Position numbers and translations under genes: made by a program | Notes under the pieces: generated by a model | Told to the model about the DNA's origin: nothing | Database searches by the model: none | What the model saw: only the letters and a program-made list of their open reading frames with translations | In this document: positions 1-64,000 of the stretch, in pieces | Layout: each line of letters starts with the position of its first letter | Position numbering within the stretch: position 1 is the first letter of the stretch | NCBI RefSeq assembly: GCF_021531715.1 | Contig: NZ_JAFBIT010000001.1 | Coordinates: 124,001 to 188,000 of the forward strand | Length of the DNA stretch: 64,000 bases | Direction: 5' to 3' | DNA from: Anaeromassilibacillus senegalensis | GTDB taxonomy: Bacteria > Bacillota > Clostridia > Oscillospirales > Acutalibacteraceae

Positions 1-1
1 C

Positions 2-1198
2 GCGCGTGTTGCAGCGGTTTCCTCCAGCAGCGAGCAGATCGGCAACCTGATTGCCGACGCGATGGATAAGGTCACGTCCGACGGCGTCATCACCGTCGAG
101 GAATCCAAGACGGCGGAGACGTACAGCGAGGTTGTCGAGGGCATGATGTTCGACCGCGGCTATATCACGCCGTACATGGCGACCGATACCGACAAGATGG
201 TTGCGGTCATCGACGACGCGTATATCCTCATCACAGACAAGAAGATTTCGAATATTCAGGAGATTCTCCCGCTGCTCGAGCAGATCGTCCAGAGCGGCAA
301 GAAGCTCGTCATTATCGCCGAGGATGTCGAGGGCGAAGCGCTCACCACGCTGATCCTCAACAAGCTGCGCGGCACCTTCACCTGCGTTGCGGTCAAGGCT
401 CCGGGCTTCGGCGACAGAAGAAAGGAAATGCTCACCGATATCGCCACCCTCACCGGCGGCCAGGTTATCTCCTCCGAGCTCGGCCTTGAGCTCAAGGACA
501 CCACGATCGCCCAGCTCGGCCGTGCACGTCAGGTCAAGATCGACAAGGAGAACACCATCATCGTCGACGGCGCAGGCAGCAGTGAGGCCATCAAGAGCCG
601 CGTCGGCCAGATCAGAAGCCAGATCGAGACTACGACCTCCGATTTCGACCGTGAGAAGCTGCAGGAGCGCCTTGCGAAGCTCGCAGGCGGCGTGGCGGTC
701 ATCAAGGTCGGCGCTGCAACCGAGATCGAGATGAAGGAGCAGAAGCTCCGCATCGAGGATGCGCTCGCCGCAACGAAGGCTGCGGTTGAGGAAGGCATTG
801 TCGCTGGCGGCGGCACGGCGCTCATCGACGCCATCCCGGCGGTCAAGGCATACGTCGATTCCGTCGAGGGCGACGAGAAGACCGGTGCGTCCATCGTGCT
901 GAAGGCACTCGAGGAGCCGGTTCGCCAGATCGCGACAAACGCGGGCGTTGAGGGCTCCGTCATCATCGAGCACCTTAAGGACAAGGCAACCGTCGGCTAC
1001 GGCTACAACGCACTCACCGATACCTACGGCGATATGATCGAGGAAGGCATCGTCGACCCGACAAAGGTCACGCGCTCCGCTCTGCAGAACGCTTCCTCTG
1101 TGGCGTCCACGGTTCTCACCACCGAATCCCTCGTCGCGGACATCAAGGAGCCCGCTCCGGCAGCTCCGGCAGCTCCCGACATGGGCGGCATGTACTAA
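2..1198 (+). CDS. groEL: Chaperonin GroEL (HSP60), 3' part; gene starts before the window
   Basis: This is the last ~399 residues of the ATP-driven 60-kDa chaperonin that folds cytosolic proteins inside a double heptameric ring with GroES. The frame is open from base 2, so the first ATG inside the window is internal. It covers part of the intermediate domain, the apical domain ([13 protein letters not shown], about residues 117-130 of the visible part) and the C-terminal equatorial domain ([12 protein letters not shown]). The usual GGM-type tail is short here (DMGGMY). Codon choice is strongly biased (AAG, CTC, ATC, GAG), as in highly expressed genes such as gapA and nifJ further on. A rho-independent terminator follows at 1314-1345. 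Confidence 0.98.
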
Positions 1199-1271
1199 GT
1201 CCGTACGACGGACAACGAAGTTGCGGAATCGTTCGCTTCGCTCACTGCGCCGGTGTAAGAAATCGGCGCAG
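1199..1271 (+). other. groEL 3' untranslated hairpins
   Basis: Two hairpins precede the terminator. The first is GTCCGT(1199-1204)/ACGGAC(1208-1213) with an ACG triloop directly after the stop codon. The second is CTGCGCCG(1245-1252)/CGGCGCAG(1264-1271). Between them lies TTCGCTTCGCTC (1232-1243), which recurs inverted at 59158-59169. No gene is seen between groEL and position 1400. The function is unknown; mRNA stability is one possibility. Confidence 0.4.
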
Positions 1272-1313
1272 CAAACGCGGACACTAGGACGCTCCCGGTT
1301 TATAGCAATCAGA

Positions 1314-1345
1314 CCCCCGAAACCCTCTCGGTTTCGGGGGTTTTT
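1314..1345 (+). terminator. Rho-independent terminator after groEL
   Basis: Perfect 11-bp stem CCCCCGAAACC (1314-1324) / GGTTTCGGGGG (1330-1340), five-base loop, followed by TTTTT. Confidence 0.95.
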
Positions 1346-1399
1346 GCGTTGACGTCCCCTGCGCGATATGGTAAACTGAAACCGAAAGGGTGAGGCGAT

Positions 1400-1486
1400 A
1401 TGAAAAGGGCAAAGGTAATTCTGCTGTGCGCGCTTGATAACGAGTGCTGTATCAGCGCGGGGGTTTCTATTTCGACCATCTTGTGA
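1400..1486 (+). CDS. Possible 28-aa small ORF
   Basis: An ATG at 1400, preceded by a GGGTGAGG ribosome-binding-like sequence (1388-1395), opens 28 codons ending in TGA at 1484-1486. The product has a hydrophobic start (MKRAKVILLCALDNECC) and two adjacent cysteines. It is followed at once by a terminator-like hairpin at 1510-1559. No family is recognised. It could be a real small protein, a leader peptide or chance. It is the only gene candidate in the stretch between groEL and nfeD. Confidence 0.25.
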   Translation: MKRAKVILLCALDNECCISAGVSISTIL

Positions 1487-1509
1487 AAATTTCATCCCAT
1501 TTTCTTTTC

Positions 1510-1559
1510 GTGCCCCGAAAAACGCAGAATTCATGCGGGTTTTGGGGCACGGCTTTTTA
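1510..1559 (+). terminator. Probable terminator
   Basis: GTGCCCC (1510-1516) pairs with GGGGCAC (1544-1550), extended by an inner AAAA/TTTT pairing next to one bulged base, and is followed by a T-rich run (1553-1558). It ends the transcript that would carry the 28-aa ORF. Confidence 0.55.
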
Positions 1560-1579
1560 CCATATCACTTGGATTTCAC

Positions 1580-1608
1580 TTGCAAATTGCGCGGGAATCC
1601 TGTATGAT
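1580..1608 (+). promoter_or_regulatory. Sigma-A promoter for nfeD-SPFH operon
   Basis: -35 TTGCAA (1580-1585), 17-bp spacer, -10 TATGAT (1603-1608). Upstream of the GTG start at 1680. Confidence 0.8.
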
Positions 1609-1679
1609 AGGGGTGTACAAAACACAGACGGCAAAACGAAAACGTCTGTGGAATATGTCCGGGAAAGGAGAGGGAGAAT

Positions 1680-2117
1680 GTGGAAATTATGATTTGGGTG
1701 GCTGTCATCATTCTGGCGGTCGTCGTGGAAGCCGCAAGCCCGCAGCTCATTTCCATCTGGTTTGCTGGCGGCGGCCTGGTGGGATTGATCGCAGCCGTGT
1801 TCGGTGCGCCGCTGTGGCTGCAGGTGATTCTGGCGGCGAGCGTCACGCTGGTGCTGCTGCTCGCAACGCGTCCGTTTGTGCGCCGGTTTCTGGCAGACAA
1901 GGAGACGCATACAAACGCAGACCGGGTAGTCGGACGCGAGGCGGTCGTCACAGAAGCCATCGACAACGTGCTCGCCAAAGGGCGCGTCACGGTGCTTGGA
2001 GGTGACTGGACGGCGCGCAGTCTGGACGGCGTGGCTATCCCCACCGGTACGAAGGTCAAGGTGGAGCGCATCGAGGGCGTCAAGCTCATCGTTTCGCCCG
2101 CCGAAAGCAACAATTAA
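1680..2117 (+). CDS. NfeD-family membrane protein (short form)
   Basis: A 145-aa protein of the short NfeD type. Two predicted membrane segments (about residues 5-25 and 28-68, with a GG-rich turn AGGGLVGLIAAVFG) are followed by a soluble OB-fold-like domain (from about 85; VVGREAVVTEAI, RVTVLGGDWTARS, GTKVKVERIEG). NfeD proteins work with SPFH/stomatin partners in membrane microdomain organisation. The partner is encoded 20 bp downstream, which supports the call. The start is GTG at 1680 because AAAGGAG (1665-1671) sits 8 bases before it; the ATG at 1689 would be too far. The exact physiological role is not known. Confidence 0.85.
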   Translation: MEIMIWVAVIILAVVVEAASPQLISIWFAGGGLVGLIAAVFGAPLWLQVILAASVTLVLLLATRPFVRRFLADKETHTNADRVVGREAVVTEAIDNVLAKGRVTVLGGDWTARSLDGVAIPTGTKVKVERIEGVKLIVSPAESNN

Positions 2118-2137
2118 GAGGAGAAAGGAAGAACAAT

Positions 2138-3061
2138 ATGCCCATTATCGAAATCAATTATGGTCTGATCGCCCTTGTGCTGCTGATTGTTATTGTAGTA
2201 GCCGTTCTGATCTCGAACATCAAGATCGTTCCGCAGGCGCACGCCTATGTCATTGAGCGCCTCGGCGCGTATCACGCGACGTGGAGCACCGGCCTGCACT
2301 TTAAGATCCCGTTTATCGACCGCATCGCGAAGAAGGTCTCGCTCAAGGAGCAGGTCATCGACTTCCCGCCCCAGCCGGTTATCACGAAGGATAACGTCAC
2401 GATGCAGATTGATACGGTCGTGTATTTCCAGATCACCGATTCGAAGCTGTATGCTTACGGCGTGGAGCGCCCGATCTCCGCGATCGAGAATCTCTCCGCG
2501 ACGACGCTCCGAAACATCATCGGCGACATGGAGCTTGACCACACGCTGACCTCCCGCGACGTCATCAACTCGAAGATCCGCGTGATCCTCGACGAGGCGA
2601 CCGACGCGTGGGGCATCAAGGTCAACCGCGTCGAGTTGAAGAACATCATTCCGCCGAAGGAAATTCAGGATTCGATGGAGAAGCAGATGAAGGCGGAGCG
2701 CGAGCGCCGCGCGAAGATCCTCGATGCCGAGGGTGAGAAGCGCAGCGCCATCCTGATCGCCGAGGGCCAGAAGGAATCGGCCGTCCTGCGCGCTGAGGCT
2801 GTGCGCGAGACGAAGATCCGCGAGGCGCAGGGCGAGGCGGAGGCCATCCTCTCCGTGCAGCGTGCGCTGGCGGATTCGATCAAGCTCTTAAATGAAGCGG
2901 CGCCGAGCGAGGGCGTGCTGACGATCAAAAGCCTCGAGGCGTTTGAAAAAGCGGCCGACGGTAAGGCGACCAAGATCATCATTCCCTCGAATATTCAGGG
3001 TGTTGCAGGCCTTGCAGCCAGCATGAAGGAACTCTTCACGACCGATACGCCAAAAGCCTAA
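2138..3061 (+). CDS. SPFH/Band 7 (stomatin/QmcA-like) membrane protein
   Basis: A 307-aa protein with an N-terminal membrane anchor (residues ~8-28) and an SPFH domain (~30-200; ERLGAYHATWSTGLHFKIP, QVIDFPPQPVITKDNVTM). A long Ala/Glu/Arg-rich coiled coil follows (~175-240; KAERERRAKILDAEGEKRSA). SPFH proteins oligomerise at the membrane into scaffold assemblies that influence lipid domains and membrane proteases. The GAGGAGAAAGGAAG-type RBS and the tight spacing to nfeD make a two-gene operon. No convincing terminator is seen before the purine promoter at 3112. Confidence 0.93.
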   Translation: MPIIEINYGLIALVLLIVIVVAVLISNIKIVPQAHAYVIERLGAYHATWSTGLHFKIPFIDRIAKKVSLKEQVIDFPPQPVITKDNVTMQIDTVVYFQITDSKLYAYGVERPISAIENLSATTLRNIIGDMELDHTLTSRDVINSKIRVILDEATDAWGIKVNRVELKNIIPPKEIQDSMEKQMKAERERRAKILDAEGEKRSAILIAEGQKESAVLRAEAVRETKIREAQGEAEAILSVQRALADSIKLLNEAAPSEGVLTIKSLEAFEKAADGKATKIIIPSNIQGVAGLAASMKELFTTDTPKA

Positions 3062-3111
3062 AAGGTGCGGCCGTACAATTTCATCAATTTCCATAAAAAC
3101 CGTAAAACCTA

Positions 3112-3140
3112 TTGAAAAACGGCGCAAAATCCCGTAAAAT
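3112..3140 (+). promoter_or_regulatory. Sigma-A promoter of the purine operon
   Basis: -35 TTGAAA (3112-3117), 17-bp spacer, -10 TAAAAT (3135-3140). It gives a leader of about 180 nt before purE. Confidence 0.75.
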
Positions 3141-3192
3141 AGGGGTGTACGCGATTCAGGGAGACAGAACCCGGAGGTGGCATGGTTTGGAA

Positions 3193-3243
3193 ATGATGTG
3201 TGTTTGTTCCGTATCCGCCGCGGGGTTTTGCGACCAATTTTAA
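3193..3243 (+). CDS. Possible 16-aa leader peptide upstream of purE
   Basis: The RBS-like GGAGGTGG (3173-3180) precedes a four-codon ORF (ATG 3182, M-V-W-K). Its TGA overlaps the ATG at 3193 of a second ORF encoding MMCVCSVSAAGFCDQF. The stop (3241-3243) lies six bases before the terminator stem at 3249. The geometry suggests translation-coupled attenuation, and three cysteines stand out. There is no independent proof that it is translated. Confidence 0.3.
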   Translation: MMCVCSVSAAGFCDQF

Positions 3244-3248
3244 AATTT

Positions 3249-3281
3249 CAGGCTGTGTTCTGCGCACAGCCTGTTTCTTTT
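3249..3281 (+). terminator. Leader terminator (attenuator) before purE
   Basis: Perfect 9-bp stem CAGGCTGTG (3249-3257) / CACAGCCTG (3265-3273) with a seven-base loop, followed by TTTCTTTT. It lies between the promoter and purE, so it should control read-through into the operon. No known purine riboswitch core was recognised upstream. Confidence 0.75.
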
Positions 3282-3325
3282 GTATCCAGCCAGGGGCTGA
3301 GTTTTGTGGAAGGATTGGTGTTTTT

Positions 3326-3826
3326 ATGAGCAAAAAAGTAGCTGTTATTATGGGGAGCGACAGCGATTTCCCGACCGTCGCACCCGCAATCAAACGTCTG
3401 AAGGGCTTCGGTATTCCGGTGGAGGTTCGTGTGATGAGCGCACACCGCACGCCGGACGCTGCGGCGGAGTTTTCGAAGAACGCAAAGGCTGAGGGCTTCG
3501 GCGTCATCATTGCGGCCGCAGGCAAAGCGGCGCACCTCGCGGGCGTCCTCGCGGCACACACGACGCTGCCGGTCATCGGCATTCCGGTGAAGTCCTCCAC
3601 GCTGGACGGTCTCGACGCGCTGCTTGCGACGGTGCAGATGCCCTCCGGCATTCCCGTGGCGACGGTCGCCATCGACGGTGCGGACAACGCGGCAATCCTC
3701 GCGGCGCAGATGCTCGCCCTTTCGGACGACAGTATCGCCGCACAGCTCGAGCAGATGAAGCTCGATATGGAAAAGGGCGTCGCCCTCAAAAACGAAGCGC
3801 TGCAGGAAAAGGTAGCGGCGCTGTAA
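3326..3826 (+). CDS. purE: PurE, 5-(carboxyamino)imidazole ribonucleotide mutase
   Basis: A 166-aa cytosolic enzyme of de novo purine synthesis that converts N5-CAIR to CAIR. The motifs are IMGSDSDFPTV (substrate loop), MSAHRTP (catalytic His region) and QMPSGIPVATVAIDGADNAA near the C-terminus. The usual AGGAAHLPG motif reads AGKAAHLAG here, a variant of the class I family. The start ATG at 3326 follows GGAAGGA (3308-3314); an in-frame upstream extension from 3200 would translate through the terminator hairpin and is rejected. It is the first gene of the purine operon. No purK is visible in the window. Confidence 0.93.
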   Translation: MSKKVAVIMGSDSDFPTVAPAIKRLKGFGIPVEVRVMSAHRTPDAAAEFSKNAKAEGFGVIIAAAGKAAHLAGVLAAHTTLPVIGIPVKSSTLDGLDALLATVQMPSGIPVATVAIDGADNAAILAAQMLALSDDSIAAQLEQMKLDMEKGVALKNEALQEKVAAL

Positions 3827-3848
3827 ATTGAAAGGAAACGGTTCTTTT

Positions 3849-5078
3849 ATGAATAAGACAATTCTCAGAAAATACGCGAAGCTTATCGTGAAGATGGGCG
3901 TGAACATCAAGAAAGGACAGGGCGCGGTGCTCATGGCGGACACGGCGCAGGCGGATTTCGCGCTGATGGTTGCCGACGAAGCCTACAAGGCGGGCGCGAA
4001 GTGGGTCGACATCCGCTGGACGAACCAGGAATACGACCGGCTGCGCTACCGCAAGGAGAGCCTGAGAACGCTCTCTGCGACGCATGAATGGGAGAAGGCC
4101 CGCATGCAGCAGCAGGTGGAGGAGCTGCCCGTGCGCATCTGGATTGATTCCGATGATCCGGACGGCCTCAAGGGCGTGAATGTCGAGAAGATGCAGAAGG
4201 CCAACCTCGCGCGCATGAAGGTCAGAAAGCCGTACCGCGACGCGATGGAGAACAAGCACCAGTGGACGATCGTCGCGGTGCCGAGCGAAAAGTGGGCCAA
4301 GAAGGTCTTCCCCGGCGAGCGCACAAGCACGGCCATGAAGAAGCTCTGGGACGCGATCCTCGAGACGGTGCGCGTCACAAAGGATAACGACCCGGTCGAA
4401 GCGTGGAAGGCGCACAACGCCGCGCTCAAGGCGCGCTATGAGAAGCTGAACAGCTATCATTTTGCGAGCATGCACTATTACAGCCCGAACGGCACCGATT
4501 TCACCTGCGGCCTGATTCCGGGTGCGCTGTGGATGGGCGGCGGCGAAACGCTGCTCGACGGCACGTTTTTTAACCCGAATATGCCGACCGAGGAAATCTT
4601 CACCACGCCGATGAAGGGCCAGGCAGAGGGTACGGTCGTCGCGACGATGCCGCTCTCCTATCAGGGCAACCTGATCGAGAACTTCTCCATCACCTTCAAG
4701 GACGGCCGCGCTGTTTCCTGCAGGGCGGAGAAGGGACAGGAGCTTCTGGAGCGCATGATCGCGATGGACGACGGCGCGGCGATGATCGGCGAGCTCGCGC
4801 TGATCCCGCACGATTCTCCGATTTCGAACCTCGGCATTCTGTTCTACAACACGCTGTTCGACGAGAACGCCTCCTGCCACATTGCGCTGGGCATGGGCTT
4901 CCAGAACGTGCTCGAGGGCTTCGAGAACATGACGCTCGAGGAAGCGCACGAGAAGGGCGTCAACGATTCCGTGATCCATGTCGATTTCATGATCGGCGAC
5001 AACACGCTGAACATCGACGGCATCACGCCGGACGGCGAGACCGTACCGGTATTCCGCAACGGCAACTGGGCGTTTTAA
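3849..5078 (+). CDS. M29-family metallo-aminopeptidase (AmpS/PepS-like)
   Basis: A 409-aa cytosolic aminopeptidase of the thermophilic (M29) type, which removes N-terminal residues using a dinuclear metal site. The N-terminus (LRKYAKLIVKMGVNIKKGQG, then AGAKWVDIRWTNQEYDRLRY) is typical. The C-terminal half carries acidic and His metal ligands (FCDENASCHIALG-like region, NDSVIHVDFMIG). The start is ATG 3849 after AAAGGAAACG; a 7-codon upstream extension lacks an RBS. It lies 22 bp after purE and 43 bp before purM, so it is inside the purine operon, which is an unusual place for a peptidase. Confidence 0.88.
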   Translation: MNKTILRKYAKLIVKMGVNIKKGQGAVLMADTAQADFALMVADEAYKAGAKWVDIRWTNQEYDRLRYRKESLRTLSATHEWEKARMQQQVEELPVRIWIDSDDPDGLKGVNVEKMQKANLARMKVRKPYRDAMENKHQWTIVAVPSEKWAKKVFPGERTSTAMKKLWDAILETVRVTKDNDPVEAWKAHNAALKARYEKLNSYHFASMHYYSPNGTDFTCGLIPGALWMGGGETLLDGTFFNPNMPTEEIFTTPMKGQAEGTVVATMPLSYQGNLIENFSITFKDGRAVSCRAEKGQELLERMIAMDDGAAMIGELALIPHDSPISNLGILFYNTLFDENASCHIALGMGFQNVLEGFENMTLEEAHEKGVNDSVIHVDFMIGDNTLNIDGITPDGETVPVFRNGNWAF

Positions 5079-5121
5079 CCCGCCTGCAATATAACTACCA
5101 GCAGAAATGGAGAAAAACAGT

Positions 5122-6156
5122 ATGAAAAGCTTCAGCGATAGCTATAAGGCCGCGGGCGTAGACGTCACCGCCGGCTACAAATCCGTGGAACTGATGAAGG
5201 AACACGTCAAGCGCACCACGATTCCCGGCGTGGTCTCCGGCATCGGCGGCTTCGGCGGCCTCTTCCAGCCCGAGCTTACCGGCATGAAGGAGCCGGTGCT
5301 CGTCTCCGGTACAGACGGCGTGGGCACGAAGCTCGTCGCCGCCATGCTGCTCGATAAGCACGACACCATCGGCATCGATTGCGTTGCGATGTGCGTCAAC
5401 GACGTCGTGTGCTGCGGCGCAAAGCCGCTCTTCTTCCTCGACTACATCGCCTGCGGCAAAAACTACCCCGAGAAGATCGCCGAGATCGTCAAGGGCGTCG
5501 CCGAGGGCTGCGTACAGTCCGGCTGCGCGCTGATTGGCGGCGAGACGGCGGAGCATCCGGGCGTTATGCCGGAGGAGGAGTACGACCTCGCGGGCTTCAC
5601 GGTCGGTATCGTCGATAAGGACAAGATCATCGACGGCTCGAAGATGGTGCCGGGTGACGTCATCATCGGCGTGGCATCCTCCGGCGTGCATTCGAACGGC
5701 TTCTCGCTCGTGCGCAAGGTGTTCGGCCTGACGAAGGAAAAGCTCGAGACCTATTACGACGAGCTCGGCTGCACGCTCGGCGAAGCGCTGCTCCGTCCGA
5801 CGCGCCTGTATGTCAAGCCCGCGCTTGCGGCGATTGAGGCGGCGGACGTCAAGGCGATTTCCCACATCACGGGCGGCGGCTTCTACGAGAACATCCCGCG
5901 CATGATGAAGGACGGCTGCACGGCGAAGATCAACCGCGCGGCGGTGCCGGTGCTCCCGATTTTCGATCTCATCGCGAAGACCGGCAATATCCCGGAGCGC
6001 GATATGTTCAACACGTTCAACATGGGCGTCGGTCTGTGTATGGCTGTCTCGAAGGAGACGGCGGACGCGGCGATCAAAGCCCTGAACGACGCGGGAGAAA
6101 CGGCGTTCGTGCTCGGCGAGGTTGTTGAGGGTGACGAGGGGGTTATCCTGTGCTGA
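5122..6156 (+). CDS. purM: PurM, phosphoribosylformylglycinamidine cyclo-ligase (AIR synthetase)
   Basis: A 344-aa enzyme that closes FGAM to AIR with ATP. The signature residues are [13 protein letters not shown] (ATP site, ~60-75), [31 protein letters not shown] and GITGGG-like [13 protein letters not shown]. The start is ATG 5122 behind GGAG at 5109; an ATG at 5107 lacks an RBS. The stop overlaps the purN start by 7 nt, indicating translational coupling. Confidence 0.96.
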
Positions 6157-6776
6157 ACATAGCGGTGCTCGTCTCGGGCGGCGGCACGAATCTGCAGGCG
6201 CTCATCGACGCCGAAAAGGCGGGCAAGATTGAAAACGGTCGCATTTCGGTTGTCGTGGCGAGCAAGCCGGGCGTTTATGCGCTGGAGCGCGCGAAAAATG
6301 CGGGCATCGAGGGCATCGTGCTGGCGCGCAAGGATTTTGCGAACGTCGACGCGTACAGCGATGCGCTCGAAAAGCTGCTGAAAGAAAAGAAAACCGATCT
6401 CATTGTGCTGGCAGGCTTCATGACCATCACGAACGAGCGGTTCACAAAGGCGTTTGAAAACAAGATTATCAACGTCCACCCGGCGCTGATCCCCTCGTTC
6501 TGCGGCAAGGGCTTTTACGGCCTGCATGTGCACGAGGCGGCGCTCGCACGCGGCGTGAAGGTCTCCGGCGCGACGGTGCATTTCGTCAACGAGGTGTGCG
6601 ACGGCGGACCGATCATCCTCCAGAAGGCGGTTCCGGTGGAGCAGGGCGATACGCCCGAAACGCTCCAGCGCCGCATCATGGAGCAGGCGGAGTGGCAGCT
6701 TCTGCCCGAAGCCGTTTCGCTCTTCTGCGCCGGGCGGCTCGAAGTCAACGGCGCGGTTGTGACGATCAAGAAATAA
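6150..6776 (+). CDS. purN: PurN, phosphoribosylglycinamide formyltransferase
   Basis: A 208-aa GAR transformylase that uses 10-formyl-tetrahydrofolate. The motifs are [14 protein letters not shown] (phosphate loop, ~8-20), [11 protein letters not shown] with the catalytic Asn and His, and EVCDGGPII with the catalytic Asp. The start codon is GTG 6150, preceded by GAGGGGG (6136-6142) and overlapping purM. The length is normal for the family. Confidence 0.96.
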
Positions 6777-6792
6777 GGAATGGGGAAAAAAC

Positions 6793-7506
6793 ATGGAAAT
6801 TCTCGATATCAAAAAGGAACTGGCTGAAAATTCCTACCCGGGCCGCGGCATTGTCATCGGCAAGAGCGCGGACGGCACGCACGCGGTGATCGCGTATTTC
6901 ATCATGGGCCGAAGCGTCAATTCCCGCAACCGCGTGTTCGTGGAGCAGGGCGACGGCATCCGCACGCAGGCATTTGACCCGGCGAAGCTCTCCGATCCCT
7001 CGCTCGTCATTTACGCGCCGGTGCGCGTGCTCGCGAACAAAACCATCGTGACGAACGGCGACCAGACCGACACGGTGTTCATGTATCTCAAGGAGGGCAA
7101 GAGCTTCAAAAAGGCGCTCAAAACCCGCAAGTTTGAGCCGGACGCGCCGAACTTCACGCCGAGAATCTCCGGCCTTGTGAAGCTCAAGGACGGCGATTTC
7201 ACCTACAAGCTTTCGATTCTCAAGAGCTGTGAGGGCAATCCGGACGCGCCGCAGAGCTTCTTCTTCGATTACACCCCGGTGAACGGCCTCGGCCACTTCA
7301 TCCACACCTATAAGTGCGACGGCGCGCCGCGCATTCCGTCCTTTGAAGGCGAACCGAAGATGGTGAAAATCGAAGGCGACATCGATACGTTCACGAACGA
7401 CCTGTGGGAAAACCTCAACGAGGACAACAAGGTTTCGCTCTTCACGCGCTTCATCAACCTCAAGACCGGCAAGACCGAGACACGGATTATCAACAAGAAC
7501 AAGTAA
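6793..7506 (+). CDS. IMP cyclohydrolase of the PurO type
   Basis: A 237-aa protein of the archaeal-type IMP cyclohydrolase family. It closes FAICAR to IMP, the last step of purine synthesis, and is unrelated to the N-terminal domain of PurH. The recognisable regions are SYPGRGIVIGKSADGTHAVI, YFIMGRSVNSRNRVF and the C-terminal NGLGHFIHTYKCDG. The RBS GGAATGGGGAAAAAAC precedes ATG 6793. It is followed 25 bp later by a stand-alone AICAR formyltransferase, so the two activities usually fused in PurH are on separate genes here. The family call rests on sequence pattern and this context. Confidence 0.85.
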   Translation: MEILDIKKELAENSYPGRGIVIGKSADGTHAVIAYFIMGRSVNSRNRVFVEQGDGIRTQAFDPAKLSDPSLVIYAPVRVLANKTIVTNGDQTDTVFMYLKEGKSFKKALKTRKFEPDAPNFTPRISGLVKLKDGDFTYKLSILKSCEGNPDAPQSFFFDYTPVNGLGHFIHTYKCDGAPRIPSFEGEPKMVKIEGDIDTFTNDLWENLNEDNKVSLFTRFINLKTGKTETRIINKNK

Positions 7507-7531
7507 TTTTGGGGAAAGGACTGTTACGGTT

Positions 7532-8707
7532 ATGAAAGAACTGGAACTCAAGTACGGCTGCAACCCGAACCAAAAGCCGTCCAAAATCTTCACAAACGAC
7601 GGGCGCGACCTGCCGATTCAGGTGCTCAACGGCAAGCCCGGCTACATCAACTTCATGGATGCGTTCAACTCCTGGCAGCTTGTCAAGGAGCTGAAGGCGG
7701 CGACAGGTCTGCCGGCAGCGGCGTCCTTCAAGCATGTCAGCCCGGCGGGCGCGGCGGTCGCGAAGCCGATGAGCGATACACTGAAGAAGATTTATTTTGT
7801 CGACGATCTCGAGCTTTCCCCGATCGCGACGGCCTACGCCAGAGCGCGCGGCGCGGACAGAATGTCCTCCTATGGCGACTGGGCGGCGCTCTCCGATGTC
7901 TGCGACAAGGAGACGGCGACGCTGCTCGCCCGCGAAGTGTCCGATGGTATCATCGCGCCGGGCTACACGGACGAGGCACTCGAGATTCTCAAGACAAAGC
8001 GCAAGGGCACATACAACGTCGTGCAGATTGACCCGGATTACAAGCCTGAGCCGATCGAGCATAAGGACGTATTCGGCATCACGTTTGAGCAGGGCAGAAA
8101 CGAGCTGAAGATCGACGAAGAGATGCTGCAGAACCTCGTCACCGAGAATAAGGTGCTCACCGAGGAAGCGAAGCTCGACCTCGTGATCTCGCTCATCACG
8201 CTGAAATACACGCAGTCAAACTCCGTCTGCTATGCGAAGGATGGTCAGGCGATTGGCATCGGCGCGGGTCAGCAGAGCCGCATCCATTGCACGCGTCTCG
8301 CGGGCAACAAGGCGGACATCTGGTATCTGCGCCAGCACGAGAAGGTACTGAACCTGCCCTTTAAGCCGGGCATCCGCCGTCCCGACCGCGACAACACGAT
8401 CGACGTGTACATCAGCGAGGAGCATGACGACGTGCTGCGCGACGGCGCATGGCAGCAGTTCTTCACCGAGAAGCCGGAGGTTTTCACCCGCGAGGAGAAG
8501 GCGGCTTGGCTCCAGACGATGAAGGGCGTTTCCGTCGGCAGCGACGCGTTCTTCCCGTTCGGCGACAACATCGAGCGCGCGCACAAGAGCGGCGTCGAGT
8601 TCATCGCCCAGCCGGGCGGCTCTATCCGCGATGACAACGTCATCGAGACCTGCAACAAGTACGGTATTGCCATGGCCTTCACCGGCATCCGCCTGTTCCA
8701 CCATTGA
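7532..8707 (+). CDS. Stand-alone AICAR formyltransferase (PurH C-terminal type)
   Basis: A 391-aa protein corresponding to the transformylase half of PurH, which formylates AICAR to FAICAR with 10-formyl-tetrahydrofolate. It begins directly with the transformylase sequence (LKYGCNPNQKPSKIF, ASFKHVSPAGAAV with the catalytic Lys-His). It continues with KYTQSNSVCYAKDGQAIGIG and FFPFGDNIERAHKSGVEFI and ends QPGGSIRDDNVIE...FTGIRLFHH. No cyclohydrolase domain is present; that job is given to the gene before it. RBS GGGGAAAGGA. Confidence 0.93.
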   Translation: MKELELKYGCNPNQKPSKIFTNDGRDLPIQVLNGKPGYINFMDAFNSWQLVKELKAATGLPAAASFKHVSPAGAAVAKPMSDTLKKIYFVDDLELSPIATAYARARGADRMSSYGDWAALSDVCDKETATLLAREVSDGIIAPGYTDEALEILKTKRKGTYNVVQIDPDYKPEPIEHKDVFGITFEQGRNELKIDEEMLQNLVTENKVLTEEAKLDLVISLITLKYTQSNSVCYAKDGQAIGIGAGQQSRIHCTRLAGNKADIWYLRQHEKVLNLPFKPGIRRPDRDNTIDVYISEEHDDVLRDGAWQQFFTEKPEVFTREEKAAWLQTMKGVSVGSDAFFPFGDNIERAHKSGVEFIAQPGGSIRDDNVIETCNKYGIAMAFTGIRLFHH

Positions 8708-8842
8708 GCGGGCACGGCCCGCAGCGGACGTCCGCGTGATTGCTCGCTTGCACTCGCTCGTGTTATCTGAAAACACCTGCTCTGCTCGCGATCTTTAGAT
8801 GCTCCCAGTGGGCTATGATTTGAGAATAAAGGAAGAAGCAGT

Positions 8843-10108
8843 ATGAATATTTTGGTTATCGGCAGCGGCGGGCGCGAGCATGCGATCGTCCGCAAGCTGA
8901 AGGAAAGCCCGAAGACCGGCAAGCTCTGGTGCGCGCCGGGCAACGGCGGCATCGCGGCGGACGCAGAGTGCGTCAGCATCGGCGCGATGGACATCGAGGG
9001 TGTTGTGAAGTTCGCGCAGGAAAATCCGGTCGATCTCGTCTTTGTCGCGCCGGATGATCCGCTTGCGGCAGGCATGGTCGACGCGCTCGAGGCGGCGGGT
9101 ATCCGTGCCTTTGGCCCGCACGCAAACGCGGCGGTCATCGAGAGCAGCAAGGTGTTCTCGAAGAACCTGATGAAGAAGTACAACATTCCCACGGCGCGCT
9201 ATGAAGTGTTCTCGGAGCCTGCGGCGGCGGTCGCGTATATCGAAGAACAGGGCAAGTTTCCGGTCGTCGTCAAGGCGGACGGTCTTGCGCTCGGTAAAGG
9301 CGTGATCATCGCGGAGGATCTGGAAGCCGCGAAAGACGCCGTGCACACGATCATGGAGGATAAGGTGTTCGGCGCTTCCGGCAACAGCGTTGTGGTTGAG
9401 GAGTTTCTGACGGGCCCGGAGGTTTCCGTGCTCGCGTTTACGGACGGCAAGACGCTGCGCCCGATGGTGTCCTCGAAGGACCACAAGCGCGCGCTCGACG
9501 GCGACGAGGGCCTCAATACCGGCGGCATGGGCACGATCAGTCCGAACCCGTACTACACCGACGCGGTAGCGGAGACCTGCATGGAGACGATCTTCCTGCC
9601 GACCATCCGTGCGATGCAGGCGGAGGGCAGACCGTTCAAGGGCTGCCTGTATTTCGGCCTGATGATTACGCCGGACGGCCCGAAGGTTATCGAGTACAAC
9701 GCGCGTTTTGGCGATCCGGAGACGCAGGTTGTTCTGCCGCGTCTCAAGACAGATTTTGTCGACATTATTAACGCGGTCATCGACGAGAAGCTCGATGCGC
9801 TCGACATCGAGTGGAGCGCGGATGCGTGCGCCTGCGTCGTTATGGCGAGCGGCGGCTATCCGCAGTCCTATCCGAAGGGACTCGAGATCACCGGTCTCGA
9901 CGAGAACGGTCAGGCGGCAGGCGTCACGGTTTACCATGCGGGCACGAAGCTCGCAGACGGCAAGCTCGTCACAAACGGCGGCCGTGTTCTCGGCGTGACG
10001 GCGACGGCGAAAACGCTCGACGAAGCGCTCGACAAGGCGTATCAGGCGGTTGAAACCATCCATTTCGACAACGCCCACTACCGCCGCGATATTGGCAGAA
10101 CCAAATAA
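8843..10108 (+). CDS. purD: PurD, phosphoribosylamine-glycine ligase
   Basis: A 421-aa ATP-grasp enzyme that makes GAR from phosphoribosylamine, glycine and ATP. The motifs are VIGSGGREHAI at the N-terminus, KADGLALGKGVIIA (ATP-grasp lysine region), the GGMGTISPNP loop and NARFGDPETQVVLPRL (metal ligands). Length is normal. A 135-bp gap separates it from the preceding gene; it contains the hairpin GCGGGC/GCCCGC right after the stop and a GCGGACGTCCGC palindrome. A strong terminator ends the operon at 10123-10153. Confidence 0.97.
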   Translation: MNILVIGSGGREHAIVRKLKESPKTGKLWCAPGNGGIAADAECVSIGAMDIEGVVKFAQENPVDLVFVAPDDPLAAGMVDALEAAGIRAFGPHANAAVIESSKVFSKNLMKKYNIPTARYEVFSEPAAAVAYIEEQGKFPVVVKADGLALGKGVIIAEDLEAAKDAVHTIMEDKVFGASGNSVVVEEFLTGPEVSVLAFTDGKTLRPMVSSKDHKRALDGDEGLNTGGMGTISPNPYYTDAVAETCMETIFLPTIRAMQAEGRPFKGCLYFGLMITPDGPKVIEYNARFGDPETQVVLPRLKTDFVDIINAVIDEKLDALDIEWSADACACVVMASGGYPQSYPKGLEITGLDENGQAAGVTVYHAGTKLADGKLVTNGGRVLGVTATAKTLDEALDKAYQAVETIHFDNAHYRRDIGRTK

Positions 10109-10122
10109 CCTGCAGTGCGATC

Positions 10123-10153
10123 AAAGGCCTCTTCTCCGGAAGAGGCCTTTTTA
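10123..10153 (+). terminator. Terminator of the purine operon
   Basis: 12-bp stem AAAGGCCTCTTC (10123-10134) / GAAGAGGCCTTT (10139-10150) followed by T residues. Confidence 0.95.
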
Positions 10154-10207
10154 TATGCGTGATACATGTAAAACAAAAAATATTTATTGAAAAACAATAA
10201 ATAAATA

Positions 10208-10236
10208 TTGACAAACGAGAATTGATCTGCTATGCT
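10208..10236 (+). promoter_or_regulatory. Sigma-A promoter
   Basis: -35 TTGACA (10208-10213), 17-bp spacer, -10 TATGCT (10231-10236), upstream of the membrane protein at 10261. Confidence 0.8.
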
Positions 10237-10260
10237 GGTAGCAGAAAGGTCGTGGTCATA

Positions 10261-11835
10261 ATGACGAATTCGGAGAATAATCCCATCACCATGCGGCCTG
10301 CGGTACCGCAGAATGGCATGCCGCCGCACGTGTATGCAGTAAGGCCCAAGCGGCAGTATACTTTTCCGCAGAAGCTGCTCGCGCTTTCCATGCTGCTCTT
10401 CGGCTATCTCTACATGCGTGCGTTCTTCTTCACATCTGCCAACATCGGCCGCACGCTGTTTGCCTGGCTGCTGCTCGCGGCGTCCGCTGCCTACATGACG
10501 CACTGCAAAATTCGATTGAATGCGGCTTCGATCGCCGCCGGTGCACTGACCGCCGCGTTTTCCCTGATGTTTACGGTCGGTCTCAGCGGTCTGCCGTCGT
10601 TTTTGAACAGCGTGTTCTGTCAGCTCAGCTATACGTACTTTGTTTATAAGGCGTTTGACACGTCCATCGAACGCGGGCCGGGAGAGATGTTCAGCTTCGA
10701 TCTGCTCAAGGCTGTTTTTGTCCAGCCGTTTTCTTCCTTCGGCGCGCTGTTTCCGGCGGTATTCGCACCCGCAAAAGCAGGGAATAAGCGTGTGCTTCGC
10801 ACGGTTGGGTTGGTACTGCTCGGGCTGCTTGCGTCTGTCATTCCAACAGTAATCGTTGTGTCGCTGCTTTCGTTTGACAGCCATTTTACTTCGCTGCTCG
10901 ACCGTTTCTTCCGCTTTGATCTGGACGCAGGCACAACGGTGTCGCACATCGCGTCGCTGATCCTCGGCATCCCCGTCGCCATGTATATCTTTGGGCTGTG
11001 GGCCTCTGGTACATTCGGTGCGAACAGCGGGATGAACCGCGCAAGCTGTGCCGCATTCCGGGAAAGGGCGCATGTGCTGCCGCAGCTTCTGGTATTTGCC
11101 GCTGTGACGCCGGTGCTCGCTGTGTATGTTCTCTTCTTCATCTCGCAGTTTGCGTACTATACCTCCGCGTTTACCGGTGTTCTGCCGTCGGGATACAGCT
11201 ATGCTGAATACGCGCGCAGCGGCTTTTTCGAGCTCTGCGCGGTCATGGCGATCAACAGTCTTATCGCGTTGTTTATCCACCTGTTTGTGCGCCGGAGCGG
11301 CAAAAACGTGCCGGTCCGCGTCTATACGGCGCTGATCGGCGTCTCAACGCTGATTCTTGCCGCGACGGCATGGGCGAAGATGCTCCTATATGTGGATACG
11401 TACGGCCTGACGCTTTCCCGCGTGTATACGCTGTTGTTCATGCTCGCGATGGCGCTTCTGTTCATAGTGCTGCTCGTCAAGACCATTGTGTCGAAAACGC
11501 CGTTTATCCCGATCGCGCTTTCCATCCTGCTCTTGCTGTTCGGCGGGCTGATTTTCCCGAACGCGCCGGCGGCGGTGTCCGCGTACAATACGGAGCAAGT
11601 TCTCGCGGGCGAGACGTGGGAGCTGGACGAGGATTATTTCTGGCAGCTGGGTGAAGCGGCGATTCCGGACGCCGTGCTGCTGGAGAAGTCCAATCGCGCG
11701 AACGCGGCGACGAGGGCCGGCGCGACGCAGTTCCTGGACGACTATGAGAAGTACGGCCTGAGTGAGGACAAGGGCGTATTCGCTTTCAGCATCACACGTG
11801 CCCGTGCGGAACGGGCGCTGGCAGAGCGGAAATAA
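10261..11835 (+). CDS. DUF4173/DUF4153-like multi-pass membrane protein
   Basis: A 524-aa membrane protein with roughly ten to twelve hydrophobic segments from residue ~35 to ~430 and a soluble acidic C-terminal tail (~440-524; GETWELDEDYFWQLGEAAIP). The sequence SYAEYARSGFFELCAVMAIN is the hallmark of the DUF4173/DUF4153 families, whose function is unknown. The start is taken at ATG 10261 with AGAAAGG upstream; a longer frame from 10222 starts inside the promoter region. It is transcribed alone, between its own promoter and a bidirectional terminator. Confidence 0.7.
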   Translation: MTNSENNPITMRPAVPQNGMPPHVYAVRPKRQYTFPQKLLALSMLLFGYLYMRAFFFTSANIGRTLFAWLLLAASAAYMTHCKIRLNAASIAAGALTAAFSLMFTVGLSGLPSFLNSVFCQLSYTYFVYKAFDTSIERGPGEMFSFDLLKAVFVQPFSSFGALFPAVFAPAKAGNKRVLRTVGLVLLGLLASVIPTVIVVSLLSFDSHFTSLLDRFFRFDLDAGTTVSHIASLILGIPVAMYIFGLWASGTFGANSGMNRASCAAFRERAHVLPQLLVFAAVTPVLAVYVLFFISQFAYYTSAFTGVLPSGYSYAEYARSGFFELCAVMAINSLIALFIHLFVRRSGKNVPVRVYTALIGVSTLILAATAWAKMLLYVDTYGLTLSRVYTLLFMLAMALLFIVLLVKTIVSKTPFIPIALSILLLLFGGLIFPNAPAAVSAYNTEQVLAGETWELDEDYFWQLGEAAIPDAVLLEKSNRANAATRAGATQFLDDYEKYGLSEDKGVFAFSITRARAERALAERK

Positions 11836-11847
11836 GCCCAACATGCA

Positions 11848-11890
11848 AACATCCCCGCACCGAGATTCTCTTGGTGCGGGGATGTTTTTT
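11848..11890. terminator. Bidirectional terminator between convergent genes
   Basis: 14-bp stem AACATCCCCGCACC (11848-11861) / GGTGCGGGGATGTT (11873-11886) with T residues on the plus side. On the minus strand the stem ends TGTTTGC. It serves the plus gene ending at 11835 and probably the minus gene ending at 11899. Confidence 0.9.
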
Positions 11891-11898
11891 GTATCGGA

Positions 11899-13824
11899 TT
11901 ATTCCAGCTCAAAGGCGCCGGTGTAAAGTCTGTAATACGTGCCCTTCTGGCTGATGAGGTCGCGGTGGCTGCCGCGCTCGATGATGTGGCCGTGGTCGAG
12001 CACCATGATGACGTCGGAATTCTTGACCGTCGACAGGCGGTGCGCGATGACGAACACGGTGCGGCCCTTCATCAGGGCGTCCATGCCGCTCTGCACAATC
12101 GCCTCGGTGCGGGTATCGATCGAAGAGGTTGCCTCGTCGAGGATCATGACCGGCGGATCGGCGACTGCGGCGCGCGCAATCGAGATCAGCTGGCGCTGGC
12201 CCTGGGAGAGGCCGCTGCCGTCGCCGGAAAGCACGGTGTTGTAGCCGTCCGGCAGCATTCGGATGAAGCCGTCCGCGTTTGCGAGCTTTGCCGCCGCGAT
12301 GCATTCCTCGTCGGTGGCATCCAGCTTGCCGTAGCGGATATTCTCCATCACGGTGCCGGTGAACAGGTTGACGTCCTGCAGAACCATGCCGAGCGAGCGG
12401 CGCAGATCCGGCTTCTTGATCTTGTTGATGTTGATGCCATCGTAGCGGATCTTGCCGTCGGCGATGTCGTAAAAGCGGTTGATGAGGTTTGTGATCGTCG
12501 TCTTGCCTGCGCCGGTCGCACCCACAAAGGCGATCTTCTGGCCCGGTTTCGCATAGAGCGAGACGTCATGCAGGACAATCTTATCCGGCACATAGCCGAA
12601 GTCCACATCGAAGAGCTCCACGCGGCCGGTCAATTCCGTATAGGTCACGGTGCCGTCGCCGTGCGGATGCTTCCAGGCCCAGAGCCCCGTGCGCTTTTCG
12701 CTTTCTACCAGCGTATCGCCGTGCTTTTCGGCGTTGACCAGCGTGACATAGCCCTCGTCCGTCTCACTTTCTTCATCAAGCAGGGAGAAGATACGGGACG
12801 CGCCGGCCATCGCCATGATGATGGACGAGATCTGCTGAGTGACCTGGTTGATCGGCATGACGAAGCTTCTCGAAAGCTGGAGGAACGACGCAATGGAGCC
12901 AAGCGTCAGCGTACCCATACCGGTAAGGCTCAGGTTCGGCGTGCCGTTCAGGGCGAGCGCGCCGCCGAGAATCGCGATCAGCACATAGAGGAAATAGCCG
13001 AGCGCGTTCATGATCGGGCCGAGGATGTTGGCGAATTTGTTCGCCTCCGTGGAATTCTCAAAGAGCTCGTCGTTCTTTTCATCGAAGGTGACCTTGGATT
13101 TTTCCTCATGGCAGAAGACCTTGACGACTTTCTGGCCATTGATCATTTCCTCAATGAAGCCGTTTACCGCGCCGAGCGAGCGCTGCTGACGGACGAAGAA
13201 TTTTCCGCTCTTCGAAGTGACCTTGCCGACGATTTTCATCATCACAAAGAGCATAACGAGCAGGAAGAGCGTCAGCCAGATGCTGAGCGTCAGCATCGAG
13301 AAGAAAACGGAAACGACCGTGATGATCGAAGAGAGTGTCTGCGGGATGCTCTGGGAGATCATTTGGCGCAGCGTATCGGTGTCATTTGTATAGTAGCTCA
13401 TGACGTCGCCGTGCGTGTGCGTATCGAAGAACTTGATCGGCAGCGTCTGCATATGGGCAAACATCTGGTCACGAATTTTCTTCAGCGTGCCCTGCGAGAC
13501 GACCGCCATCGTGCGGTTGTAGAAAAGCGTGGAGAATGCGCCGACAATATAGATGACGGCCATCTTGCACAGGGCAAGGAGCAGACCGCTGAAATTCGGC
13601 GTTGCTTCCAGCAGAAGCGGCGCGATGTAATCGTCGATCAGTGTGCGCAGGAACAGGGAGGACATAACGCTTGCGAAGGCACTGACCGCAATGCAGACGA
13701 AGACAAATACAAGCTGCAGGCGGTAGGGCTTCATATAGGTGAGCAAACGCAGCAGTGTCTTTTTATCGAGCTGCTTCATGCTTTCCTTCATCGAGAGGCG
13801 GGGGCCGTTAGGACGTGGGGGCAT
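11899..13824 (-). CDS. ABC multidrug exporter half-transporter with canonical ATPase site
   Basis: A 641-aa ABC half-transporter. Six membrane helices (~40-350) are followed by an ATPase domain with Walker A GATGAGKTT, signature LSQGQRQLISIARA, Walker B VMILDEATSSIDTRTE (catalytic Glu present) and switch His in FVIAHRLSTVKNSD. It has an insertion between the two domains (~385-430, KHGDTLVESEKRTGLWAWKH) not common in the family. The start ATG 13824, behind AAAGGAGACGACGACA, overlaps the upstream gene by 17 nt. It pairs with the next ABC gene, which has a degenerate catalytic site, so a heterodimeric drug or lipid exporter is likely. Confidence 0.93.
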   Translation of the reverse strand: MPPRPNGPRLSMKESMKQLDKKTLLRLLTYMKPYRLQLVFVFVCIAVSAFASVMSSLFLRTLIDDYIAPLLLEATPNFSGLLLALCKMAVIYIVGAFSTLFYNRTMAVVSQGTLKKIRDQMFAHMQTLPIKFFDTHTHGDVMSYYTNDTDTLRQMISQSIPQTLSSIITVVSVFFSMLTLSIWLTLFLLVMLFVMMKIVGKVTSKSGKFFVRQQRSLGAVNGFIEEMINGQKVVKVFCHEEKSKVTFDEKNDELFENSTEANKFANILGPIMNALGYFLYVLIAILGGALALNGTPNLSLTGMGTLTLGSIASFLQLSRSFVMPINQVTQQISSIIMAMAGASRIFSLLDEESETDEGYVTLVNAEKHGDTLVESEKRTGLWAWKHPHGDGTVTYTELTGRVELFDVDFGYVPDKIVLHDVSLYAKPGQKIAFVGATGAGKTTITNLINRFYDIADGKIRYDGININKIKKPDLRRSLGMVLQDVNLFTGTVMENIRYGKLDATDEECIAAAKLANADGFIRMLPDGYNTVLSGDGSGLSQGQRQLISIARAAVADPPVMILDEATSSIDTRTEAIVQSGMDALMKGRTVFVIAHRLSTVKNSDVIMVLDHGHIIERGSHRDLISQKGTYYRLYTGAFELE

Positions 13825-15586
13825 TGTCGTCGTCTCCTTTCGTCTGGGATTCGTAAACTTCGCGGTAGATCGGGCTCGTCTGCACCAGCTCATCGTGCTT
13901 GCCGCAGGCGGTGATTCGACCGTCGTCCAGCACGAGGATCATATCGGCGTCCTGTACGGAGGCGATGCGCTGGGCGATGATGATTTTCGTCGTATCGGGG
14001 ATCTCTTTGCGGAACGCGCCGCGGATCAGCGCGTCGGTGCGCGTATCGACCGCGCTTGTCGAGTCGTCGAGAATCAGGATCTTCGGCTTCTTCAAAAGAG
14101 CGCGCGCAATGCAGAGACGCTGCTTCTGGCCGCCGGAAACGTTCGTGCCGCCCTGCTCGATGTACGTGTCGTAGCCTTCGGGGAAGGTCTGGATGAAGTC
14201 GTCGGCCTGTGCGAGGCGGCATGCGCGGACGAGTTCCTCGTCGGTCGCATGCTCGTCGCCCCAGCGGAGGTTTTCCTTGATGGTGCCGGAGAACAGCACG
14301 TTCTTCTGCAGCACCATTGCCACGGCGCCGCGCAGGGTGTCAAGGTCGTATTTGCGCACATCGATGCCGCCGACGCGCACCGCACCCTGCTGTACGTCAT
14401 ACAGGCGCGGGATAAGCTGCACAAGGCTCGACTTGGAGGAGCCGGTTCCGCCGATGACGCCCACCGTGGCGCCTGCGGGAATTTTCAAGTCGATGTCGGA
14501 GAGAACGGGCTTGCCGGTGCCGGCGTGGTAGCTGAACTGCACATGGTCGAATTCAATGCTGCCGTCCTTAACCTCGGTCACCGCGTTTTCAGGCGCCGTG
14601 ATATCGGGTGTTTCATCAAGGATTTCCACAACACGTTCGCCGGAAGCGCGGGACATCGTGAGCATGACGAAGATCATCGAAAGACCCATCAGGCTCATGA
14701 GGATCTGCGTCGCGTAAGAGATCAGGCTCAGAAGCTCGCCGGTTGAAAGTCCCAGAACTGCGTCGCCGCCGCAGGCAACGATCGTGCGCGCGCCAAACCA
14801 CGAAAGGAGCAGGACGCATGCATACATGCAAAGCTGCATCAGCGGCGCGTTCCATGCGAGCTGCTGCTCGGCCTTGCGGAAGTCCTGGTAGATGCGCTCG
14901 GAGATCGAGGTGAACTTCTTCTCTTCGTGCTCCTCGCGGACAAATGCCTTCACGACGCGGATGCCGTGCAGATTCTCCTGCACCACACCATTGAGCTTGT
15001 CGTATGTCCGGAACACGCGCTCAAAGATCGGATGAGTCTTGGACATAATCAGATAGAGGCCGCCGACGAGGATCGGGATAACCGCAACGAAGATCAGAGA
15101 GAGCTTCGCGTCGATGGAGATGGCGGCGATCAGGGAAAAGAGCGCCAGAAACGGGCTGCGCACTGCCATGCGGATGATCATCTGATACGTGTTCTGCAGG
15201 TTGGTGACGTCGGTCGTCAGGCGGGTGACGATGCTCGCCGTCGAGAATTTATCGATGTTCGAGAACGAATACGTCTGCACCTTATAGAACATGTCGTGGC
15301 GCAGATTGCGCGCAAAGCCGCTTGAGGCCTCCGCCGCAAATTTGCCGGAAATTACGCCGCAGAGAAGCTGGCCGAGCGCGGCGAACAGCAGAGCAACGCC
15401 CATCTTCAGAATATAGCTCATGCTGCCGGCGTCAATACCGAAGTCAATCAGGTTTGCCATCAGCATCGGGATGATGACCTCAAAAACAACCTCGCCGCTG
15501 ATGGTAACCATGGCAAGGATGGAGTTCCTTTTCTGTTCCCGAATGCTTTGCATCAGTTTCTTAACCAATTGCTTCGCCTCCTTCAT
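13808..15586 (-). CDS. ABC multidrug exporter half-transporter with non-canonical ATPase site
   Basis: A 592-aa ABC half-transporter: six-helix membrane domain (~20-330) then ATPase domain. Walker A is GGTGSSKSS. The signature is NVSGGQKQRLCIARALL. Walker B reads LILDDSTSAVDT, with Asp in place of the catalytic Glu, and the switch residue sits in IIIAQRIASVQDAD, with Gln in place of His. Those two changes are the classical mark of the degenerate partner in heterodimeric exporters (BmrC/BmrD, TM287/288 type). The start ATG 15586 follows AAAGGAAAAA and overlaps the marR gene by 26 nt. Confidence 0.93.
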   Translation of the reverse strand: MKEAKQLVKKLMQSIREQKRNSILAMVTISGEVVFEVIIPMLMANLIDFGIDAGSMSYILKMGVALLFAALGQLLCGVISGKFAAEASSGFARNLRHDMFYKVQTYSFSNIDKFSTASIVTRLTTDVTNLQNTYQMIIRMAVRSPFLALFSLIAAISIDAKLSLIFVAVIPILVGGLYLIMSKTHPIFERVFRTYDKLNGVVQENLHGIRVVKAFVREEHEEKKFTSISERIYQDFRKAEQQLAWNAPLMQLCMYACVLLLSWFGARTIVACGGDAVLGLSTGELLSLISYATQILMSLMGLSMIFVMLTMSRASGERVVEILDETPDITAPENAVTEVKDGSIEFDHVQFSYHAGTGKPVLSDIDLKIPAGATVGVIGGTGSSKSSLVQLIPRLYDVQQGAVRVGGIDVRKYDLDTLRGAVAMVLQKNVLFSGTIKENLRWGDEHATDEELVRACRLAQADDFIQTFPEGYDTYIEQGGTNVSGGQKQRLCIARALLKKPKILILDDSTSAVDTRTDALIRGAFRKEIPDTTKIIIAQRIASVQDADMILVLDDGRITACGKHDELVQTSPIYREVYESQTKGDDDNAPTS

Positions 15587-16055
15587 TTTTTCCTTTTTGA
15601 GTCTTCTGTCGCTGCGCCATGGCGAAATCCACGTTGAGCTTCATCCGGTTCAGATAGGAGAGCAGCGTTGTGCACTCGTTGGCCGTGAAGCCGCGCAGCA
15701 GCACGTTTTCCATCATTTCATGGTCTGCGCGGATGGTATCGACAATCGCTTCGGCCGCAGGCGTCAGCGTCAAACGGCGCAGACGGCCGTCCGTTTCGCC
15801 GATATGGCGCTCGACAAAGCCCTTTTTCGCAAGCATATCCACGACCTTGGAAGCCGTGGAGCGTGTGATGCCGAAGCGTCGCTCAACATCGCGCATATAA
15901 ACCGGACCGTCGCGGTTATCCGCGATGAACTGGATGACCCAGACGTTTGCGCCCGTGAGTTGCTCGTTTTCCTGCTTGTGGGAATAGGTGTCGATAAACC
16001 GCCGCATGGTGTTGTCCAGTGCGTGCAGCGCATGGCCAATCGATTCCTTTCGCAT
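15561..16055 (-). CDS. MarR-family transcriptional regulator of the ABC operon
   Basis: A 164-aa winged-helix regulator. Helix-turn-helix residues are about 55-80 (YMRDVERRFGITRSTASKVV) and the wing is about 85-105 (HIGETDGRLRRLTLT, the MarR D-x-R-x4-L-T signature). As first gene of the marR-ABC-ABC operon, it probably represses its own transcription and responds to a substrate of the exporter. A near-perfect palindrome overlapping the start of transcription (16107-16128) is the likely operator. RBS GAAAGGAAGG, start ATG 16055. Confidence 0.92.
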   Translation of the reverse strand: MRKESIGHALHALDNTMRRFIDTYSHKQENEQLTGANVWVIQFIADNRDGPVYMRDVERRFGITRSTASKVVDMLAKKGFVERHIGETDGRLRRLTLTPAAEAIVDTIRADHEMMENVLLRGFTANECTTLLSYLNRMKLNVDFAMAQRQKTQKGKNEGGEAIG

Positions 16056-16106
16056 TCAATCCTTCCTTTCATGCGGTGATTGTCCCAAAAACATATGTAT
16101 GCGGCG

Positions 16107-16128
16107 AACAATCACGCGCTTAATTGTT
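16107..16128. promoter_or_regulatory. Probable MarR operator
   Basis: Inverted repeat AACAATCA (16107-16114) / TAATTGTT (16121-16128), one mismatch, six-base centre. It lies just downstream of the minus-strand -10 box, where binding would block the marR operon promoter. Confidence 0.6.
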
Positions 16129-16141
16129 TGCTATGGTACAT

Positions 16142-16171
16142 ATTATAGGCGCACAGCCGCCCATTTGTCAA
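16142..16171 (-). promoter_or_regulatory. Sigma-A promoter of the marR-ABC operon
   Basis: On the minus strand -35 TTGACA (16166-16171), 18-bp spacer, -10 TATAAT (16142-16147); both boxes are perfect consensus. Confidence 0.9.
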
Positions 16172-16208
16172 GATATATCCGGCATGAAAATAAAATTTTT
16201 TGGTGCAC

Positions 16209-16250
16209 GGAAACTTTGATGTTTCCTTATGGCGCGGAATGTGGTACAAT
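16209..16250 (+). promoter_or_regulatory. Promoter region with inverted repeat for the gene at 16309
   Basis: -10 TACAAT (16245-16250) with a weak TTTCCT -35 (16222-16227, 17-bp spacer). A perfect 6-6-6 inverted repeat GGAAAC (16209-16214) / GTTTCC (16221-16226) overlaps the -35 and may bind a regulator. Confidence 0.45.
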
Positions 16251-16308
16251 ATGCCCAACGCATAAAATGAGATATGTACCTCGCAGAAAGGCTGGGGATT
16301 TTATAACG

Positions 16309-17211
16309 ATGAAAACAAAATACGCGTTTTGGATTGCGGGGATCGGCACGCTGCTGGCGACCGTTCTGCGCTGCATTCAGATGCTTTACTTTTTTGACGA
16401 TGAAACGGGTTTTGTGACAGACAGCGGCGTTTTCGCGCTGGCTTCCGGTGGGCTCACGCTGCTTACAGCCTGCGTGAGCGGTCTGCTCTGCCGGCTGGAT
16501 CGCGGGCTGTGCGGCCGGATGCGGCGGGGGACGAACGGTGCGGCCGGTGCGGCGGCACTGTTTCCGGCGCTGTTCCTGCTGCTCAGCGCATCTGTGCTGT
16601 TCCGGGATTTCTACACGTACCACCGGTTCGGCGTGGCATACTCCATTCCGACGGCGCATGTGGACGCGCACGTGCCGTTTGCGGTGCTGTCCGTGCTGTT
16701 CGGCCTAGTGATGCTGGCCTCCGCTTTCGTGTGGATGCGCGGAAAGGGTCTGCCCGGCGGCTTCGGCGCGTTGTGGACCATCGGCGTGCTCTGGGGGCTC
16801 TGCTACATGGTGCTCACGTTTATGACGTATTCGGCGTCGGCCACGACGGCGGAGAATCTCTTCACAGTCGGCGGCGGCGCGATGCTTGTGTTCTTTCTGC
16901 TCGCAGAGGGCAAACTGTTTTCCGGTATCGGCGGGAAGAACGCCGCGCGGGATATATATGTGTTTGGCCTTCCGGCAGCGGTGCTGTGGATGACGTACGG
17001 TTTGTCGAATACGGTGCTGATTGTCGCCGGACGCGGCTATGCGACGGAGATGCCGTATGTGATCCAGCTTGTGATGCTGCTTCTTTGCGTGCACATTCTC
17101 ACGCTGCTTTTTACGTTCCGTCAGACGAATTTTGAGCCTGCACAGCTTGAGCGGGACACGGAAAGCCGTGAAAAGACCGGGCGTGCATCCCAAAATGCGG
17201 CCAAACTGTGA
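16309..17211 (+). CDS. Hypothetical seven-helix membrane protein
   Basis: A 300-aa integral membrane protein with about seven to eight hydrophobic segments (~5-25, 42-62, 80-100, 125-145, 158-180, 188-205, 225-245, 255-275) and a short charged C-terminal tail. No family motif is recognised. The start is ATG 16309 after GAAAGG; a much longer in-frame reading from 15988 would run antisense through marR and its promoter and is rejected. It is divergent from the marR operon, so shared regulation is possible, but nothing in the sequence fixes a function. Confidence 0.65.
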   Translation: MKTKYAFWIAGIGTLLATVLRCIQMLYFFDDETGFVTDSGVFALASGGLTLLTACVSGLLCRLDRGLCGRMRRGTNGAAGAAALFPALFLLLSASVLFRDFYTYHRFGVAYSIPTAHVDAHVPFAVLSVLFGLVMLASAFVWMRGKGLPGGFGALWTIGVLWGLCYMVLTFMTYSASATTAENLFTVGGGAMLVFFLLAEGKLFSGIGGKNAARDIYVFGLPAAVLWMTYGLSNTVLIVAGRGYATEMPYVIQLVMLLLCVHILTLLFTFRQTNFEPAQLERDTESREKTGRASQNAAKL

Positions 17212-17249
17212 ATTTTAAGGAAAAAGTTTTGAATTTTGGCAACAAGCAC

Positions 17250-17278
17250 TTGTAATATTCCGCGAAATGCTATAAAAT
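17250..17278 (+). promoter_or_regulatory. Promoter of gapA
   Basis: -35 TTGTAA (17250-17255), 17-bp spacer, -10 TAAAAT (17273-17278). It is followed by the strong RBS AGGAGG before gapA. Confidence 0.7.
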
Positions 17279-17325
17279 AAAGTAAGCAGATCATGCATCT
17301 ACTATTATCAGGAGGTATAACAATC

Positions 17326-18360
17326 ATGGCAGTTAAAGTTGCAATCAATGGTTTTGGCCGCATCGGCCGTCTGGCGTTCAGACAGATGTTCGGCGCTGAG
17401 GGTTACGAGGTTGTCGCTATCAACGACCTTACAAAGCCCTCCATGCTCGCTCATCTTCTGAAGTACGATACCGCGCAGGGCGGTTACTGCGGCAGAATCG
17501 GTGAAGGCCTGCACACTGTTGAAGCAGACGATGAGGCTAACACCATCACAGTCGACGGCAAGACCCTGAAGATCTACGCTGAGAAGGACGCGAAGGATCT
17601 TCCGTGGGGCGAGATCGGCGTTGACGTTGTTCTCGAGTGCACAGGCTTCTACACCTCTAAGGCAAAGTCCCAGGCGCACATCGATGCAGGCGCAAAGAAG
17701 GTTGTCATTTCCGCTCCGGCCGGCAATGACCTCCCGACCATCGTTTACAGCGTAAACGAGAAGACGCTCACAGCTGAGGACACCATCATCTCCGCAGCGA
17801 GCTGCACCACGAACTGCCTCGCTCCGATGGCGAAGGCACTCAACGATTATGCTCCGATCCAGAGCGGTATCATGAGCACAATCCACGCTTACACAGGCGA
17901 TCAGATGATCCTCGACGGCCCGCACAGAAAGGGTGACCTCCGCCGTGCACGCGCTGGCGCTGCGAACATCGTTCCGAACTCCACAGGCGCTGCGAAGGCT
18001 ATCGGCCTCGTTATCCCGGAGCTCAACGGCAAGCTCATCGGCTCCGCACAGCGTGTTCCGGTTCCGACAGGCTCCACCACCATCCTCACGGCTGTTGTCA
18101 AGGGCGCAGACATCACGAAGGAAGGCATCAACGCGGCTATGAAGGCAGCGGCTTCCGAGAGCTTCGGCTACAACGAAGATCCGATCGTCTCCTCCGACGT
18201 TATCGGCATGAAGTACGGCTCCCTGTTCGACGCAACACAGACCATGGTTGCGAAGATCGCGGACGACCTCTATGAGGTTCAGGTTGTTTCCTGGTACGAC
18301 AACGAGAACTCCTACACGAGCCAGATGGTTCGCACCATTAAGTACTTCGCTGAGATCTAA
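17326..18360 (+). CDS. gap: Glyceraldehyde-3-phosphate dehydrogenase, type I
   Basis: A 344-aa glycolytic enzyme that oxidises glyceraldehyde 3-phosphate to 1,3-bisphosphoglycerate with NAD. NAD fold at the N-terminus ([17 protein letters not shown]), catalytic Cys in [13 protein letters not shown] (~155), catalytic His in [10 protein letters not shown], phosphate sites in [17 protein letters not shown], and the C-terminal [12 protein letters not shown]. Codon use is strongly optimised. It is a monocistronic unit with its own promoter and a strong terminator. Confidence 0.98.
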
Positions 18361-18376
18361 TCGTCTCAGAAGTCAG

Positions 18377-18400
18377 AAAGGGCGGGTTATCCCGCCCTTT
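18377..18400 (+). terminator. Terminator after gapA
   Basis: 10-bp stem AAAGGGCGGG / CCCGCCCTTT with TTAT loop, then TTTCGTCGTTTG. Confidence 0.9.
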
Positions 18401-18420
18401 CGTCGTTTGTGGAGGTTTGC

Positions 18421-18948
18421 ATGAACAAAGTTGAAACAGATCGCCTGCTGCTGCGCGCGCCGCGGGAGGATGATGCGCCGGCGCTGCTCGCGATCCGCAA
18501 CAGCGGCTTCGTGCGGCGGTTCAATCCGATGTCCGTCTGGGACGAAAAGCGGATGCGCGGGGAGATCCGGGAGGAAATCGAAAACGACAGCGCATACTAT
18601 ATCGAGCGCAAAGCGGACGGTGCGCTGCTCGGCATGATCGGTGTCGAGGAGGACGAGCTGCGCTATCGCGTGCGCGCGAAAGGCGTTTCCTACTACCTCG
18701 ACGAGGCGTATGCGCGGCAGGGTTACATGAAAGAGGCGCTCCGCACGGTGATTCGCACGCTGTTCGCACAGGATCCGGAGCTGGAGGTCGTCTCCGCGCG
18801 CGTGTTTTGCGGCAATATAGCCTCGGAGCGGTTGCTGCTCTCGCTCGGCTTCACCTGCGACGGTTGCATACGCCGCTGTGTGCGTATGGAGGACGGCACG
18901 GTTTTTGACGATATGCAGTTTTCCCTGCTGCGCGGGGAATTGCGGTAA
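18421..18948 (+). CDS. GNAT-family N-acetyltransferase (RimJ/RimL-like)
   Basis: A 175-aa acetyltransferase. It begins with ETDRLLLRAPREDDAPALL, typical of the RimJ/RimL subgroup that acetylates ribosomal-protein N-termini or small substrates with acetyl-CoA. The acetyl-CoA region is YYLDEAYARQGYMKEALRTV, followed by the usual NxxSERLLLSLGF motif (GNIASERLLLSLGF, ~137-150). The start is ATG 18421, preceded by GGAGG. It lies directly behind the gapA terminator, with no clear promoter of its own. The substrate cannot be read from the sequence. Confidence 0.85.
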   Translation: MNKVETDRLLLRAPREDDAPALLAIRNSGFVRRFNPMSVWDEKRMRGEIREEIENDSAYYIERKADGALLGMIGVEEDELRYRVRAKGVSYYLDEAYARQGYMKEALRTVIRTLFAQDPELEVVSARVFCGNIASERLLLSLGFTCDGCIRRCVRMEDGTVFDDMQFSLLRGELR

Positions 18949-18973
18949 AGGACGGTATAAAACAGATTGAATC

Positions 18974-19006
18974 CTGAGGCGCCTGAAAAAGCACCTCTTT
19001 TATATG
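18974..19006 (+). terminator. Possible terminator after the acetyltransferase
   Basis: GAGG-c-GC and GC-a-CCTC form an interrupted stem with an A-rich loop, followed by TTTTAT. Weak. Confidence 0.4.
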
Positions 19007-19887
19007 GTGTTCATCTCCCGAAGCTTTTGCAGGAACAGCTCTGCCGCCTTGGGGAAAACCTGATGCTTTTTCCACACGACGTTCAGACCGACGGTGAGCT
19101 TTGGCGCAAGTGGGCGGAAGCAGAGGCGGCTGTCGCCGGTTGTGTTGATGATTTTGTCGAGACACAGCGCGCATCCAAGCCCCTCTTCAACCATTAAAGA
19201 CGCGTTGTAGAGGAGGTTGTAAGTTGCGACGACGTGCAGCGTGTCGAAGCTGCTGCCGAGCCAGCCTGCCAGCTCATTCTGTACCATAGTCTGCCGGGAG
19301 ATAATCAACGGCAGGTTCCGCAGGTCTGCCGGTTGAATCGCGTCGCGTGCGGCGAGCGGGTGGTCGCGGCGCAGCAGGACGCCCCATATATCCGTGGCAG
19401 GCAGGCGGATATAGTCGTATTTGTGGACATCCGCCGGTTCAACCAGGATGCCGAAATCGAGCAGACCACGGTCAAGCTGCTCTGTAACATACTCGGCGTT
19501 TCCGCTGTACAGGTGATAGCGGATGTGCGGATAAAGCGTGTGCAGCGTCTTTGCGGCGCGTGTGAGCAGGCGCATGGCGTCCGTCTCGCCTGCGCCGATG
19601 TGAATCTCGCCGCTGATCAACTCGTCCCGCCGCGCAAACTCCGCTTCTGTGCGGTCAGCAAGCTCTATCATTTCCTCTGCGCGCCGGCGCAGCAGCATGC
19701 CTTCGTCGGTCAGTGTGATTTTTTGATTGCGTCTGCCGCGGTTCAGTAGCTTTGTGCCCAGTTCTTCCTCCAGCTCCATGATCTGCCGGGAGAGTGTCGG
19801 CTGGGTGATGTGAAGAAAGTTTGCCGCCTCAGAAATACTCTCTTCCCGGGCGACCGCAAGGAAATATCGCAGAACGCGCAGTTCCAT
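19000..19887 (-). CDS. LysR-family transcriptional regulator
   Basis: A 295-aa regulator: N-terminal helix-turn-helix (residues ~1-60; SISEAANFLHITQPTLSRQI) and a C-terminal periplasmic-binding-protein-like effector domain (~90-290; IHIGAGETDAM, GLLDFGILVEP). The start ATG 19887 follows GGCGGAG. It is divergent from the operon carrying two small proteins and an aldo/keto reductase, the usual arrangement in which a LysR protein controls the divergent operon. The effector is unknown. Confidence 0.93.
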   Translation of the reverse strand: MELRVLRYFLAVAREESISEAANFLHITQPTLSRQIMELEEELGTKLLNRGRRNQKITLTDEGMLLRRRAEEMIELADRTEAEFARRDELISGEIHIGAGETDAMRLLTRAAKTLHTLYPHIRYHLYSGNAEYVTEQLDRGLLDFGILVEPADVHKYDYIRLPATDIWGVLLRRDHPLAARDAIQPADLRNLPLIISRQTMVQNELAGWLGSSFDTLHVVATYNLLYNASLMVEEGLGCALCLDKIINTTGDSRLCFRPLAPKLTVGLNVVWKKHQVFPKAAELFLQKLREMNTI

Positions 19888-19970
19888 AGAATCTCCGCCT
19901 TTCGTTTTCTTTCATCATACGGGAAACTTCATATGCCTGTCAAGCATAAAATAAAATTTAATATAGGTAT

Positions 19971-19999
19971 TTGATCTTTAATGCGCGGCGCGGTACAAT
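19971..19999 (+). promoter_or_regulatory. Promoter of the aldo/keto reductase operon
   Basis: -35 TTGATC (19971-19976), 17-bp spacer, -10 TACAAT (19994-19999). The AT-rich stretch just upstream (19945-19970) is shared with the divergent lysR and is where a LysR site would be expected. Confidence 0.7.
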
Positions 20000-20029
20000 G
20001 GGAGCAGCAAAACGAGATGAGGTGTTTCC

Positions 20030-20173
20030 ATGAAAAAGAAGAGATTCAACCATTCCAGTGAAAAGAAAGCGTACCGCGTAAAGCGCATATCTGCGCCGCA
20101 GCGGAGAGAAACGGAAAACCGGAAGGAAGTGCTCCGGCTCTGGGGGCTTTGGGGCAGCCATTTTGCGGCGTAA
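20030..20173 (+). CDS. Small basic protein (47 aa), unknown
   Basis: ATG 20030 preceded by GATGAGGTG gives a 47-residue, highly basic product (MKKKRFNHSSEKKAYRVKRI...) with two tryptophans near the C-terminus. No family is recognised. It is the first ORF after the promoter, 37 bp before the next small gene, so it is probably translated. The many Lys and Arg residues would fit nucleic acid binding, but nothing proves it. Confidence 0.45.
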   Translation: MKKKRFNHSSEKKAYRVKRISAPQRRETENRKEVLRLWGLWGSHFAA

Positions 20174-20210
20174 AAACGCCACAGCGTCCTATCCGTGATG
20201 GGGGTAAAAG

Positions 20211-20426
20211 ATGGGAATCGATTGTCTTTGCTGTCTTCTGGAAGATACGGGTTGCTCGCCGCAGGAAATCGAGCGCTTTCTGCAAATGCAACGCGTGGGG
20301 GACAGGGCAGGTCAGATTCGCCTGCTCACGTGCTGCCGCTGCACGCTTCTGGAACGCATGCACAGCGTTCAGAAGCAGATCGATGAGATCGACTGCCTGA
20401 TCTATCGGCTTAAAAAGGAACAGTAA
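20211..20426 (+). CDS. Small Cys-containing protein upstream of aldo/keto reductase
   Basis: A 71-aa protein (MGIDCLCCLLEDTGCSPQEI...). Four cysteines lie near the N-terminus, a CCRC cluster is in the middle and the C-terminal helix is amphipathic (MHSVQKQIDEIDCLIYRLKK). I recall similar small proteins sitting just before aldo/keto reductase genes in Clostridia, but their role is unknown. RBS-like GGGGGTAAAAG precedes ATG 20211, and the aldo/keto reductase starts 30 bp after the stop. Confidence 0.65.
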   Translation: MGIDCLCCLLEDTGCSPQEIERFLQMQRVGDRAGQIRLLTCCRCTLLERMHSVQKQIDEIDCLIYRLKKEQ

Positions 20427-20456
20427 TTTCTCAAATGACGAAACGGAGGAAACAAA

Positions 20457-21578
20457 ATGGAGAAGAAGCTTGGCTTCGGTTTGATGCGTCTGCCGTCGCT
20501 GGACGCGAACGACCCGGGCAAAATCGACATGGAGCAGACCAAAAAGATGGTCGACACGTTTATCGAACGCGGCTTTACCTACTTTGACACCGCATGGATG
20601 TACTGCGCATTCAACAGTGAGCGCGCCGCAAAAGAGGCGCTGGTTGAGCGTCACCCGCGCGGCAGCTTCACGCTCGCGACGAAGCTGCATTCCGGGTTCC
20701 TCAAGACAAAGGAGGATCGCGACCGCATTTTCAACGAGCAGATGGCGAAAACAGGCGTTACGTTCTTCGACTACTATCTGCTGCACGATATCAACATCCA
20801 CAGCTACGACATCTATAACGATCTCGATTGCTTTGCATGGATCCAGGAGAAAAAGGCGAAGGGGCTTGTGAAGCACATCGGCTTCTCCTTCCACGACAAC
20901 GCCGAATTTCTCGATAAGGTGCTTTCCGAGCATCCGGAGTTTGAGTTTGTTCAGCTCCAGCTCAATTACCTCGACTGGGACAGCGTGGGCGTGCAGTCGA
21001 GAGCCTGCTATGAGGTTGCCGTGAAGCACAATATGCCGGTGTTTGTCATGGAGCCGGTCAAGGGCGGTACGCTGGCGGCGGTGCCGGAAGCGGTGGAGAA
21101 GATGTTTCGGGATTACCATCCGGAGCTGTCGGTGCCGTCGTGGGCCATTCGCTTTGCGGCGAGCCTCGACAATGTCCAGATTGTGCTCTCCGGCATGAGC
21201 AATATGGAGCAGCTTCTTGACAACACAGGCTATATGCAGGATTTCAAACCGCTCACCGGGGAAGAACATGCGATTGTCCGCCGCGCGGTGGAGGCGATTA
21301 ACGCGAACATCGAGATTCCCTGCACCGGCTGCTCCTACTGCACGGACGGGTGCCCGATGCATATCGCGATTCCGAAGTATTTTTCCCTCTACAACGCGGA
21401 TAAGCAGGAAATCAAGGGTAAAGGCTGGACGCCGCAGGGCGAGTATTATGACAACCTGACCAAAACCTTCGGCAAGGCGAGCGCGTGTATCGCGTGCGGC
21501 CAATGCGAGGGCGTCTGCCCGCAGCATCTGCCGATTATCGAGCGTCTCAAGACGGTCGCAGAGCATTTTGAATCGTAA
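20457..21578 (+). CDS. Aldo/keto reductase with C-terminal 4Fe-4S ferredoxin domain
   Basis: A 373-aa oxidoreductase. The TIM-barrel (~1-270) has the catalytic Asp and Tyr in YFDTAWMYC, Lys in LATKLHSG and His in DYYLLHDIN. The C-terminal domain (~285-365) carries two cysteine motifs, [12 protein letters not shown] and [12 protein letters not shown], matching two 4Fe-4S clusters. Such fused enzymes are common in anaerobes and probably exchange electrons with ferredoxin. The substrate is unknown. A LysR regulator is divergent, and the gene ends at a strong terminator. Confidence 0.93.
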
Positions 21579-21617
21579 AAAACAGGCGGTATCCGAAACC
21601 AACGGATACCGCCTGTT
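21577..21617. terminator. Bidirectional terminator between convergent genes
   Basis: 15-bp perfect stem AACAGGCGGTATCCG (21581-21595) / CGGATACCGCCTGTT (21603-21617), with A residues before it (T tract on the minus strand). It ends both the aldo/keto reductase and azlCD transcripts. Confidence 0.9.
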
Positions 21618-21619
21618 CG

Positions 21620-21940
21620 TTACAGGGGCAGATAAGGGAGAATCAGCTCGCAGACGAGGACGACGGCGCTTGCGAAGACGGCGACGGTTAGCAGGCTCTT
21701 GCCGCGGAAAGCGAGCAGAAGCGCCGCAGCAAAACCGATCGCCGCGCTGATGACGCTGCCGGTGGCGGTAAGAATCGCCGGGAAGGTCATCGCAGAAAGC
21801 GTCGCATATGGGACGTAGTACAGAAAAGAGCGGATATACCGGTTCGTGATTTTGCGCCGGATCAGCGTCAGCGGCAGCATGCGGATCAGATACGTGACCA
21901 CCGCCATCACGGCGATATAAAGCAGAACGTCAACTCGCAT
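21620..21940 (-). CDS. azlD: AzlD-like branched-chain amino acid transport subunit
   Basis: A 106-aa membrane protein with about four hydrophobic segments (VLLYIAVMAVVTYLIRMLPL, FLYYVPYATLSAMTFPAIL, AAIGFAAALLLAF, AVFASAVVLVCELIL). It is the small partner of AzlC; the pair exports branched-chain amino acids or analogues. The start ATG 21940 overlaps the azlC stop by 11 nt. An upstream extension of the frame lies inside azlC and is rejected. Confidence 0.88.
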   Translation of the reverse strand: MRVDVLLYIAVMAVVTYLIRMLPLTLIRRKITNRYIRSFLYYVPYATLSAMTFPAILTATGSVISAAIGFAAALLLAFRGKSLLTVAVFASAVVLVCELILPYLPL

Positions 21941-22664
21941 GGCGATCCTCCTCCGGTTCCGCAGGCTTGTCCTCGAGAGGGAAGAGCAGTGCCGCGCCGC
22001 CTGCCACAAGCAGGGTGATCAGGATAATCCGAAAGCCCGAAGAAATTTCTCGCAGCAGCGGCGCATAGGTGAATACGGTTGCGAGCAGCATGGAGAGCAC
22101 CACAACGCCCGCAACCACGCGGTTTTCCTTTGCGGGCGGGATGACGATTGCGATGAACATGCCGTAAATCGCGATGCCGAGCGCGTTTGTAAGGATCGCC
22201 GGCAGGATGTTGCCCGCCGCCGCGCCGAGCACGGTGCCGAGCACCCAGCCCGGAACGGCGACCGCGATCAGACCGTAGCTGTAAAACGGTGAGAGCGGCT
22301 CCGGCTGGCTGACGCTGACGGCGAAGATCTCGTCCGTCATGCCGTAGGCGATGCCGAGTCGGTGGTGAAGCGGCATCGCAGGAGAGAGCTTCTGCGAGAG
22401 CGCGCAGGACATCAAAAAATACCGCAGGTTGATGACGAGCTGCGTGAAGGCGAGCTCTATGTACGAGGCGCCTGCGGCGATGATGCCCAGTGCGGCGAAC
22501 TGGCCTGCGGAGGTCACATTTGCGGCGGACAGCACGGCGGATTCCAAAACGGAAAGTCCGATGCCGGCGGCCTGGATACCGAAGGCGAACGACACGGCAA
22601 AGTAGCCGAAGCAGATCGGCATGCCGTCCCGCATTCCCTTCGTGAAATACTGCGTTCTTGTCAT
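21930..22664 (-). CDS. azlC: AzlC-family branched-chain amino acid permease
   Basis: A 244-aa membrane protein. The typical AzlC start (GMRDGMPICFGYFAVSFAFG) is followed by several helices (~15-225) and AYGMTDEIFAVS, a family motif. The start is ATG 22664, behind AAAGGAAAATC; the longer frame up to 22775 runs through a terminator hairpin and is rejected. It forms a two-gene unit with azlD. The 22707-22729 terminator lies 42 bp upstream and the structured element 22771-22988 further upstream, so expression may be attenuated. Confidence 0.9.
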   Translation of the reverse strand: MTRTQYFTKGMRDGMPICFGYFAVSFAFGIQAAGIGLSVLESAVLSAANVTSAGQFAALGIIAAGASYIELAFTQLVINLRYFLMSCALSQKLSPAMPLHHRLGIAYGMTDEIFAVSVSQPEPLSPFYSYGLIAVAVPGWVLGTVLGAAAGNILPAILTNALGIAIYGMFIAIVIPPAKENRVVAGVVVLSMLLATVFTYAPLLREISSGFRIILITLLVAGGAALLFPLEDKPAEPEEDRHAS

Positions 22665-22706
22665 GATCCGGTGATTTTCCTTTCTGTAACCGGCCCGAAA
22701 GGGTCG

Positions 22707-22729
22707 AAAAAAGGCGGTTTTACACCGCC
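22707..22729 (-). terminator. Terminator upstream of azlC (end of DUF1292 transcript or attenuator)
   Basis: On the minus strand GGCGGT-GTAAA-ACCGCC (22713-22729) is followed by TTTTTT (22712-22707). It may end the DUF1292 transcript or act as an attenuator in an azlC leader. Confidence 0.8.
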
Positions 22730-22770
22730 GAAAAATAGACATAAAAATCCCCGCCCGACCGTAACGTGCT

Positions 22771-22988
22771 CTCAATAACCTGCTACGTTAGAAGCAGGTG
22801 GGTGCTCTCCCGCAGGGTTCTCGCTCCCTTCGTCCAACGCCGGTCAAGCCGGCGCCGGGAGGTCTGCAGTCCGCCTGCGGAGGCGGGCTCCCGAAAATTT
22901 GAGTGTAGGGTTATTCTTGCACGGTCCGCGTATCGGGCAGGTGGTTTTAGTGTTTGCCGGCGCACAAGGGTTATGCGCGGGAGGTTAT
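22771..22988 (-). repeat. Strongly self-complementary element between azlC and DUF1292 gene
   Basis: About 218 bp bounded by inverted ends AATAACCT (22771-22778) and AGGTTATT (22981-22988). Next to these, the CTCCCGC and GCGGGAG arms also pair. Inside are ACCTGCT/AGCAGGT (22775-22798 region), CGCCGG/CCGGCG, CCGCCT/AGGCGG nested in CGGGAG/CTCCCG, and GCGCA/TGCGC. AGGGTT occurs three times. The TAA stop of the DUF1292 gene lies inside one end. There is no ORF. It could be a structured leader of azlCD, a small RNA on either strand, or a MITE-like insertion. Orientation is set to minus only because flanking transcription is minus. Confidence 0.5.
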
Positions 22989-23293
22989 TCCTCTTCTTCC
23001 TCCATAGCCTGTGCGTAGCGAGACTCGAAAATATCGGCCAGCTTGTCGAGCAGCTCCTCGTCCTCAACCTCGGAAAGCTGTTCCTCGCCGTCCACATTGA
23101 CGACCTCAAAGATATAATACTCGTCGGCGTCTGCGATCTCACCCTCCGCGTCGCGCAGTGTCGGGATCAGCGCCATGAAGTAGCCGTCATCATTTTCGAT
23201 CTCATCGATGATTTCAAATTCATGCTCGTTGCCTTCGTCGTCCAGCAGGACAACCAGATCGGCCTCGTAATCCTGTTCGTTCTCTATGCTCAT
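22985..23293 (-). CDS. DUF1292 (YrzB-like) acidic protein
   Basis: A 102-aa very acidic protein. The DUF1292 core is YEADLVVLLDDEGNEHEFEI followed by ALIPT and EYYIFEVV, and it ends in a Glu-run. The family is widespread in Firmicutes and of unknown function, usually near ruvX/alaS. The start is ATG 23293, because GGAAGGA lies 12 bases upstream and an in-frame TTG at 23314 would overlap that RBS. It has its own consensus promoter and is divergent from the large RNA gene. Confidence 0.85.
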   Translation of the reverse strand: MSIENEQDYEADLVVLLDDEGNEHEFEIIDEIENDDGYFMALIPTLRDAEGEIADADEYYIFEVVNVDGEEQLSEVEDEELLDKLADIFESRYAQAMEEEEE

Positions 23294-23344
23294 GGCAAGT
23301 AACAGTCCTTCCAAAATAAACTCAGAGTGTCTCTCTGCTTACTA

Positions 23345-23373
23345 ATTGTAGCGTGAATAGACGATAAAGTCAA
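23345..23373 (-). promoter_or_regulatory. Promoter of the DUF1292 gene
   Basis: On the minus strand -35 TTGACT (23368-23373), 17-bp spacer, -10 TACAAT (23345-23350). Confidence 0.8.
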
Positions 23374-23430
23374 GCGTGTTTTTTTAAATTCACACATGCC
23401 AAATTTTTTCAAAAAAGTTCAAAATAACTA

Positions 23431-23459
23431 TTGACAAAATGAACAACGCGTGATAACAT
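23431..23459 (+). promoter_or_regulatory. Promoter of the large structured RNA gene
   Basis: -35 TTGACA (perfect, 23431-23436), 17-bp spacer, -10 TAACAT (23454-23459). The predicted start is near 23466. A/T-rich DNA (23385-23430) upstream resembles an UP element. No protein gene follows for 1.2 kb. Confidence 0.85.
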
Positions 23460-23465
23460 ATAGAT

Positions 23466-24551
23466 GAAAAGAGGAAGACCTCCAGAGAACGCAAAGTAGA
23501 TCGAGAAATCAAAGAAGATTTTGAAGGAAGCAAAAGCTTCAAAAAGATCGAAGCGGTTCAGCGTGCGGGACAAAAATCCCGAAGGTGAAAAGGCGCAGGA
23601 GAGAACTCTTGATGCAGCATTTCTAAAGATCCGACATGGTCATTCAAATGAAAACGCGAAGGCGGAAAACCGGATCTGTAGAAGGTATCCGGAGAATTTG
23701 GGGAACTGAAATCCATTCAAAGCGAAAACAACATGTACAAGCTTGTGATGGAAAAGTTCAGATGGAGATTTGAAGAGCAATCTCAGAAACGACACGGATA
23801 AGGAAATGCTGTGAGAGCCGAAAGGCAAAGATTAAAAAGAAAGCAGGTGAGGCCAATGGCTAACGAACCCCAGCAGTATATCGTCCGTGGTACATTGTGC
23901 CTCGGATAAATATACAGCAAAGAATGAAATCTGTATAAGGAAAAGACAGAAAATCGTTTCAATCCATGTGATGGCGAAGTAAAAATCTGTATACTGGTAA
24001 ATGCCGGGAGAACGGCGCAGAAGACAGAAAAAGGCGAAATGCTTAAACTTCGGCAGATCAAAGAGAAAAACAAAAATCTGAAATTTCCACCGGAACCAAA
24101 ATGCGAGAAGCAAAGAGGAAATCCGGACAGATAAAGGAATTGCCTATATCAGTTACAGCCGGTTTTATCAGATCGATAAAGCGGAAAACGGCACAAACAC
24201 AGACTTTCAGATTTATATGCACGCGATATTTCAGGCTTTAAGAAAGCTCGGGATCGAAAAGCGAGTCCCAAAAGGTTCAGCGTTATGGCATAAGAGAATC
24301 TAAAAGTTATGGATGATATAACGATTCAAATCAAATTTAATATAGAAAAACAAATAATTTGTTTGGAGTTGTTTCCAATGTACGCGTGATTACCCTGAAA
24401 GCCAGACAAAAGCTGTGACATCCGGGATAAACCGGAAGAGGACAGTCCAATGCACAGAGTAATTTAGGTCGAACATCGACACGATAAAACACACAACACA
24501 CAAACAGAAAGATCAAAAGGGCTTTTCCGGAAATTGGAGAAGCCCTTTTTA
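23466..24551 (+). ncRNA. Large (~1.1 kb) structured noncoding RNA, class unknown
   Basis: Between a consensus promoter and a 13-bp terminator stem lie ~1,085 bases with no convincing gene. The base make-up (A/G-rich, low in C and T) is unlike the GC-rich neighbours. Helices paired by eye: 23471-74/23479-82; 23519-26/23537-44; 23566-70/23577-81; long-range 23615-23/23803-11 (9 bp) closing a domain; 23627-33/23671-77, competing with 23670-75/23687-92; 23712-16/23748-52; 23765-70/23779-84. Further helices: a GAAA tetraloop at 23817-26; 23849-58/23893-903 (10 bp, one bulge); 23911-17/23931-37; 24003-06/24013-16; 24158-61/24189-92 enclosing 24162-69/24175-82; 24235-39/24243-47; 24250-56/24262-69. 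Towards the 3' end: 24296-300/24323-27 enclosing 24306-10/24318-22; 24348-54/24358-64; 24413-17/24453-57 enclosing 24421-25/24432-36; 24468-72/24476-80. Loops are purine-rich. Size recalls the ornate GOLLD, ROOL and OLE RNAs; membership is untested. Confidence 0.8.
24516..24551 (+). terminator. Terminator of the large RNA gene
   Basis: 13-bp stem 24516-24528 / 24536-24548 (one G-U pair, loop GGAAATT) ending in a run of T. It follows an unpaired A/C-rich linker (24481-24510). Confidence 0.93.
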
Positions 24552-24603
24552 CATTCCGCATTTTGAAATATGCGCGATGCGACAGGGGAAGCCGGGAAAG
24601 ACG

Positions 24604-24632
24604 TTGTTTTTAGGTGGGGTTTGTGGTATACT
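24604..24632 (+). promoter_or_regulatory. Promoter of the thioredoxin-reductase-like operon
   Basis: -35 TTGTTT (24604-24609), 17-bp spacer, -10 TATACT (24627-24632). Confidence 0.7.
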
Positions 24633-24725
24633 AAAAAACAATAGGAATTATGCTGCACGGCAGGCAGCGGGCGCGGGAAAAAACGCGCCTTGGAATGAAA
24701 TCGGAGAAAGGAATGCGATATACTG

Positions 24726-25643
24726 ATGAATGATAAAAAGATGTATGACGTTGTGATTGTCGGCGCAGGCCCGGCAGGATTGACGGCCGCGCTGTACTGC
24801 GGCCGTGCGGGCTTCGATACACTGGTGCTCGAAAAGCTCTCGCCCGGCGGGCAGATGGCGACAACAAATGAGATTGAAAACTATCCGGGCTTTCCGGGTG
24901 TGACCGACGGCTTTTCGCTTGCGATGAATATGAAAGCGCAGGCGGAACAGTTCGGAGTACAGCAGGATTACGCCGAGGTGCTCGCGCTGCGCACAGAGGG
25001 GGATATCAAGCTCCTCGAGACGAAAAAAGGCACGCTGCGCGCGCGCAGTGTGATCCTTGCACCGGGCGCCGCGCCGCGTCTGCTCGGGCTGCCGAACGAA
25101 AGCGCGCTGCGCGGCAAGGGCGTGTCGTATTGTGCGACATGCGACGGCGCCTTTTACCGCAAAAAGACGGTCGCAGTTGTGGGCGGTGGCGACACGGCCG
25201 CAGCGGATGCGGTATTCCTTTCTTCGCTCTGCGAGAAGGTCTACCTGATCCATCGCCGGGATAAGTTGCGCGCTTCAAAGAGCTATACAGCAAAGCTCGA
25301 TAAACCGAATATTGAGATGGTCTGGAACAGCGTCGTGGAGGAGATCCTGGAGAACGGCCGCGTCTGCGGCATCCGTGTGCGCAACGTTCAAACGAACGAG
25401 GAACGACAGATCGACCTGAACGGCCTGTTTGTGGCGGTCGGCAACGTCCCGGCAACGGATTTTGTCCGCGGCGCGGTGGAACTGGATGCGGCCGGCTATT
25501 TCACCGCAGGTGAAGACACAAAGACGAATATCCCCGGCGTATTTGCAGCGGGCGACTGCCGCAGAAAACCGCTCAGACAGATTGTCACGGCGGCGGCGGA
25601 CGGCGCGGTGGCGGCGTACGCGGTAGAGGAATACCTCTCCTGA
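24726..25643 (+). CDS. Thioredoxin reductase-like FAD/NAD(P) disulfide oxidoreductase
   Basis: A 305-aa flavoprotein of the TrxB fold. The FAD motif is VGAGPAGLTAALYCGRAG at the N-terminus, the redox-active Cys pair is SYCATCDGAF (~133-139), the NAD(P) motif is VVGGGDTAAADA, and the C-terminal FAD motif is GVFAAGDCRRK. It moves electrons from NAD(P)H or ferredoxin to a thioredoxin-like partner. No thioredoxin gene is adjacent. RBS AGAAAGGAATG; start ATG 24726. The GtrA gene follows after 16 bp. Confidence 0.93.
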   Translation: MNDKKMYDVVIVGAGPAGLTAALYCGRAGFDTLVLEKLSPGGQMATTNEIENYPGFPGVTDGFSLAMNMKAQAEQFGVQQDYAEVLALRTEGDIKLLETKKGTLRARSVILAPGAAPRLLGLPNESALRGKGVSYCATCDGAFYRKKTVAVVGGGDTAAADAVFLSSLCEKVYLIHRRDKLRASKSYTAKLDKPNIEMVWNSVVEEILENGRVCGIRVRNVQTNEERQIDLNGLFVAVGNVPATDFVRGAVELDAAGYFTAGEDTKTNIPGVFAAGDCRRKPLRQIVTAAADGAVAAYAVEEYLS

Positions 25644-25659
25644 GGGGTGCAGGATCAAA

Positions 25660-26112
25660 ATGGACAAGATGAAAGAGCTGTATATCAAATATCGGGAGAT
25701 GATCCTGTATATTGTGTTCGGTGGGCTGACAACAGCTGTCAGCTTTGTCTCCTACTGGATTTTTGTGGATGTATTTCATATTCCGTATATGGTTTCCACA
25801 GCGCTCTCGTGGATCGTATCTGTCACGTTCGCCTATGTTACAAACCGGAAATGGGTGTTTGAGAGCCGGGCACACGGCTTTTGGCCGGTGCTGCTCGAGA
25901 TGCTCCGCTTCTATGCGTGCCGCATCGCTTCCGGCCTGATGGAAATGGGACTGATGTTCACGGGTGTCGATCTGCTGCACATCAACGATAAGATCGTCAA
26001 GCTGTTTGCGAATGTGTTCGTCATCATTGCAAACTACGTGTTGAGCAAATTGATCGTTTTTCGTAAGAAACGGAGCGTTGACGAATCCGCCCGGCAGGAC
26101 TATAATAGATAA
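25660..26112 (+). CDS. GtrA-family membrane protein
   Basis: A 150-aa protein with four hydrophobic segments (~15-35, 40-62, 88-108, 113-135). The GtrA signature is YIVFGGLTTAVSFVSYW, SWIVSVTFAYVTNRKWVF. GtrA proteins are thought to help move lipid-linked sugars across the membrane for glycosylation of cell-wall polymers or antigens. The neighbouring LCP transferase and sugar nucleotidyltransferase suggest a shared envelope-polymer role. Confidence 0.88.
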   Translation: MDKMKELYIKYREMILYIVFGGLTTAVSFVSYWIFVDVFHIPYMVSTALSWIVSVTFAYVTNRKWVFESRAHGFWPVLLEMLRFYACRIASGLMEMGLMFTGVDLLHINDKIVKLFANVFVIIANYVLSKLIVFRKKRSVDESARQDYNR

Positions 26113-26154
26113 AACAAAACCGGAGGCGCTGTGCGTCCGGGATTGGAGGTTTAA

Positions 26155-27237
26155 ATGGCTAAGGGAAGACAGCGGCGGGATGAATTCGAGGACGTTTCAA
26201 GCGATTCCTCGAAGCAGGCCTACCGCAGAAATCAAAAGAAAAAGAAAAAAACGGGGCTGAAGGTCTTTTTGGGCATTTTCTTCTCGCTGCTGATTCTCAT
26301 CGGCGGCGTGCTGATTTACGTGTCCACATTTATGCTCGGCGGGCTGAAGACCACGAATATCACGCGAAACAAAGAGGAGCTCGGCATTTCGGAGGATACG
26401 CAGTCGGAAGCGGGCATCACGAACATTGCACTGTTTGGTGTGGATGCGCGCGGTGATTCCGAAACCTTTACGGGCCGCAGCGACGCGATCATGGTGATGT
26501 CGATCGACACGATCCACAATAAGGTGAAGCTGACCTCCCTGATGCGCGATGTGCGCGTCTACATCGGTGAGGAATGCGCTTATGATACCGGCTACGACAA
26601 GCTGAACCACGCATATATGTACGGCGGGCCGGAGCTGGCAATCCGCACGATCAACCAGAATTTCGGGCTGGATATTCAGGATTATGTCACGGTCAATTTC
26701 GCTGCGATGGCGGAAATCGTCGATGCGTTCGGCGGTGTGGATATCGAAGTGACCGACGACGAAATCTATGAACTCAACAAAAACCTGCGCAATCTGCAGG
26801 GGGAGAGCCCGGAATCGCTTTCCGGCCCGATGGTGGAGTACACCGGCAGTGCCGGCCTCGCACATCTCGACGGCAACCAGGCCGTTGCCTACGGCCGCAT
26901 CCGCGCGATCGGCAACGATAACGCACGTGTGGAACGCCAGCAGGAGGTGCTTTCCGCGCTGCTGGGTAAGGTGGGATCGATCTCAAAGCTCGAATATCCC
27001 GGCATCGTCAGCAAGCTGGCGCCGCTCTGTGAAACCTCGCTGTCCGTCGATCGAATTATCGGCTGCGCGCAGATCGCTCTGACCGGCTTTACGATCGAGC
27101 GCCTTTCCATTCCGGGCGACGAAGAAGGGTATGACTCCGATTACTGTGAGGGCGGCGGCTGGATGTGGACGTACGACGTAGAGCAGGCTGGCCGTCACGT
27201 CCGCCGGTTCATCTACGAGGACGACTATAAAGAATAA
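26155..27237 (+). CDS. LCP-family (LytR-CpsA-Psr) cell-wall polymer transferase
   Basis: A 360-aa membrane-anchored protein. It has a basic cytosolic start (~1-35, RNQKKKKK), one membrane helix (~37-60) and an extracellular LCP domain (~85-330). The conserved residues are in GRSDAIMVMSID, LMRDVRVYI, KLNHAYMYGG, FAAMAEIVDAFGGVDIEV and AVAYGRIR. LCP enzymes attach wall teichoic acid, capsule or other undecaprenyl-linked polymers to peptidoglycan. Start ATG 26155 after TTGGAGG. Confidence 0.93.
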   Translation: MAKGRQRRDEFEDVSSDSSKQAYRRNQKKKKKTGLKVFLGIFFSLLILIGGVLIYVSTFMLGGLKTTNITRNKEELGISEDTQSEAGITNIALFGVDARGDSETFTGRSDAIMVMSIDTIHNKVKLTSLMRDVRVYIGEECAYDTGYDKLNHAYMYGGPELAIRTINQNFGLDIQDYVTVNFAAMAEIVDAFGGVDIEVTDDEIYELNKNLRNLQGESPESLSGPMVEYTGSAGLAHLDGNQAVAYGRIRAIGNDNARVERQQEVLSALLGKVGSISKLEYPGIVSKLAPLCETSLSVDRIIGCAQIALTGFTIERLSIPGDEEGYDSDYCEGGGWMWTYDVEQAGRHVRRFIYEDDYKE

Positions 27238-27271
27238 CGGGTACATATCGAGGAAGAAAGGATTGCATAAC

Positions 27272-28189
27272 ATGAAAAAACCGATTTTGGTCGTGATGGC
27301 GGCGGGGATGGGCAGCCGGTACGGCGGCCTGAAGCAGATCGACCCCGTCGGCAAGAACGGCGAGATCATCATGGATTTTTCGATTTACGATGCGATGCGG
27401 GCTGGCTTTTCCAAGGTGATTTTCATCATTAAAGAAGAGCGTCTGCAGGATTTCAAAGAGGTCGTGGGCGACCGCGTTTCCCGCTATATTCCGGTGGAAT
27501 ACGCATTCCAGAAGCTCGACGATCTGCCCGAGGGCTTTTCGGTGCCCGAAGGGCGTGAGAAGCCGTGGGGAACCGGTCACGCCGTGCTCGCAGCGCGTGA
27601 TTTGATCGATGCGCCGTTTGCGGTCATCAATGCTGACGATTTTTACGGCGGCGAGGCGTTCCGGGAGATCGGTGCGTTTTTGGAGACGGCGGAGGACGGC
27701 GAAAAGGCGCACTGGGCGATGGTCGGCTATCAGCTTCAGAACACGCTGACCGAAAACGGCCATGTCGCGCGCGGCGTCTGCGTCGAAAAGGACGGCATCC
27801 TCGAAACGGTCGTGGAGCGCACGCGCATCGAAAAGCGTGCGGACGGCCCGGCCTACACGGAGGACGGCGGCGAGACGTGGCATTCGCTTCCGGCAGACGC
27901 CACCGTTTCGATGAACCTGTGGGGCTTCACGCCCGGCTTTGTGGAGGACTTGAAGCGTGATTTCCGCGCGTTCCTCGAGAACGACGTGCCGAAGAACCCG
28001 ATGAAGGCGGAATATTTCCTGCCCTTTGTCGTCAACGATCAGATCCGCGCGGGCAAGGCCGATGTGCGCGTGCTGAAATCGGCGGACAAATGGTATGGCG
28101 TTACATACAAGGAAGATAAACCGGTCGTGATGCGCGCTTTGGCGGACATGATGGCCTCCGGCGTGTATCCGGATCCGCTCTGGAAGTAA
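27272..28189 (+). CDS. Sugar nucleotidyltransferase-like protein
   Basis: A 305-aa protein of the NTP-transferase fold. The nucleotide-binding motif is MAAGMGSRYGGLKQIDP (~9-25), the acidic metal site is INADDFYGGEAF and the substrate region is PWGTGHAVLAAR. It probably couples a nucleotide to a sugar phosphate or related compound. Its specificity is not clear and it differs from RmlA and GalU in detail. Start ATG 27272 behind AGAAAGGA. A terminator follows. Confidence 0.82.
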   Translation: MKKPILVVMAAGMGSRYGGLKQIDPVGKNGEIIMDFSIYDAMRAGFSKVIFIIKEERLQDFKEVVGDRVSRYIPVEYAFQKLDDLPEGFSVPEGREKPWGTGHAVLAARDLIDAPFAVINADDFYGGEAFREIGAFLETAEDGEKAHWAMVGYQLQNTLTENGHVARGVCVEKDGILETVVERTRIEKRADGPAYTEDGGETWHSLPADATVSMNLWGFTPGFVEDLKRDFRAFLENDVPKNPMKAEYFLPFVVNDQIRAGKADVRVLKSADKWYGVTYKEDKPVVMRALADMMASGVYPDPLWK

Positions 28190-28197
28190 AGAACAGC

Positions 28198-28225
28198 AGA
28201 GGGCCGCGTTTTGCGGCTCTTTTTT
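28198..28225 (+). terminator. Terminator
   Basis: 10-bp stem (two G-U pairs) 28198-28207 / 28213-28222 ending in TTTTTT. Confidence 0.85.
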
Positions 28226-28267
28226 GTGCGGTTCTGCGCTTTTTTCTCGAAAACTGTGTTTTCCCCC

Positions 28268-28296
28268 TTGCGAAAAAGCCGAAAAAAAGCTATAAT
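28268..28296 (+). promoter_or_regulatory. Promoter of the NifU-like/GGGtGRT operon
   Basis: -35 TTGCGA (28268-28273), 17-bp spacer, -10 TATAAT (28291-28296). Leader of ~105 nt. Confidence 0.8.
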
Positions 28297-28406
28297 GAAG
28301 AAAATCAGTAGTATGGCATTTTGCGGGATGCGGGCGGTGCTTTTGGCGCGGCTTCGTGTCTGCGTGATGTCTGCCAAATAAACTGGAACCGAAAGGAGTA
28401 CCACTT

Positions 28407-29099
28407 ATGAATTATTCCAAAGAAGTGGAAATGATGTGCACTGTAGCCAAGGGTCCGAAGCACGGTCCGGCTCCGATCCCGGAAGAGGGCAAATGGGTAC
28501 AGGCAAAGGAAATCAAGGATATTTCTGCTTACACCCACGGCGTGGGCTGGTGTGCACCGCAGCAGGGCGCTTGCAAGCTGTCCCTGAACGTCAAGGACGG
28601 CGTTATCGAAGAGGCGCTCGTTGAGACGATCGGCTGCTCCGGCATGACGCACTCCGCGGCTATGGCGGCTGAAATCCTCCCGGGCAAGACGATCCTCGAG
28701 GCGCTGAACACAGACCTCGTCTGCGACGCGATCAACACCGCGATGCGCGAGCTGTTCCTCCAGATCGTTTACGGTCGTTCCCAGTCCGCTTTCTCCGAGG
28801 GCGGTCTCGTCATCGGCGCAGGCATGGAAGACCTCGGTAAGGGCGCGCGCTCCATGGTCGGCACCATGTACGGCACAAAGGCAAAGGGCGTTCGTTATCT
28901 TGAGATGACCGAAGGCTACTGCACAAGAATGGCGCTCGACGCTGACGACCAGGTCATCGGCTACGAGTTCGTTTCCCTCGGCAAAATGACAGACTTCATC
29001 AAGAAGGGCATGGAGCCGAACGAAGCATACGAGAAGTCCAAGGGTACATACGGCAGATTTGCTGACGCCGTCAAGTACATCGACCCGCGCAAGGAATAA
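28407..29099 (+). CDS. NifU/IscU-like iron-sulfur scaffold-type protein
   Basis: A 230-aa protein with an IscU-like core. ETIGCSGMTHSAAMAAEILP (~70-90) matches the second conserved cysteine region of NifU_N scaffolds, and GWCAPQQGACKLSLNVKDG offers further cysteines. Related Clostridia genes are annotated as Fe-S cluster assembly scaffold proteins. It differs from ordinary IscU in length and in its C-terminal half (MYGTKAKGVRYLEMTEGYC), so the scaffold role is inference. Strong RBS AAAGGAG, biased codons like gapA and nifJ, and a 13-bp gap to the GGGtGRT gene indicate high co-expression. Confidence 0.7.
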   Translation: MNYSKEVEMMCTVAKGPKHGPAPIPEEGKWVQAKEIKDISAYTHGVGWCAPQQGACKLSLNVKDGVIEEALVETIGCSGMTHSAAMAAEILPGKTILEALNTDLVCDAINTAMRELFLQIVYGRSQSAFSEGGLVIGAGMEDLGKGARSMVGTMYGTKAKGVRYLEMTEGYCTRMALDADDQVIGYEFVSLGKMTDFIKKGMEPNEAYEKSKGTYGRFADAVKYIDPRKE

Positions 29100-29112
29100 G
29101 GAGGGCACGAGC

Positions 29113-30111
29113 ATGGCAACATTTGAAGGTTACGAGAGACGTGAGGCGAAAATCCTCGGCGTCCTGAAAGAATACGGCATTTCCTCGATCGACGAGTGCA
29201 AGACCATCTGCGAGGAAAAGGGCATCGATCCGTACACCATCGTACAGGAAACACAGCCGATCTGCTTTGAGAACGCAAAGTGGGCTTACACCGTAGGCTG
29301 CGCAATTGCCATCAAGATGGGCTGCACAAAGGCTGCGGACGCCGCTGCTGCCATCGGCATCGGTCTGCAGGCGTTCTGTATCCCGGGCTCCGTTGCGGAG
29401 AACCGCAAGGTCGGTCTCGGTCACGGCAACCTCGGCAAGATGCTCCTTTCCGAGAAGACAGAGTGCTTCGCGTTCCTCGCAGGTCACGAATCCTTCGCGG
29501 CGGCTGAGGGCGCAATCAAGATCGCGCTCAACGCGAACAAGGTCAGAACCAACCCGCTCCGCGTTATTCTGAACGGTCTGGGCAAGGACGCTGCGTTCAT
29601 CATTTCCAGAATCAACGGCTTCACCTATGTGGAGACCGAGTTCGATCCGTACAGCGAGGAAGTTAAGGTTGTCAGCGAGACACCGTACTCCAACGGTCCG
29701 CGTGCGGACGTCAAGTGCTACGGCGCAGACAACGTTCCGGAAGGCGTTGCGATCATGAAGCTCGAGAAGGTCGGCGTTTCCATCACCGGTAACTCCACCA
29801 ACCCGACCCGCTTCCAGCATCCGGTTGCTGGCACCTACAAGAAGTGGTGTGTCGAGAACGGCGTCAACTACTTCTCCGTGGCGTCCGGCGGCGGCACAGG
29901 CCGTACGCTCCATCCGGACAACATGGCGGCTGGCCCGTCCTCTTACGGCATGACCGACACCATGGGCCGCATGCACTCCGATGCGCAGTTCGCGGGTTCC
30001 TCCTCCGTCCCGGCACACGTCGAGATGATGGGTCTCATCGGCATGGGCAACAACCCGATGGTCGGCGCGACCGTCGCCTGCGCTGTTGCAGTTGAAGAGG
30101 CTTCCAAGTAA
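29113..30111 (+). CDS. GGGtGRT protein
   Basis: A 332-aa protein of the family named after its GGGtGRT motif, seen here as SVASGGGTGRTLHPDNMAAG (~258-277). Other marked segments are GLGHGNLGKMLLS, FLAGHESFAAAEGAIKIA and SDAQFAGSSSVPAHVEMMG. The biochemical function is unknown. It nearly always, to my knowledge, follows the NifU-like gene, as it does here. Codon choice points to high expression. A strong terminator follows. Confidence 0.88.
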   Translation: MATFEGYERREAKILGVLKEYGISSIDECKTICEEKGIDPYTIVQETQPICFENAKWAYTVGCAIAIKMGCTKAADAAAAIGIGLQAFCIPGSVAENRKVGLGHGNLGKMLLSEKTECFAFLAGHESFAAAEGAIKIALNANKVRTNPLRVILNGLGKDAAFIISRINGFTYVETEFDPYSEEVKVVSETPYSNGPRADVKCYGADNVPEGVAIMKLEKVGVSITGNSTNPTRFQHPVAGTYKKWCVENGVNYFSVASGGGTGRTLHPDNMAAGPSSYGMTDTMGRMHSDAQFAGSSSVPAHVEMMGLIGMGNNPMVGATVACAVAVEEASK

Positions 30112-30130
30112 GTTTCATACAGCAGTTCTG

Positions 30131-30167
30131 CAAGCCACTGGTTTTCCAGTGGCTTGTTTGTTTTTTG
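30131..30167 (+). terminator. Terminator after the GGGtGRT gene
   Basis: 11-bp perfect stem CAAGCCACTGG / CCAGTGGCTTG with TTTT loop, then TTTGTTTTTTG. Confidence 0.95.
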
Positions 30168-30176
30168 TCGGAATGA

Positions 30177-30205
30177 TGGACAAGAGATGGATAATGTGAT
30201 AAGAT
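30177..30205 (+). promoter_or_regulatory. Promoter of lipoprotein gene
   Basis: -35 TGGACA (30177-30182), 17-bp spacer, -10 TAAGAT (30200-30205). Confidence 0.6.
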
Positions 30206-30241
30206 GAACTTGAAATCTTTGACTGTGCGGAGGGGAATAAC

Positions 30242-30634
30242 ATGAAAAAGCTGTGTGCTCTGGCATTGATTCTGGCCATGATGCTGTTGCTGACATCTTG
30301 CGGGATGGTCGAGAAAATGGTCGGCGATGCGGTGCGGGAAAGCTACGGCGATGAAGTCGGCGATCTCTATGAAGAGGCGCTCGAGCAGAACCGGCAGGAT
30401 CTGAAAGAGCTGGAGGATGACTGGAATACGGTTCGTGATTCGATGCGGGACGAGCTGCACGCCGCGGCCGAGGAACAGTACGGCGAGCAGGCCGAGGAGG
30501 CCAAAGTGCTTAAGGAAAAGACTTTTGATCTGCCGGGACGTGCGTACCAGTTTTTCGGAAATACGACCGTACACAACGGCATTACGTTTTATAATCCCAA
30601 ATATATTATCGAGCATGATGCGCTGCCGAATTGA
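30242..30634 (+). CDS. Small predicted lipoprotein, unknown function
   Basis: A 130-aa protein with a lipoprotein signal (MKKLCALALILAMMLLLTSC; lipobox LTSC, Cys at residue 20). A highly charged helical or coiled-coil segment follows (~30-100, rich in Glu, Lys and Asp), then a short Tyr/Asn-rich tail. It would be anchored on the outer face of the membrane. No family recognised. RBS GCGGAGGGG. Confidence 0.65.
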   Translation: MKKLCALALILAMMLLLTSCGMVEKMVGDAVRESYGDEVGDLYEEALEQNRQDLKELEDDWNTVRDSMRDELHAAAEEQYGEQAEEAKVLKEKTFDLPGRAYQFFGNTTVHNGITFYNPKYIIEHDALPN

Positions 30635-30669
30635 CAGGTCGGGCTGTTTCGAGAAAGGAATGAGACAGG

Positions 30670-30945
30670 ATGAACACATTTGAAAAGCTGGAGACGCTGA
30701 CGGCGAAAGCGAAGGCGGATGCGGCGCTGCGCGGACGGCTGCTCGGGACGCGCGAGAGCCGGGATCCGCTCGTGTCATTCTGCGCGATTGCGCAGGCGGC
30801 GGGGGTCGATCTCTCCGTCGGCGAGCTGTTCGCCGTAGGACAGGAGTATTCGGACAACCAGTGCAAGAGCACGAACGGCGGAAATCCAACGCCCTACGAC
30901 GCCTTTGACGATGCCTACGAAAACTTTCTGGCGGGACTCGCCTGA
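30670..30945 (+). CDS. Small Nif11-like protein
   Basis: A 91-aa protein. Its first 55 residues (LETLTAKAKADAALRGRLLG..., IAQAAGVDLSVGEL) resemble Nif11/nitrile-hydratase-leader domains, which often occur as leader regions of peptide natural products. The C-terminal part is Asn/Tyr/Asp-rich (NPTPYDAFDDAYENFLAGLA). No cyclase or lanthionine synthetase gene is nearby, so a leader-peptide role is not supported by context. It follows the lipoprotein gene and precedes the AraC gene by 15 bp. Confidence 0.55.
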   Translation: MNTFEKLETLTAKAKADAALRGRLLGTRESRDPLVSFCAIAQAAGVDLSVGELFAVGQEYSDNQCKSTNGGNPTPYDAFDDAYENFLAGLA

Positions 30946-30960
30946 TCCCAGGAGGCGCTT

Positions 30961-31860
30961 ATGCAGTATCTTTGCAGCCTGACGACGCTGCCGCACGTCA
31001 GCTTTATGAATTATTTCAGCCCCAAGGGCGAATGGATGCACTTTCGGCGGCGCAACGTCGAGTACATCATGTATTACATCGCCGAAGGCGAGATGTATAT
31101 TCAGGAGGACGGCACGGAGTATGTCTTAAAGCCCGGCGACGTCTTTTTCCTGCAGCCGTATCTGGAGCACGTCGGCACGCGCCCGGCCAAGTGCGCGTAT
31201 TATTTCGCGCACTTCAGCAATCTGTCTCTGCTGCCGTTCGACTACGGCGAGGGCACGGCGCTCGAGATTGCCGACCATGAAATCGCCGAGGACACGGTGG
31301 ACGGCGTGTTCGATTTCGAGCACTGTATGCTGCCCAAGCAGATCCGTGTGCGCGACAAGGCGGTTCGCGCGCAGATCACGGCGCTGTTTGAGGAGGGCAT
31401 TGAAAAGGGGCGCTCCGGCGCGAAGAATTTCCGTGTATTCTGGGCTTGCAAGCTGCTCGAGATTCTGACGATGCTCGCGCAGACCGGTCTGGACGCGAAA
31501 GCCGAAGCCATCAGCAGCGCGCTGCCGCCGCGCACGACGGGGAAGATCAACGAGCTGTGCGCGTATCTCGATACGCACTACGCTGAGAAGATCACGGGCA
31601 GTTCCATCGAGGCGGAGATGGGGATGAATTTTGACTACCTGAACCGCACGTTTCGGCGCGTCACCGGTAAGACCGTGTTCCAATATCTCAACCGCGTGCG
31701 CATCAACCGCGTCAAGGAGCTGCTCAAAACGACGGATATGAAGCTCGCGGAGATCGCCGCGCTGACCGGCTTTTCCGACGAGTTTTACCTCAGCCGCCAG
31801 TTCAAAAAGGCGACCGGCGTAGCGCCGATCCTATACGCGCGCGGACAGATGAAGAACTAA
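30961..31860 (+). CDS. AraC-family transcriptional regulator
   Basis: A 299-aa regulator with an N-terminal cupin-like sensor (~15-120; PGDVFFLQPYLEHVG) and a C-terminal double helix-turn-helix (~200-295; AEMGMNFDYLNRTFRRVTGK, LAEIAALTGFSDEFYLSRQF). Proteins of this kind usually sense sugars or related ligands and activate carbohydrate genes. Start ATG 30961 behind AGGAGGCG. Its targets are not evident; the preceding small gene is in the same direction. Confidence 0.93.
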   Translation: MQYLCSLTTLPHVSFMNYFSPKGEWMHFRRRNVEYIMYYIAEGEMYIQEDGTEYVLKPGDVFFLQPYLEHVGTRPAKCAYYFAHFSNLSLLPFDYGEGTALEIADHEIAEDTVDGVFDFEHCMLPKQIRVRDKAVRAQITALFEEGIEKGRSGAKNFRVFWACKLLEILTMLAQTGLDAKAEAISSALPPRTTGKINELCAYLDTHYAEKITGSSIEAEMGMNFDYLNRTFRRVTGKTVFQYLNRVRINRVKELLKTTDMKLAEIAALTGFSDEFYLSRQFKKATGVAPILYARGQMKN

Positions 31861-31899
31861 AAAAGCCTTGCTTTCCTTTTGTCGGAGAGCAAGGCTTTT
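31861..31899. terminator. Bidirectional terminator
   Basis: 12-bp stem AAAAGCCTTGCT (31861-31872) / AGCAAGGCTTTT (31888-31899), with extra pairing inside. It separates the convergent araC-type gene and the minus gene at 31912. Confidence 0.9.
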
Positions 31900-31911
31900 G
31901 CGCGTTTTGTG

Positions 31912-32472
31912 TTATTTTTCCGCTCTCGCCATGCGAAAGCGGGCGATGGGGATGTTGATAAGGTACGTCAGCCCGGCGGCGATCATGCAGATTGCGGCGG
32001 CGTTCAGCACGATAAGGATCGCGCCGGAGAGAACCAGCCAGATTACAGAGCCGAACGTCGCGAGGGACAGCGTGGGGGATACGTCGTAGAGCGCGAAATA
32101 GGAGATGACCTGTGTGGCGGTCAAAGCCGTCAGAGAGAGTACAAAGGAAAGGCGCATCGTGCCGCGGCAGAAAAACCAGCGCGGAATGGCGAGCGCGGGA
32201 AACGCCAGGAGAAAGGCTGCGCCGAAGCCCATGACCGTGATGTAGTTTTTCCACGTGAGCGGGTCATAGTCGTTTGGATGCAGCGCCACGCTGCGATAAA
32301 ACTGGAGCTGCATGGCGAGCATCATCAGGAAGACAACGCAGCCGATCGCGCCGGTGAAGATGAAAATACCGCGCCAGATATCGCCGATCGGGTGAAAAAA
32401 GCTCTCCTTGAGGTGCGGCTTGCCGTCCCGGTCGATTTTATATGTACCGTAGAACGCTTCTTCACGCGTCAT
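31912..32472 (-). CDS. Hypothetical four-helix membrane protein
   Basis: A 186-aa protein with a soluble N-terminal stretch (~1-32) and four hydrophobic segments (~33-55, 78-100, 110-132, 142-170), ending in a short basic tail. No family recognised. It lies 21 bp downstream of the CBS-domain protein gene on the same strand, so the two are probably co-transcribed. Confidence 0.6.
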   Translation of the reverse strand: MTREEAFYGTYKIDRDGKPHLKESFFHPIGDIWRGIFIFTGAIGCVVFLMMLAMQLQFYRSVALHPNDYDPLTWKNYITVMGFGAAFLLAFPALAIPRWFFCRGTMRLSFVLSLTALTATQVISYFALYDVSPTLSLATFGSVIWLVLSGAILIVLNAAAICMIAAGLTYLINIPIARFRMARAEK

Positions 32473-32493
32473 GCTTCAGCACCGTCCTTTGCT

Positions 32494-33900
32494 TCAGTCT
32501 TCATGCTCTTTGTCGTCATTGTCCGTCTCGGGCACTTCGCCCTTGACGATCAGCAAGCGCGCAAGGCGCTGATCCTCCACAGCGAGCACGGTGATCGTCA
32601 GGTTTTTGACCTGCACACACGGGTGCTCGTCCTCTTTCGGAATGCGGCCGAGCAGGTCGGTCACAAGCCCTGCGATCGTATCGTAATCGCCCTCGGGCAG
32701 CTCCACGCCGGTCAGGTCGGAGATCTCATCGATGGAGGTTGTGCCGTCCACGGTGAATTCGTTTTCACTCACGCGGAAGATTTCCTCCTCCTCGTTGTCG
32801 TATTCATCCTGAATGTTGCCGAGGATGGATTCGATCAGGTCTTCAAGCGTAATCAAACCGGCCGTGCCGCCGTATTCGTCGACGATGACGGCGATCTGAA
32901 GGCGGCGCTCCTTGAGCTCCTTGAAGAGCTGGCTGCACTTCTTTGTTTCGGGGATGAAGTACGCCGGACGCAGCATATCGCGCAGGTGGATGAACTCCGG
33001 AATGGGCTTATCGATATAGGGCAGAAAATCCTTGACATAGCAGATACCGACGATCGTATCGATATCCTCGCGGTATACCGGCAGACGGGAGAAGCCCTCC
33101 TCTACCGCTACGGCGGCGACGTCCGTGATTGAGGAATCCTCGCTGACCGCGCAGATATCGGTGCGGTGCGTCATGACCTCGCTGACTGTCGTGTCGTTGA
33201 AATCGAGGATGTTCGTGATCATGTCAAGCTCATTTTCCTCAATGACGCCTTTTTCCTCGCCCTCGCCAACCATGTGGAGGATTTCTTCCTCGGTCACCGT
33301 TTCGCCGAGCGCCTTCGGGTCGTTGCCGAGCAGGCGCATCACGCCGTCGGAAATGAGGTCGCAGAGCTTCATAAACGGGCGCATCGAGCCGCTCAGCGCG
33401 CGGATCATTCCCACCAGCTTATAGCTGCTGCGCATGCTGCGCGCGGCCTTGTGCGCGACGAATTTCTTCGGGACAAAATCTGAAGCGGTCAGAAACAGCG
33501 CCGCACAGAGCAGTGTACTGAGCACGATGGAGAGCGCTGCGGCAAAAAGCGGCGCCAGCCCCGTGCTGAGCAGGGCGTTGTCGAGCAGCGGTGAAAAGCC
33601 GACCACGGAAACGCCGATGGCGAAGAAACCCATCAGCATCATACCGAACTGCAGTGGCGAGGCGAAGCTCTCGTTCGCATCGAGATACGCGAGAAATTTT
33701 TTCGCGCGGCGGCTGCCGTTTTCGGCGTCCTTTTTGACGCGTGACTCGTTCGCGGAGTCCACGGCGGATTCGCACATGGCGAAGAGCGCGCCGAGTACAA
33801 AAAACAGGACGAGCAGCGCAATGGCCGCGGGCAGCGGGAGAATGGACGAAGCGGGCGTTATAGTGCCGTAAGGGTCGTCGTTCATAGTTTTAATCTGCAT
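32494..33900 (-). CDS. CNNM/HlyC-CorC family membrane protein with CBS pair
   Basis: A 468-aa protein. A DUF21/CNNM membrane domain (~20-190; four helices, CESAVDSANESRVKK) is followed by two CBS domains (~215-340; VMTHRTDICAVSE, FSRLPVYREDIDTIVG, VDEYGGTAGLITLEDLIE) and a C-terminal CorC_HlyC domain (~370-450). The family is linked to divalent-cation (Mg/Co) efflux, not to hemolysis. The start is taken at ATG 33900 next to AAAGGAAAGG; ATG 33885 is an alternative. Confidence 0.88.
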   Translation of the reverse strand: MQIKTMNDDPYGTITPASSILPLPAAIALLVLFFVLGALFAMCESAVDSANESRVKKDAENGSRRAKKFLAYLDANESFASPLQFGMMLMGFFAIGVSVVGFSPLLDNALLSTGLAPLFAAALSIVLSTLLCAALFLTASDFVPKKFVAHKAARSMRSSYKLVGMIRALSGSMRPFMKLCDLISDGVMRLLGNDPKALGETVTEEEILHMVGEGEEKGVIEENELDMITNILDFNDTTVSEVMTHRTDICAVSEDSSITDVAAVAVEEGFSRLPVYREDIDTIVGICYVKDFLPYIDKPIPEFIHLRDMLRPAYFIPETKKCSQLFKELKERRLQIAVIVDEYGGTAGLITLEDLIESILGNIQDEYDNEEEEIFRVSENEFTVDGTTSIDEISDLTGVELPEGDYDTIAGLVTDLLGRIPKEDEHPCVQVKNLTITVLAVEDQRLARLLIVKGEVPETDNDDKEHED

Positions 33901-34043
33901 CCTTTCCTTTTTGAACAAAAAATATATACACTGGAATTTTACCGCAAATTCAGCCTGTTGTCAATGTTTTGCCGATGTTCCCGGCGGCGGGGAACGGGAT
34001 TCCGGATTTTCGGGCATAAATTTAAAAATTCATCGTTTTTTCC

Positions 34044-34072
34044 TTTACATGCGGCTGAAAAAATGATAAACT
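34044..34072 (+). promoter_or_regulatory. Probable promoter of nifJ
   Basis: -35 TTTACA (34044-34049), 17-bp spacer, -10 TAAACT (34067-34072). A leader hairpin GGCAAGA (34123-34129) / TCTTGCC (34146-34152) follows before the RBS AAAGGAGG. Confidence 0.6.
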
Positions 34073-34195
34073 TTGTATGTACGGCAGTATGGGCATTTCT
34101 GCGCCTGCTCTGCAAACGGCAGGGCAAGACGGTGCGGCGGGTGCATCTTGCCGTCAGCACATTCATTGATAATCCTTAAAGGAGGAATTAGTTAA

Positions 34196-37100
34196 ATGGC
34201 AAGAAAAATGAAAACCATGGATGGTAACAACGCTGCCGCGCATGTTTCCTATGCGTTTACAGACGTTGCCGCTATCTATCCGATCACGCCGTCTTCCGTT
34301 ATGGCTGATGAGACCGATAAGTACGCTGCTGCCGGCAGAAAGAACCTTTTCGGCCGCGAAGTCCGCGTAACGGAGATGCAGTCCGAGGCCGGCGCCGCAG
34401 GTGCTGTCCACGGCTCCCTCGCAGCCGGCGCGCTCACGACGACTTATACGGCTTCTCAGGGCCTTCTCCTGATGATCCCGAACATGTATAAGATGGCCGG
34501 CGAGCTGCTCCCGAGCGTTATCCATGTTTCCGCCCGCTGCGTCGCTTCCCATGCGCTGAACATTTTCGGCGACCATTCCGACGTTTATGCATGCCGTCAG
34601 ACCGGCTATGCGATGCTGTGCTCCAACAGCCCGCAGGAGGTCATGGATCTCGGCGCTGTTGCGCATCTCGCCGCAATCAAGGGCAAGGTTCCGTTCCTCC
34701 ATTTCTTCGACGGTTTCCGTACCTCCCATGAGATCCAGAAGATCGAGGTTTGGGACTACGAGGATCTCGGCGAAATGCTCGACTGGGACGCTGTCAATGC
34801 GTTCAGAAGAAACGCTCTGAATCCGGAGCATCCGGTTCTCCGCGGCCAGGCGCAGAACGGCGATATCTTCTTCCAGGCGCGTGAGGCCTGCAACAAGTAC
34901 TACGATGCGATCCCGGAGACCGTCGTCGAGTACATGGATAAGGTCAATGCGAAGATTGGCACAAACTACAAGCCGTTCAACTACTATGGCGCACCGGACG
35001 CTGAGAAGGTCATCATCGCGATGGGCTCTGTCTGCGAGACCATCGAGGAAGTCATCGACTACATGATGGCAGCCGGCGAGAAGGTCGGCCTTGTCAAGGT
35101 TCACCTGTACAGACCGTTTGTTGCGAAGTATCTGCTCGACGTGCTTCCGGAGACCGTCAAGACGATTTCCGTGCTCGACAGAACGAAGGAGCCGGGCTCC
35201 ATCGGCGAGCCGCTGTACCTCGACGTCCTCGCAGCAATCAACGGCACGCAGTTCGGCTGCGCGAAGGTGCTCACAGGCCGCTACGGCCTTGGCTCCAAGG
35301 ATACGAAGCCGGCTGATATCATCGCGGTTTACCGCAACATGGAGAAGGGCGACGACGCGAAGAAGAAGTTCACGATCGGCATCGTCGACGACGTCACGCA
35401 TCTCTCCCTCGACGCGACCGAGCATCCGGATACCGCTCCGGCAGGCACAAAGTCCTGCAAGTTCTGGGGCCTTGGTTCCGATGGTACCGTCGGTGCAAAC
35501 AAGAACTCCATCAAGATCATCGGCGACCACACCGATATGTACGCACAGGGCTATTTCGACTACGACTCCAAGAAGTCCGGCGGTCTGACAATGTCCCACC
35601 TGCGTTTCGGCCACACGCCGATCAAGTCCACCTACTACATCTCTCAGGCTGACTTCGTCGCATGTCATAACCCGGCTTACCTCGGTACATACGACATGGT
35701 TCAGGATCTGAAGAAGGGCGGCAGCTTCCTGCTGAACTGCCAGTGGACGCCGGAAGAGCTCGACGAGAAGCTCCCGGGCAAGGTCAAGAAGTATATTGCC
35801 GACAACGACATCAACCTCTACACGATCGACGGCTTCAAGATCGGTAAGGAAATCGGCCTCGGCACGAGAATCAACACCGTTCTCCAGTCTGCATTCTTCT
35901 CCATCGCGAAGATCATTCCGGAAGAGGATGCTATCAAATACATGAAGGACGCGGCTACGAAGTCCTACTCCAAGAAGGGCGAAGCCATCGTCAAGATGAA
36001 CCACGACGCGATCGACCGCGGCGCTACGGGCTATGTCAAGGTTGAGGTTCCGGCATCCTGGAAGGACGCTGTGGACGATTCCGTCAAGCACGTCGCGACC
36101 GGCGACCGTCCGGAGCTCGTCGACTATGTCAACAACGTCGTCATCCCGGTCAACACCTTCCACGGCAAGGATCTGCCGGTTTCCACCTTCGAGAAGTATG
36201 CGGACGGCACCTCCCCGCAGGGCACCGCGGCTTACGAGAAGCGCGGCGTTGCAGTTGACGTTCCGACATGGAATCCCGCAAACTGCATCCAGTGTAACTT
36301 CTGCTCCATGGTTTGCCCGCACGCGGTTATCCGTCCGGTCCCGATGACCGACGAAGAGCTTGCAGCAGCGCCGGCAGCCGTTAAGAGCAAGCCGATGACC
36401 GGTATGCCGGGCATGAACTTCGTCATGACGATCTCCACGCTCGACTGCACAGGCTGCGGCTCCTGCGTCAACGTCTGCCCGGGCATGAAGGGCAACAAGG
36501 CGCTCGCTATGTCCCCGATCGACAACGAGCGTGCAGGTCAGGAAGTCTTCGACTACGGCGTCAAGCTCGATCCGAAGCCGGAAGTCATGGCTAAGTTTAA
36601 GGATACAACTGTCAAGGGCAGCCAGTTCAAGCAGCCGCTCCTTGAGTTCTCCGGCGCGTGCGGCGGCTGCGGTGAAACACCGTATGCAAAGCTCGTCACA
36701 CAGCTCTTCGGCGACAAGATGTACATCGCGAACGCGACAGGCTGCTCCTCCATCTGGGGCGGTTCCGCACCGGCTACACCGTACACCGTCAACAAGAAGG
36801 GTCACGGCCCGGCATGGCAGAACTCTCTGTTCGAGGACAACGCAGAGTTCGGTCTCGGCATGACGCTCGCACAGAACGCGATCCGCGGCCGTCTCGCACA
36901 GCTCACAGAGGAGCTCATCGCGATCGATTACTGCACAGCAGAGCTGAAGGAAGCGGGCAAGAAGTGGCTTGAGACCATGGATGACCGCGCAGCCAACGGC
37001 CCGGCGGCTGAGGCTTACATTGCGGCTCTCGAGGATGGCATCGACGTCGACCTCACCGGCACGCAGTGGGAGGCAGAGTGGCTGGCAAACGGCAAGGTCT

Positions 37101-37807
37101 GCACCTGCGAGGCTTGCACAAAGGCTCGTGCAATTCTGAAGGATAAGGATTATCTCGCGAAGAAGTCCATGTGGATCTTCGGCGGCGACGGCTGGGCATA
37201 CGACATCGGCTTCGGCGGCGTTGACCATGCGCTGGCTTCCGGCGAGGACATCAACATCCTCGTATTCGATACAGAGGTCTACTCCAACACAGGCGGACAG
37301 GCTTCCAAGTCTACGCCGGTCGGCTCCGTCGCACAGTTCGCGGCTGCCGGTAAGGCCGTGAAGAAGAAGGATCTGGCTTCCATCATGATGAGCTACGGCT
37401 ATGTCTACGTTGCACAGGTTGCTATGGGCGCAGACATGAACCAGTGCCTCAAGGCGTTCCACGAGGCAGAGAGCTATCATGGCCCGTCCATCGTCATCGC
37501 CTACGCACCGTGCATCAACCACGGCATCAAGGGCGGCATGGGCATCTCCATGACCGAGGAGAAGAAGGCTGTTGCGGCCGGTTACTGGCACAACTTCCGC
37601 TTCGACCCGCGCCGTGCGGACAACGGTGAGAATCCGTTCCAGCTCGACAGCAAGGCGCCGAGCGCATCCTACCGTGACTTCATCATGGGCGAGGTTCGTT
37701 ACAACAGCCTGACCCGTGCGTTCCCGAAGAGAGCGGAAGAGCTCTTCGCGAAGGCTGAGAAGTTTGCGGCTGAGAAGTACGAGAAGTTCTCCAAGATGGC
37801 GGAGTAA
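34196..37807 (+). CDS. nifJ: Pyruvate:ferredoxin (flavodoxin) oxidoreductase
   Basis: A 1,203-aa single-chain PFOR of full family length. It splits pyruvate with CoA into acetyl-CoA and CO2 and reduces ferredoxin, the central step of anaerobic fermentation. The N-terminal pyrophosphate domain has YPITPSSVMAD. Two 4Fe-4S motifs are CIQCNFCSMVCPHA and CTGCGSCVNVCPG. A third cluster region is ACGGCGETPYAKL with a later Cys. The thiamine diphosphate domain is GGDGWAYDIGFGG and SNTGGQASKSTP. Strong codon bias and RBS AAAGGAGG indicate very high expression. Confidence 0.98.
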   Translation: MARKMKTMDGNNAAAHVSYAFTDVAAIYPITPSSVMADETDKYAAAGRKNLFGREVRVTEMQSEAGAAGAVHGSLAAGALTTTYTASQGLLLMIPNMYKMAGELLPSVIHVSARCVASHALNIFGDHSDVYACRQTGYAMLCSNSPQEVMDLGAVAHLAAIKGKVPFLHFFDGFRTSHEIQKIEVWDYEDLGEMLDWDAVNAFRRNALNPEHPVLRGQAQNGDIFFQAREACNKYYDAIPETVVEYMDKVNAKIGTNYKPFNYYGAPDAEKVIIAMGSVCETIEEVIDYMMAAGEKVGLVKVHLYRPFVAKYLLDVLPETVKTISVLDRTKEPGSIGEPLYLDVLAAINGTQFGCAKVLTGRYGLGSKDTKPADIIAVYRNMEKGDDAKKKFTIGIVDDVTHLSLDATEHPDTAPAGTKSCKFWGLGSDGTVGANKNSIKIIGDHTDMYAQGYFDYDSKKSGGLTMSHLRFGHTPIKSTYYISQADFVACHNPAYLGTYDMVQDLKKGGSFLLNCQWTPEELDEKLPGKVKKYIADNDINLYTIDGFKIGKEIGLGTRINTVLQSAFFSIAKIIPEEDAIKYMKDAATKSYSKKGEAIVKMNHDAIDRGATGYVKVEVPASWKDAVDDSVKHVATGDRPELVDYVNNVVIPVNTFHGKDLPVSTFEKYADGTSPQGTAAYEKRGVAVDVPTWNPANCIQCNFCSMVCPHAVIRPVPMTDEELAAAPAAVKSKPMTGMPGMNFVMTISTLDCTGCGSCVNVCPGMKGNKALAMSPIDNERAGQEVFDYGVKLDPKPEVMAKFKDTTVKGSQFKQPLLEFSGACGGCGETPYAKLVTQLFGDKMYIANATGCSSIWGGSAPATPYTVNKKGHGPAWQNSLFEDNAEFGLGMTLAQNAIRGRLAQLTEELIAIDYCTAELKEAGKKWLETMDDRAANGPAAEAYIAALEDGIDVDLTGTQWEAEWLANGKVCTCEACTKARAILKDKDYLAKKSMWIFGGDGWAYDIGFGGVDHALASGEDINILVFDTEVYSNTGGQASKSTPVGSVAQFAAAGKAVKKKDLASIMMSYGYVYVAQVAMGADMNQCLKAFHEAESYHGPSIVIAYAPCINHGIKGGMGISMTEEKKAVAAGYWHNFRFDPRRADNGENPFQLDSKAPSASYRDFIMGEVRYNSLTRAFPKRAEELFAKAEKFAAEKYEKFSKMAE

Positions 37808-37834
37808 TCGCACTTTCCGATAAGTTCATACAGC

Positions 37835-37872
37835 AGAACCCCGCTCACAGCGATGTGGGCGGGGTTCTTTGC
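37835..37872 (+). terminator. Terminator after nifJ
   Basis: 14-bp stem AGAACCCCGCTCAC (37835-37848) / GTGGGCGGGGTTCT (37855-37868) with one T-G pair, then TT. Confidence 0.9.
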
Positions 37873-37913
37873 ACTCTGCGGGCGTACAATTGCGTGAAAA
37901 GACAGAATTTATC

Positions 37914-37942
37914 TGGACAATTATGCTTTACCGCGCTATAAT
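37914..37942 (+). promoter_or_regulatory. Promoter of coiled-coil protein/signal peptidase operon
   Basis: -35 TGGACA (37914-37919), 17-bp spacer, -10 TATAAT (37937-37942). Shares CGCGCTATAATGA with the promoter at 55291. Confidence 0.85.
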
Positions 37943-37973
37943 GATTTTATAAGGCGGATCGGAGGCTCGGATC

Positions 37974-38477
37974 ATGACAGACAGTGAATTGAAAAAGCTC
38001 AGGCGGGTTGATCTGCTTGAAATGTTGATTGCGCAGAGCCGGGAAAACGAGGCGCTCCGCGCCAAATTGGAGCAGGCCGAGGAGCAGCTTCAGAGCCGCG
38101 AGATCACGCTGGACAAGGCGGGCTCCATCGCGGAGGCTGCGCTGCAGCTCAACGGCATTTTTGAGGCGGCCGAACAGGCCGGCGCGCAGTATCTGGAGAA
38201 TATTGCGCGGCTGAGCGGCGAGCAGGCGGCAGTCTGTGAGCGGATGGAGCAGAAAAGCCGGGAAAAGGCGGCTGCCATGCTGCAGGAAGCGGAGGAAAAA
38301 TGCCGGTCGATGGAGCAGGAGACGCAGGAAAAATGCGCGCAGATGCTTGCGAATGCGGAGCGGGAATCGCAGGCCTACTGGACGGCGCTTTCCGGAAAGT
38401 TGGAGGCGTTCTGTGCGGCGCATGAGGCGCTTCAGGCACTTCTGCCGACGCTGAAAGATAAGATCACGGCGGGATGA
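37974..38477 (+). CDS. Coiled-coil protein upstream of signal peptidase
   Basis: A 167-aa Glu/Ala/Gln-rich protein that is almost all coiled coil (~20-140; AEEQLQSREITLDKAG, EEKCRSMEQETQEKCAQMLA), beginning MTDSELKKLRRVDLLEMLI. Similar Clostridia proteins of unknown function often stand before a signal peptidase gene. It has no membrane segment or signal. Strong promoter and RBS CGGAGG. The role is unknown. Confidence 0.7.
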   Translation: MTDSELKKLRRVDLLEMLIAQSRENEALRAKLEQAEEQLQSREITLDKAGSIAEAALQLNGIFEAAEQAGAQYLENIARLSGEQAAVCERMEQKSREKAAAMLQEAEEKCRSMEQETQEKCAQMLANAERESQAYWTALSGKLEAFCAAHEALQALLPTLKDKITAG

Positions 38478-38525
38478 GGACGTTTTACAGGAAGGAATGG
38501 GATCGCAGGCGTGAAATAGAGGGTT

Positions 38526-39095
38526 GTGCCGCCGGTTCCGCCCATCGAGCAGCTGGAAGCGGAGCTGAAAAGGGAAAGGTATAAGCACCGCTACGGTACC
38601 GTATTGCGCAGTACGATTTACACGCTGATCACGGTTGCCGCTGTTGCGGTGCTGGTGGCGACGCTGCTGCTGCCGGTGCTGCAGATTTACGGCAATTCGA
38701 TGTCGCCCACGCTGACGGACGGAGACATTGTGCTTTCGCTCAAGGGCTCGGATTTTAAGACAGGCGATATCATCGCGTTTTATTACAACAACAAGATCCT
38801 CGTCAAACGGGTGATTGCCGGCCCGGGCGACTGGGTAGATATTGAAGCGGACGGCACGGTTTTTGTCAACGGTGAGGCGCTTGACGAGCCGTATCTTGTG
38901 GAAAAAGCGTTCGGCGACTGTAATATCGAGCTGCCCTATCAGGTACCGGAATCGCGTGTGTTCGTCATGGGCGATCACCGCAGCGTATCGGTCGATTCAC
39001 GCAGCACGGCGGTCGGCTGTGTCGTGCAGGAGCAGATTGTCGGCAAGCTGGTCTTGCGGCTTTGGCCGCCGGAATCGATCAGTCCGATGAATTAG
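38526..39095 (+). CDS. lepB: Signal peptidase I
   Basis: A 189-aa membrane-anchored type I signal peptidase that removes signal peptides from exported proteins. There is one N-terminal helix (~27-52), the catalytic Ser in YGNSMSPTLTDGD (~58) and the catalytic Lys in KILVKRVIAGPGD (~98), then the GDHRSVSVDSR box. The GTG start at 38526 follows a GAGGG sequence; no better start is seen. It is co-transcribed with the coiled-coil gene. Confidence 0.92.
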   Translation: MPPVPPIEQLEAELKRERYKHRYGTVLRSTIYTLITVAAVAVLVATLLLPVLQIYGNSMSPTLTDGDIVLSLKGSDFKTGDIIAFYYNNKILVKRVIAGPGDWVDIEADGTVFVNGEALDEPYLVEKAFGDCNIELPYQVPESRVFVMGDHRSVSVDSRSTAVGCVVQEQIVGKLVLRLWPPESISPMN

Positions 39096-39115
39096 CGTGG
39101 AAACTGTTTTCATAA

Positions 39116-39144
39116 TTGACAGGCACTGGGCCATGAGATAGAAT
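39116..39144 (+). promoter_or_regulatory. Promoter in front of the GH4 remnant
   Basis: -35 TTGACA (39116-39121), 17-bp spacer, -10 TAGAAT (39139-39144). A fully plausible promoter left in front of a broken gene. Confidence 0.8.
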
Positions 39145-39203
39145 ACGGATGAGCCAATCGGAAGGGCGATCTGTTTTTTCAATATTTGTTGGGAGGCACC
39201 ATC

Positions 39204-39777
39204 ATGGAGATCAAACGGATCAGAGGGTATGAATCACTTCCAGTGGGTGCTTTCCGTCCGCGGCGAGTACCAGGCTTACGGCTATGAGGCTGGTGAGCAC
39301 GGCTACGACTTCGACTGGGACGCGCAGGACAGAGTGCGCATGAAGAAGGAGATTGCCGCGCTGATCTCGGGCGAAAAGAACATCGACGAATGGCTTGTGC
39401 CTTCGGGCGAGCAGGCCATCAAGGTCGTCACGAGCATCTTCTTCAACGAGCGCAGACACATTCCCTCTGCTATCGTCTACAACGACGGCGCCATTTCCCA
39501 GCTCCCCGACGATATCGCGGTGGAGATCCCCGTCATGGTGGATGGCGACGGCGTGCACAAGCAGGTCGTGCGCGATATGCCGGCAGGCATCGTCGGCCTT
39601 CTGAACCAGCAGGTTTCCGCGCAGAGACTGTCCGTTCTGGCAGCCGCGGAGGGCTCGGCAGAGATCGCGCTGCAGGCGCTGCTGTGCGACCCGACGATCA
39701 ACAGCACCAAGGCTGCAGTCGGTATCCGGGACGAGCTGTTTGAGATCAACCGCCCGTATATCCGCAAGTGCAAGTAA
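39204..39777 (+). pseudogene. Remnant of GH4-family glycosidase (alpha-galactosidase/alpha-galacturonidase type)
   Basis: ATG 39204 with RBS GGGAGG opens only eight codons (MEIKRIRG) before the reading shifts. From 39229 a second frame encodes the C-terminal ~180 residues of a GH4 enzyme: MNHFQWVLSV (the GlNHf-w motif), VYNDGAISQLPDDIAVEIP, VGLLNQQVSAQRLSVLAA and LLCDPTIN. The NAD-binding N-terminal half (about 250 or more residues) and the metal-site Cys region are absent. The likely history is an internal deletion with frame change. An alternative is a short protein from 39229, but it would lack NAD and most active-site residues. A terminator follows. Confidence 0.75.
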
Positions 39778-39793
39778 TTTTACCGAAAATCTA

Positions 39794-39843
39794 AGAGGGA
39801 CGGAGAACCGTTTGACCGGTTTTCCGTCCCTCTGTTTCTTTTT
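39794..39843 (+). terminator. Terminator after the GH4 remnant
   Basis: AGAGGGACGGA (39794-39804) / TCCGTCCCTCT (39823-39833) with inner AACCG/CGGTT pairing, then GTTTCTTTTTT. Confidence 0.95.
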
Positions 39844-39850
39844 TGTAATA

Positions 39851-39879
39851 GCATGAAGCCCGCGGACTTTGCATAGAAT
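39851..39879 (+). promoter_or_regulatory. Possible sigma-E-type promoter of spoIIID
   Basis: CATAGAAT (39872-39879) resembles the sigma-E -10, with GCATGAA (39851-39857) 14 bp upstream as a weak -35. This would fit mother-cell expression of spoIIID. No sigma-A promoter was seen. Confidence 0.4.
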
Positions 39880-39906
39880 GAAACACATCAAAGGTGAGGG
39901 TGTGTT

Positions 39907-40167
39907 ATGATGAAGCAAAGTGTCGATGACAGAGCTGCCATGCTTGGGGAATACATTGTGCAGAACAAGGCGACTGTACGCCGCGCGGCAAAGCAGTTTG
40001 GCGTGAGCAAATCGACGGTACATAAAGACGTCGCAGAGCGGCTGCGGCACGTGGATATGGGGCTTTATAAGGAGGTGCGGGATGTTCTGGCCGTAAATAA
40101 GGCACAGCGGCACATCCGGGGCGGCATGGCGACAAAGCGCAAATACGAGCACAAGAGCAGGAAGTGA
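39907..40167 (+). CDS. spoIIID: Sporulation transcriptional regulator SpoIIID
   Basis: An 86-aa DNA-binding protein of mother-cell sporulation control. The helix-turn-helix is at ~22-45 (ATVRRAAKQFGVSKSTVHKD), followed by the family's basic C-terminus (HIRGGMATKRKYEHKSRK). Length and sequence match SpoIIID closely. Two adjacent ATGs (39907, 39910) are possible starts after GGTGAGGGTG. Its presence with yabP and yabQ shows that a sporulation programme exists or once existed in this organism. Confidence 0.95.
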   Translation: MMKQSVDDRAAMLGEYIVQNKATVRRAAKQFGVSKSTVHKDVAERLRHVDMGLYKEVRDVLAVNKAQRHIRGGMATKRKYEHKSRK

Positions 40168-40179
40168 GCCTGCTCGGCG

Positions 40180-41985
40180 TCAAGATTCCGTCGGTTCGGA
40201 AGCCTGCATCTGCGCAGAGCTTTTCGGCAGCGTGTATTTGTCTGTAAAGCGGTTGTAGTAGCCGGTGAAGCGCGGCTCGCCGGAGGTTTTGACCTCGTTT
40301 AAGTAGCCGTGTGTGTCCATCGCGGAGTCCTTGATCTGGATCATGCAGACCGCAATATTGGAACAGTGATCGGAGATGCGCTCGTAGTTATTCAGGATAT
40401 CGGAGAGCACAAAGCCGAGCTCAATCGTACATTTGCCCTCCTGCAGGCGGCGGACGTGCCGGTTCTTCAGCTCAACCTTCAGACTGTCGATGACCTGCTC
40501 GAGCGGCTCCACCTCGTAGGCGAGCTGGAGGTCGTTTTTTGCAAAGGCGTCCGTCGTGATGTTGAGAATCTCGATCACGGCATTCGTGAAGATCTTCAGC
40601 TCCTCCTGCGCCTTTTCGGAGAACTGCAGGCCCTTATCGTGAATTTCCCGCGCGACGCGCAGAATGTTCACGGCATGGTCGCTGATGCGTTCGAAATCGC
40701 CGATGGTGTGCAGAAGCTGCGAGACGTCGTTGCTGTCTGCATGGGAGAGGTTCTTACTGGAAATTTTGACAAGGTATGAGCCGAGCTTATCCTCAAACTG
40801 ATCGACCTTATCCTCGTTTTTCTCAATTTGTTTTGCGACGTCCTCGTCAAAATGCGAGAGCAGGCCGATGGCGTCGAGGATGGTGTCGCGCGCCGTGTTT
40901 GCCATCCGCACGGTGGCATTGCGGCACTCCGCGATCGCGAACGAGGGAGAGAGCAGCAGACGCTCGTCGAGCAGAACGGTGTGGTCGCCCTGTGTGCCGG
41001 GCTTTACGCGCTTGTCGCGCACGGTGAGCACCGCCAGTTTTTCAAGCTGCTTGCAGAACGGCAGCAGAATGAACGTCGTGAGCAGATTGAAGGCCGAATG
41101 TACGACGGCGATCATAAACGAGGAGATCGGCTGATCGGTGAAAGAGAAATGGAAGATGGCATCCGCCAGATAGAAGCCGGAGAGGCAGATGACGGTACCG
41201 AGGACATTGAAGTAGATATGCACCGCGGTAACGCGCTTCGCGTTCTTTGAGGTGCCGATGGAGGAGAGCAGCGCCGTAATGCAGGTGCCGATATTCTGGC
41301 CCATGATGATTGGCAGCGCCATGTTGAACGAGATGCCCCCTGTCATGGCGAGGGACTGCAGGATACCGAGCGACGCCGCAGAGCTCTGAATCAGCGCCGT
41401 GATCAGCGTACCGGCCAGAATCGCGACGAACGGATTGTTGAGCATCATCAGGATATCCTTGAATTGCGGCAGATCGGCAAGCGGCTTGACTGCGCCGCTC
41501 ATCAGTGTCATGCCGGTCATCAGGATGGCAAAGCCGATGCAGACCGAGCCGATGTCCTTTTTCTTGCTGCTCTTTGTAAACATAATCAGAATGATGCCGA
41601 TCAGCGCGATGATGGGCGAAAAACTTTCCGGCTTTAGAAGCTGGACAAAGACGTTGTCGCTCGTGATACCGGACAGGCTCAGGATCCACGCGGTGACGGT
41701 GGTGCCGATGTTTGAACCCATAATAACGCCGATGGACTGGCCAAGCTCCATGATGCCGGAGTTGACAAGACCGACCAGCATGACCGTCATAGCGGAGGAG
41801 GACTGGATCGCAATGGTAATCGCCATGCCGAGCAGCAGGCTTTTGAACCGGTTGGAGGTCATGGAACGCAGCACGCGCTCCAGCTTGCCGCCGACCATTT
41901 TTTCCAGACTGGAGGAAAGCAGGTGCATGCCGTACAGGAAGAATGCAAGTCCGCCAAAAAGTGTTATAACGGAGAAAATGTCCAT
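40180..41985 (-). CDS. Na/Pi cotransporter family protein with PhoU-like domain
   Basis: A 601-aa membrane protein. Two repeated Na/Pi cotransporter units (~5-140 and ~165-300) carry the QSS motifs AITIAIQSSSAMTVM and LITALIQSSAASLG. A C-terminal cytosolic PhoU-like helical region follows (~345-560; FERISDHAVNILRVAREI, NNYERISDHCSNIAVC). It probably moves phosphate with sodium; bacterial members may export it. It is preceded by its own promoter and ends 13 bp from the convergent spoIIID. Confidence 0.92.
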   Translation of the reverse strand: MDIFSVITLFGGLAFFLYGMHLLSSSLEKMVGGKLERVLRSMTSNRFKSLLLGMAITIAIQSSSAMTVMLVGLVNSGIMELGQSIGVIMGSNIGTTVTAWILSLSGITSDNVFVQLLKPESFSPIIALIGIILIMFTKSSKKKDIGSVCIGFAILMTGMTLMSGAVKPLADLPQFKDILMMLNNPFVAILAGTLITALIQSSAASLGILQSLAMTGGISFNMALPIIMGQNIGTCITALLSSIGTSKNAKRVTAVHIYFNVLGTVICLSGFYLADAIFHFSFTDQPISSFMIAVVHSAFNLLTTFILLPFCKQLEKLAVLTVRDKRVKPGTQGDHTVLLDERLLLSPSFAIAECRNATVRMANTARDTILDAIGLLSHFDEDVAKQIEKNEDKVDQFEDKLGSYLVKISSKNLSHADSNDVSQLLHTIGDFERISDHAVNILRVAREIHDKGLQFSEKAQEELKIFTNAVIEILNITTDAFAKNDLQLAYEVEPLEQVIDSLKVELKNRHVRRLQEGKCTIELGFVLSDILNNYERISDHCSNIAVCMIQIKDSAMDTHGYLNEVKTSGEPRFTGYYNRFTDKYTLPKSSAQMQASEPTES

Positions 41986-42073
41986 GTGAGTTTGCAGCTC
42001 CTTTTTGTTTTCAGAACGCTCGTTTCAACTTAGCTTAACTTACCTTTTTAACTGTTTCTTTACATACGTATTT

Positions 42074-42103
42074 ATTCTAACATAGACCAACGACAGAATT
42101 CAA
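42074..42103 (-). promoter_or_regulatory. Promoter of the Na/Pi cotransporter gene
   Basis: On the minus strand -35 TTGAAT (42098-42103), 18-bp spacer, -10 TAGAAT (42074-42079). Confidence 0.6.
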
Positions 42104-42160
42104 TGCCTTTTTCGGAAAAAGTCTCTATTTGCAGAATTTTGCTGCTTTGGCTTCCATTTC

Positions 42161-42190
42161 TTGACGGCGCGGGGGCAATCGCGCTATACT
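42161..42190 (+). promoter_or_regulatory. Promoter of ispD-ispF
   Basis: -35 TTGACG (42161-42166), 18-bp spacer, -10 TATACT (42185-42190). It shares the 15-mer GGCAATCGCGCTATA with the promoter at 55291. Confidence 0.75.
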
Positions 42191-42254
42191 ATATAAAAGG
42201 GTAACAGGATAGAACGGCATGAAAATGAGGAACGGAAAAGGAAGTGACCCGATT

Positions 42255-42947
42255 ATGAAAATCAATGCGGTGGTCGTTGCGGCCGGAAATTCCACGCGGA
42301 TGTGCAGCGGCGGCGTTTCCAAAACGATGATGACGGTCGCCGGGGAACCAGTGCTGCGGCGCACGCTGCGCGCGTTTGATGCGGCGCCGTGCATCTCGGA
42401 GATTGTCGTCGTGGCGCGCGCCTGCGATTTTGATGCGGTGCGCGAAGCGGCAGAGCCGATTCATAAACCGGTGCATCTCGCCGAGGGCGGCCGGGAGCGG
42501 CAGGATTCAGTCGCAAACGGCGCGGCGCTCTGCGCGGGGACGGATTTTATCGCCGTGCATGACGGCGCGCGGCCGTTTATAACGCCGGAGCGGATTGAAG
42601 CAGTCTGTGCGGACGCCGTACGGTACGGTGCGGCGACGCTGGCGGTGCCGGTGAAGGATACGATCAAGCTGTCAACGGCGGAGGGGTTCGCCGGTGGTAC
42701 ACCGGATCGCGCACAGCTTCGCGCCGTCCAGACGCCGCAGGTATTCAGCCTGCCGTTGTACCGGCACGCGTTGGCGCTGGCGGAAGAAGCGGACAAGCGG
42801 TACACGGACGACTGCCAGCTGATCGAAGCGGCGGGCGGCGCGGTGTACCTGACGATGGGCGATTACCGCAATATCAAAATCACAACGCCGGAGGATCTGC
42901 TCGTCGCAGAGGCCTTCGCAAAGGACGAAAATCAAACAGGTCAATGA
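42255..42947 (+). CDS. ispD: IspD, 2-C-methyl-D-erythritol 4-phosphate cytidylyltransferase
   Basis: A 230-aa cytosolic enzyme of the MEP isoprenoid pathway that couples CTP to MEP. The motifs are [20 protein letters not shown] (CTP-binding, ~6-25), [24 protein letters not shown] and VPVKDTIK, ending [14 protein letters not shown]. The start ATG 42255 is chosen for the AAGGAAGTG RBS; an ATG at 42219 lacks one. It stands 17 bp before ispF. Confidence 0.96.
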
Positions 42948-42964
42948 GAAAGGATGGATTTCAG

Positions 42965-43432
42965 ATGAGAATTGGACATGGATATGATGTACACGCATTG
43001 GCGGAGCACCGCGACCTGATCATCGGCGGCGTGCAGATTCCGTATGAGCTCGGTCTGCTCGGGCATTCCGACGCGGATGTGCTGGCGCATGCGATTTCGG
43101 ATGCGCTGCTCGGCGCGGCGGCGCTCGGCGACATCGGCGTGCTGTTTCCGGATAACGACCCGCAGTATGAGGGAGCGGACAGCCTGAAGCTGCTTTCGGC
43201 GGTTGTTGCGGCCGTGCGGCGCAAGGGCTATGCCATCGGGAACATTGATGCGACGGTCATTGCGCAGCGTCCGAAGCTGCGCCCGTACATCGACGAGATG
43301 CGGCGCAATATCGCCTCGGCCTGCAACATCGAGATAGACTGCGTCAGCATCAAGGCAACGACAGAGGAATGCCTCGGCTTTACGGGGCGCGGCGAGGGCA
43401 TCTCGGCGCACGCGGTCTGCCTGCTCGTCTGA
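42965..43432 (+). CDS. ispF: IspF, 2-C-methyl-D-erythritol 2,4-cyclodiphosphate synthase
   Basis: A 155-aa trimeric zinc enzyme, next but one after IspD in the MEP pathway. The motifs are [12 protein letters not shown] (metal ligands Asp and His), [41 protein letters not shown] and [18 protein letters not shown]. The start ATG 42965 follows AAAGGATGG; the IspE step is not encoded in the window. Confidence 0.97.
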
Positions 43433-43522
43433 GCCGCCATAGCACAGGCACACTTCCGTGGCTTGTCTCATATTCTGTAGCAGGATACAGACAAGCGTAT
43501 GGAGAAAGCGGAGGTGCTTGTT

Positions 43523-43771
43523 ATGGGAAATCAGAACGGCCCGGAGGAAAAGCCGGTGATCGTGGTCAGCAGCGTGACGTATGCGCTGAAAAGCCGCGAT
43601 CTGCTTTTCAAAAAGGGAATCAAATCGTATGTGGAGCGCTTGCCGCATACGCGTGAGAGCGGCTGCGGCTACGGCGTTTATGTGCCGGCGCGCACCGATG
43701 AGGCGGAACGTTTTCTGCGTGAAGCGGGCGTCAAAGTGTTTTACCGGACAGAGCGGGGCGCGTCGTCATGA
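43523..43771 (+). CDS. DUF3343 putative sulfur/selenium carrier protein
   Basis: An 82-aa protein of the DUF3343 type. Its pattern is VIVVSSVTYALKSRDLLFKKGIKSYVERLPHTRESGCGYGVYVP; the GCGYG cysteine is the conserved residue thought to carry sulfur or selenium. It overlaps by 4 nt (ATGA) with a cysteine-desulfurase-like gene, the expected donor. Start ATG 43523 behind GCGGAGGTGC; an in-frame ATG at 43499 has no RBS. Confidence 0.82.
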   Translation: MGNQNGPEEKPVIVVSSVTYALKSRDLLFKKGIKSYVERLPHTRESGCGYGVYVPARTDEAERFLREAGVKVFYRTERGASS

Positions 43772-44946
43772 TCTATCTCGACAACAGTGCGACGACATAC
43801 CCGAAGCCGCTCGCCGTGCGCAGGCGCATGGCGGAGGCGCTCGAGCGTTATGGGGCGAATCCCGGGCGCGGCGGGTTTAGAATGAGTATGGATACGGCGC
43901 AGGCCGTGTATGCCGTGCGGCAGAAAGCGGCCGCGCTTTTTAATGCGGAAGGCCCCGAGTGTGTTTCGTTTCAGCCGAGCTGTACGCAGGCGCTGAATAT
44001 CGTCATCCAGTCTTTAAAACGCGGCGACCATGTGCTCGTCACGGATCTCGAGCACAACGCGGTGCTGCGCCCGCTCAAAGCGATGGAAGTGGAGGGCGTG
44101 AGCTTCACCGTTGTGCCCGTCACACCGTGTGACAACGATGCGACACTCGACGCGTTCCGGCGTGCGATCCGTGAGAATACACGGATGTTCATCTGCACGC
44201 ACGCCTCGAATGTGTGGGGCATCCGCGTGCCCGTGGAGCGGCTTGCGGCGCTCGCGCACGTTTACGGCGCGGAGATCTGTGTGGACTGCGCGCAGTCCGG
44301 CGGCGTGATTCCGCTCGATGTCACGGCGGGCGGGATCGATTATCTCTGCTGCGCCGGGCATAAGGGGCTTTACGGCACGATGGGAACGGGCATGCTGATT
44401 ACAAAACAGGGCGAGAAGCTTCGCAGCCTGATTCAGGGCGGCACGGGCACGCTCGCGCTGCAGCTTGAGCAGCCGCGGGACATGCCCGAATATCTCGAAA
44501 GCGGTACGCAGAATGTGCCGGGCATTCTGGCGCTCGGCGCGGGCATCGACTTTGTGCGTGCACACGGCGAGGACAACCTGCGGCAGCGCGAGATGCGTCA
44601 TGTGCGCCGCGTATATGACGCCTTCAGCCGCATGCAGCACGTCGAGCTGTATACACCTGCACCGGACATGCAGTATTTTGCGCCGGTGCTGGGCTTCAAT
44701 GTGCGTGGTATGCAGAGCGAGGCGGTCGGCGAGGTACTTGCGAAGCGGGATATCGCCGTGCGCTGCGGCTTCCACTGCGCGCCGTTTGCGCACCGGAAAA
44801 TGGGCACGGCAGACGATGTGCACGGCGGCGCGGTGCGCGTGTCGCCCGGCGCGTTTACAACCGATGCACAGATCACGGAGCTGATCCGAACGGTTTCCGC
44901 ACTGCGCGCGGGTACAACGGCGGAGAAAATGCACAGGCAAAAATGA
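43768..44946 (+). CDS. Cysteine desulfurase-family PLP enzyme
   Basis: A 392-aa class V aminotransferase fold protein. Start IYLDNSATTYPKP; PLP-lysine in YLCCAGHKGLYGTMGTG (~200); a catalytic-cysteine loop in DIAVRCGFHCAPFAHRKMG (~335-345). Such enzymes take sulfur (or selenium) from cysteine (selenocysteine). Coupling to the DUF3343 gene suggests that the released S/Se is passed to that carrier. A terminator follows at 45001-45028. Confidence 0.9.
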   Translation: MIYLDNSATTYPKPLAVRRRMAEALERYGANPGRGGFRMSMDTAQAVYAVRQKAAALFNAEGPECVSFQPSCTQALNIVIQSLKRGDHVLVTDLEHNAVLRPLKAMEVEGVSFTVVPVTPCDNDATLDAFRRAIRENTRMFICTHASNVWGIRVPVERLAALAHVYGAEICVDCAQSGGVIPLDVTAGGIDYLCCAGHKGLYGTMGTGMLITKQGEKLRSLIQGGTGTLALQLEQPRDMPEYLESGTQNVPGILALGAGIDFVRAHGEDNLRQREMRHVRRVYDAFSRMQHVELYTPAPDMQYFAPVLGFNVRGMQSEAVGEVLAKRDIAVRCGFHCAPFAHRKMGTADDVHGGAVRVSPGAFTTDAQITELIRTVSALRAGTTAEKMHRQK

Positions 44947-45000
44947 ACAAAATGTAAAGAATCAGACAAAGTGACCGAAAACGACACGAAAAACCACGAT

Positions 45001-45036
45001 GGCCCCCTTTTCATTTCGGGGCCTTTGTGCTAAAAT
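45001..45036 (+). terminator. Terminator after the desulfurase gene, overlapping the cdaA promoter
   Basis: GGCCCC (45001-45006) / GGGGCC (45018-45023) followed by TTTGT. The same stretch supplies a -35-like TTTTCA (45009-45014) 16 bp from a -10 TAAAAT (45031-45036) for cdaA. Confidence 0.65.
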
Positions 45037-45088
45037 ATACCTAAAGTATACGCTTTGGCGGTTGGTTGATCTGCCGGAGCATAAAGGG

Positions 45089-45994
45089 GTGAAGAGCTTG
45101 GAAGGAATCCTCAGTGCGGTTGCATCCTGGTGGGACTGGATGCTGAGCATTGCCAAGAGTTTTCAATTTAAAGACGCCGTGGATATCACGATTGTGGCGC
45201 TGTTGATTTACGGTTTGATCAAGCTCGTGCGTGAAACGCGCGCCGGCCAGCTTGTTAAGGGACTGGTTCTGCTTGTGTTTCTGTTCCTGATTTCGTCCTA
45301 TCTGCAGCTTGTGATGGTCAGTCAGGTGCTCACCTATTTCTTCCAGTTCGCCTTCGTAGCCATCCTGATTGTGTTCCAGCCGGAGATCCGCAAGGCGCTC
45401 GAGCAGATGGGGCGCAGCAATATGGGACAATCCATTGCGAACGCGGTCACAGGCCGCGACCGCGACCGGAACCGCGCGCAGATACGCAAGGCGATCAACG
45501 CTGTGGTTGACGGCGTCGGCATCCTGCAGCAGCTCAAAATGGGAGCGCTGATCGTGTTTGAGCGCCAGACAAAGCTCGGCGAAATCATCGAGACGGGCAC
45601 GCCGATCAACTGCGAGCCGTCCGGTCAGATTGTCGGCAACATCTTTTTCAATAAGGCGCCCCTGCATGATGGTGCCATGATCATCCGCGATGGTATGATC
45701 CACGCGGCGGGCTGCATTCTGCCGCTGACAAAGAATACGTCCATTTCGGCGGAGCTTGGTACGCGGCACCGCGCGGCGCTCGGTGTGAGCGAGGAATCGG
45801 ATGCGATTGCCGTGGTGGTTTCGGAAGAAACCGGGCAGATTTCCGTCGCGGTCAACGGCGTTCTTGCGCGTCGGTTCACGCGGGATACACTGCGCGACGT
45901 GCTGGAAAACTACCTGATTCCGCAGGAGGAGAAGGCCTCCACAGTGCGCCGCAAGCTCAGCTTTATCTCGGGCAAAAGGACGGTGAAGAAGTGA
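45089..45994 (+). CDS. cdaA: CdaA-type diadenylate cyclase (c-di-AMP synthase)
   Basis: A 301-aa membrane enzyme that makes c-di-AMP from two ATP. Three hydrophobic helices (~25-110) are followed by a DAC domain (~120-270) with the catalytic LHDGAMIIRDG and the RHRAALG motif. A basic tail ends the protein. The GTG start at 45089 has GGAG 9 bases upstream; the longer frame from 44999 runs over the terminator and is rejected. The next gene is its YbbR-type regulator, overlapping by one base. Confidence 0.93.
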   Translation: MKSLEGILSAVASWWDWMLSIAKSFQFKDAVDITIVALLIYGLIKLVRETRAGQLVKGLVLLVFLFLISSYLQLVMVSQVLTYFFQFAFVAILIVFQPEIRKALEQMGRSNMGQSIANAVTGRDRDRNRAQIRKAINAVVDGVGILQQLKMGALIVFERQTKLGEIIETGTPINCEPSGQIVGNIFFNKAPLHDGAMIIRDGMIHAAGCILPLTKNTSISAELGTRHRAALGVSEESDAIAVVVSEETGQISVAVNGVLARRFTRDTLRDVLENYLIPQEEKASTVRRKLSFISGKRTVKK

Positions 45995-47334
45995 TGCGGA
46001 GCAAAAAAGCACAGAACGGCGAGCAGGCGGAGCGCAAGCTGCATCCGCTGCGCGCCTTTGAAAACAACACGCTGCTTCTGATCTTTTCTTTCCTGTGTGC
46101 CGCGGTCATCTGGTTCTCCATGATGGCGGGCTCTGTTGAGGGCCGCGCCACGATTGTCAGCAATGTGCCGATCAAGGTTGAGATTTCCGAAGCGGCGCAG
46201 GAGGCGGGTATCCGGATCTTCAGCATGAGCCATACCTCTACGGACGTTTCGATTACGGGTAGCTCGCTGATTACGAGCAAGGTGACGGCAGAGGATCTCG
46301 GCGTTACGGCGACGTTTGATCCCGCCACCTCTATGCTGACCGGAAATTCCATGCAGCAGGCGACCATGACGCTGCGCGCATACAAGAAAGGCAACACGCT
46401 GGCGGAATATGAGGTTGAAAGCGTTTCTCCGTCTGAAGTTACGGTTGCCTACGACAAATACAAGGAAACGCAGCTCACGATTGAGAACGATATCCAGTAC
46501 ACGGCGGCTGAGAACTACTATGCCGCGTCAGCACCGACGCTCTCCACGGACATCATTACGATCTCCGGACCGGAAAGCAGCGTCAATAAGGTGGCGCGCG
46601 CCGCACTGGTCTATACGTTCAGCGATGAACTCACGCAGTCAAAATCGATCTCCTGCAAGGTGACGCTGCTTGATGTGAACGGCGATGTGATCGATCCCAC
46701 GGCGCAGTATCTTACGCTGAGCGACGATACCGTGGATGTTTCGATCCCGGTCACAAGCCGCCAGACCGTTTCGCTTGAGGCGGATATCCGCAATATCCCG
46801 GAGAGCTTCGCGAAGAACCGCATCACCATCAACCCGGAGACGATTGAGATCGCGGGAGACGGGGAGACAATCTCGAAGTATAAGACGCTGACGCTCGCAA
46901 CGCCGATCAACTTCTTCGACGTGACGCCGGACAACAATACGTTCACCGTAGCGATCCCGGTTCCGAGCGGCGTGACAAACATCAGCCGTGTGGAGACGGC
47001 GACCGTGACCTTTAATCTGAACGGCTACGGGCAGTCGCAATTTACGACGGACAACATCAGCGTGATCAATGTGCCGGAGGGCAAAGAGGCCGGACTTTCC
47101 ACAAAGAGCATGACCGTTAAAGTGGTCGGCACGGAGGCACAGCTCTCCAGACTGAACGGCGAATCGATCTTCTGCACGGTGGATCTATCTTCGGTCACGG
47201 ATCCAAGCGGCAGCATCGAGGTGCCGGTCACGATCAGCATCAACAATGCGGATTCGTGCTGGGCAACCGGTGTCTATACCGCGCATGTGACTGTTACAGA
47301 CAAGGCGGCTGCCGCAGACGCGGAACCGGAATAA
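45994..47334 (+). CDS. YbbR-domain protein (CdaR-like regulator of c-di-AMP synthase)
   Basis: A 446-aa protein with an N-terminal cytosolic tail, one membrane helix (~30-48) and four YbbR repeats outside the membrane (~55-430; for example VKVVGTEAQLSRLNGESIF and ISGPESSVNKVARA). CdaR proteins bind and modulate CdaA. The start ATG at 45994 overlaps the cdaA TGA. A GTG three bases earlier is also possible. Confidence 0.92.
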   Translation: MRSKKAQNGEQAERKLHPLRAFENNTLLLIFSFLCAAVIWFSMMAGSVEGRATIVSNVPIKVEISEAAQEAGIRIFSMSHTSTDVSITGSSLITSKVTAEDLGVTATFDPATSMLTGNSMQQATMTLRAYKKGNTLAEYEVESVSPSEVTVAYDKYKETQLTIENDIQYTAAENYYAASAPTLSTDIITISGPESSVNKVARAALVYTFSDELTQSKSISCKVTLLDVNGDVIDPTAQYLTLSDDTVDVSIPVTSRQTVSLEADIRNIPESFAKNRITINPETIEIAGDGETISKYKTLTLATPINFFDVTPDNNTFTVAIPVPSGVTNISRVETATVTFNLNGYGQSQFTTDNISVINVPEGKEAGLSTKSMTVKVVGTEAQLSRLNGESIFCTVDLSSVTDPSGSIEVPVTISINNADSCWATGVYTAHVTVTDKAAAADAEPE

Positions 47335-47339
47335 TGAAA

Positions 47340-47385
47340 AAACCCCGCTGACCGTCCCAACCGGGACATTGTCAGCGGGGGTTTT
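47340..47385 (+). terminator. Terminator after cdaA-ybbR
   Basis: AACCCCGCTGAC (47341-47352) pairs with GTCAGCGGGG (from 47371) plus TT, with an inner GTCCC/GGGAC hairpin, then GTTTTGC. Confidence 0.9.
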
Positions 47386-47390
47386 GCATC

Positions 47391-47420
47391 AAAAAAGGGC
47401 TGCCGGACAGCGGCAGCTCT
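47391..47420 (-). terminator. Terminator for the minus-strand small gene
   Basis: AGGGCTGCCG (47396-47405) / CGGCAGCTCT (47411-47420); on the minus strand it is followed by TTTTTT. Confidence 0.85.
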
Positions 47421-47429
47421 TGGGTATAC

Positions 47430-47663
47430 TCAAAAAAGCCGGAAAACGCCGGATGCGGCAATGCAGTCGGAAACGGCGGCGAGCCAGTCCTTGATGGCGA
47501 TCGGTACGCCGGTGGCTTTCAAAATCACAATTATCAGAATAATCACAGCCAAAATGGCGAGCACCTTGAGGGCAAACATGTAATTGCCATGTGCGTGCTC
47601 CTCGTCGTGACCGTGCGCAGTCTTTTTGGAGTGGGGCTCCGCACCGTGATTTTTATCCTCCAT
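47430..47663 (-). CDS. Small His-rich single-pass membrane protein
   Basis: A 77-aa protein. The soluble N-terminus is rich in His and acidic residues (SKKTAHGHDEEHAHGN, ~12-28), followed by a long hydrophobic helix (~30-52) and a short C-terminal part. The His cluster looks like a metal-binding segment, but no family is recognised. Start ATG 47663 after AAAGAGGTG. It is a single-gene unit with its own terminator. Confidence 0.65.
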   Translation of the reverse strand: MEDKNHGAEPHSKKTAHGHDEEHAHGNYMFALKVLAILAVIILIIVILKATGVPIAIKDWLAAVSDCIAASGVFRLF

Positions 47664-47918
47664 ACCGACACCTCTTTCCCTGCAAATCGACAAATTTTTT
47701 TATTTATTCTATCACAGAATTCTGTTTTTTTCTATAGCGAAGCAGCATTTTTTCGCTGGATTTTACTTTTCGGCAGGTTGACGAATCTATAGGGACAGCG
47801 TTTGGCACCTGTGTGGACTCTTTTTGATAAATTGCGGATTTCTGTTGAATAACTGATGAAAAAATGTTACAATATCTCTTTAGAATTAAGAGAATTGCGC
47901 CGAAAAGGATGAAGCGAT

Positions 47919-49958
47919 ATGAATATAAGGAAATGGGAGGTTCGCCCTCTCGATAAGGGGCGCGCAGCGGCCTTTGCCGAAGCGGTCGGCATACCGTCCT
48001 TCCTCGCGATGCTGATGAATATCCGCGGGCTGGACGACGCGGCGCACGCGGAGGAATTCCTCGGTGCGGGTATGCCGCTTTCCGATCCGTTCCTCCTGAA
48101 GGATATGGATCGCGCGGCGGCACGCATCACGGAGGCCATCGACAGGATGGAGAAAATCGCCGTGTACGGCGATTACGACGCGGACGGCATCACCTCCACC
48201 GCGATGGTGTATTCCTACCTGGAAACGCGCGGCGCCGATGTGCTCTATTACATACCCCAGCGCGAGGGCGAGGGATACGGTATGAACGTCGGTGCGGTGG
48301 AGCATCTCGCTTCGCTCGGTGTCACGCTGATCGTCACGGTGGACAACGGCATTTCCTCGGTGCATGAGGTGGAGCGTGCCAACGCGCTCGGCGTGGATGT
48401 GGTCATCACCGACCACCACCGCCCGCAGGCACAGCTTCCGCAGGCGGTGGCAGTCGTCGATGCCTACCGCGCGGATGACAGAAGCCCATACAAGGATTTT
48501 TCGGGTGCGGGCATCGCCTTTAAACTGCTGATGGCGCTCGAGGAGGGCGCGGGCGATGTGGACGACCTGCTTGAGACGTACGGTGATCTCGCGGCGATCG
48601 GCACCATCGGCGATATTGTGCCGCTGACCGGTGAAAACCGTACGCTGATCCGCGCCGGCCTGAGAATACTTTCGGAGAGCGACCGTCCCGGTGTTCGCGC
48701 ACTGCTTGCGGATTCCGGCTTTTCAGGCAGACAGCTTACGGCGACGAATGTGGCGTTTACGCTTGTGCCGCGCATCAACGCGACGGGCCGCATGGGCTCG
48801 CCGGAGCGCGCGGTGCGGCTGCTCATCAGCGGCTATGAGGATGAGGCCGAGCAGCTATCCGCCGAGATCTGCGCAGACAACGAGGAGCGCCGCCGTGTGG
48901 AGGCGTCTATTTCGGAAGCGGCGATGGCGGACATCGAAGCGCGCGGGCTTGCAAACGACCGTGTGATCGTCGTGGACGGCGCGGACTGGCACCACGGCGT
49001 GATCGGCATTGTGGCGTCTCGCATCACGGACCGGTACGGCAAACCGTGTCTCGTGCTTTCACGCGGCGCGGAGGAAGCGAAGGGCAGCGGACGCAGCGTG
49101 GAGGGCTTCTCGCTCTTTGAAGCGGTCTGTGCGTGCGGCGATCTGCTGACCAAATACGGCGGGCACCCGATGGCGGCCGGCGTCACGCTGCCGGTTGACC
49201 GGATCGACGCGTTCCGCACGGCGATCAACCGCTATGCGGCAGAGCGTTACCCGCAGATGCCGGTGCAGTCTGTTGTGCTGGACTGTAAGCTGAACCCTGC
49301 GGCGCTTTCCGTCTCGATGGTGGAGAGCCTGACGCGGCTGGAGCCCTTTGGAAACGGAAACCCACAGCCCGTCTTTGGGCTTTACAATATGGAGCTTTGC
49401 GACATTACGCCGGTCGGCGGAGGCGGGCATCTGCGGCTGACGCTGGAGAAAAACGGCGCGGTAATCACGGCGATGCGCTTCGGTATGAAGCCGGAGGACT
49501 TCCCCTTTGCGCGCGGCGACCGGCTGGATCTTGCGGTACAGCTCGAGGCGCGCGCGTATCGCGGGCAGCAGTCGCTGACGGTTATCGTGCGCGATCTGAA
49601 GCCCTCGGCGTTTGACACGCAGAAGAACATCGACGCGCTGGCGAGCTACGCGGGCTGGCTGCGGGGCGAGGCGATGACGGCTGCAGACAAGGTGCGGCTG
49701 TATCCGAACCGCACGTATCTTGCGGCGATTTACCGCGCGCTGCGCGCCAAAGCCGGCGAGTCGGTGGATATCGTCCGGTTTACAGCGCAGCTCGGCGCAG
49801 AAAGCACGGTCGGACGGCTGTTCGTCGCGCTCAAAGTGTTTGAAGAGCGCGGGCTCGTGCACAGCACGGTGAACGGCGGCAGGCTCACCGCTGAAATTCT
49901 GGAAACCAACGGAAAGACCGATATTACGCGTTCCCCGGTTCTCGCGGCGCTTGTGTAG
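47919..49958 (+). CDS. recJ: RecJ, single-stranded-DNA-specific exonuclease
   Basis: A 679-aa 5'-3' exonuclease of DNA repair. The DHH domain holds VYGDYDADGITSTA (~75-88) and VITDHHRPQAQ, the DHHA1 domain KYGGHPMAAGVTLPV (~410), followed by an OB domain (~455-560) and a C-terminal region (~565-679) common in Firmicutes RecJ. Start ATG 47919 behind AAAAGGATG. rel follows after 35 bp, a frequent pairing. Confidence 0.95.
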   Translation: MNIRKWEVRPLDKGRAAAFAEAVGIPSFLAMLMNIRGLDDAAHAEEFLGAGMPLSDPFLLKDMDRAAARITEAIDRMEKIAVYGDYDADGITSTAMVYSYLETRGADVLYYIPQREGEGYGMNVGAVEHLASLGVTLIVTVDNGISSVHEVERANALGVDVVITDHHRPQAQLPQAVAVVDAYRADDRSPYKDFSGAGIAFKLLMALEEGAGDVDDLLETYGDLAAIGTIGDIVPLTGENRTLIRAGLRILSESDRPGVRALLADSGFSGRQLTATNVAFTLVPRINATGRMGSPERAVRLLISGYEDEAEQLSAEICADNEERRRVEASISEAAMADIEARGLANDRVIVVDGADWHHGVIGIVASRITDRYGKPCLVLSRGAEEAKGSGRSVEGFSLFEAVCACGDLLTKYGGHPMAAGVTLPVDRIDAFRTAINRYAAERYPQMPVQSVVLDCKLNPAALSVSMVESLTRLEPFGNGNPQPVFGLYNMELCDITPVGGGGHLRLTLEKNGAVITAMRFGMKPEDFPFARGDRLDLAVQLEARAYRGQQSLTVIVRDLKPSAFDTQKNIDALASYAGWLRGEAMTAADKVRLYPNRTYLAAIYRALRAKAGESVDIVRFTAQLGAESTVGRLFVALKVFEERGLVHSTVNGGRLTAEILETNGKTDITRSPVLAALV

Positions 49959-49993
49959 AGTGCGGGCGGGGGATATAACAGGAGAGATTGAGT

Positions 49994-52189
49994 ATGGCAG
50001 AAGCATCCAAAACGTATGTGGATCTGGTGCGGCTCGTCATGGCGAGCGACAAGGAATACGACCTCGCGCTGATCGAAAAAGGCTATAATTTTGCAAAAGA
50101 CGCGCATAAGGATCAGGTTCGCCGCTCCGGCGAGCCGTATATCATCCACCCGATCGCCGTGGCGTGCAAGCTGGTGGAATTCGGCATGGATACGCCCTCG
50201 GTTGTCGCCGGTCTCCTGCACGACGTTATTGAGGACACGCCGTGCACCTATGAGGATGTTGCGAAGAATTTCGGCAGGGAGATTGCGGATCTGACCGACG
50301 GCGTCACCAAAATCGGTAAGATTCCGTTCTCCTCACGTGAGGAGCAGCAGGCGGAGAACCTGCGCAAGATGCTGATGGCGATGTCGGAGGATATCCGCGT
50401 CATCATCATCAAGTTTGCGGACCGCATGCATAATCTTTCGACGCTCGAGTACGTCGCGCCGCAGAAGCAGCGCGATAAGGCGCTCGAATGTCTCGAGGTG
50501 TATGCGCCGATCGCGCACCGTCTCGGCATGCGCACCGTCAAGGAATACATGGAGGACGTCTCGCTGAAATACCTCGACCCGGTCGCGTATCACGAAATTG
50601 AGGAAAACCTCGAAGCCCGCAGCACGCGGCGCAAGCAGTTCATCGAAACCACCAAGGAGATGATCCGCGCGCGCGTGGAGCCGCTGATCCCGGGCGTGTA
50701 CATCGAGGGACGCGTGAAGAGCATCAACGGCATTTACCGGAAAATGTTCGTGCAAGGCAAGAGTTTCGATGAGATCTACGACGTTTTTGCGCTGCGCGTG
50801 ATCGTCGATTCCATCATCGATTGTTATAATGTGCTCGGTATTGTGCACGATATGTTTACGCCGCTGCCGAACCGCTTCAAGGACTATATTTCCACGCCGA
50901 AGCAGAATATGTATCAGTCGCTCCACACGACGGTTATCAGCAAGGAGGGCATCCCGTTCGAGGTGCAGATCCGAACCTGGGAGATGCACCACACGGCGGA
51001 GTACGGCATCGCGGCACACTGGAAATACAAGCTCGGCATGACGAGCGGCAACGAAAAGCCCGATTCGCTCGAGGCGCGGCTGCAGTGGATCCGCAACATC
51101 CTCGACAACCAGGCGGAGAGCGAGGACGTCACCGACCTCGTGCGCTCCATCAAGACCGACCTTTCGCCGGAGGAGGTTTTCGTCTTTACGCCGAAGGGCG
51201 ACGTAATCAACCTGCCGATGGGTTCCACGGTCATCGACTTTGCCTACGCGATTCACTCGGCGGTCGGCAACCGTATGATCGGCGCGAAGGTCGACCAGAA
51301 GATCGTGCCGCTCGACTATAAAGTCAAAACCGGCGAGATTATCGAGATCCTGACGACGAAGGATGCCGGGCGCGGCCCGAACCGCGACTGGCTCTCGCTC
51401 GTGCGCACGAGTGAAGCGCGCAACAAGATCCGCGCGTGGTTCAAAAAGGAGAAGCGCGAGGAGAATATCGTGGAGGGCAAGACGGAGCTGGAGCGCGAAT
51501 GTAAGCGCAACGGCATTGTGATGAGCGACGAGCTGATGCAGTTCATGCTCGACAGTGCCGGACGCCGCCACAGCTGTACAACGCCGGATGATTTTTATGC
51601 CGCTATCGGCTACGGCGGCATCCAGCTCTGGAAAATCATGCCGCGCGTCAAAGAGGAATACCAGAAAAATCAGAAGCCCGCAGAGCAGCATGTGACCATC
51701 GCGCAGCAGGTGCCGCCGGTGACAAGCAAAAAGGCTGTCGGCGGCGTGCTGGTCGAGGGTATGGACAACTGCCTCATCAAATTCTCCCGCTGCTGCAATC
51801 CGCTGCCGGGCGATGACATCATCGGCTTCATTACGCGGGGCTTCGGCGTTTCCATCCATAAGCGGAGCTGCACGAATGTGCCGAAGGATTTTGCCACCTG
51901 TCCCGAGCCGGAGCGCTGGGTGCGCGCGCATTGGGCGGGCGAGGTTAAGGAAGAATTCAAGTCCACGCTGCACATCGTCGCGACGGACCGCTCCGGCCTG
52001 CTCGCGGATGTGACCCAGCAGCTTTTCAGCATGCATATCTTCATTCACACGCTGAATTCCCGCGAGATCAAAAATACCGAAAACGCTGTGATTTCGGCGA
52101 CGATCACGATCAACGGCCTCGCGCATCTGCAGTCGGTCATTGACCGCCTGATGAAAGTCAAGGGCGTGATTTCCATCGACAGAAGCTGA
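49994..52189 (+). CDS. rel: Rel, bifunctional (p)ppGpp synthetase/hydrolase
   Basis: A 731-aa stringent-response enzyme that makes and degrades (p)ppGpp. HD hydrolase domain (~25-180; LLHDVIEDT, FADRMHNLSTLE), synthetase domain (~235-350; RVKSINGIYRKM, PFEVQIRTWEMHH), TGS domain (~390-450; EEVFVFTPKGDVINLPMGST), zinc-finger/helical region with SRCCNPLPGDDI, and C-terminal ACT domain (~655-731). Start ATG 49994 after GGAGAG. All domains look intact. Confidence 0.97.
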   Translation: MAEASKTYVDLVRLVMASDKEYDLALIEKGYNFAKDAHKDQVRRSGEPYIIHPIAVACKLVEFGMDTPSVVAGLLHDVIEDTPCTYEDVAKNFGREIADLTDGVTKIGKIPFSSREEQQAENLRKMLMAMSEDIRVIIIKFADRMHNLSTLEYVAPQKQRDKALECLEVYAPIAHRLGMRTVKEYMEDVSLKYLDPVAYHEIEENLEARSTRRKQFIETTKEMIRARVEPLIPGVYIEGRVKSINGIYRKMFVQGKSFDEIYDVFALRVIVDSIIDCYNVLGIVHDMFTPLPNRFKDYISTPKQNMYQSLHTTVISKEGIPFEVQIRTWEMHHTAEYGIAAHWKYKLGMTSGNEKPDSLEARLQWIRNILDNQAESEDVTDLVRSIKTDLSPEEVFVFTPKGDVINLPMGSTVIDFAYAIHSAVGNRMIGAKVDQKIVPLDYKVKTGEIIEILTTKDAGRGPNRDWLSLVRTSEARNKIRAWFKKEKREENIVEGKTELERECKRNGIVMSDELMQFMLDSAGRRHSCTTPDDFYAAIGYGGIQLWKIMPRVKEEYQKNQKPAEQHVTIAQQVPPVTSKKAVGGVLVEGMDNCLIKFSRCCNPLPGDDIIGFITRGFGVSIHKRSCTNVPKDFATCPEPERWVRAHWAGEVKEEFKSTLHIVATDRSGLLADVTQQLFSMHIFIHTLNSREIKNTENAVISATITINGLAHLQSVIDRLMKVKGVISIDRS

Positions 52190-52204
52190 GGCGGAGGAGT
52201 TTAT

Positions 52205-52813
52205 ATGCGCTATACCTGTATAACCGGCGGCCCGCTCGCCGAAAACTGCTATGTGCTCGCCGATGAGACGACGGGCGACGCCGCGGTAATTGACCCCGGC
52301 TTTGAAAACGACCGACTGATGGCGGCGCTGAAAGATCTGAACGTGCGGCTGATTTTGTTGACGCACGGCCACTTTGACCACATCGGCGGCGCGGAGCGCC
52401 TACGCGAAAAAACTGGCGCGCCGATCGCATCGTTTGAAACGGAAGCGGCGCTCGCTGCCGATCCGAAGATCAACGGCTCGCTTATGATGCTGCGCAGGCC
52501 GATCGCCTGCACGGTGGATCGCCTTCTGCAGGACAGCGAGACGTTCACGGTCGGCACGGTTCCGGTCACCGTGCTTCACACGCCGGGACACACGGCGGGC
52601 GGCTGCTGCTACATCACGCCGGAAGCGGTCTTCACCGGCGATACGCTGATGGGCTACTCGATCGGGCGGTGCGATATGCCGACCGGAGACGAATCGCAGC
52701 TCATGGCGTCGCTGCAAAAGCTCACCGATCTGCCGGGCGATCCGGATATCTGCGGCGGACACGGCCCCGTGACGACGCTGCTCCGTGAAAAGCGGAACAA
52801 TCCGTATCTGTAA
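52205..52813 (+). CDS. Metallo-beta-lactamase-fold hydrolase (glyoxalase II-like)
   Basis: A 202-aa protein with the metal motif LTHGHFDHIGG (~57-67), HTPGHTAGGCCY (~124) and FTGDTLMGYSIGR, ending CGGHGPVTTL. It belongs to the glyoxalase II/YcbL-type group, which hydrolyse thioesters or related bonds with two metal ions. The substrate is unknown. It follows rel by 15 bp and sits in the recJ-rel-hemZ run. Confidence 0.9.
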   Translation: MRYTCITGGPLAENCYVLADETTGDAAVIDPGFENDRLMAALKDLNVRLILLTHGHFDHIGGAERLREKTGAPIASFETEAALAADPKINGSLMMLRRPIACTVDRLLQDSETFTVGTVPVTVLHTPGHTAGGCCYITPEAVFTGDTLMGYSIGRCDMPTGDESQLMASLQKLTDLPGDPDICGGHGPVTTLLREKRNNPYL

Positions 52814-52834
52814 TTTTTATTTAAGGATTATGTC

Positions 52835-54298
52835 ATGTATCTTTTTGTAATCGATCATCCCTATCACTACGAGGCGGAGAATCTCTGCCGCGTCTTTTTC
52901 CCGTTCGATAAGGTCGTGACGCTGCGCGATCCCGCCGAAGCCGGGGCGCCGCAGGCGCGCACGGTGTACACCGCCATCCGGGACGAACGGTATATCGTCC
53001 GCGTCGAAGACGAAGACGGCGAGACCGCGCGCGAAGAGGACAGAATCGCCGAGGACGAGTACGGTCTGATGTCGCTGCTCTTTTCGGCGCTTCGCGCGCA
53101 TACAGGCAAGACGCCGCGCTGGGGCATGCTGACCGGTATCCACCCGATCAAGCTCCTGCGTCAGCTCACCGAGCGGTACGGCGCAGAGGAGGCCAACCGC
53201 CTATTCCGTGAAAGGTATTTCGTCTCGGAGGAAAAAGCGGCGCTCGCGGCGCGGACGCTGAAATCTCAGACACCCGTGACGTTGGACGTGCGCGAAAACG
53301 ACTATTCCCTCTATATTTCGGTGCCGTTCTGCCCGACGCGCTGCGCGTACTGCTCATTCGTCTCGCAGAGCGTCGAAAAGACCAAAAAACAAATTCCTGA
53401 ATACCACGCGCTTTTGCTGCGCGAGATTGAAGCGACCGCCGAAACGGCAAAAGCGCTCGGGCTTACACTGCGTTCGGTTTACGTCGGCGGCGGCACGCCG
53501 ACCACCTTTTCGGCCGAGCAGCTTGCAATGCTGATCCGCACGGTGCGCGCGTCGTTTGACCTTTCGAAGTGCGCGGAGTTCACGGTGGAGGCGGGGCGTC
53601 CCGATACGATCGACCGCGCCAAGCTCGAAGCGCTGCTTTCGGGCGGCGTGACGCGCATCAGTATCAATCCGCAGACGTTGCAGGACAACGTGCTCGAGAA
53701 CATCGGTCGCCGCCACACGGCACAGCAGACCGTGGAGGCCTTCCGGCTCGCGCGAGAGGTCGGCTTCACGAATATCAACATGGATCTGATCGTGGGTCTG
53801 CCGGGTGACACGTTTGAGAGCTTCTGCGACACGATTGAAAAGGTGCTCGCGCTCGATCCGGAAAATGTGACGGTGCATTCGCTCGCGCTCAAGCGGTCAT
53901 CGCGCATCACGCAGAGCGGCGAGATCAACCGCGCACACGCGGACGCCGCACTGGCCGACCGCATGATGGCGTACGCCGAAAAACGGCTGACAGAGCATGG
54001 TTTTGAGCCATACTATCTTTACCGACAGAGCCGCATGGCGGGCAATCTGGAAAACACAGGCTGGGCGAAGCCGGGCTTTGTCTGCGCCTATAATATTTTC
54101 ACGATGGATGAAACGGAGACGGTGCTCGCGTGTGGCGCGGGCGGCGTCTCAAAGCTCAAAGATCCGTATTCGGAGGATCTGACGCGCATTTTTAACTTCA
54201 AATACTCATATGAGTATATCAGCCGCTACGGGGAGATTTTGGAGAGAAAGGAAGGCATCGGCAGGCAGTATGAGCAATTTCGCAAGCGGATACATTAA
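52835..54298 (+). CDS. hemZ: HemZ-type radical SAM coproporphyrinogen dehydrogenase-like protein
   Basis: A 487-aa radical SAM protein. The N-terminal ~150 residues are unique to HemZ. The radical SAM core has the cluster motif CPTRCAYCSF (~167-176), VGGGTPTTFS, SINPQTLQDNVLENIGRRHT and NMDLIVGLPGDT, and the C-terminal HemN-like part ends YEYISRYGEI. HemZ is a HemN relative; its true reaction in anaerobes is unsettled. A metallo-hydrolase gene precedes it by 21 bp and the kinase-like gene overlaps its end. Confidence 0.9.
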   Translation: MYLFVIDHPYHYEAENLCRVFFPFDKVVTLRDPAEAGAPQARTVYTAIRDERYIVRVEDEDGETAREEDRIAEDEYGLMSLLFSALRAHTGKTPRWGMLTGIHPIKLLRQLTERYGAEEANRLFRERYFVSEEKAALAARTLKSQTPVTLDVRENDYSLYISVPFCPTRCAYCSFVSQSVEKTKKQIPEYHALLLREIEATAETAKALGLTLRSVYVGGGTPTTFSAEQLAMLIRTVRASFDLSKCAEFTVEAGRPDTIDRAKLEALLSGGVTRISINPQTLQDNVLENIGRRHTAQQTVEAFRLAREVGFTNINMDLIVGLPGDTFESFCDTIEKVLALDPENVTVHSLALKRSSRITQSGEINRAHADAALADRMMAYAEKRLTEHGFEPYYLYRQSRMAGNLENTGWAKPGFVCAYNIFTMDETETVLACGAGGVSKLKDPYSEDLTRIFNFKYSYEYISRYGEILERKEGIGRQYEQFRKRIH

Positions 54299-55232
54299 AT
54301 ATATCAACCACCTTGAGCAGATCAACGACGCGGCGCTTGCGCGCCCGCAGGTCATGATCGACGAGGTGGAGGACTCCTATCGCGACTACCTGCGCATTGT
54401 CGCGCACAATATTGTCAAGCATTACCGGATGGCGAAAATCTGCATGCTGGCCGGCCCGTCCTCAAGCGGCAAGACGACAACGGCGCATCTGCTGCAGAAA
54501 TATCTGCTGGAGGTTGGCCTGAAGGCGACGATCGTCTCCATGGACGATTTCTACCTCGGCACCGAGCAGACGCCGACGCTGCCGGGCGGTGAGAAGGATT
54601 ATGAAACCGTTAATGCGCTCGATATCGCGCTCGTGCAGCAGTGCCTTTCCTCCATCATTCAGGATGGCTCCTGCATGCTGCCCGCCTATGATTTCATGAC
54701 CGGACAGCGCAGTCTGAACATCCGCCCGCTCGATGTGCGCGACCACGGCTTCGTGATCATGGAGGGGATTCACGCGCTGAACCCCATTTTTACAAAAAAT
54801 CTGCCTGCGGGCAGCGCGATTAAGCTGTATGTCAGCGTCAAGCAGCAGATTAAGGATGCGAACGGCGAGGTTATTTCCCCGATGGACATCCGGCTCGTGC
54901 GGCGCATCGCGCGCGACGTGCAGTTCCGCAACACCTCGGCGGAGCGCACGCTCTCCATGTGGGAAAACGTCGAGCACGGCGAGGATAAATATATCCGCCC
55001 CTATCGGCTTTCGGCGGACTATACGGTCAACTCGATTCATATCTATGAGCCGTGCGTGCTGCGTTCCTCGGTGATTCCGCTCCTGCGCGCGATCCCGGAG
55101 GACAGTCCCTATTACCGCAAGGCGCGCGATCTCGACGCCCGCCTGATGCGCTTTGAGCCGGTGGATCCGGAGCTCGTGCCGGAAAACTCCATGCTGCGTG
55201 AATTTCTCGGTCCGAAGAAGAAAAATGCGTGA
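54270..55232 (+). CDS. Uridine kinase/phosphoribulokinase-family protein
   Basis: A 320-aa P-loop kinase. The Walker A motif is AGPSSSGKTTTAHLLQ (~62-77), followed by VSMDDFYLGTEQTP and a nucleotide/base region FVIMEGIHALNP. The family normally shows a threonyl-tRNA-synthetase-like N-terminal domain in longer homologues (nucleoside kinase); here only ~50 extra residues precede the P-loop. ATG 54270 is the start; it overlaps hemZ by 29 nt and has a modest RBS. Confidence 0.85.
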   Translation: MSNFASGYIKYINHLEQINDAALARPQVMIDEVEDSYRDYLRIVAHNIVKHYRMAKICMLAGPSSSGKTTTAHLLQKYLLEVGLKATIVSMDDFYLGTEQTPTLPGGEKDYETVNALDIALVQQCLSSIIQDGSCMLPAYDFMTGQRSLNIRPLDVRDHGFVIMEGIHALNPIFTKNLPAGSAIKLYVSVKQQIKDANGEVISPMDIRLVRRIARDVQFRNTSAERTLSMWENVEHGEDKYIRPYRLSADYTVNSIHIYEPCVLRSSVIPLLRAIPEDSPYYRKARDLDARLMRFEPVDPELVPENSMLREFLGPKKKNA

Positions 55233-55290
55233 ATTAAGCGATTTGTAAGGAAAATTTTAACCTTTGTTTACAATTCGGCGCGATTGATAT

Positions 55291-55319
55291 TTGCATTTTT
55301 GTGGCAATCGCGCTATAAT
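55291..55319 (+). promoter_or_regulatory. Promoter of the zinc-ribbon protein gene
   Basis: -35 TTGCAT (55291-55296), 17-bp spacer, -10 TATAAT (55314-55319). Confidence 0.85.
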
Positions 55320-55371
55320 GAAAGCGAAAGCCAAAGGCTTTCCATCCAAAACATAAAAGGAGAGTTCGATT

Positions 55372-55830
55372 ATGGGTATTCTGGACGATGTTGTCATCAA
55401 TGCGAAATCTGCCGCGCATACCGTGGGTAAAATGGCAGGCCAGTTTGTGGATATGTCCAAGCTGAGAATCAACATTTCCGAGCTGAACGGCGAGATCAAC
55501 AAGCGCTATCAGGAGCTGGGTCAGTTCATCTACGAGGCGAAGAAGGCCGGTACGGCGGACGAGGCAGAGTTGGCGGATAAGATCGCGGGAATCGACGATC
55601 TTTACGCGCAGTTCTCGGTTGTTTCCGCACAGCTGGCGGCGATGCAGAATAAAATCACCTGCCCGGCCTGCGGAAAGCAGATGCCGCAGGATTCCATGTT
55701 CTGCAGCCACTGCGGCATGAAGCTTGAAAAGCCGCAGTCCGCGGCGCCCGTTGAAGAGCCCGCTGCGGAGCCGGTCGAAGCACCTGCTGAAGAGCCCCCA
55801 GAGACGCCGGAGGAAAAGACAGAGGAATAA
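55372..55830 (+). CDS. Zinc-ribbon protein with helical N-terminus
   Basis: A 152-aa protein: a helical, probably coiled-coil region (~1-90; DMSKLRINISELNGEINKRY), a zinc ribbon with two CxxC pairs (CPACGKQMPQDSMFCSHCG, ~101-119) and a Pro/Glu/Ala-rich disordered tail. Similar proteins in Firmicutes have unknown function. It has its own promoter and terminator. The RBS is AAAGGAGAG. Confidence 0.75.
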   Translation: MGILDDVVINAKSAAHTVGKMAGQFVDMSKLRINISELNGEINKRYQELGQFIYEAKKAGTADEAELADKIAGIDDLYAQFSVVSAQLAAMQNKITCPACGKQMPQDSMFCSHCGMKLEKPQSAAPVEEPAAEPVEAPAEEPPETPEEKTEE

Positions 55831-55884
55831 GCCTGTCTTAAGACAGGAGCAAGTGCAGGCTGTGCCTGCCGGACGTAAAACAAA

Positions 55885-55919
55885 GGAGGAAAGAGGCCAT
55901 CCCTCTTTCCTCCTCTTTC
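55885..55919 (+). terminator. Terminator
   Basis: 12-bp stem GGAGGAAAGAGG (55885-55896) / CCTCTTTCCTCC (55902-55913), then TCTTTCG. Confidence 0.85.
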
Positions 55920-55953
55920 GCACAACAAATTCTCTTGGAAACGGAAGGGTTTT

Positions 55954-57720
55954 ATGGTTCGGAAACAGCCAGCGCGGCGCGTGCGGCAGAGCTTTCTGTA
56001 CGGCGCGCTCATTCTCACGGCGGGCGTGCTGCTCGTCAAGGTCATCGGGGCGCTGTTCAAAATCCCGCTGTCCGCCATCATCACGGAGGACGGCATGGGG
56101 TACTTCAGTACCGCGTACAGCTTCTACAATGTGATTTTCAGCCTCGCGACGGCGGGCTTTCCGGTCGCCGTGTCGCGTATGGTGTCGGAAAGTGATTCGC
56201 TCGGACGCTGGCGGGATGTGCGGCGCATCCGGGAGGTGTCGTTCCCGATTTTTCTCCTGACCGGCGCGGTCGGCACGGCGCTGATGATTCTCGGCGCGCC
56301 GCTCTATACCGAAGCGGTCGGCAATCCCGGTGCGCTGCCTGCCATGCTCGCGCTCGCGCCCTCAGTGCTGCTGTGCAGCCTCGCGGCGGTGTATCGCGGG
56401 TATTACGAGGGACTGCGCAATATGGTGCCGACATCCGTATCGCAGATCGCGGAATCGCTTGCAAAGCTCGTCTTCGGGCTTTCCGGCGCGTATTTCGTGA
56501 TGCACACGTGCAGCCGCGAGCTTGCACAGCGCGGGACCGTGTTTGGACGCGCAGTCGGGGACGGAGCAGAAGCGTCATTGACGGTTTGTGCGCTCGGCGC
56601 GGCTGCTGCGATTCTCGGCGTATCGATCGGATCGCTTCTGAGCGTTCTCTATCTGCGCCGTTACCACAGGCGGTGTGGGGACGGCATTTCGGCGGCACAG
56701 CTTGAAGCGTCTCCGCAGCCGCAGCCGGGGCGCACGTTGGCGCGTCGCCTGCTCGCTTCCTCGGTTCCCATCGCGATCGGCGCGGTTGCGATGAGTGTGT
56801 CCGGCCTGATCGACGCGTCGTTCCTGCAGACGCGCATCGCGTACATTCTGGAGACGGATCCCGTGCCGATGCTCGCCATGTATGCGGGCAGCATCCCGGC
56901 GGAAAACCTCGCCGCGCCTGCGTCGATTCCGAATTACCTTTTCGGGTGCTACAACATGGCGCTCACGCTCTTTATGCTGGTGCCGAGCATCACGCAGGCG
57001 TTCGGCGTCAGCGCGCTGCCGAGCGTCACGCACGCCTTTGCGCGCGGCGGGAAAAAAGAGCTGCAAAGCGCGATGGAGACGGTTCTGCGCGTCACGTGCA
57101 TGTTTGCGCTGCCTGCCGGCATCGGGCTTTCGGTGCTCGCGCAGCCGATCGCATCGCTGATCTACGGCGTGCGCGGCAGCACGCCGATCATCGGGCAGGC
57201 GCTCGCCGTGATGGGTGTTGCGGCGGTGTTTGCCGCCGTCACGACGCCGCTCGGCAGCATGCTGCAGGCGGTGGGGCATGTGGAGCTGCCGGTGATCCTC
57301 GTGCTCGGCGGCCTGCTCGTCAAGGTTGTTCTGAACTATGTGCTCGCGGGTATACCGGAGATCAATATTCTCGGCGGCGGCATCAGCACGCTTGTGTGTT
57401 ATGTACTTGTCGCCGTCGCGGAGCTTGTGGCGCTTGTGCGCATCACAGGGATTCGATTCGATTTTATGTCTACTGTTGTGAAACCGCTTTTGGCGGCGCT
57501 GCTCTGCGGCGCGTCTGCTTTCGGCGCATGGCGCGCGCTGGAGACCTATATCGGCGGTTCACGGCTGAGCGCCGCACCCGCCATTCTCGTGGGCGCGGTT
57601 GTCTATACGGTGGCGCTGCTCCTTCTCCGGGCGGTGCAGGTAGAAGATCTCGCGATGCTGCCCGGCGGAGAAAAAATTATAAAAAGATTTCAAAAATACT
57701 TGCAAAAAGCAGGGGGATAG
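55954..57720 (+). CDS. SpoVB/MurJ-like polysaccharide flippase (MVF/MATE superfamily)
   Basis: A 588-aa protein with about fourteen membrane helices. The N-terminus (GALILTAGVLLVKVIGALFKIPLSAIITEDGMG is the family start, seen in part as KVIGALFKIPLS) and FPVAVSRMVSE are typical of SpoVB and lipid-linked polysaccharide flippases. It would move a lipid-linked precursor, perhaps for spore cortex or envelope polymer. ATG 55954 follows GAAGGG; mazG starts 8 bp after its stop. Confidence 0.88.
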   Translation: MVRKQPARRVRQSFLYGALILTAGVLLVKVIGALFKIPLSAIITEDGMGYFSTAYSFYNVIFSLATAGFPVAVSRMVSESDSLGRWRDVRRIREVSFPIFLLTGAVGTALMILGAPLYTEAVGNPGALPAMLALAPSVLLCSLAAVYRGYYEGLRNMVPTSVSQIAESLAKLVFGLSGAYFVMHTCSRELAQRGTVFGRAVGDGAEASLTVCALGAAAAILGVSIGSLLSVLYLRRYHRRCGDGISAAQLEASPQPQPGRTLARRLLASSVPIAIGAVAMSVSGLIDASFLQTRIAYILETDPVPMLAMYAGSIPAENLAAPASIPNYLFGCYNMALTLFMLVPSITQAFGVSALPSVTHAFARGGKKELQSAMETVLRVTCMFALPAGIGLSVLAQPIASLIYGVRGSTPIIGQALAVMGVAAVFAAVTTPLGSMLQAVGHVELPVILVLGGLLVKVVLNYVLAGIPEINILGGGISTLVCYVLVAVAELVALVRITGIRFDFMSTVVKPLLAALLCGASAFGAWRALETYIGGSRLSAAPAILVGAVVYTVALLLLRAVQVEDLAMLPGGEKIIKRFQKYLQKAGG

Positions 57721-57728
57721 GGTAAAAT

Positions 57729-58439
57729 ATGAAAGATATCGCAAAATTTGTGGGAAAAGAACGATATACGGTCGAGGACCTTTTGGAGATTATCACAATT
57801 CTGCGTTCGCCTGGAGGCTGCCCGTGGGATCGCGAGCAAAACCACAAGAGCATTCGCCGCGATTTTCTGGAGGAGTGCTACGAGGCGATCGAGGCCATCG
57901 ACACGGACAACACGGAGCTGCTCCGTGAGGAGCTCGGCGACGTGCTGCTGCAGGTGGTGTTCCACAGCGAGATCGAGCGTGAAGTCGGACACTTTGATTT
58001 TTCAGACGTCGTCAGCGGCGTAGCGGAAAAGATGGTCGTGCGCCACCCGCACGTGTTTGCGGATACCGAAGCCGATACGACGGCGCAGGTGCTCTCAAAC
58101 TGGGATAAAATAAAGCGCGAAACAAAGCGGCAGAAAACAAACCGCGAGGTGCTGGAGAGCGTTTCTCCTGCGATGCCGGCGCTGATGCGCGCGCAGAAGG
58201 TGCGCAAAAAGGCGGCAGGTATGGGCGCGGAAACCGGCGATATTGAAGCGCTGCAGCAGGAGATCTGCGGGGCCGTCTGCACAGCGACGGCGGAAAACGG
58301 CAGTGAAAAGCTCGGCCGTGCGCTTTTCGATATGACGGAGCTTGCGCGGAAGCTCGGCGTGGACGCCGAACGCGCGCTTTTTGAGACGTGCCGCGCGTAT
58401 ATCGCGCAGTTTGAATCGGATGCATCCGAGGAACAATAA
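57729..58439 (+). CDS. mazG: MazG-family nucleoside triphosphate pyrophosphohydrolase
   Basis: A 236-aa enzyme that hydrolyses nucleoside triphosphates to monophosphates and pyrophosphate, acting as a pool sanitiser. The N-terminal MazG domain has LRSPGGCPWDREQNHKSI, EECYEAIEAID and REELGDVLLQVVFHSEIE (metal-binding EExxE/D pairs). The second, shorter MazG-like part is C-terminal. It is near yabP/yabQ, as in many Firmicutes where mazG follows spoVT/yabM. Confidence 0.93.
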   Translation: MKDIAKFVGKERYTVEDLLEIITILRSPGGCPWDREQNHKSIRRDFLEECYEAIEAIDTDNTELLREELGDVLLQVVFHSEIEREVGHFDFSDVVSGVAEKMVVRHPHVFADTEADTTAQVLSNWDKIKRETKRQKTNREVLESVSPAMPALMRAQKVRKKAAGMGAETGDIEALQQEICGAVCTATAENGSEKLGRALFDMTELARKLGVDAERALFETCRAYIAQFESDASEEQ

Positions 58440-58504
58440 AGCCATTCGTCTCCGGCTTGCCCGGAGTGAGAATATAAATTAAAAATTACTGGAGGTTATT
58501 CATT

Positions 58505-58780
58505 ATGAATAAAACAGAACTCATCGCAGCCGTTGCAGAAGCGGCATCCCTTTCCAAGAAAGACGCAGAAAACGCAGTTTCGGCTGTGATCTCTTCCATC
58601 ACGAAGTCCCTCACCGAGGGTGAAAAGGTTCAGATCGCCGGCTTCGGTACCTTCGAGGTTCGCGAGAGAGGCGAGCGCATCGGCCGTGATCCGAGAACAA
58701 GCGCGGAAATCACGATCCCGGCATCCAAGGCTCCGGCTTTCAAGGCTGGCAAGGCGCTCAAGGAATCCGTCAACCAGTAA
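58505..58780 (+). CDS. HU-family DNA-binding protein
   Basis: A 91-aa histone-like nucleoid protein ([22 protein letters not shown]), with the HU core [24 protein letters not shown] and full length. It bends and compacts DNA. Strong RBS TGGAGG; biased codons. It is the mbgG-HU-rqcP-yabP order typical for this locus. Own terminator at 58811-58840. Confidence 0.96.
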
Positions 58781-58810
58781 AAAGCGATTGACAGCGAATA
58801 GCAAGTGATG

Positions 58811-58840
58811 GAACGGGTCCGGTCGGATCCGTTCTTTTTT
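58811..58840 (+). terminator. Terminator after the HU gene
   Basis: GAACGGGTCC (58811-58820) / GGATCCGTTC (58825-58834), one mismatch, then TTTTTT. Confidence 0.9.
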
Positions 58841-58862
58841 ATAGCAGAGAGGAGGGAATCTC

Positions 58863-59111
58863 ATGAGACTCGACAAATATCTGAAGGTTTCGCGCATCAT
58901 TAAGCGCCGCACCGTCGCGAATGAGGCGTGCGATGCGGGCCGCGTCCTGGTCAACGGCAAGGTCGCCCGTGCGTCGTACGATGTGAAGGTCAACGACGTG
59001 CTTGAGCTCCAGCTTGGCGCGCGCGTCGTCAAAGCGCGCGTCGTTTCGGTGAACGAATACGCGAAGAAGGATGAGGCCGCGCTGATGTACGAGGTCATAG
59101 AGGAAAAGTAA
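58863..59111 (+). CDS. rqcP: RqcP-type S4-domain RNA-binding protein
   Basis: An 82-aa S4-domain protein (MRLDKYLKVSRIIKRRTVANEACDAGRVLVNGKVARAS). It matches RqcP/YlmH-family short S4 proteins that bind 50S subunits carrying a stalled peptide during ribosome quality control with RqcH. No rqcH is in the window. Position between HU and yabP is conserved in Bacillus and Clostridia. Confidence 0.88.
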   Translation: MRLDKYLKVSRIIKRRTVANEACDAGRVLVNGKVARASYDVKVNDVLELQLGARVVKARVVSVNEYAKKDEAALMYEVIEEK

Positions 59112-59167
59112 GGACAGATCAGGCATATCCGCTGTCGCCGCGCCATATTCTTAATTGGAGCGAAGCG

Positions 59168-59204
59168 AAAGGCCGGAACCGCTCGGAGGTTTCGGCCTTT
59201 TTGT
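59168..59204 (+). terminator. Terminator after rqcP
   Basis: AAAGGCCGGAACC (59168-59180) / GGTTTCGGCCTTT (59188-59200) with one mismatch, then TT. The direct flank carries the GAGCGAAGCGAA motif (59158-59169), the inverse of 1232-1243. Confidence 0.85.
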
Positions 59205-59233
59205 TTCCCAGACGAAAAAGGAATGGTGATACT

Positions 59234-59509
59234 GTGGCACAGCAGACGGCAACCGCGAAAAAACACAGCCTTTGCATCGAAAACCGCGCGCATCTCACCG
59301 CGACCGGCGTGGAGCGCATCGATTTCTTCAGCGATGAGCTGATCACGGCGCAGACCGCAGACGGGCGGCTGAATATCAAGGGCGAGGGCCTGTATATCGA
59401 GAATCTCAATGCGGATACAGGCGAGCTGCTCGTCAAGGGGCGAGTGATCGCTCTGTCATATGCGGACGGCGTGCGCCCGACAAGCGTGCTCGGCAGGATC
59501 TTCAAATGA
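59234..59509 (+). CDS. yabP: Sporulation protein YabP
   Basis: A 91-aa protein of the YabP/YqfC family, needed for spore coat/cortex formation in Bacillus. The core is KHSLCIENRAHLTATGVERIDFFSDELI, ending LLVKGRVIALSYADGVRP. The start is GTG 59234 after AAAGGAATGG; a longer frame from 59201 lies on the preceding terminator. Its stop overlaps the yabQ start (ATGA). Confidence 0.9.
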   Translation: MAQQTATAKKHSLCIENRAHLTATGVERIDFFSDELITAQTADGRLNIKGEGLYIENLNADTGELLVKGRVIALSYADGVRPTSVLGRIFK

Positions 59510-59952
59510 ACAGCGTATCGCCGGAAGCCATTGTTCTCAGCCTCCTGCTCGGCGCGCTGCTGGGCGCTGTGTTCACCGCGCTCGAGAGCGCACGCATTCT
59601 GCTTTCGCTCGGGCGGATCGCGACAGCCGCGCTCGACGTCCTGTTCTGCCTGCTCGCCGCCGTGACGACGTTTGTGCTCGCGCTCGCCGTGTCGAAGGGA
59701 AATCTGCGCTTTTATCAGGCAGCGTGCGAGATCATTGGGTTTCTCTGCGTGGATTTGTCGCTGACGCACGCTGTGCGCCGGTTCCTGCCGCGCCTTGTCC
59801 GGGCGGTGCGGCGCGTGTCGGGACGCCTTCGTGAACGGCTGAATCACGTCGGAAAAATTATTCTGCGGAAAAAGCGGCGATCGAAAGCGGAGCCCAAGAA
59901 AAAGCGCGGATTTTTTGGGAATAAAGCGAAAAAAAACGAAAAAAAGACTTGA
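59506..59952 (+). CDS. yabQ: Spore cortex protein YabQ
   Basis: A 148-aa membrane protein with about four hydrophobic segments (~8-28, 38-60, 68-88, a weaker one) and a highly basic C-terminal tail (KKRRSKAEPKKKRGFFGNKA). Position directly after yabP and length match YabQ, which acts in cortex formation. Sequence conservation in this family is low, so the call depends on context as well. Confidence 0.8.
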   Translation: MNSVSPEAIVLSLLLGALLGAVFTALESARILLSLGRIATAALDVLFCLLAAVTTFVLALAVSKGNLRFYQAACEIIGFLCVDLSLTHAVRRFLPRLVRAVRRVSGRLRERLNHVGKIILRKKRRSKAEPKKKRGFFGNKAKKNEKKT

Positions 59953-59978
59953 ATAACGCCTGCCCGCTATTATATAAT
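59949..59978 (+). promoter_or_regulatory. Promoter of divIC
   Basis: -35 TTGAAT (59949-59954), 18-bp spacer, -10 TATAAT (59973-59978); the -35 overlaps the end of yabQ. Confidence 0.7.
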
Positions 59979-60033
59979 GGATTTGATAAAGAAAAGCAGC
60001 CGGTCAACCGGCATAAAGAAAGGGGCGATTCCC

Positions 60034-60339
60034 ATGGAAGAAGTTAAAACAAAAAAGTACAAGGGCAGCCTCCTTTTGAAAATCGCTGTTTTCTGTTTCG
60101 CCTTTTTTATGGTTTCCATGCTGGTCAGCCAGCAGATTTCCATCAGCCAGAAGAGAGCGGAGCTGAAAGAACTCGAGCAGGAGCTCAAGGAGCAGCAGGT
60201 CATCAATGACGAGCTGCGCTACGATCTGGACGCCGAGAACACGGACAGCGACGAATATGCGGAAAAGGTCGCGCGCCGCGAGCTGGATTATATCAAGCCG
60301 GGTGAACGCGTATTCTACAATGTCGGCGGCAACAACTAA
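60034..60339 (+). CDS. divIC: DivIC/FtsB-type septum formation protein
   Basis: A 101-aa bitopic division protein: cytosolic N-terminus, one membrane helix (~14-34) and an extracytoplasmic coiled coil (~36-65; SQKRAELKELEQELKEQQ), followed by ARRELDYIKPGE, the family's C-terminal motif. It acts in the FtsL-DivIC-DivIB subcomplex at the septum. Start ATG 60034 after AAAGGGG; an upstream frame extension from 59977 lies in the promoter. Confidence 0.9.
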   Translation: MEEVKTKKYKGSLLLKIAVFCFAFFMVSMLVSQQISISQKRAELKELEQELKEQQVINDELRYDLDAENTDSDEYAEKVARRELDYIKPGERVFYNVGGNN

Positions 60340-60368
60340 ATTCAATTCCCGGAGGAAAATAACAGGGT

Positions 60369-60869
60369 ATGCAGGAAACAAAGCTTGAGGTCGGAGCAAT
60401 TTTTGAGGGTAAGGTAACGGGCATCACGAAGTTCGGCGCATTCGTCGATCTTGGCGGCGGCAAAACCGGTATGGTGCACATTTCCGAGGTCGCACCGGTT
60501 TTTGTCAAAGAGATCCGCGATTTTGTCACGGAGGGCCAGACGGTCAAGGTTAAGATCATCGGCATCAACGACGACGGCAAGATCAGCCTTTCCATGAAGA
60601 AGGCGGATGAAAATGCGCAGCAGCAGCGTCCCCCGCGCCGCCGTGAGGACAGACCCCCGCGCCAGAATTACACGCGCCGTGAGTCCACACCGCCGGTGCA
60701 GAGTCCCGCGCGCCCGGGCGACTACGAGTGGCGTGCCCGCGAGAACTCCGGTTCTTTTGAGGACATGATGTCCCGCTTCAAGCAGATGAGCGACGAAAAG
60801 ATCTCCGATCTGAAGCGCGCAGAAAATAAGCGCGGCGGCTATTCCCGCAAAGGCCCGCGCAACGGCTGA
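60369..60869 (+). CDS. S1-domain RNA-binding protein (YabR-like)
   Basis: A 166-aa protein. An S1 domain (residues ~5-75; GAIFEGKVTGITKFGAFVDLGGGKTGMVHISEV) is followed by a Pro/Arg-rich disordered region and a charged tail (MMSRFKQMSDEKISDLKRAE). YabR-type S1 proteins follow divIC in Bacillus and Clostridia; they bind RNA but their role is unclear. A strong terminator follows. Confidence 0.9.
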   Translation: MQETKLEVGAIFEGKVTGITKFGAFVDLGGGKTGMVHISEVAPVFVKEIRDFVTEGQTVKVKIIGINDDGKISLSMKKADENAQQQRPPRRREDRPPRQNYTRRESTPPVQSPARPGDYEWRARENSGSFEDMMSRFKQMSDEKISDLKRAENKRGGYSRKGPRNG

Positions 60870-60879
60870 TAGAGATTTG

Positions 60880-60918
60880 AACCATCCGAAGGCATTGTGT
60901 TTTCGGATGGTTTGTTTT
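60880..60918 (+). terminator. Terminator after the S1-domain gene
   Basis: AACCATCCGAA (60880-60890) / TTCGGATGGTT (60902-60912), then TGTTTTT. Confidence 0.93.
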
Positions 60919-60967
60919 TAACAAAGCACGGTTTCCGTGCGTGCAACAGAAAGAAATGAGGTGTGTT

Positions 60968-61363
60968 ATGAAAAGAGAATTGGGAATCGCAAGATGCGGC
61001 TTGGCGTGTTGCCTGTGCTCGGAAAACGACCACTGTGGCGGCTGCAATTCCGGAGCGTGCCCGGGCGTGGCATTCTGTGAAAACAGAAGGTGCTCCGCCG
61101 AAAAGGAGATTGCGGGCTGCTGGGCGTGTGACAGCCGGGACTGCCGGCGCGGCCTGCTGCAAAAGATTAAGCCGCGCGCATTCAACGAGTTTGTCCGGCG
61201 TTATGGCCTGAAAATGCTTTTGGACTGTCTGGAAGAGAACGAGAAGAACGGCGTCGTTTACCACCGCGCGGGCATTCGCGGCGATTACGACGAGTTTGAC
61301 GATACAGAATCGCTGCTTGCCTTCATCCGCACGGGAAAACGGGAGGGGCGTACAGAGCTTTGA
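60968..61363 (+). CDS. Cys-rich DUF3795-like protein
   Basis: A 131-aa protein. The first ~65 residues hold about twelve cysteines (CGLACCLCSENDHCGGCNSG, CENRRCSAEKEIAGCWACDS), the pattern of DUF3795-like metal-binding proteins. The C-terminal half is helical and acidic (DEFDDTESLLAFIRTGKREG). It may bind zinc or an Fe-S cluster. The function is unknown. Start ATG 60968 behind GAGGTG. Confidence 0.7.
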   Translation: MKRELGIARCGLACCLCSENDHCGGCNSGACPGVAFCENRRCSAEKEIAGCWACDSRDCRRGLLQKIKPRAFNEFVRRYGLKMLLDCLEENEKNGVVYHRAGIRGDYDEFDDTESLLAFIRTGKREGRTEL

Positions 61364-61397
61364 TTATCAAAAAAGAATATTTTTTCTCGAAAGCATA

Positions 61398-61425
61398 TTG
61401 ATTTTTTTAGAGAATGTGTTATACT
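61398..61425 (+). promoter_or_regulatory. Promoter of hpf/raiA
   Basis: -35 TTGATT (61398-61403), 16-bp spacer, -10 TATACT (61420-61425). It gives a leader of ~125 nt. Confidence 0.7.
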
Positions 61426-61439
61426 ATAAACACAGGGAA

Positions 61440-61560
61440 ACGGCGAAAGCCGTGCGCTGAATATTGAAGGCTTTGTCTTTCAGAAAGGATGTGTTTGTTC
61501 CGCAGAAATGGAAAGCACGTCCTTTTGTGCTTTTTGCGGAAGAAACGGGTAGTTGTATGA
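61440..61560 (+). promoter_or_regulatory. Structured leader of hpf/raiA with overlapping short ORF
   Basis: A CGGC-GAAA-GCCG hairpin (61441-61452) is followed by a long two-part hairpin: TTCCGCA (61498-61504) / TGCGGAA (61535-61541) enclosing AAAGCAC (61512-61518) / GTGCTTT (61527-61533). The right arm contains GGAA, part of the weak RBS of hpf. A short ORF (from ATG 61489 or TTG 61495) covers the hairpin, and its TGA (61558-61560) overlaps the hpf ATG. Translational control is suggested. It looks too short for the known raiA-motif RNA. Confidence 0.5.
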
Positions 61561-62078
61561 ACATCACGATCGTTGGCAGAAAAGTGAACCTGAGAGAGAA
61601 TTTTAAGGTATTGGTGCAGCGCAAGCTTGCCAAGTTTGACCGGATCTTCGACACGGACGCGGAAGCTACCGTGACTGTAACCTTGGAGAGAAACCGCCAG
61701 ACGGTGGAAATTACGATAAAGCAGCGCGGCATGATCTACCGTGCGGAGGCCTCGGCGCCGGAAATGAACGAAGCACTGGATGATGTGGTCGCAGCGCTCG
61801 GCAGACAGATCCGCAAGAACAAGACGCGCCTTGAGCGGGCCAAGAAGGTGCAGCAGTTTGATCTCACCGACGAGTATTACGACGAGCCGGACGAGGAAAT
61901 CGAAATTGCGAAGCGCAAGACGTTCTTCGTCAAGACCATGACGGTCGAAGAAGCCATTCTGCAGATGAACCTGCTCGGTCACACATTCTTCATGTTCCGC
62001 GACGATGCAAGCGGAGAGATCAATGTGGTTTACAAGCGCAACGACGGCAAATACGGCGTTCTGGAACCGGAAACCTGA
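61557..62078 (+). CDS. hpf: Ribosome hibernation-promoting factor (long HPF/RaiA)
   Basis: A 173-aa protein that binds and dimerises 70S ribosomes in stationary phase. The N-terminal domain (~1-95; MNITIVGRKVNLRENFKVLV) is followed by a linker and the C-terminal dimerisation domain (~115-173; VVKTKTF-like RKTFFVKTMTVEEAILQMNLLGHTFFMFRD). Both domains are present, so it is the long form. The start is ATG 61557; a longer in-frame reading would translate the leader hairpin and is rejected. Followed by a hairpin at 62100-62134. Confidence 0.95.
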   Translation: MNITIVGRKVNLRENFKVLVQRKLAKFDRIFDTDAEATVTVTLERNRQTVEITIKQRGMIYRAEASAPEMNEALDDVVAALGRQIRKNKTRLERAKKVQQFDLTDEYYDEPDEEIEIAKRKTFFVKTMTVEEAILQMNLLGHTFFMFRDDASGEINVVYKRNDGKYGVLEPET

Positions 62079-62099
62079 TGCGCCCATAAAGAGAGAATT

Positions 62100-62134
62100 C
62101 AGCGGCGTCCCGCGTCAGCGCGTGGGGCGCCGCT
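62100..62134 (+). terminator. Possible terminator after hpf
   Basis: AGCGGCG (62101-62107) / CGCCGCT (62128-62134) with further inner GCG/CGC pairing; the T tract is weak (TGTTGTG). Confidence 0.5.
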
Positions 62135-62176
62135 GTTGTGAAATCGGCGGGAACTGAGGCGGAGAGGAGGTCTTGT

Positions 62177-63133
62177 ATGGCGGAGAATCTTGTTCTGGTG
62201 ATCACGTCGCCGGCGCGTATGCAGTCGGTCACAGCGGAAAGCCTGCGGAGTCTGCCGGGCCGTCATAAGATCTGCGGTATCGGCCTGCTCCAGCCGGAAG
62301 GCGGAAATGCCTTGCTCGCTGAAGGCCCGATACCAGTTGTCGCCGTGAACAGGGAAATTGCGCCATATATTCTGCGCAGCGCTGTGGACGCGGTCATGCT
62401 CGACGTGCCGCCGGAGCAGGCTTCAGTGATTCTGGACGCCTGCCAGGAGATGAACGTCGCGGTTTATGGGAGGCAGGACTCTGAAAACCCGGTTTTGCTG
62501 CACGGCCCGCGTACCGCGCCGCTCTTTTCGCGCTGCATGAAGCGCGCGCTGGACATTCTGGGCAGCTTGGTTGGCCTGTTGTTCACGGGACTTGCGTTCC
62601 TGATTTTTGCACCGCTGATCCGCCGGAAGAGTCCCGGCCCGGTATTCTTTTCACAGGAGCGTGTCGGCCGTAGCGGAAGGCGTTTTACGCTGTATAAATT
62701 CCGCACAATGTGTGTGGATGCGGAGGCGCAGAATGCTGCGCTGCAGCCGCAGAATAAAATGCGCGGACTGCTGTTCAAGGTGGATCACGATCCGCGCGTC
62801 ATCCCCGGCGTCGGTGCGTTTCTGCGGAAAACCGGTATCGACGAGCTGCCGCGGATGTGGAATGTCCTGTGCGGCGAAATGAGTCTGGTCGGCACAAGAC
62901 CACCGACCGTGGATGAATTTGAGCGGTACGAATACCGACATAAATCCCGCCTCTCGGCAAAACCGGGCATTACCGGCCTGTGGCAGGTGAGCGGGAAGAA
63001 CAAGATCACGGATTTCGAAGAGGTTGTCAAGCTCGATAACGCGTATATCAGCGGGTGGAGCCTTGCACTCGATGTGAAAATACTGTTGAAAACGGTACCG
63101 GCGGTTTTAGGATGCCGGGAAACCGCGCAGTGA
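62177..63133 (+). CDS. Undecaprenyl-phosphate sugar-1-phosphate transferase (exopolysaccharide initiation)
   Basis: A 318-aa membrane protein. An N-terminal ~115-residue soluble part precedes a hydrophobic segment (~130-152) and the polyprenyl glycosylphosphotransferase domain (~125-310; RALDILGSLVGLL, SQERVGRSGRRFTLYKFRTMC, LRKTGIDELPRMWNVL, SLVGTRPPTVDEF, KPGITGLWQVSGK). It starts repeat-unit synthesis by moving a sugar phosphate onto the lipid carrier. The N-terminal region is shorter than the four-helix one of WbaP. Start ATG 62177 after GAGGAGG. Confidence 0.92.
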   Translation: MAENLVLVITSPARMQSVTAESLRSLPGRHKICGIGLLQPEGGNALLAEGPIPVVAVNREIAPYILRSAVDAVMLDVPPEQASVILDACQEMNVAVYGRQDSENPVLLHGPRTAPLFSRCMKRALDILGSLVGLLFTGLAFLIFAPLIRRKSPGPVFFSQERVGRSGRRFTLYKFRTMCVDAEAQNAALQPQNKMRGLLFKVDHDPRVIPGVGAFLRKTGIDELPRMWNVLCGEMSLVGTRPPTVDEFERYEYRHKSRLSAKPGITGLWQVSGKNKITDFEEVVKLDNAYISGWSLALDVKILLKTVPAVLGCRETAQ

Positions 63134-63149
63134 AACGGAGGGAAAGCGT

Positions 63150-63275
63150 GTGCTGCTGATCGATGCCGACCTGCGGCGCTCAGCGATGATGGAAAAGGTC
63201 GTCGTGGAGGGGGACGCGCCGGGTCTCTCCCACCTGCTTTCCGGGCAGGCCGAGCAGGAGGCGAAGCGCAAATGA
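63150..63275 (+). pseudogene. Fragment of a BY-kinase (CpsD/CapB-type tyrosine kinase)
   Basis: A 41-codon reading frame from GTG 63150 (GGAGG 8 bases upstream) matches only the central part of bacterial tyrosine kinases: VLLIDADLRRSAMMEK (Walker A' region, the LLIDADLRRP motif) and GLSHLLSG. The P-loop, Walker B-distal part and Tyr cluster are missing. The frame stays open upstream into the sugar transferase gene but shows no P-loop. It is probably a deletion remnant of the kinase usually paired with a Wzz-type protein; translation of the fragment is possible. Confidence 0.65.
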
Positions 63276-63643
63276 TGCGGATACGTTTTTCGGCGCTGCT
63301 CTCTTTGATTTTTGCGGGACTCTGCGTTCTGTTCGGATATCTGGATGTCAGCCGTGACCGCGAGCCGCCGACAATTTACTGCGCGGAGGAGACGGCGCCC
63401 CTCTATACCGGAGACGATGCGGCGCTGCTTTCCGGCATGCACGCCGCCGATGCGCGGGACGGCGATGTGACCGATACGCTGGTCATCGACACGGTGCGGA
63501 TCAAAAGCGACGGCAGGCACGCGCTGGTGCGCTATGCCGCGCGGGACCACAGCGGGAATCTTGCCGGATATACCCGTGAGGTGGCCTGCGCGGAAAATAT
63601 TTCCGGGGATAAAAGGCGTTTTTTTGCTGTGTATGCGCTGTAG
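63272..63643 (+). CDS. Small secreted or membrane protein with Ig-like (DUF5011-type) domain
   Basis: A 123-aa protein with an N-terminal hydrophobic signal or anchor (~5-24) and one Ig-like domain (~33-105; DREPPTIYC, GMHAADARDGDVTDTLVID, VRYAARDHSGNLAGYTREV), the pattern of DUF5011/HYR-like domains. It overlaps the BY-kinase remnant (ATGA) and precedes the Wzz-type gene. A surface role in polymer export or adhesion is inference. Confidence 0.7.
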   Translation: MMRIRFSALLSLIFAGLCVLFGYLDVSRDREPPTIYCAEETAPLYTGDDAALLSGMHAADARDGDVTDTLVIDTVRIKSDGRHALVRYAARDHSGNLAGYTREVACAENISGDKRRFFAVYAL

Positions 63644-63647
63644 CCGG

Positions 63648-63676
63648 TTGACACTTGTCGCGTTTTGATATATTCT
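63648..63676 (+). promoter_or_regulatory. Promoter of the Wzz-type gene
   Basis: -35 TTGACA (63648-63653), 17-bp spacer, -10 TATTCT (63671-63676). Confidence 0.75.
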
Positions 63677-63712
63677 TATTATGTCTGTAAAAAATAATGC
63701 AGGAGGACTGGA

Positions 63713-64000
63713 ATGGACGAGAAGATCGAACCTGTGCAGGAAGAAAAAAGTCCGATCGATTTAAGCATGATCTTTCATGACTTCTTTCGCGGTTTAAAGA
63801 AATTTTGGTGGATCGTCGTGGCCTTGACGGTTATTTCGGCGACCTATTCGTACATATCGGCGGCCGGCTCATACAGGCCGATGTACCGCTGTGGGGCTTC
63901 CTTTACGGTAACGACCGGCAGCTCCGGAAGCTCGAATTACAGCTATCAATTCTATTACGACCAGTCGACGGCGGCGCAGATGGCTTCCACCTTCCCATAT
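63713..64000 (+). CDS. Wzz/CapA-type polysaccharide chain-length protein, 5' part
   Basis: The first 96 codons are inside the window; the gene runs on past its end. The product starts with an acidic cytosolic stretch (MDEKIEPVQEEKSPIDLSM), then IFHDFFRGLKKFWWIVVAL and a membrane helix (~32-52), followed by an outside region beginning YRPMYRCGASFTV. This is the layout of Wzz/YveK polysaccharide co-polymerases. RBS AGGAGGACTGG before ATG 63713. Confidence 0.82.
   Translation, partial: MDEKIEPVQEEKSPIDLSMIFHDFFRGLKKFWWIVVALTVISATYSYISAAGSYRPMYRCGASFTVTTGSSGSSNYSYQFYYDQSTAAQMASTFPY

Follow-up and report, generated by a model that had tools for sequence, protein, structure and literature searches.

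A strongly folded RNA of about 1.1 kb adjacent to 6S RNA in Anaeromassilibacillus senegalensis: a short peptide gene with a self-complementary start and putative serial minigenes

What is encoded by a stretch of about 1.1 kb that opens with a promoter, closes with a terminator and seems to hold no credible gene in between? This question is raised by a 64,000-nt stretch of the genome of Anaeromassilibacillus senegalensis (contig NZ_JAFBIT010000001.1, positions 124,001 to 188,000; hereafter the window), in which the initial annotation had proposed a large, purely noncoding structured RNA gene of no known class. The long RNA follows a 6S RNA gene and a DUF1292 gene, both on the minus strand, and precedes a gene for a thioredoxin-reductase-like protein:

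22744..22946, minus strand: 6S RNA (Rfam)
22985..23314, minus strand: DUF1292 gene, divergent from the long RNA
23431..23459, plus strand: promoter, TTGACA (23431-23436), 17 nt, TAACAT (23454-23459)
23466..24551, plus strand: structured RNA gene of about 1.09 kb and rich in purines (A 40%, G 24%), its 5' end deduced from the promoter position
23615..23623, plus strand: 5' arm of a long-range helix that closes a 5' domain of about 200 nt, pairing with 23803-23811
23803..23811, plus strand: 3' arm of this helix, immediately 5' of GAGCCGAAAGGC
24515..24551, plus strand: terminator hairpin of 15 bp, its 3' arm running into five U (predicted fold)
24726..25643, plus strand: thioredoxin-reductase-like gene, 3' of the terminator

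Both promoter elements named in the initial annotation, TTGACA and a -10 element at a 17-bp spacing, were found and match the consensus at 10 of 12 positions; in two congeners the -10 element reads TAATAT. Since 1.4 kb contained three comparable sites with 2.3 expected, the promoter call leans mainly on recurrence in homologues, a similar element being present at the corresponding position in many family loci. The terminator hairpin was recovered as well, with a 15-bp stem in our fold compared with the 13 bp given initially; a terminator scanner returned no entry for it, because its T run lies mostly within the stem. In regard to folding, the whole RNA revealed a minimum free energy of -298 kcal/mol, compared with -232 ± 7 for 40 dinucleotide shuffles (z = -9.3), and 150-nt segments gave a mean z of -2.4 in the window RNA and of -1.6, -2.1, and -2.1 in three congeners. 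The 9-bp long-range helix, also part of the original description, is exact in the window, and string searches located it with different letters in congener G002 (CACAG-U-CUUUC / GAAAGCUGUG) and, with an internal loop, in congener G006 (GCAG..UUUGC / GCAAAG-CUGC). A scan of the region with Rfam 15 yielded no family at the gathering threshold, GOLLD, ROOL, OLE, and raiA included, and only two matches at a relaxed threshold (E 0.86 and 2.2), so that GOLLD, ROOL, OLE, a group II intron, or rRNA, all considered at the outset, are not supported; in 20 family loci and 18 loci of other families, 6S RNA alone matched. Thus, on sequence evidence, the window RNA is a real, undescribed, and strongly folded RNA of about 1.1 kb, and the proposal of a large structured RNA gene outside the known classes was supported by the missing Rfam family, the folding energy, and compensating changes in homologues, as was its location in a core-gene region.

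A DNA search of 198 relatives, proposed at the outset as a check, matched five genomes. Beyond the own genome it held up in three congeners (G002, G005, and G006), but not in the fifth (G181), where only 32 nt matched, at and around the ribosome-binding site of another gene. While G002 and G006 keep the order of 6S RNA, DUF1292, long RNA, and reductase gene (6S RNA identified by Rfam in G006 and by eye in G002), the G005 contig starts within the RNA. Length varies widely, with 1121, 1515, and 941 nt including the promoter. Due to this rapid sequence change, homologues were tracked through the neighboring DUF1292 gene, which is present in 124 of 150 family genomes. Loci were collected from 80 of these 124 genomes and supplemented with 80 named loci, and removal of 18 near-duplicates from 164 sequences left 146 non-redundant loci. 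Named carriers include Caproicibacter fermentans, Clostridium sporosphaeroides, Anaeromassilibacillus, Acutalibacter, and Neglectibacter. The first plus-strand ORF of at least 110 codons was found 2.5 kb (G083) and 3.5 kb (G041) from DUF1292, and the reductase gene of the window begins 175 nt beyond the RNA, which has its own terminator hairpin. 6S RNA was linked in 19 of 20 family loci, which had been picked by hand. As judged by eye, a Spo0A-like response-regulator gene replaces the RNA before the reductase gene in two congeners (G001, locus L022; G003, locus L021), and in a third (G103, locus L080) several small hydrophobic-looking peptide ORFs occupy the place of the RNA on the other side of DUF1292.

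The description of the region as purely noncoding did not hold: it had overlooked an ORF of 17 codons with a ribosome-binding site at 23856-23909 (sORF1) and, further downstream, start sites at 24378 and 24450. Because a peptide gene and start sites with early stops are present, the RNA is not purely noncoding. The elements concerned are as follows:

23838..23855, plus strand: Shine-Dalgarno region of sORF1 with its AGGCC core, AGAAAGCAGGUGAGGCCA (consensus in the family ..GGUGAGUCCn)
23856..23909, plus strand: sORF1, 17 codons and stop, MANEPQQYIVRGTLCLG
23884..23906, plus strand: hairpin within sORF1, UCCG-U-GGUAC-AUU-GUGCC-U-CGGA
24263..24268, plus strand: GAGUCC core without AUG or AAG, inside a block kept in G005 and G006 (read directly)
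24365..24389, plus strand: start site GGAG...UCCA with AUG-UAC-GCG-UGA, AUG at 24378, without an AGUCC core
24437..24467, plus strand: initiation unit AGAGGACAGUCCA with AUG-CAC-AGA-GUA-AUU-UAG, AUG at 24450

Throughout the loci a unit recurs that consists of a purine-rich Shine-Dalgarno stretch, AGUCCn, and AUG or AAG. On the ORF-free RNA strand of the 146 loci we counted 121 copies of this initiation core, compared with one on the opposite strand and 7.8 ± 2.2 in dinucleotide shuffles; the pattern was written after examples had been seen, the controls used the identical pattern, and the counts are not independent because the loci are related by descent. In the 150 family genomes, GGNNGAGTCCNATG had 102 matches, ten of them adjoining DUF1292 (hand count), compared with 63 for a reversed control pattern; being rare elsewhere, the core is not the ordinary ribosome-binding site of the family. 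At least one core copy was present in 68 of the 146 loci, namely sORF1 only in 33, sORF1 with further units in 25, and units without a called sORF1 in 10. The remaining 78 loci were without any unit by this pattern, some of them ending at a contig edge or holding protein genes there, and trimming of the loci at the first plus-strand ORF of at least 100 codons cost some units, e.g., in G083/L225 (about seven by eye). GAGTCC was also the top frequent hexamer (64 observed, 8.5 expected, in 39 loci), a rank that was given no weight because these 39 loci had been chosen for having the motif and it is partly obtained by construction.

In each of 58 loci among the 146, exactly one AUG unit opened an ORF of 16-30 codons, namely sORF1, toward the 5' side of the RNA, and AUG-unit ORFs of 10-15 codons were found in none of the 146; the other units of these 58 loci were located downstream of sORF1 in 41 cases and upstream in two. 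The peptides have a common start, with M, mostly G or D, acidic residues, and often Gln/His at positions 7-8 (congeners: MVSETQQYIIRGTLCLG and MATEPQQQKIRGALRLGSLK), but no shared C-terminal end; the C-terminal half varies freely and overlies an RNA hairpin. sORF1 was the only plus-strand frame clearly matching both G002 and G006. Among 16 close pairs, changes at codon positions 1, 2, and 3 numbered 27, 49, and 58, and 74 of 105 changed codons were non-synonymous and 31 synonymous, so the coding evidence for sORF1 is modest. A conserved frame with synonymous bias and without compensation in the helices had been put forward as an argument against a structured RNA; at most half of this was seen, as a frame is present, its bias is weak, and compensatory changes are found. 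The locus combines a conserved short ORF with a structured RNA, one mark of a dual-function RNA. A decayed DUF4280-like gene, suggested by the sORF1 peptide, was rejected, as Pfam gave no match.

Analysis of the hairpin within sORF1 pointed to a start region that may mask itself. In the window, GCCUC of the hairpin complements GAGGC of the start region, and G006 displays a compensating change from GGUAC/GUGCC to GGUGC/GCGCC. Pairing probability peaked twice, with 0.83 at +30 and 0.78 at +45, compared with about 0.58 in the control; it was also raised over the five bases directly preceding the AUG (0.74, control 0.58) and lowered over the Shine-Dalgarno region 16-20 nt ahead of the AUG (0.42). 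In 17 aligned loci, 87.5% of the hairpin cells were paired compared with 31-39% when the helix was slid, and three pairs were changed on both sides, a number reached by 16 of 500 shuffles. Start and hairpin changed together in several cases: GCGAGUCC with GGGCUCGC, GUGAGUCC with GGACUCAC, UGCAGUCCG with CGGGCUGCG, and AGUCCUA with UAGGAUU. Over the 58 loci, anti-start complementarity had a mean score of 15.46 compared with 11.69 ± 0.26 in shuffles, a control region just downstream was without excess, and after permutation of the loops among genomes the observed mean was reached once in 5000. Single loci attained p <= 0.05 in 24 of 58 cases; the window, with just 5-6 bp, had p = 0.025 and two congeners p = 0.119 and 0.194. 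Fifteen loci from other families, which had not been used for discovery of the pattern and include near-identical pairs, gave a mean of 16.70 (shuffles 11.65 ± 0.55) with 11 of 15 at p <= 0.05 and a marginal loop permutation (226/5000). Thus, over diverse loci the hairpin is complementary to the initiation region and co-varies with it, as in a leader-peptide switch, although in a close alignment (A3) the start/anti-start helix, with 95.6% of cells paired and two double-change pairs, stayed within the shuffle range (of 500 shuffles, 109 attained its covariation score and 48 its share of paired cells). Apart from that, GUACAUUGUG of the sORF1 hairpin (23890-23899) was seen by eye to complement CCAAUGUAC of the first downstream start site (24376-24384), and G006 changes both sides of this complement (GUGCGUUG / CAAUGCAC, also by eye).

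The downstream start sites end almost where they begin. Counterparts of the site at 24378 read AUG-UAC-AGG-UGA in G002, AUG-UAC-GCA-UAA in G005, and AUG-CAC-AAA-UGA in G006, and those of the unit at 24450 read AUG-CAG-UAA, AUG-UAU-UAG, and AUG-UAC-UAA in the congeners. Since a class of minigenes is defined by the early stop itself, units were recounted by position only: later AUG units, i.e., those not first in their locus, had a stop within three codons in 19 of 24 cases, compared with three cases in each of the other frames; by codon 9, an in-frame stop had been reached in all 24. The middle codon varies (AAA, AGA, UAC, UUC, CAA, GCA, or none, as in AUG-UAA), and AUG-AGA-UAA and AUG-UAC-UAA were found in this family and a second one. 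Thus, minigenes with a Shine-Dalgarno stretch, AUG, about one sense codon, and a stop do occur in the family; the two downstream units of the window are looser (3 and 5 codons including the AUG), and its RNA is a modest example of serial minigenes. The early stops are the trace that selection for immediate start and stop would be expected to leave. AAG units had an early stop in that frame in 15 of 29 cases (other frames 4 and 5). An A/G/UUG lies nine bases upstream and in frame in 27 of the 29, which would give M-S-P-K-x peptides, and ATG occupied this place in 8/29 AAG units as against 2/92 AUG units (p = 0.00015). AAG units, in which the AAG itself is no usable start codon, may start at the NUG 9 nt upstream, where in our judgement the Shine-Dalgarno stretch would be very close, or may merely hold ribosomes. 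By the strict pattern, 33 of the 58 sORF1 loci were without a downstream unit, and two short versions read in another family seem to have none either, so minigenes are not essential everywhere.

What could the core bind? In the window, the sORF1 core (GAGGCC) differs from that of the downstream unit (CAGUCC). The complement of AGUCC was not enriched elsewhere in the RNA (GGACU, 18 observed and 21.1 expected; with G-U pairs, 130 and 132.4). Downstream units scored 12.03 with their own sORF1 loop and 13.80 with foreign loops (43 units), and pairing with local flanks was no higher than in shuffles; both partners were rejected. As the downstream AGUCC is kept despite the differing sORF1 core, and has neither a complement within the RNA nor a loop match, its partner probably lies outside this RNA. 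A candidate is the 3' tail of 16S rRNA: its predicted pairing was better than that of permuted cores in 52/58, 23/34, and 26/29 units, the modeled gain from the core being 0.6-1.9 kcal/mol on average and requiring a bulged G. Pairing with 6S RNA was discarded, since GGACU occurs in just 11 of 20 6S sequences and is not conserved; a small GGn..UCC hairpin as the essence of the unit and mimicry of a tRNA T-arm were dropped by eye.

For the spread across the order, a profile of the 56-nt sORF1 start (R1) was built from 43 family sequences. Among 197 genomes from the order, 71 gave a match at E <= 0.05 and 24 at E <= 1e-4, and 16 of these 24 belong to other families (hand count). At the match, 15 of 21 other-family loci examined had an ORF of 16-20 codons, while the remaining six were ordinary or unrelated-looking starts. 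In family f26, genomes retain DUF1292 (as judged by eye) together with sORF1 and units, and of 18 other-family loci scanned, the three with 6S RNA nearby are all from f26. Two loci read from family f13 have shorter forms, about 0.35 and 0.55 kb long, that are surrounded by other genes and seemingly carry sORF1 only; the short f13 versions L250 and L255 share a second block past sORF1, CCGATGGGCATACYGATGRGTATGG (by eye). A class sample of 148 genomes gave only three R1 matches at E <= 1e-4, all from the order of the window and including its own genome. Within the genus, 6 of 7 genomes matched at E <= 0.01, only G000, G006, and G002 well, and the weak match of G005 is on another contig than its RNA. 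In locus L249 (G276, 1518), R1 matched where an ORF of 41 codons with a hydrophobic segment begins; the ribosome-binding core of sORF1 may be used there by another small protein.

Altogether, comparison of homologous sequences reveals a transcription unit with a fold, sORF1, a self-complementary start, and serial minigenes. We infer from these elements, with a probability of roughly 0.45, an independent ribosome-engaging transcript in which sORF1 would act as a translational switch and the downstream minigenes would load ribosomes, most likely protecting or shaping the RNA in cis. The anti-start segment would leave the sORF1 start open when paired with its hairpin partner and close it when paired with the Shine-Dalgarno/AUG region, and a ribosome translating sORF1 would unwind the hairpin. 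On each downstream minigene a ribosome would initiate and then terminate after hardly any elongation, and ribosomes would in this way be spaced along an otherwise untranslated RNA. Their likeliest use would be in cis, where bound ribosomes might shield the RNA from nuclease, fix its folding, or both; amount and shape of the RNA would thus report the initiation capacity of the cell. A role of this kind has been proposed for a two-codon minigene in the txe transcript (PMC8708949).

The same sites could also act in trans: much as 6S RNA titrates RNA polymerase, the RNA might sequester idle ribosomes or 30S subunits, which Shine-Dalgarno stretches, early stops, and AAG pseudo-starts would retain with no protein being made. 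The early stops after the unit starts, the predicted 16S-tail pairing that includes the AGUCC core (better than permuted in 52/58, 23/34, and 26/29 units), and the adjacent 6S RNA in 19 of 20 loci scanned would fit such a decoy; we nevertheless consider it unlikely, since it would require a very high abundance of the RNA, the core contributes little on average (0.6-1.9 kcal/mol, bulged G needed), and the 6S linkage may be mere synteny, with 3 of 18 loci in other families. Somewhat less likely still is that the RNA serves mainly as messenger for the sORF1 peptide, the remainder being a long regulatory UTR. No other feature is conserved as widely as sORF1 (58 of 146 loci, and 15 of 21 in other families), and its N-terminus recurs, yet its C-terminal half is free to vary over the hairpin, close pairs had 74 non-synonymous and 31 synonymous changes, and the downstream minigenes and the folding of the whole RNA would be left unexplained.

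We place similarly little weight on an architectural or base-pairing RNA, i.e., a particle like GOLLD, ROOL, or OLE or a sponge for small RNAs, in which the AGUCC units would be contact sites for another RNA or protein and the AUGs incidental. It would account for the strong folding and for AGUCC being kept in AAG units and, downstream, where the sORF1 core differs (GAGGCC and CAGUCC), but not for in-frame stops in 19 of 24 later AUG units as against 3 and 3, and an AGUCC complement is neither enriched in the RNA nor regular in 6S RNA (GGACU in 11 of 20 sequences). That the region is a decayed protein gene or a chance structure in an A-rich spacer is scarcely credible: several frames of 40-121 codons are open on both strands, and a frame on the antisense strand has a G002 match of 86 codons with 44% identity, but this frame matches G006 over 30 codons only, none of 12 translated frames reached the Pfam gathering score, and the presence in several families, the synteny, and the compensatory changes argue against decay, which for the sORF1 core is refuted by its recurrence and the anti-start tests.

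If the units are used, they would define a class of long bacterial RNA in which the sequence follows a logic of initiating translation repeatedly and not of protein output, and both the role of minigenes and ribosome control of the stability and folding of untranslated RNA would become testable in culturable gut anaerobes. In a more speculative form, which we regard as doubtful, the RNA would be a 6S-linked housekeeping transcript that holds initiating ribosomes on extended Shine-Dalgarno sites, by near-immediate stops or dead AAG starts, and whose sORF1 hairpin senses free ribosomes. If true, this ribosome-parking RNA would be a translational counterpart of the polymerase-parking 6S RNA.

An RNA of like layout was found neither in Rfam 15 nor in the open-licence literature searched. 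Minigenes, dual-function RNAs, and leader-peptide switches are each already known; for their combination in one long, independently transcribed RNA that has a fixed initiation core, the collections searched gave no match. Dual-function regulatory RNAs of the RNAIII/SgrS kind also encode a peptide, and the window RNA resembles them in joining a structured regulatory-type RNA with a short ORF; it differs in its serial minigenes, its apparently self-masking start, and the lack of an Rfam match. In plasmid rep leader-peptide/pseudoknot switches such as ColIb-P9 repY-repZ, the hairpin loop of a short ORF pairs with an initiation region, as seems to be the case here, whereas the loop of sORF1 would pair with the start of its own ORF and no dependent downstream gene is apparent. 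With 6S RNA the long RNA shares the genomic neighborhood and possibly, by analogy, the action of a housekeeping decoy, while Rfam gave no 6S match on the long-RNA region itself. GOLLD, ROOL, and OLE are bacterial RNAs of a similar size class and densely folded (PMC12286853); compared with these, the window RNA has no Rfam match, translated-looking elements, and a very variable length. Alike in their short frames are the minigenes of phage lambda bar and of the axe-txe leader, which consist of an AUG, one sense codon, and a stop, as here; that of axe-txe is described as acting in cis and possibly protecting the txe mRNA from an endonuclease (PMC8708949). In contrast to these minigenes, those of the present RNA are serial, have an AGUCCn core in common, and are carried by an independent transcript without a main protein gene.
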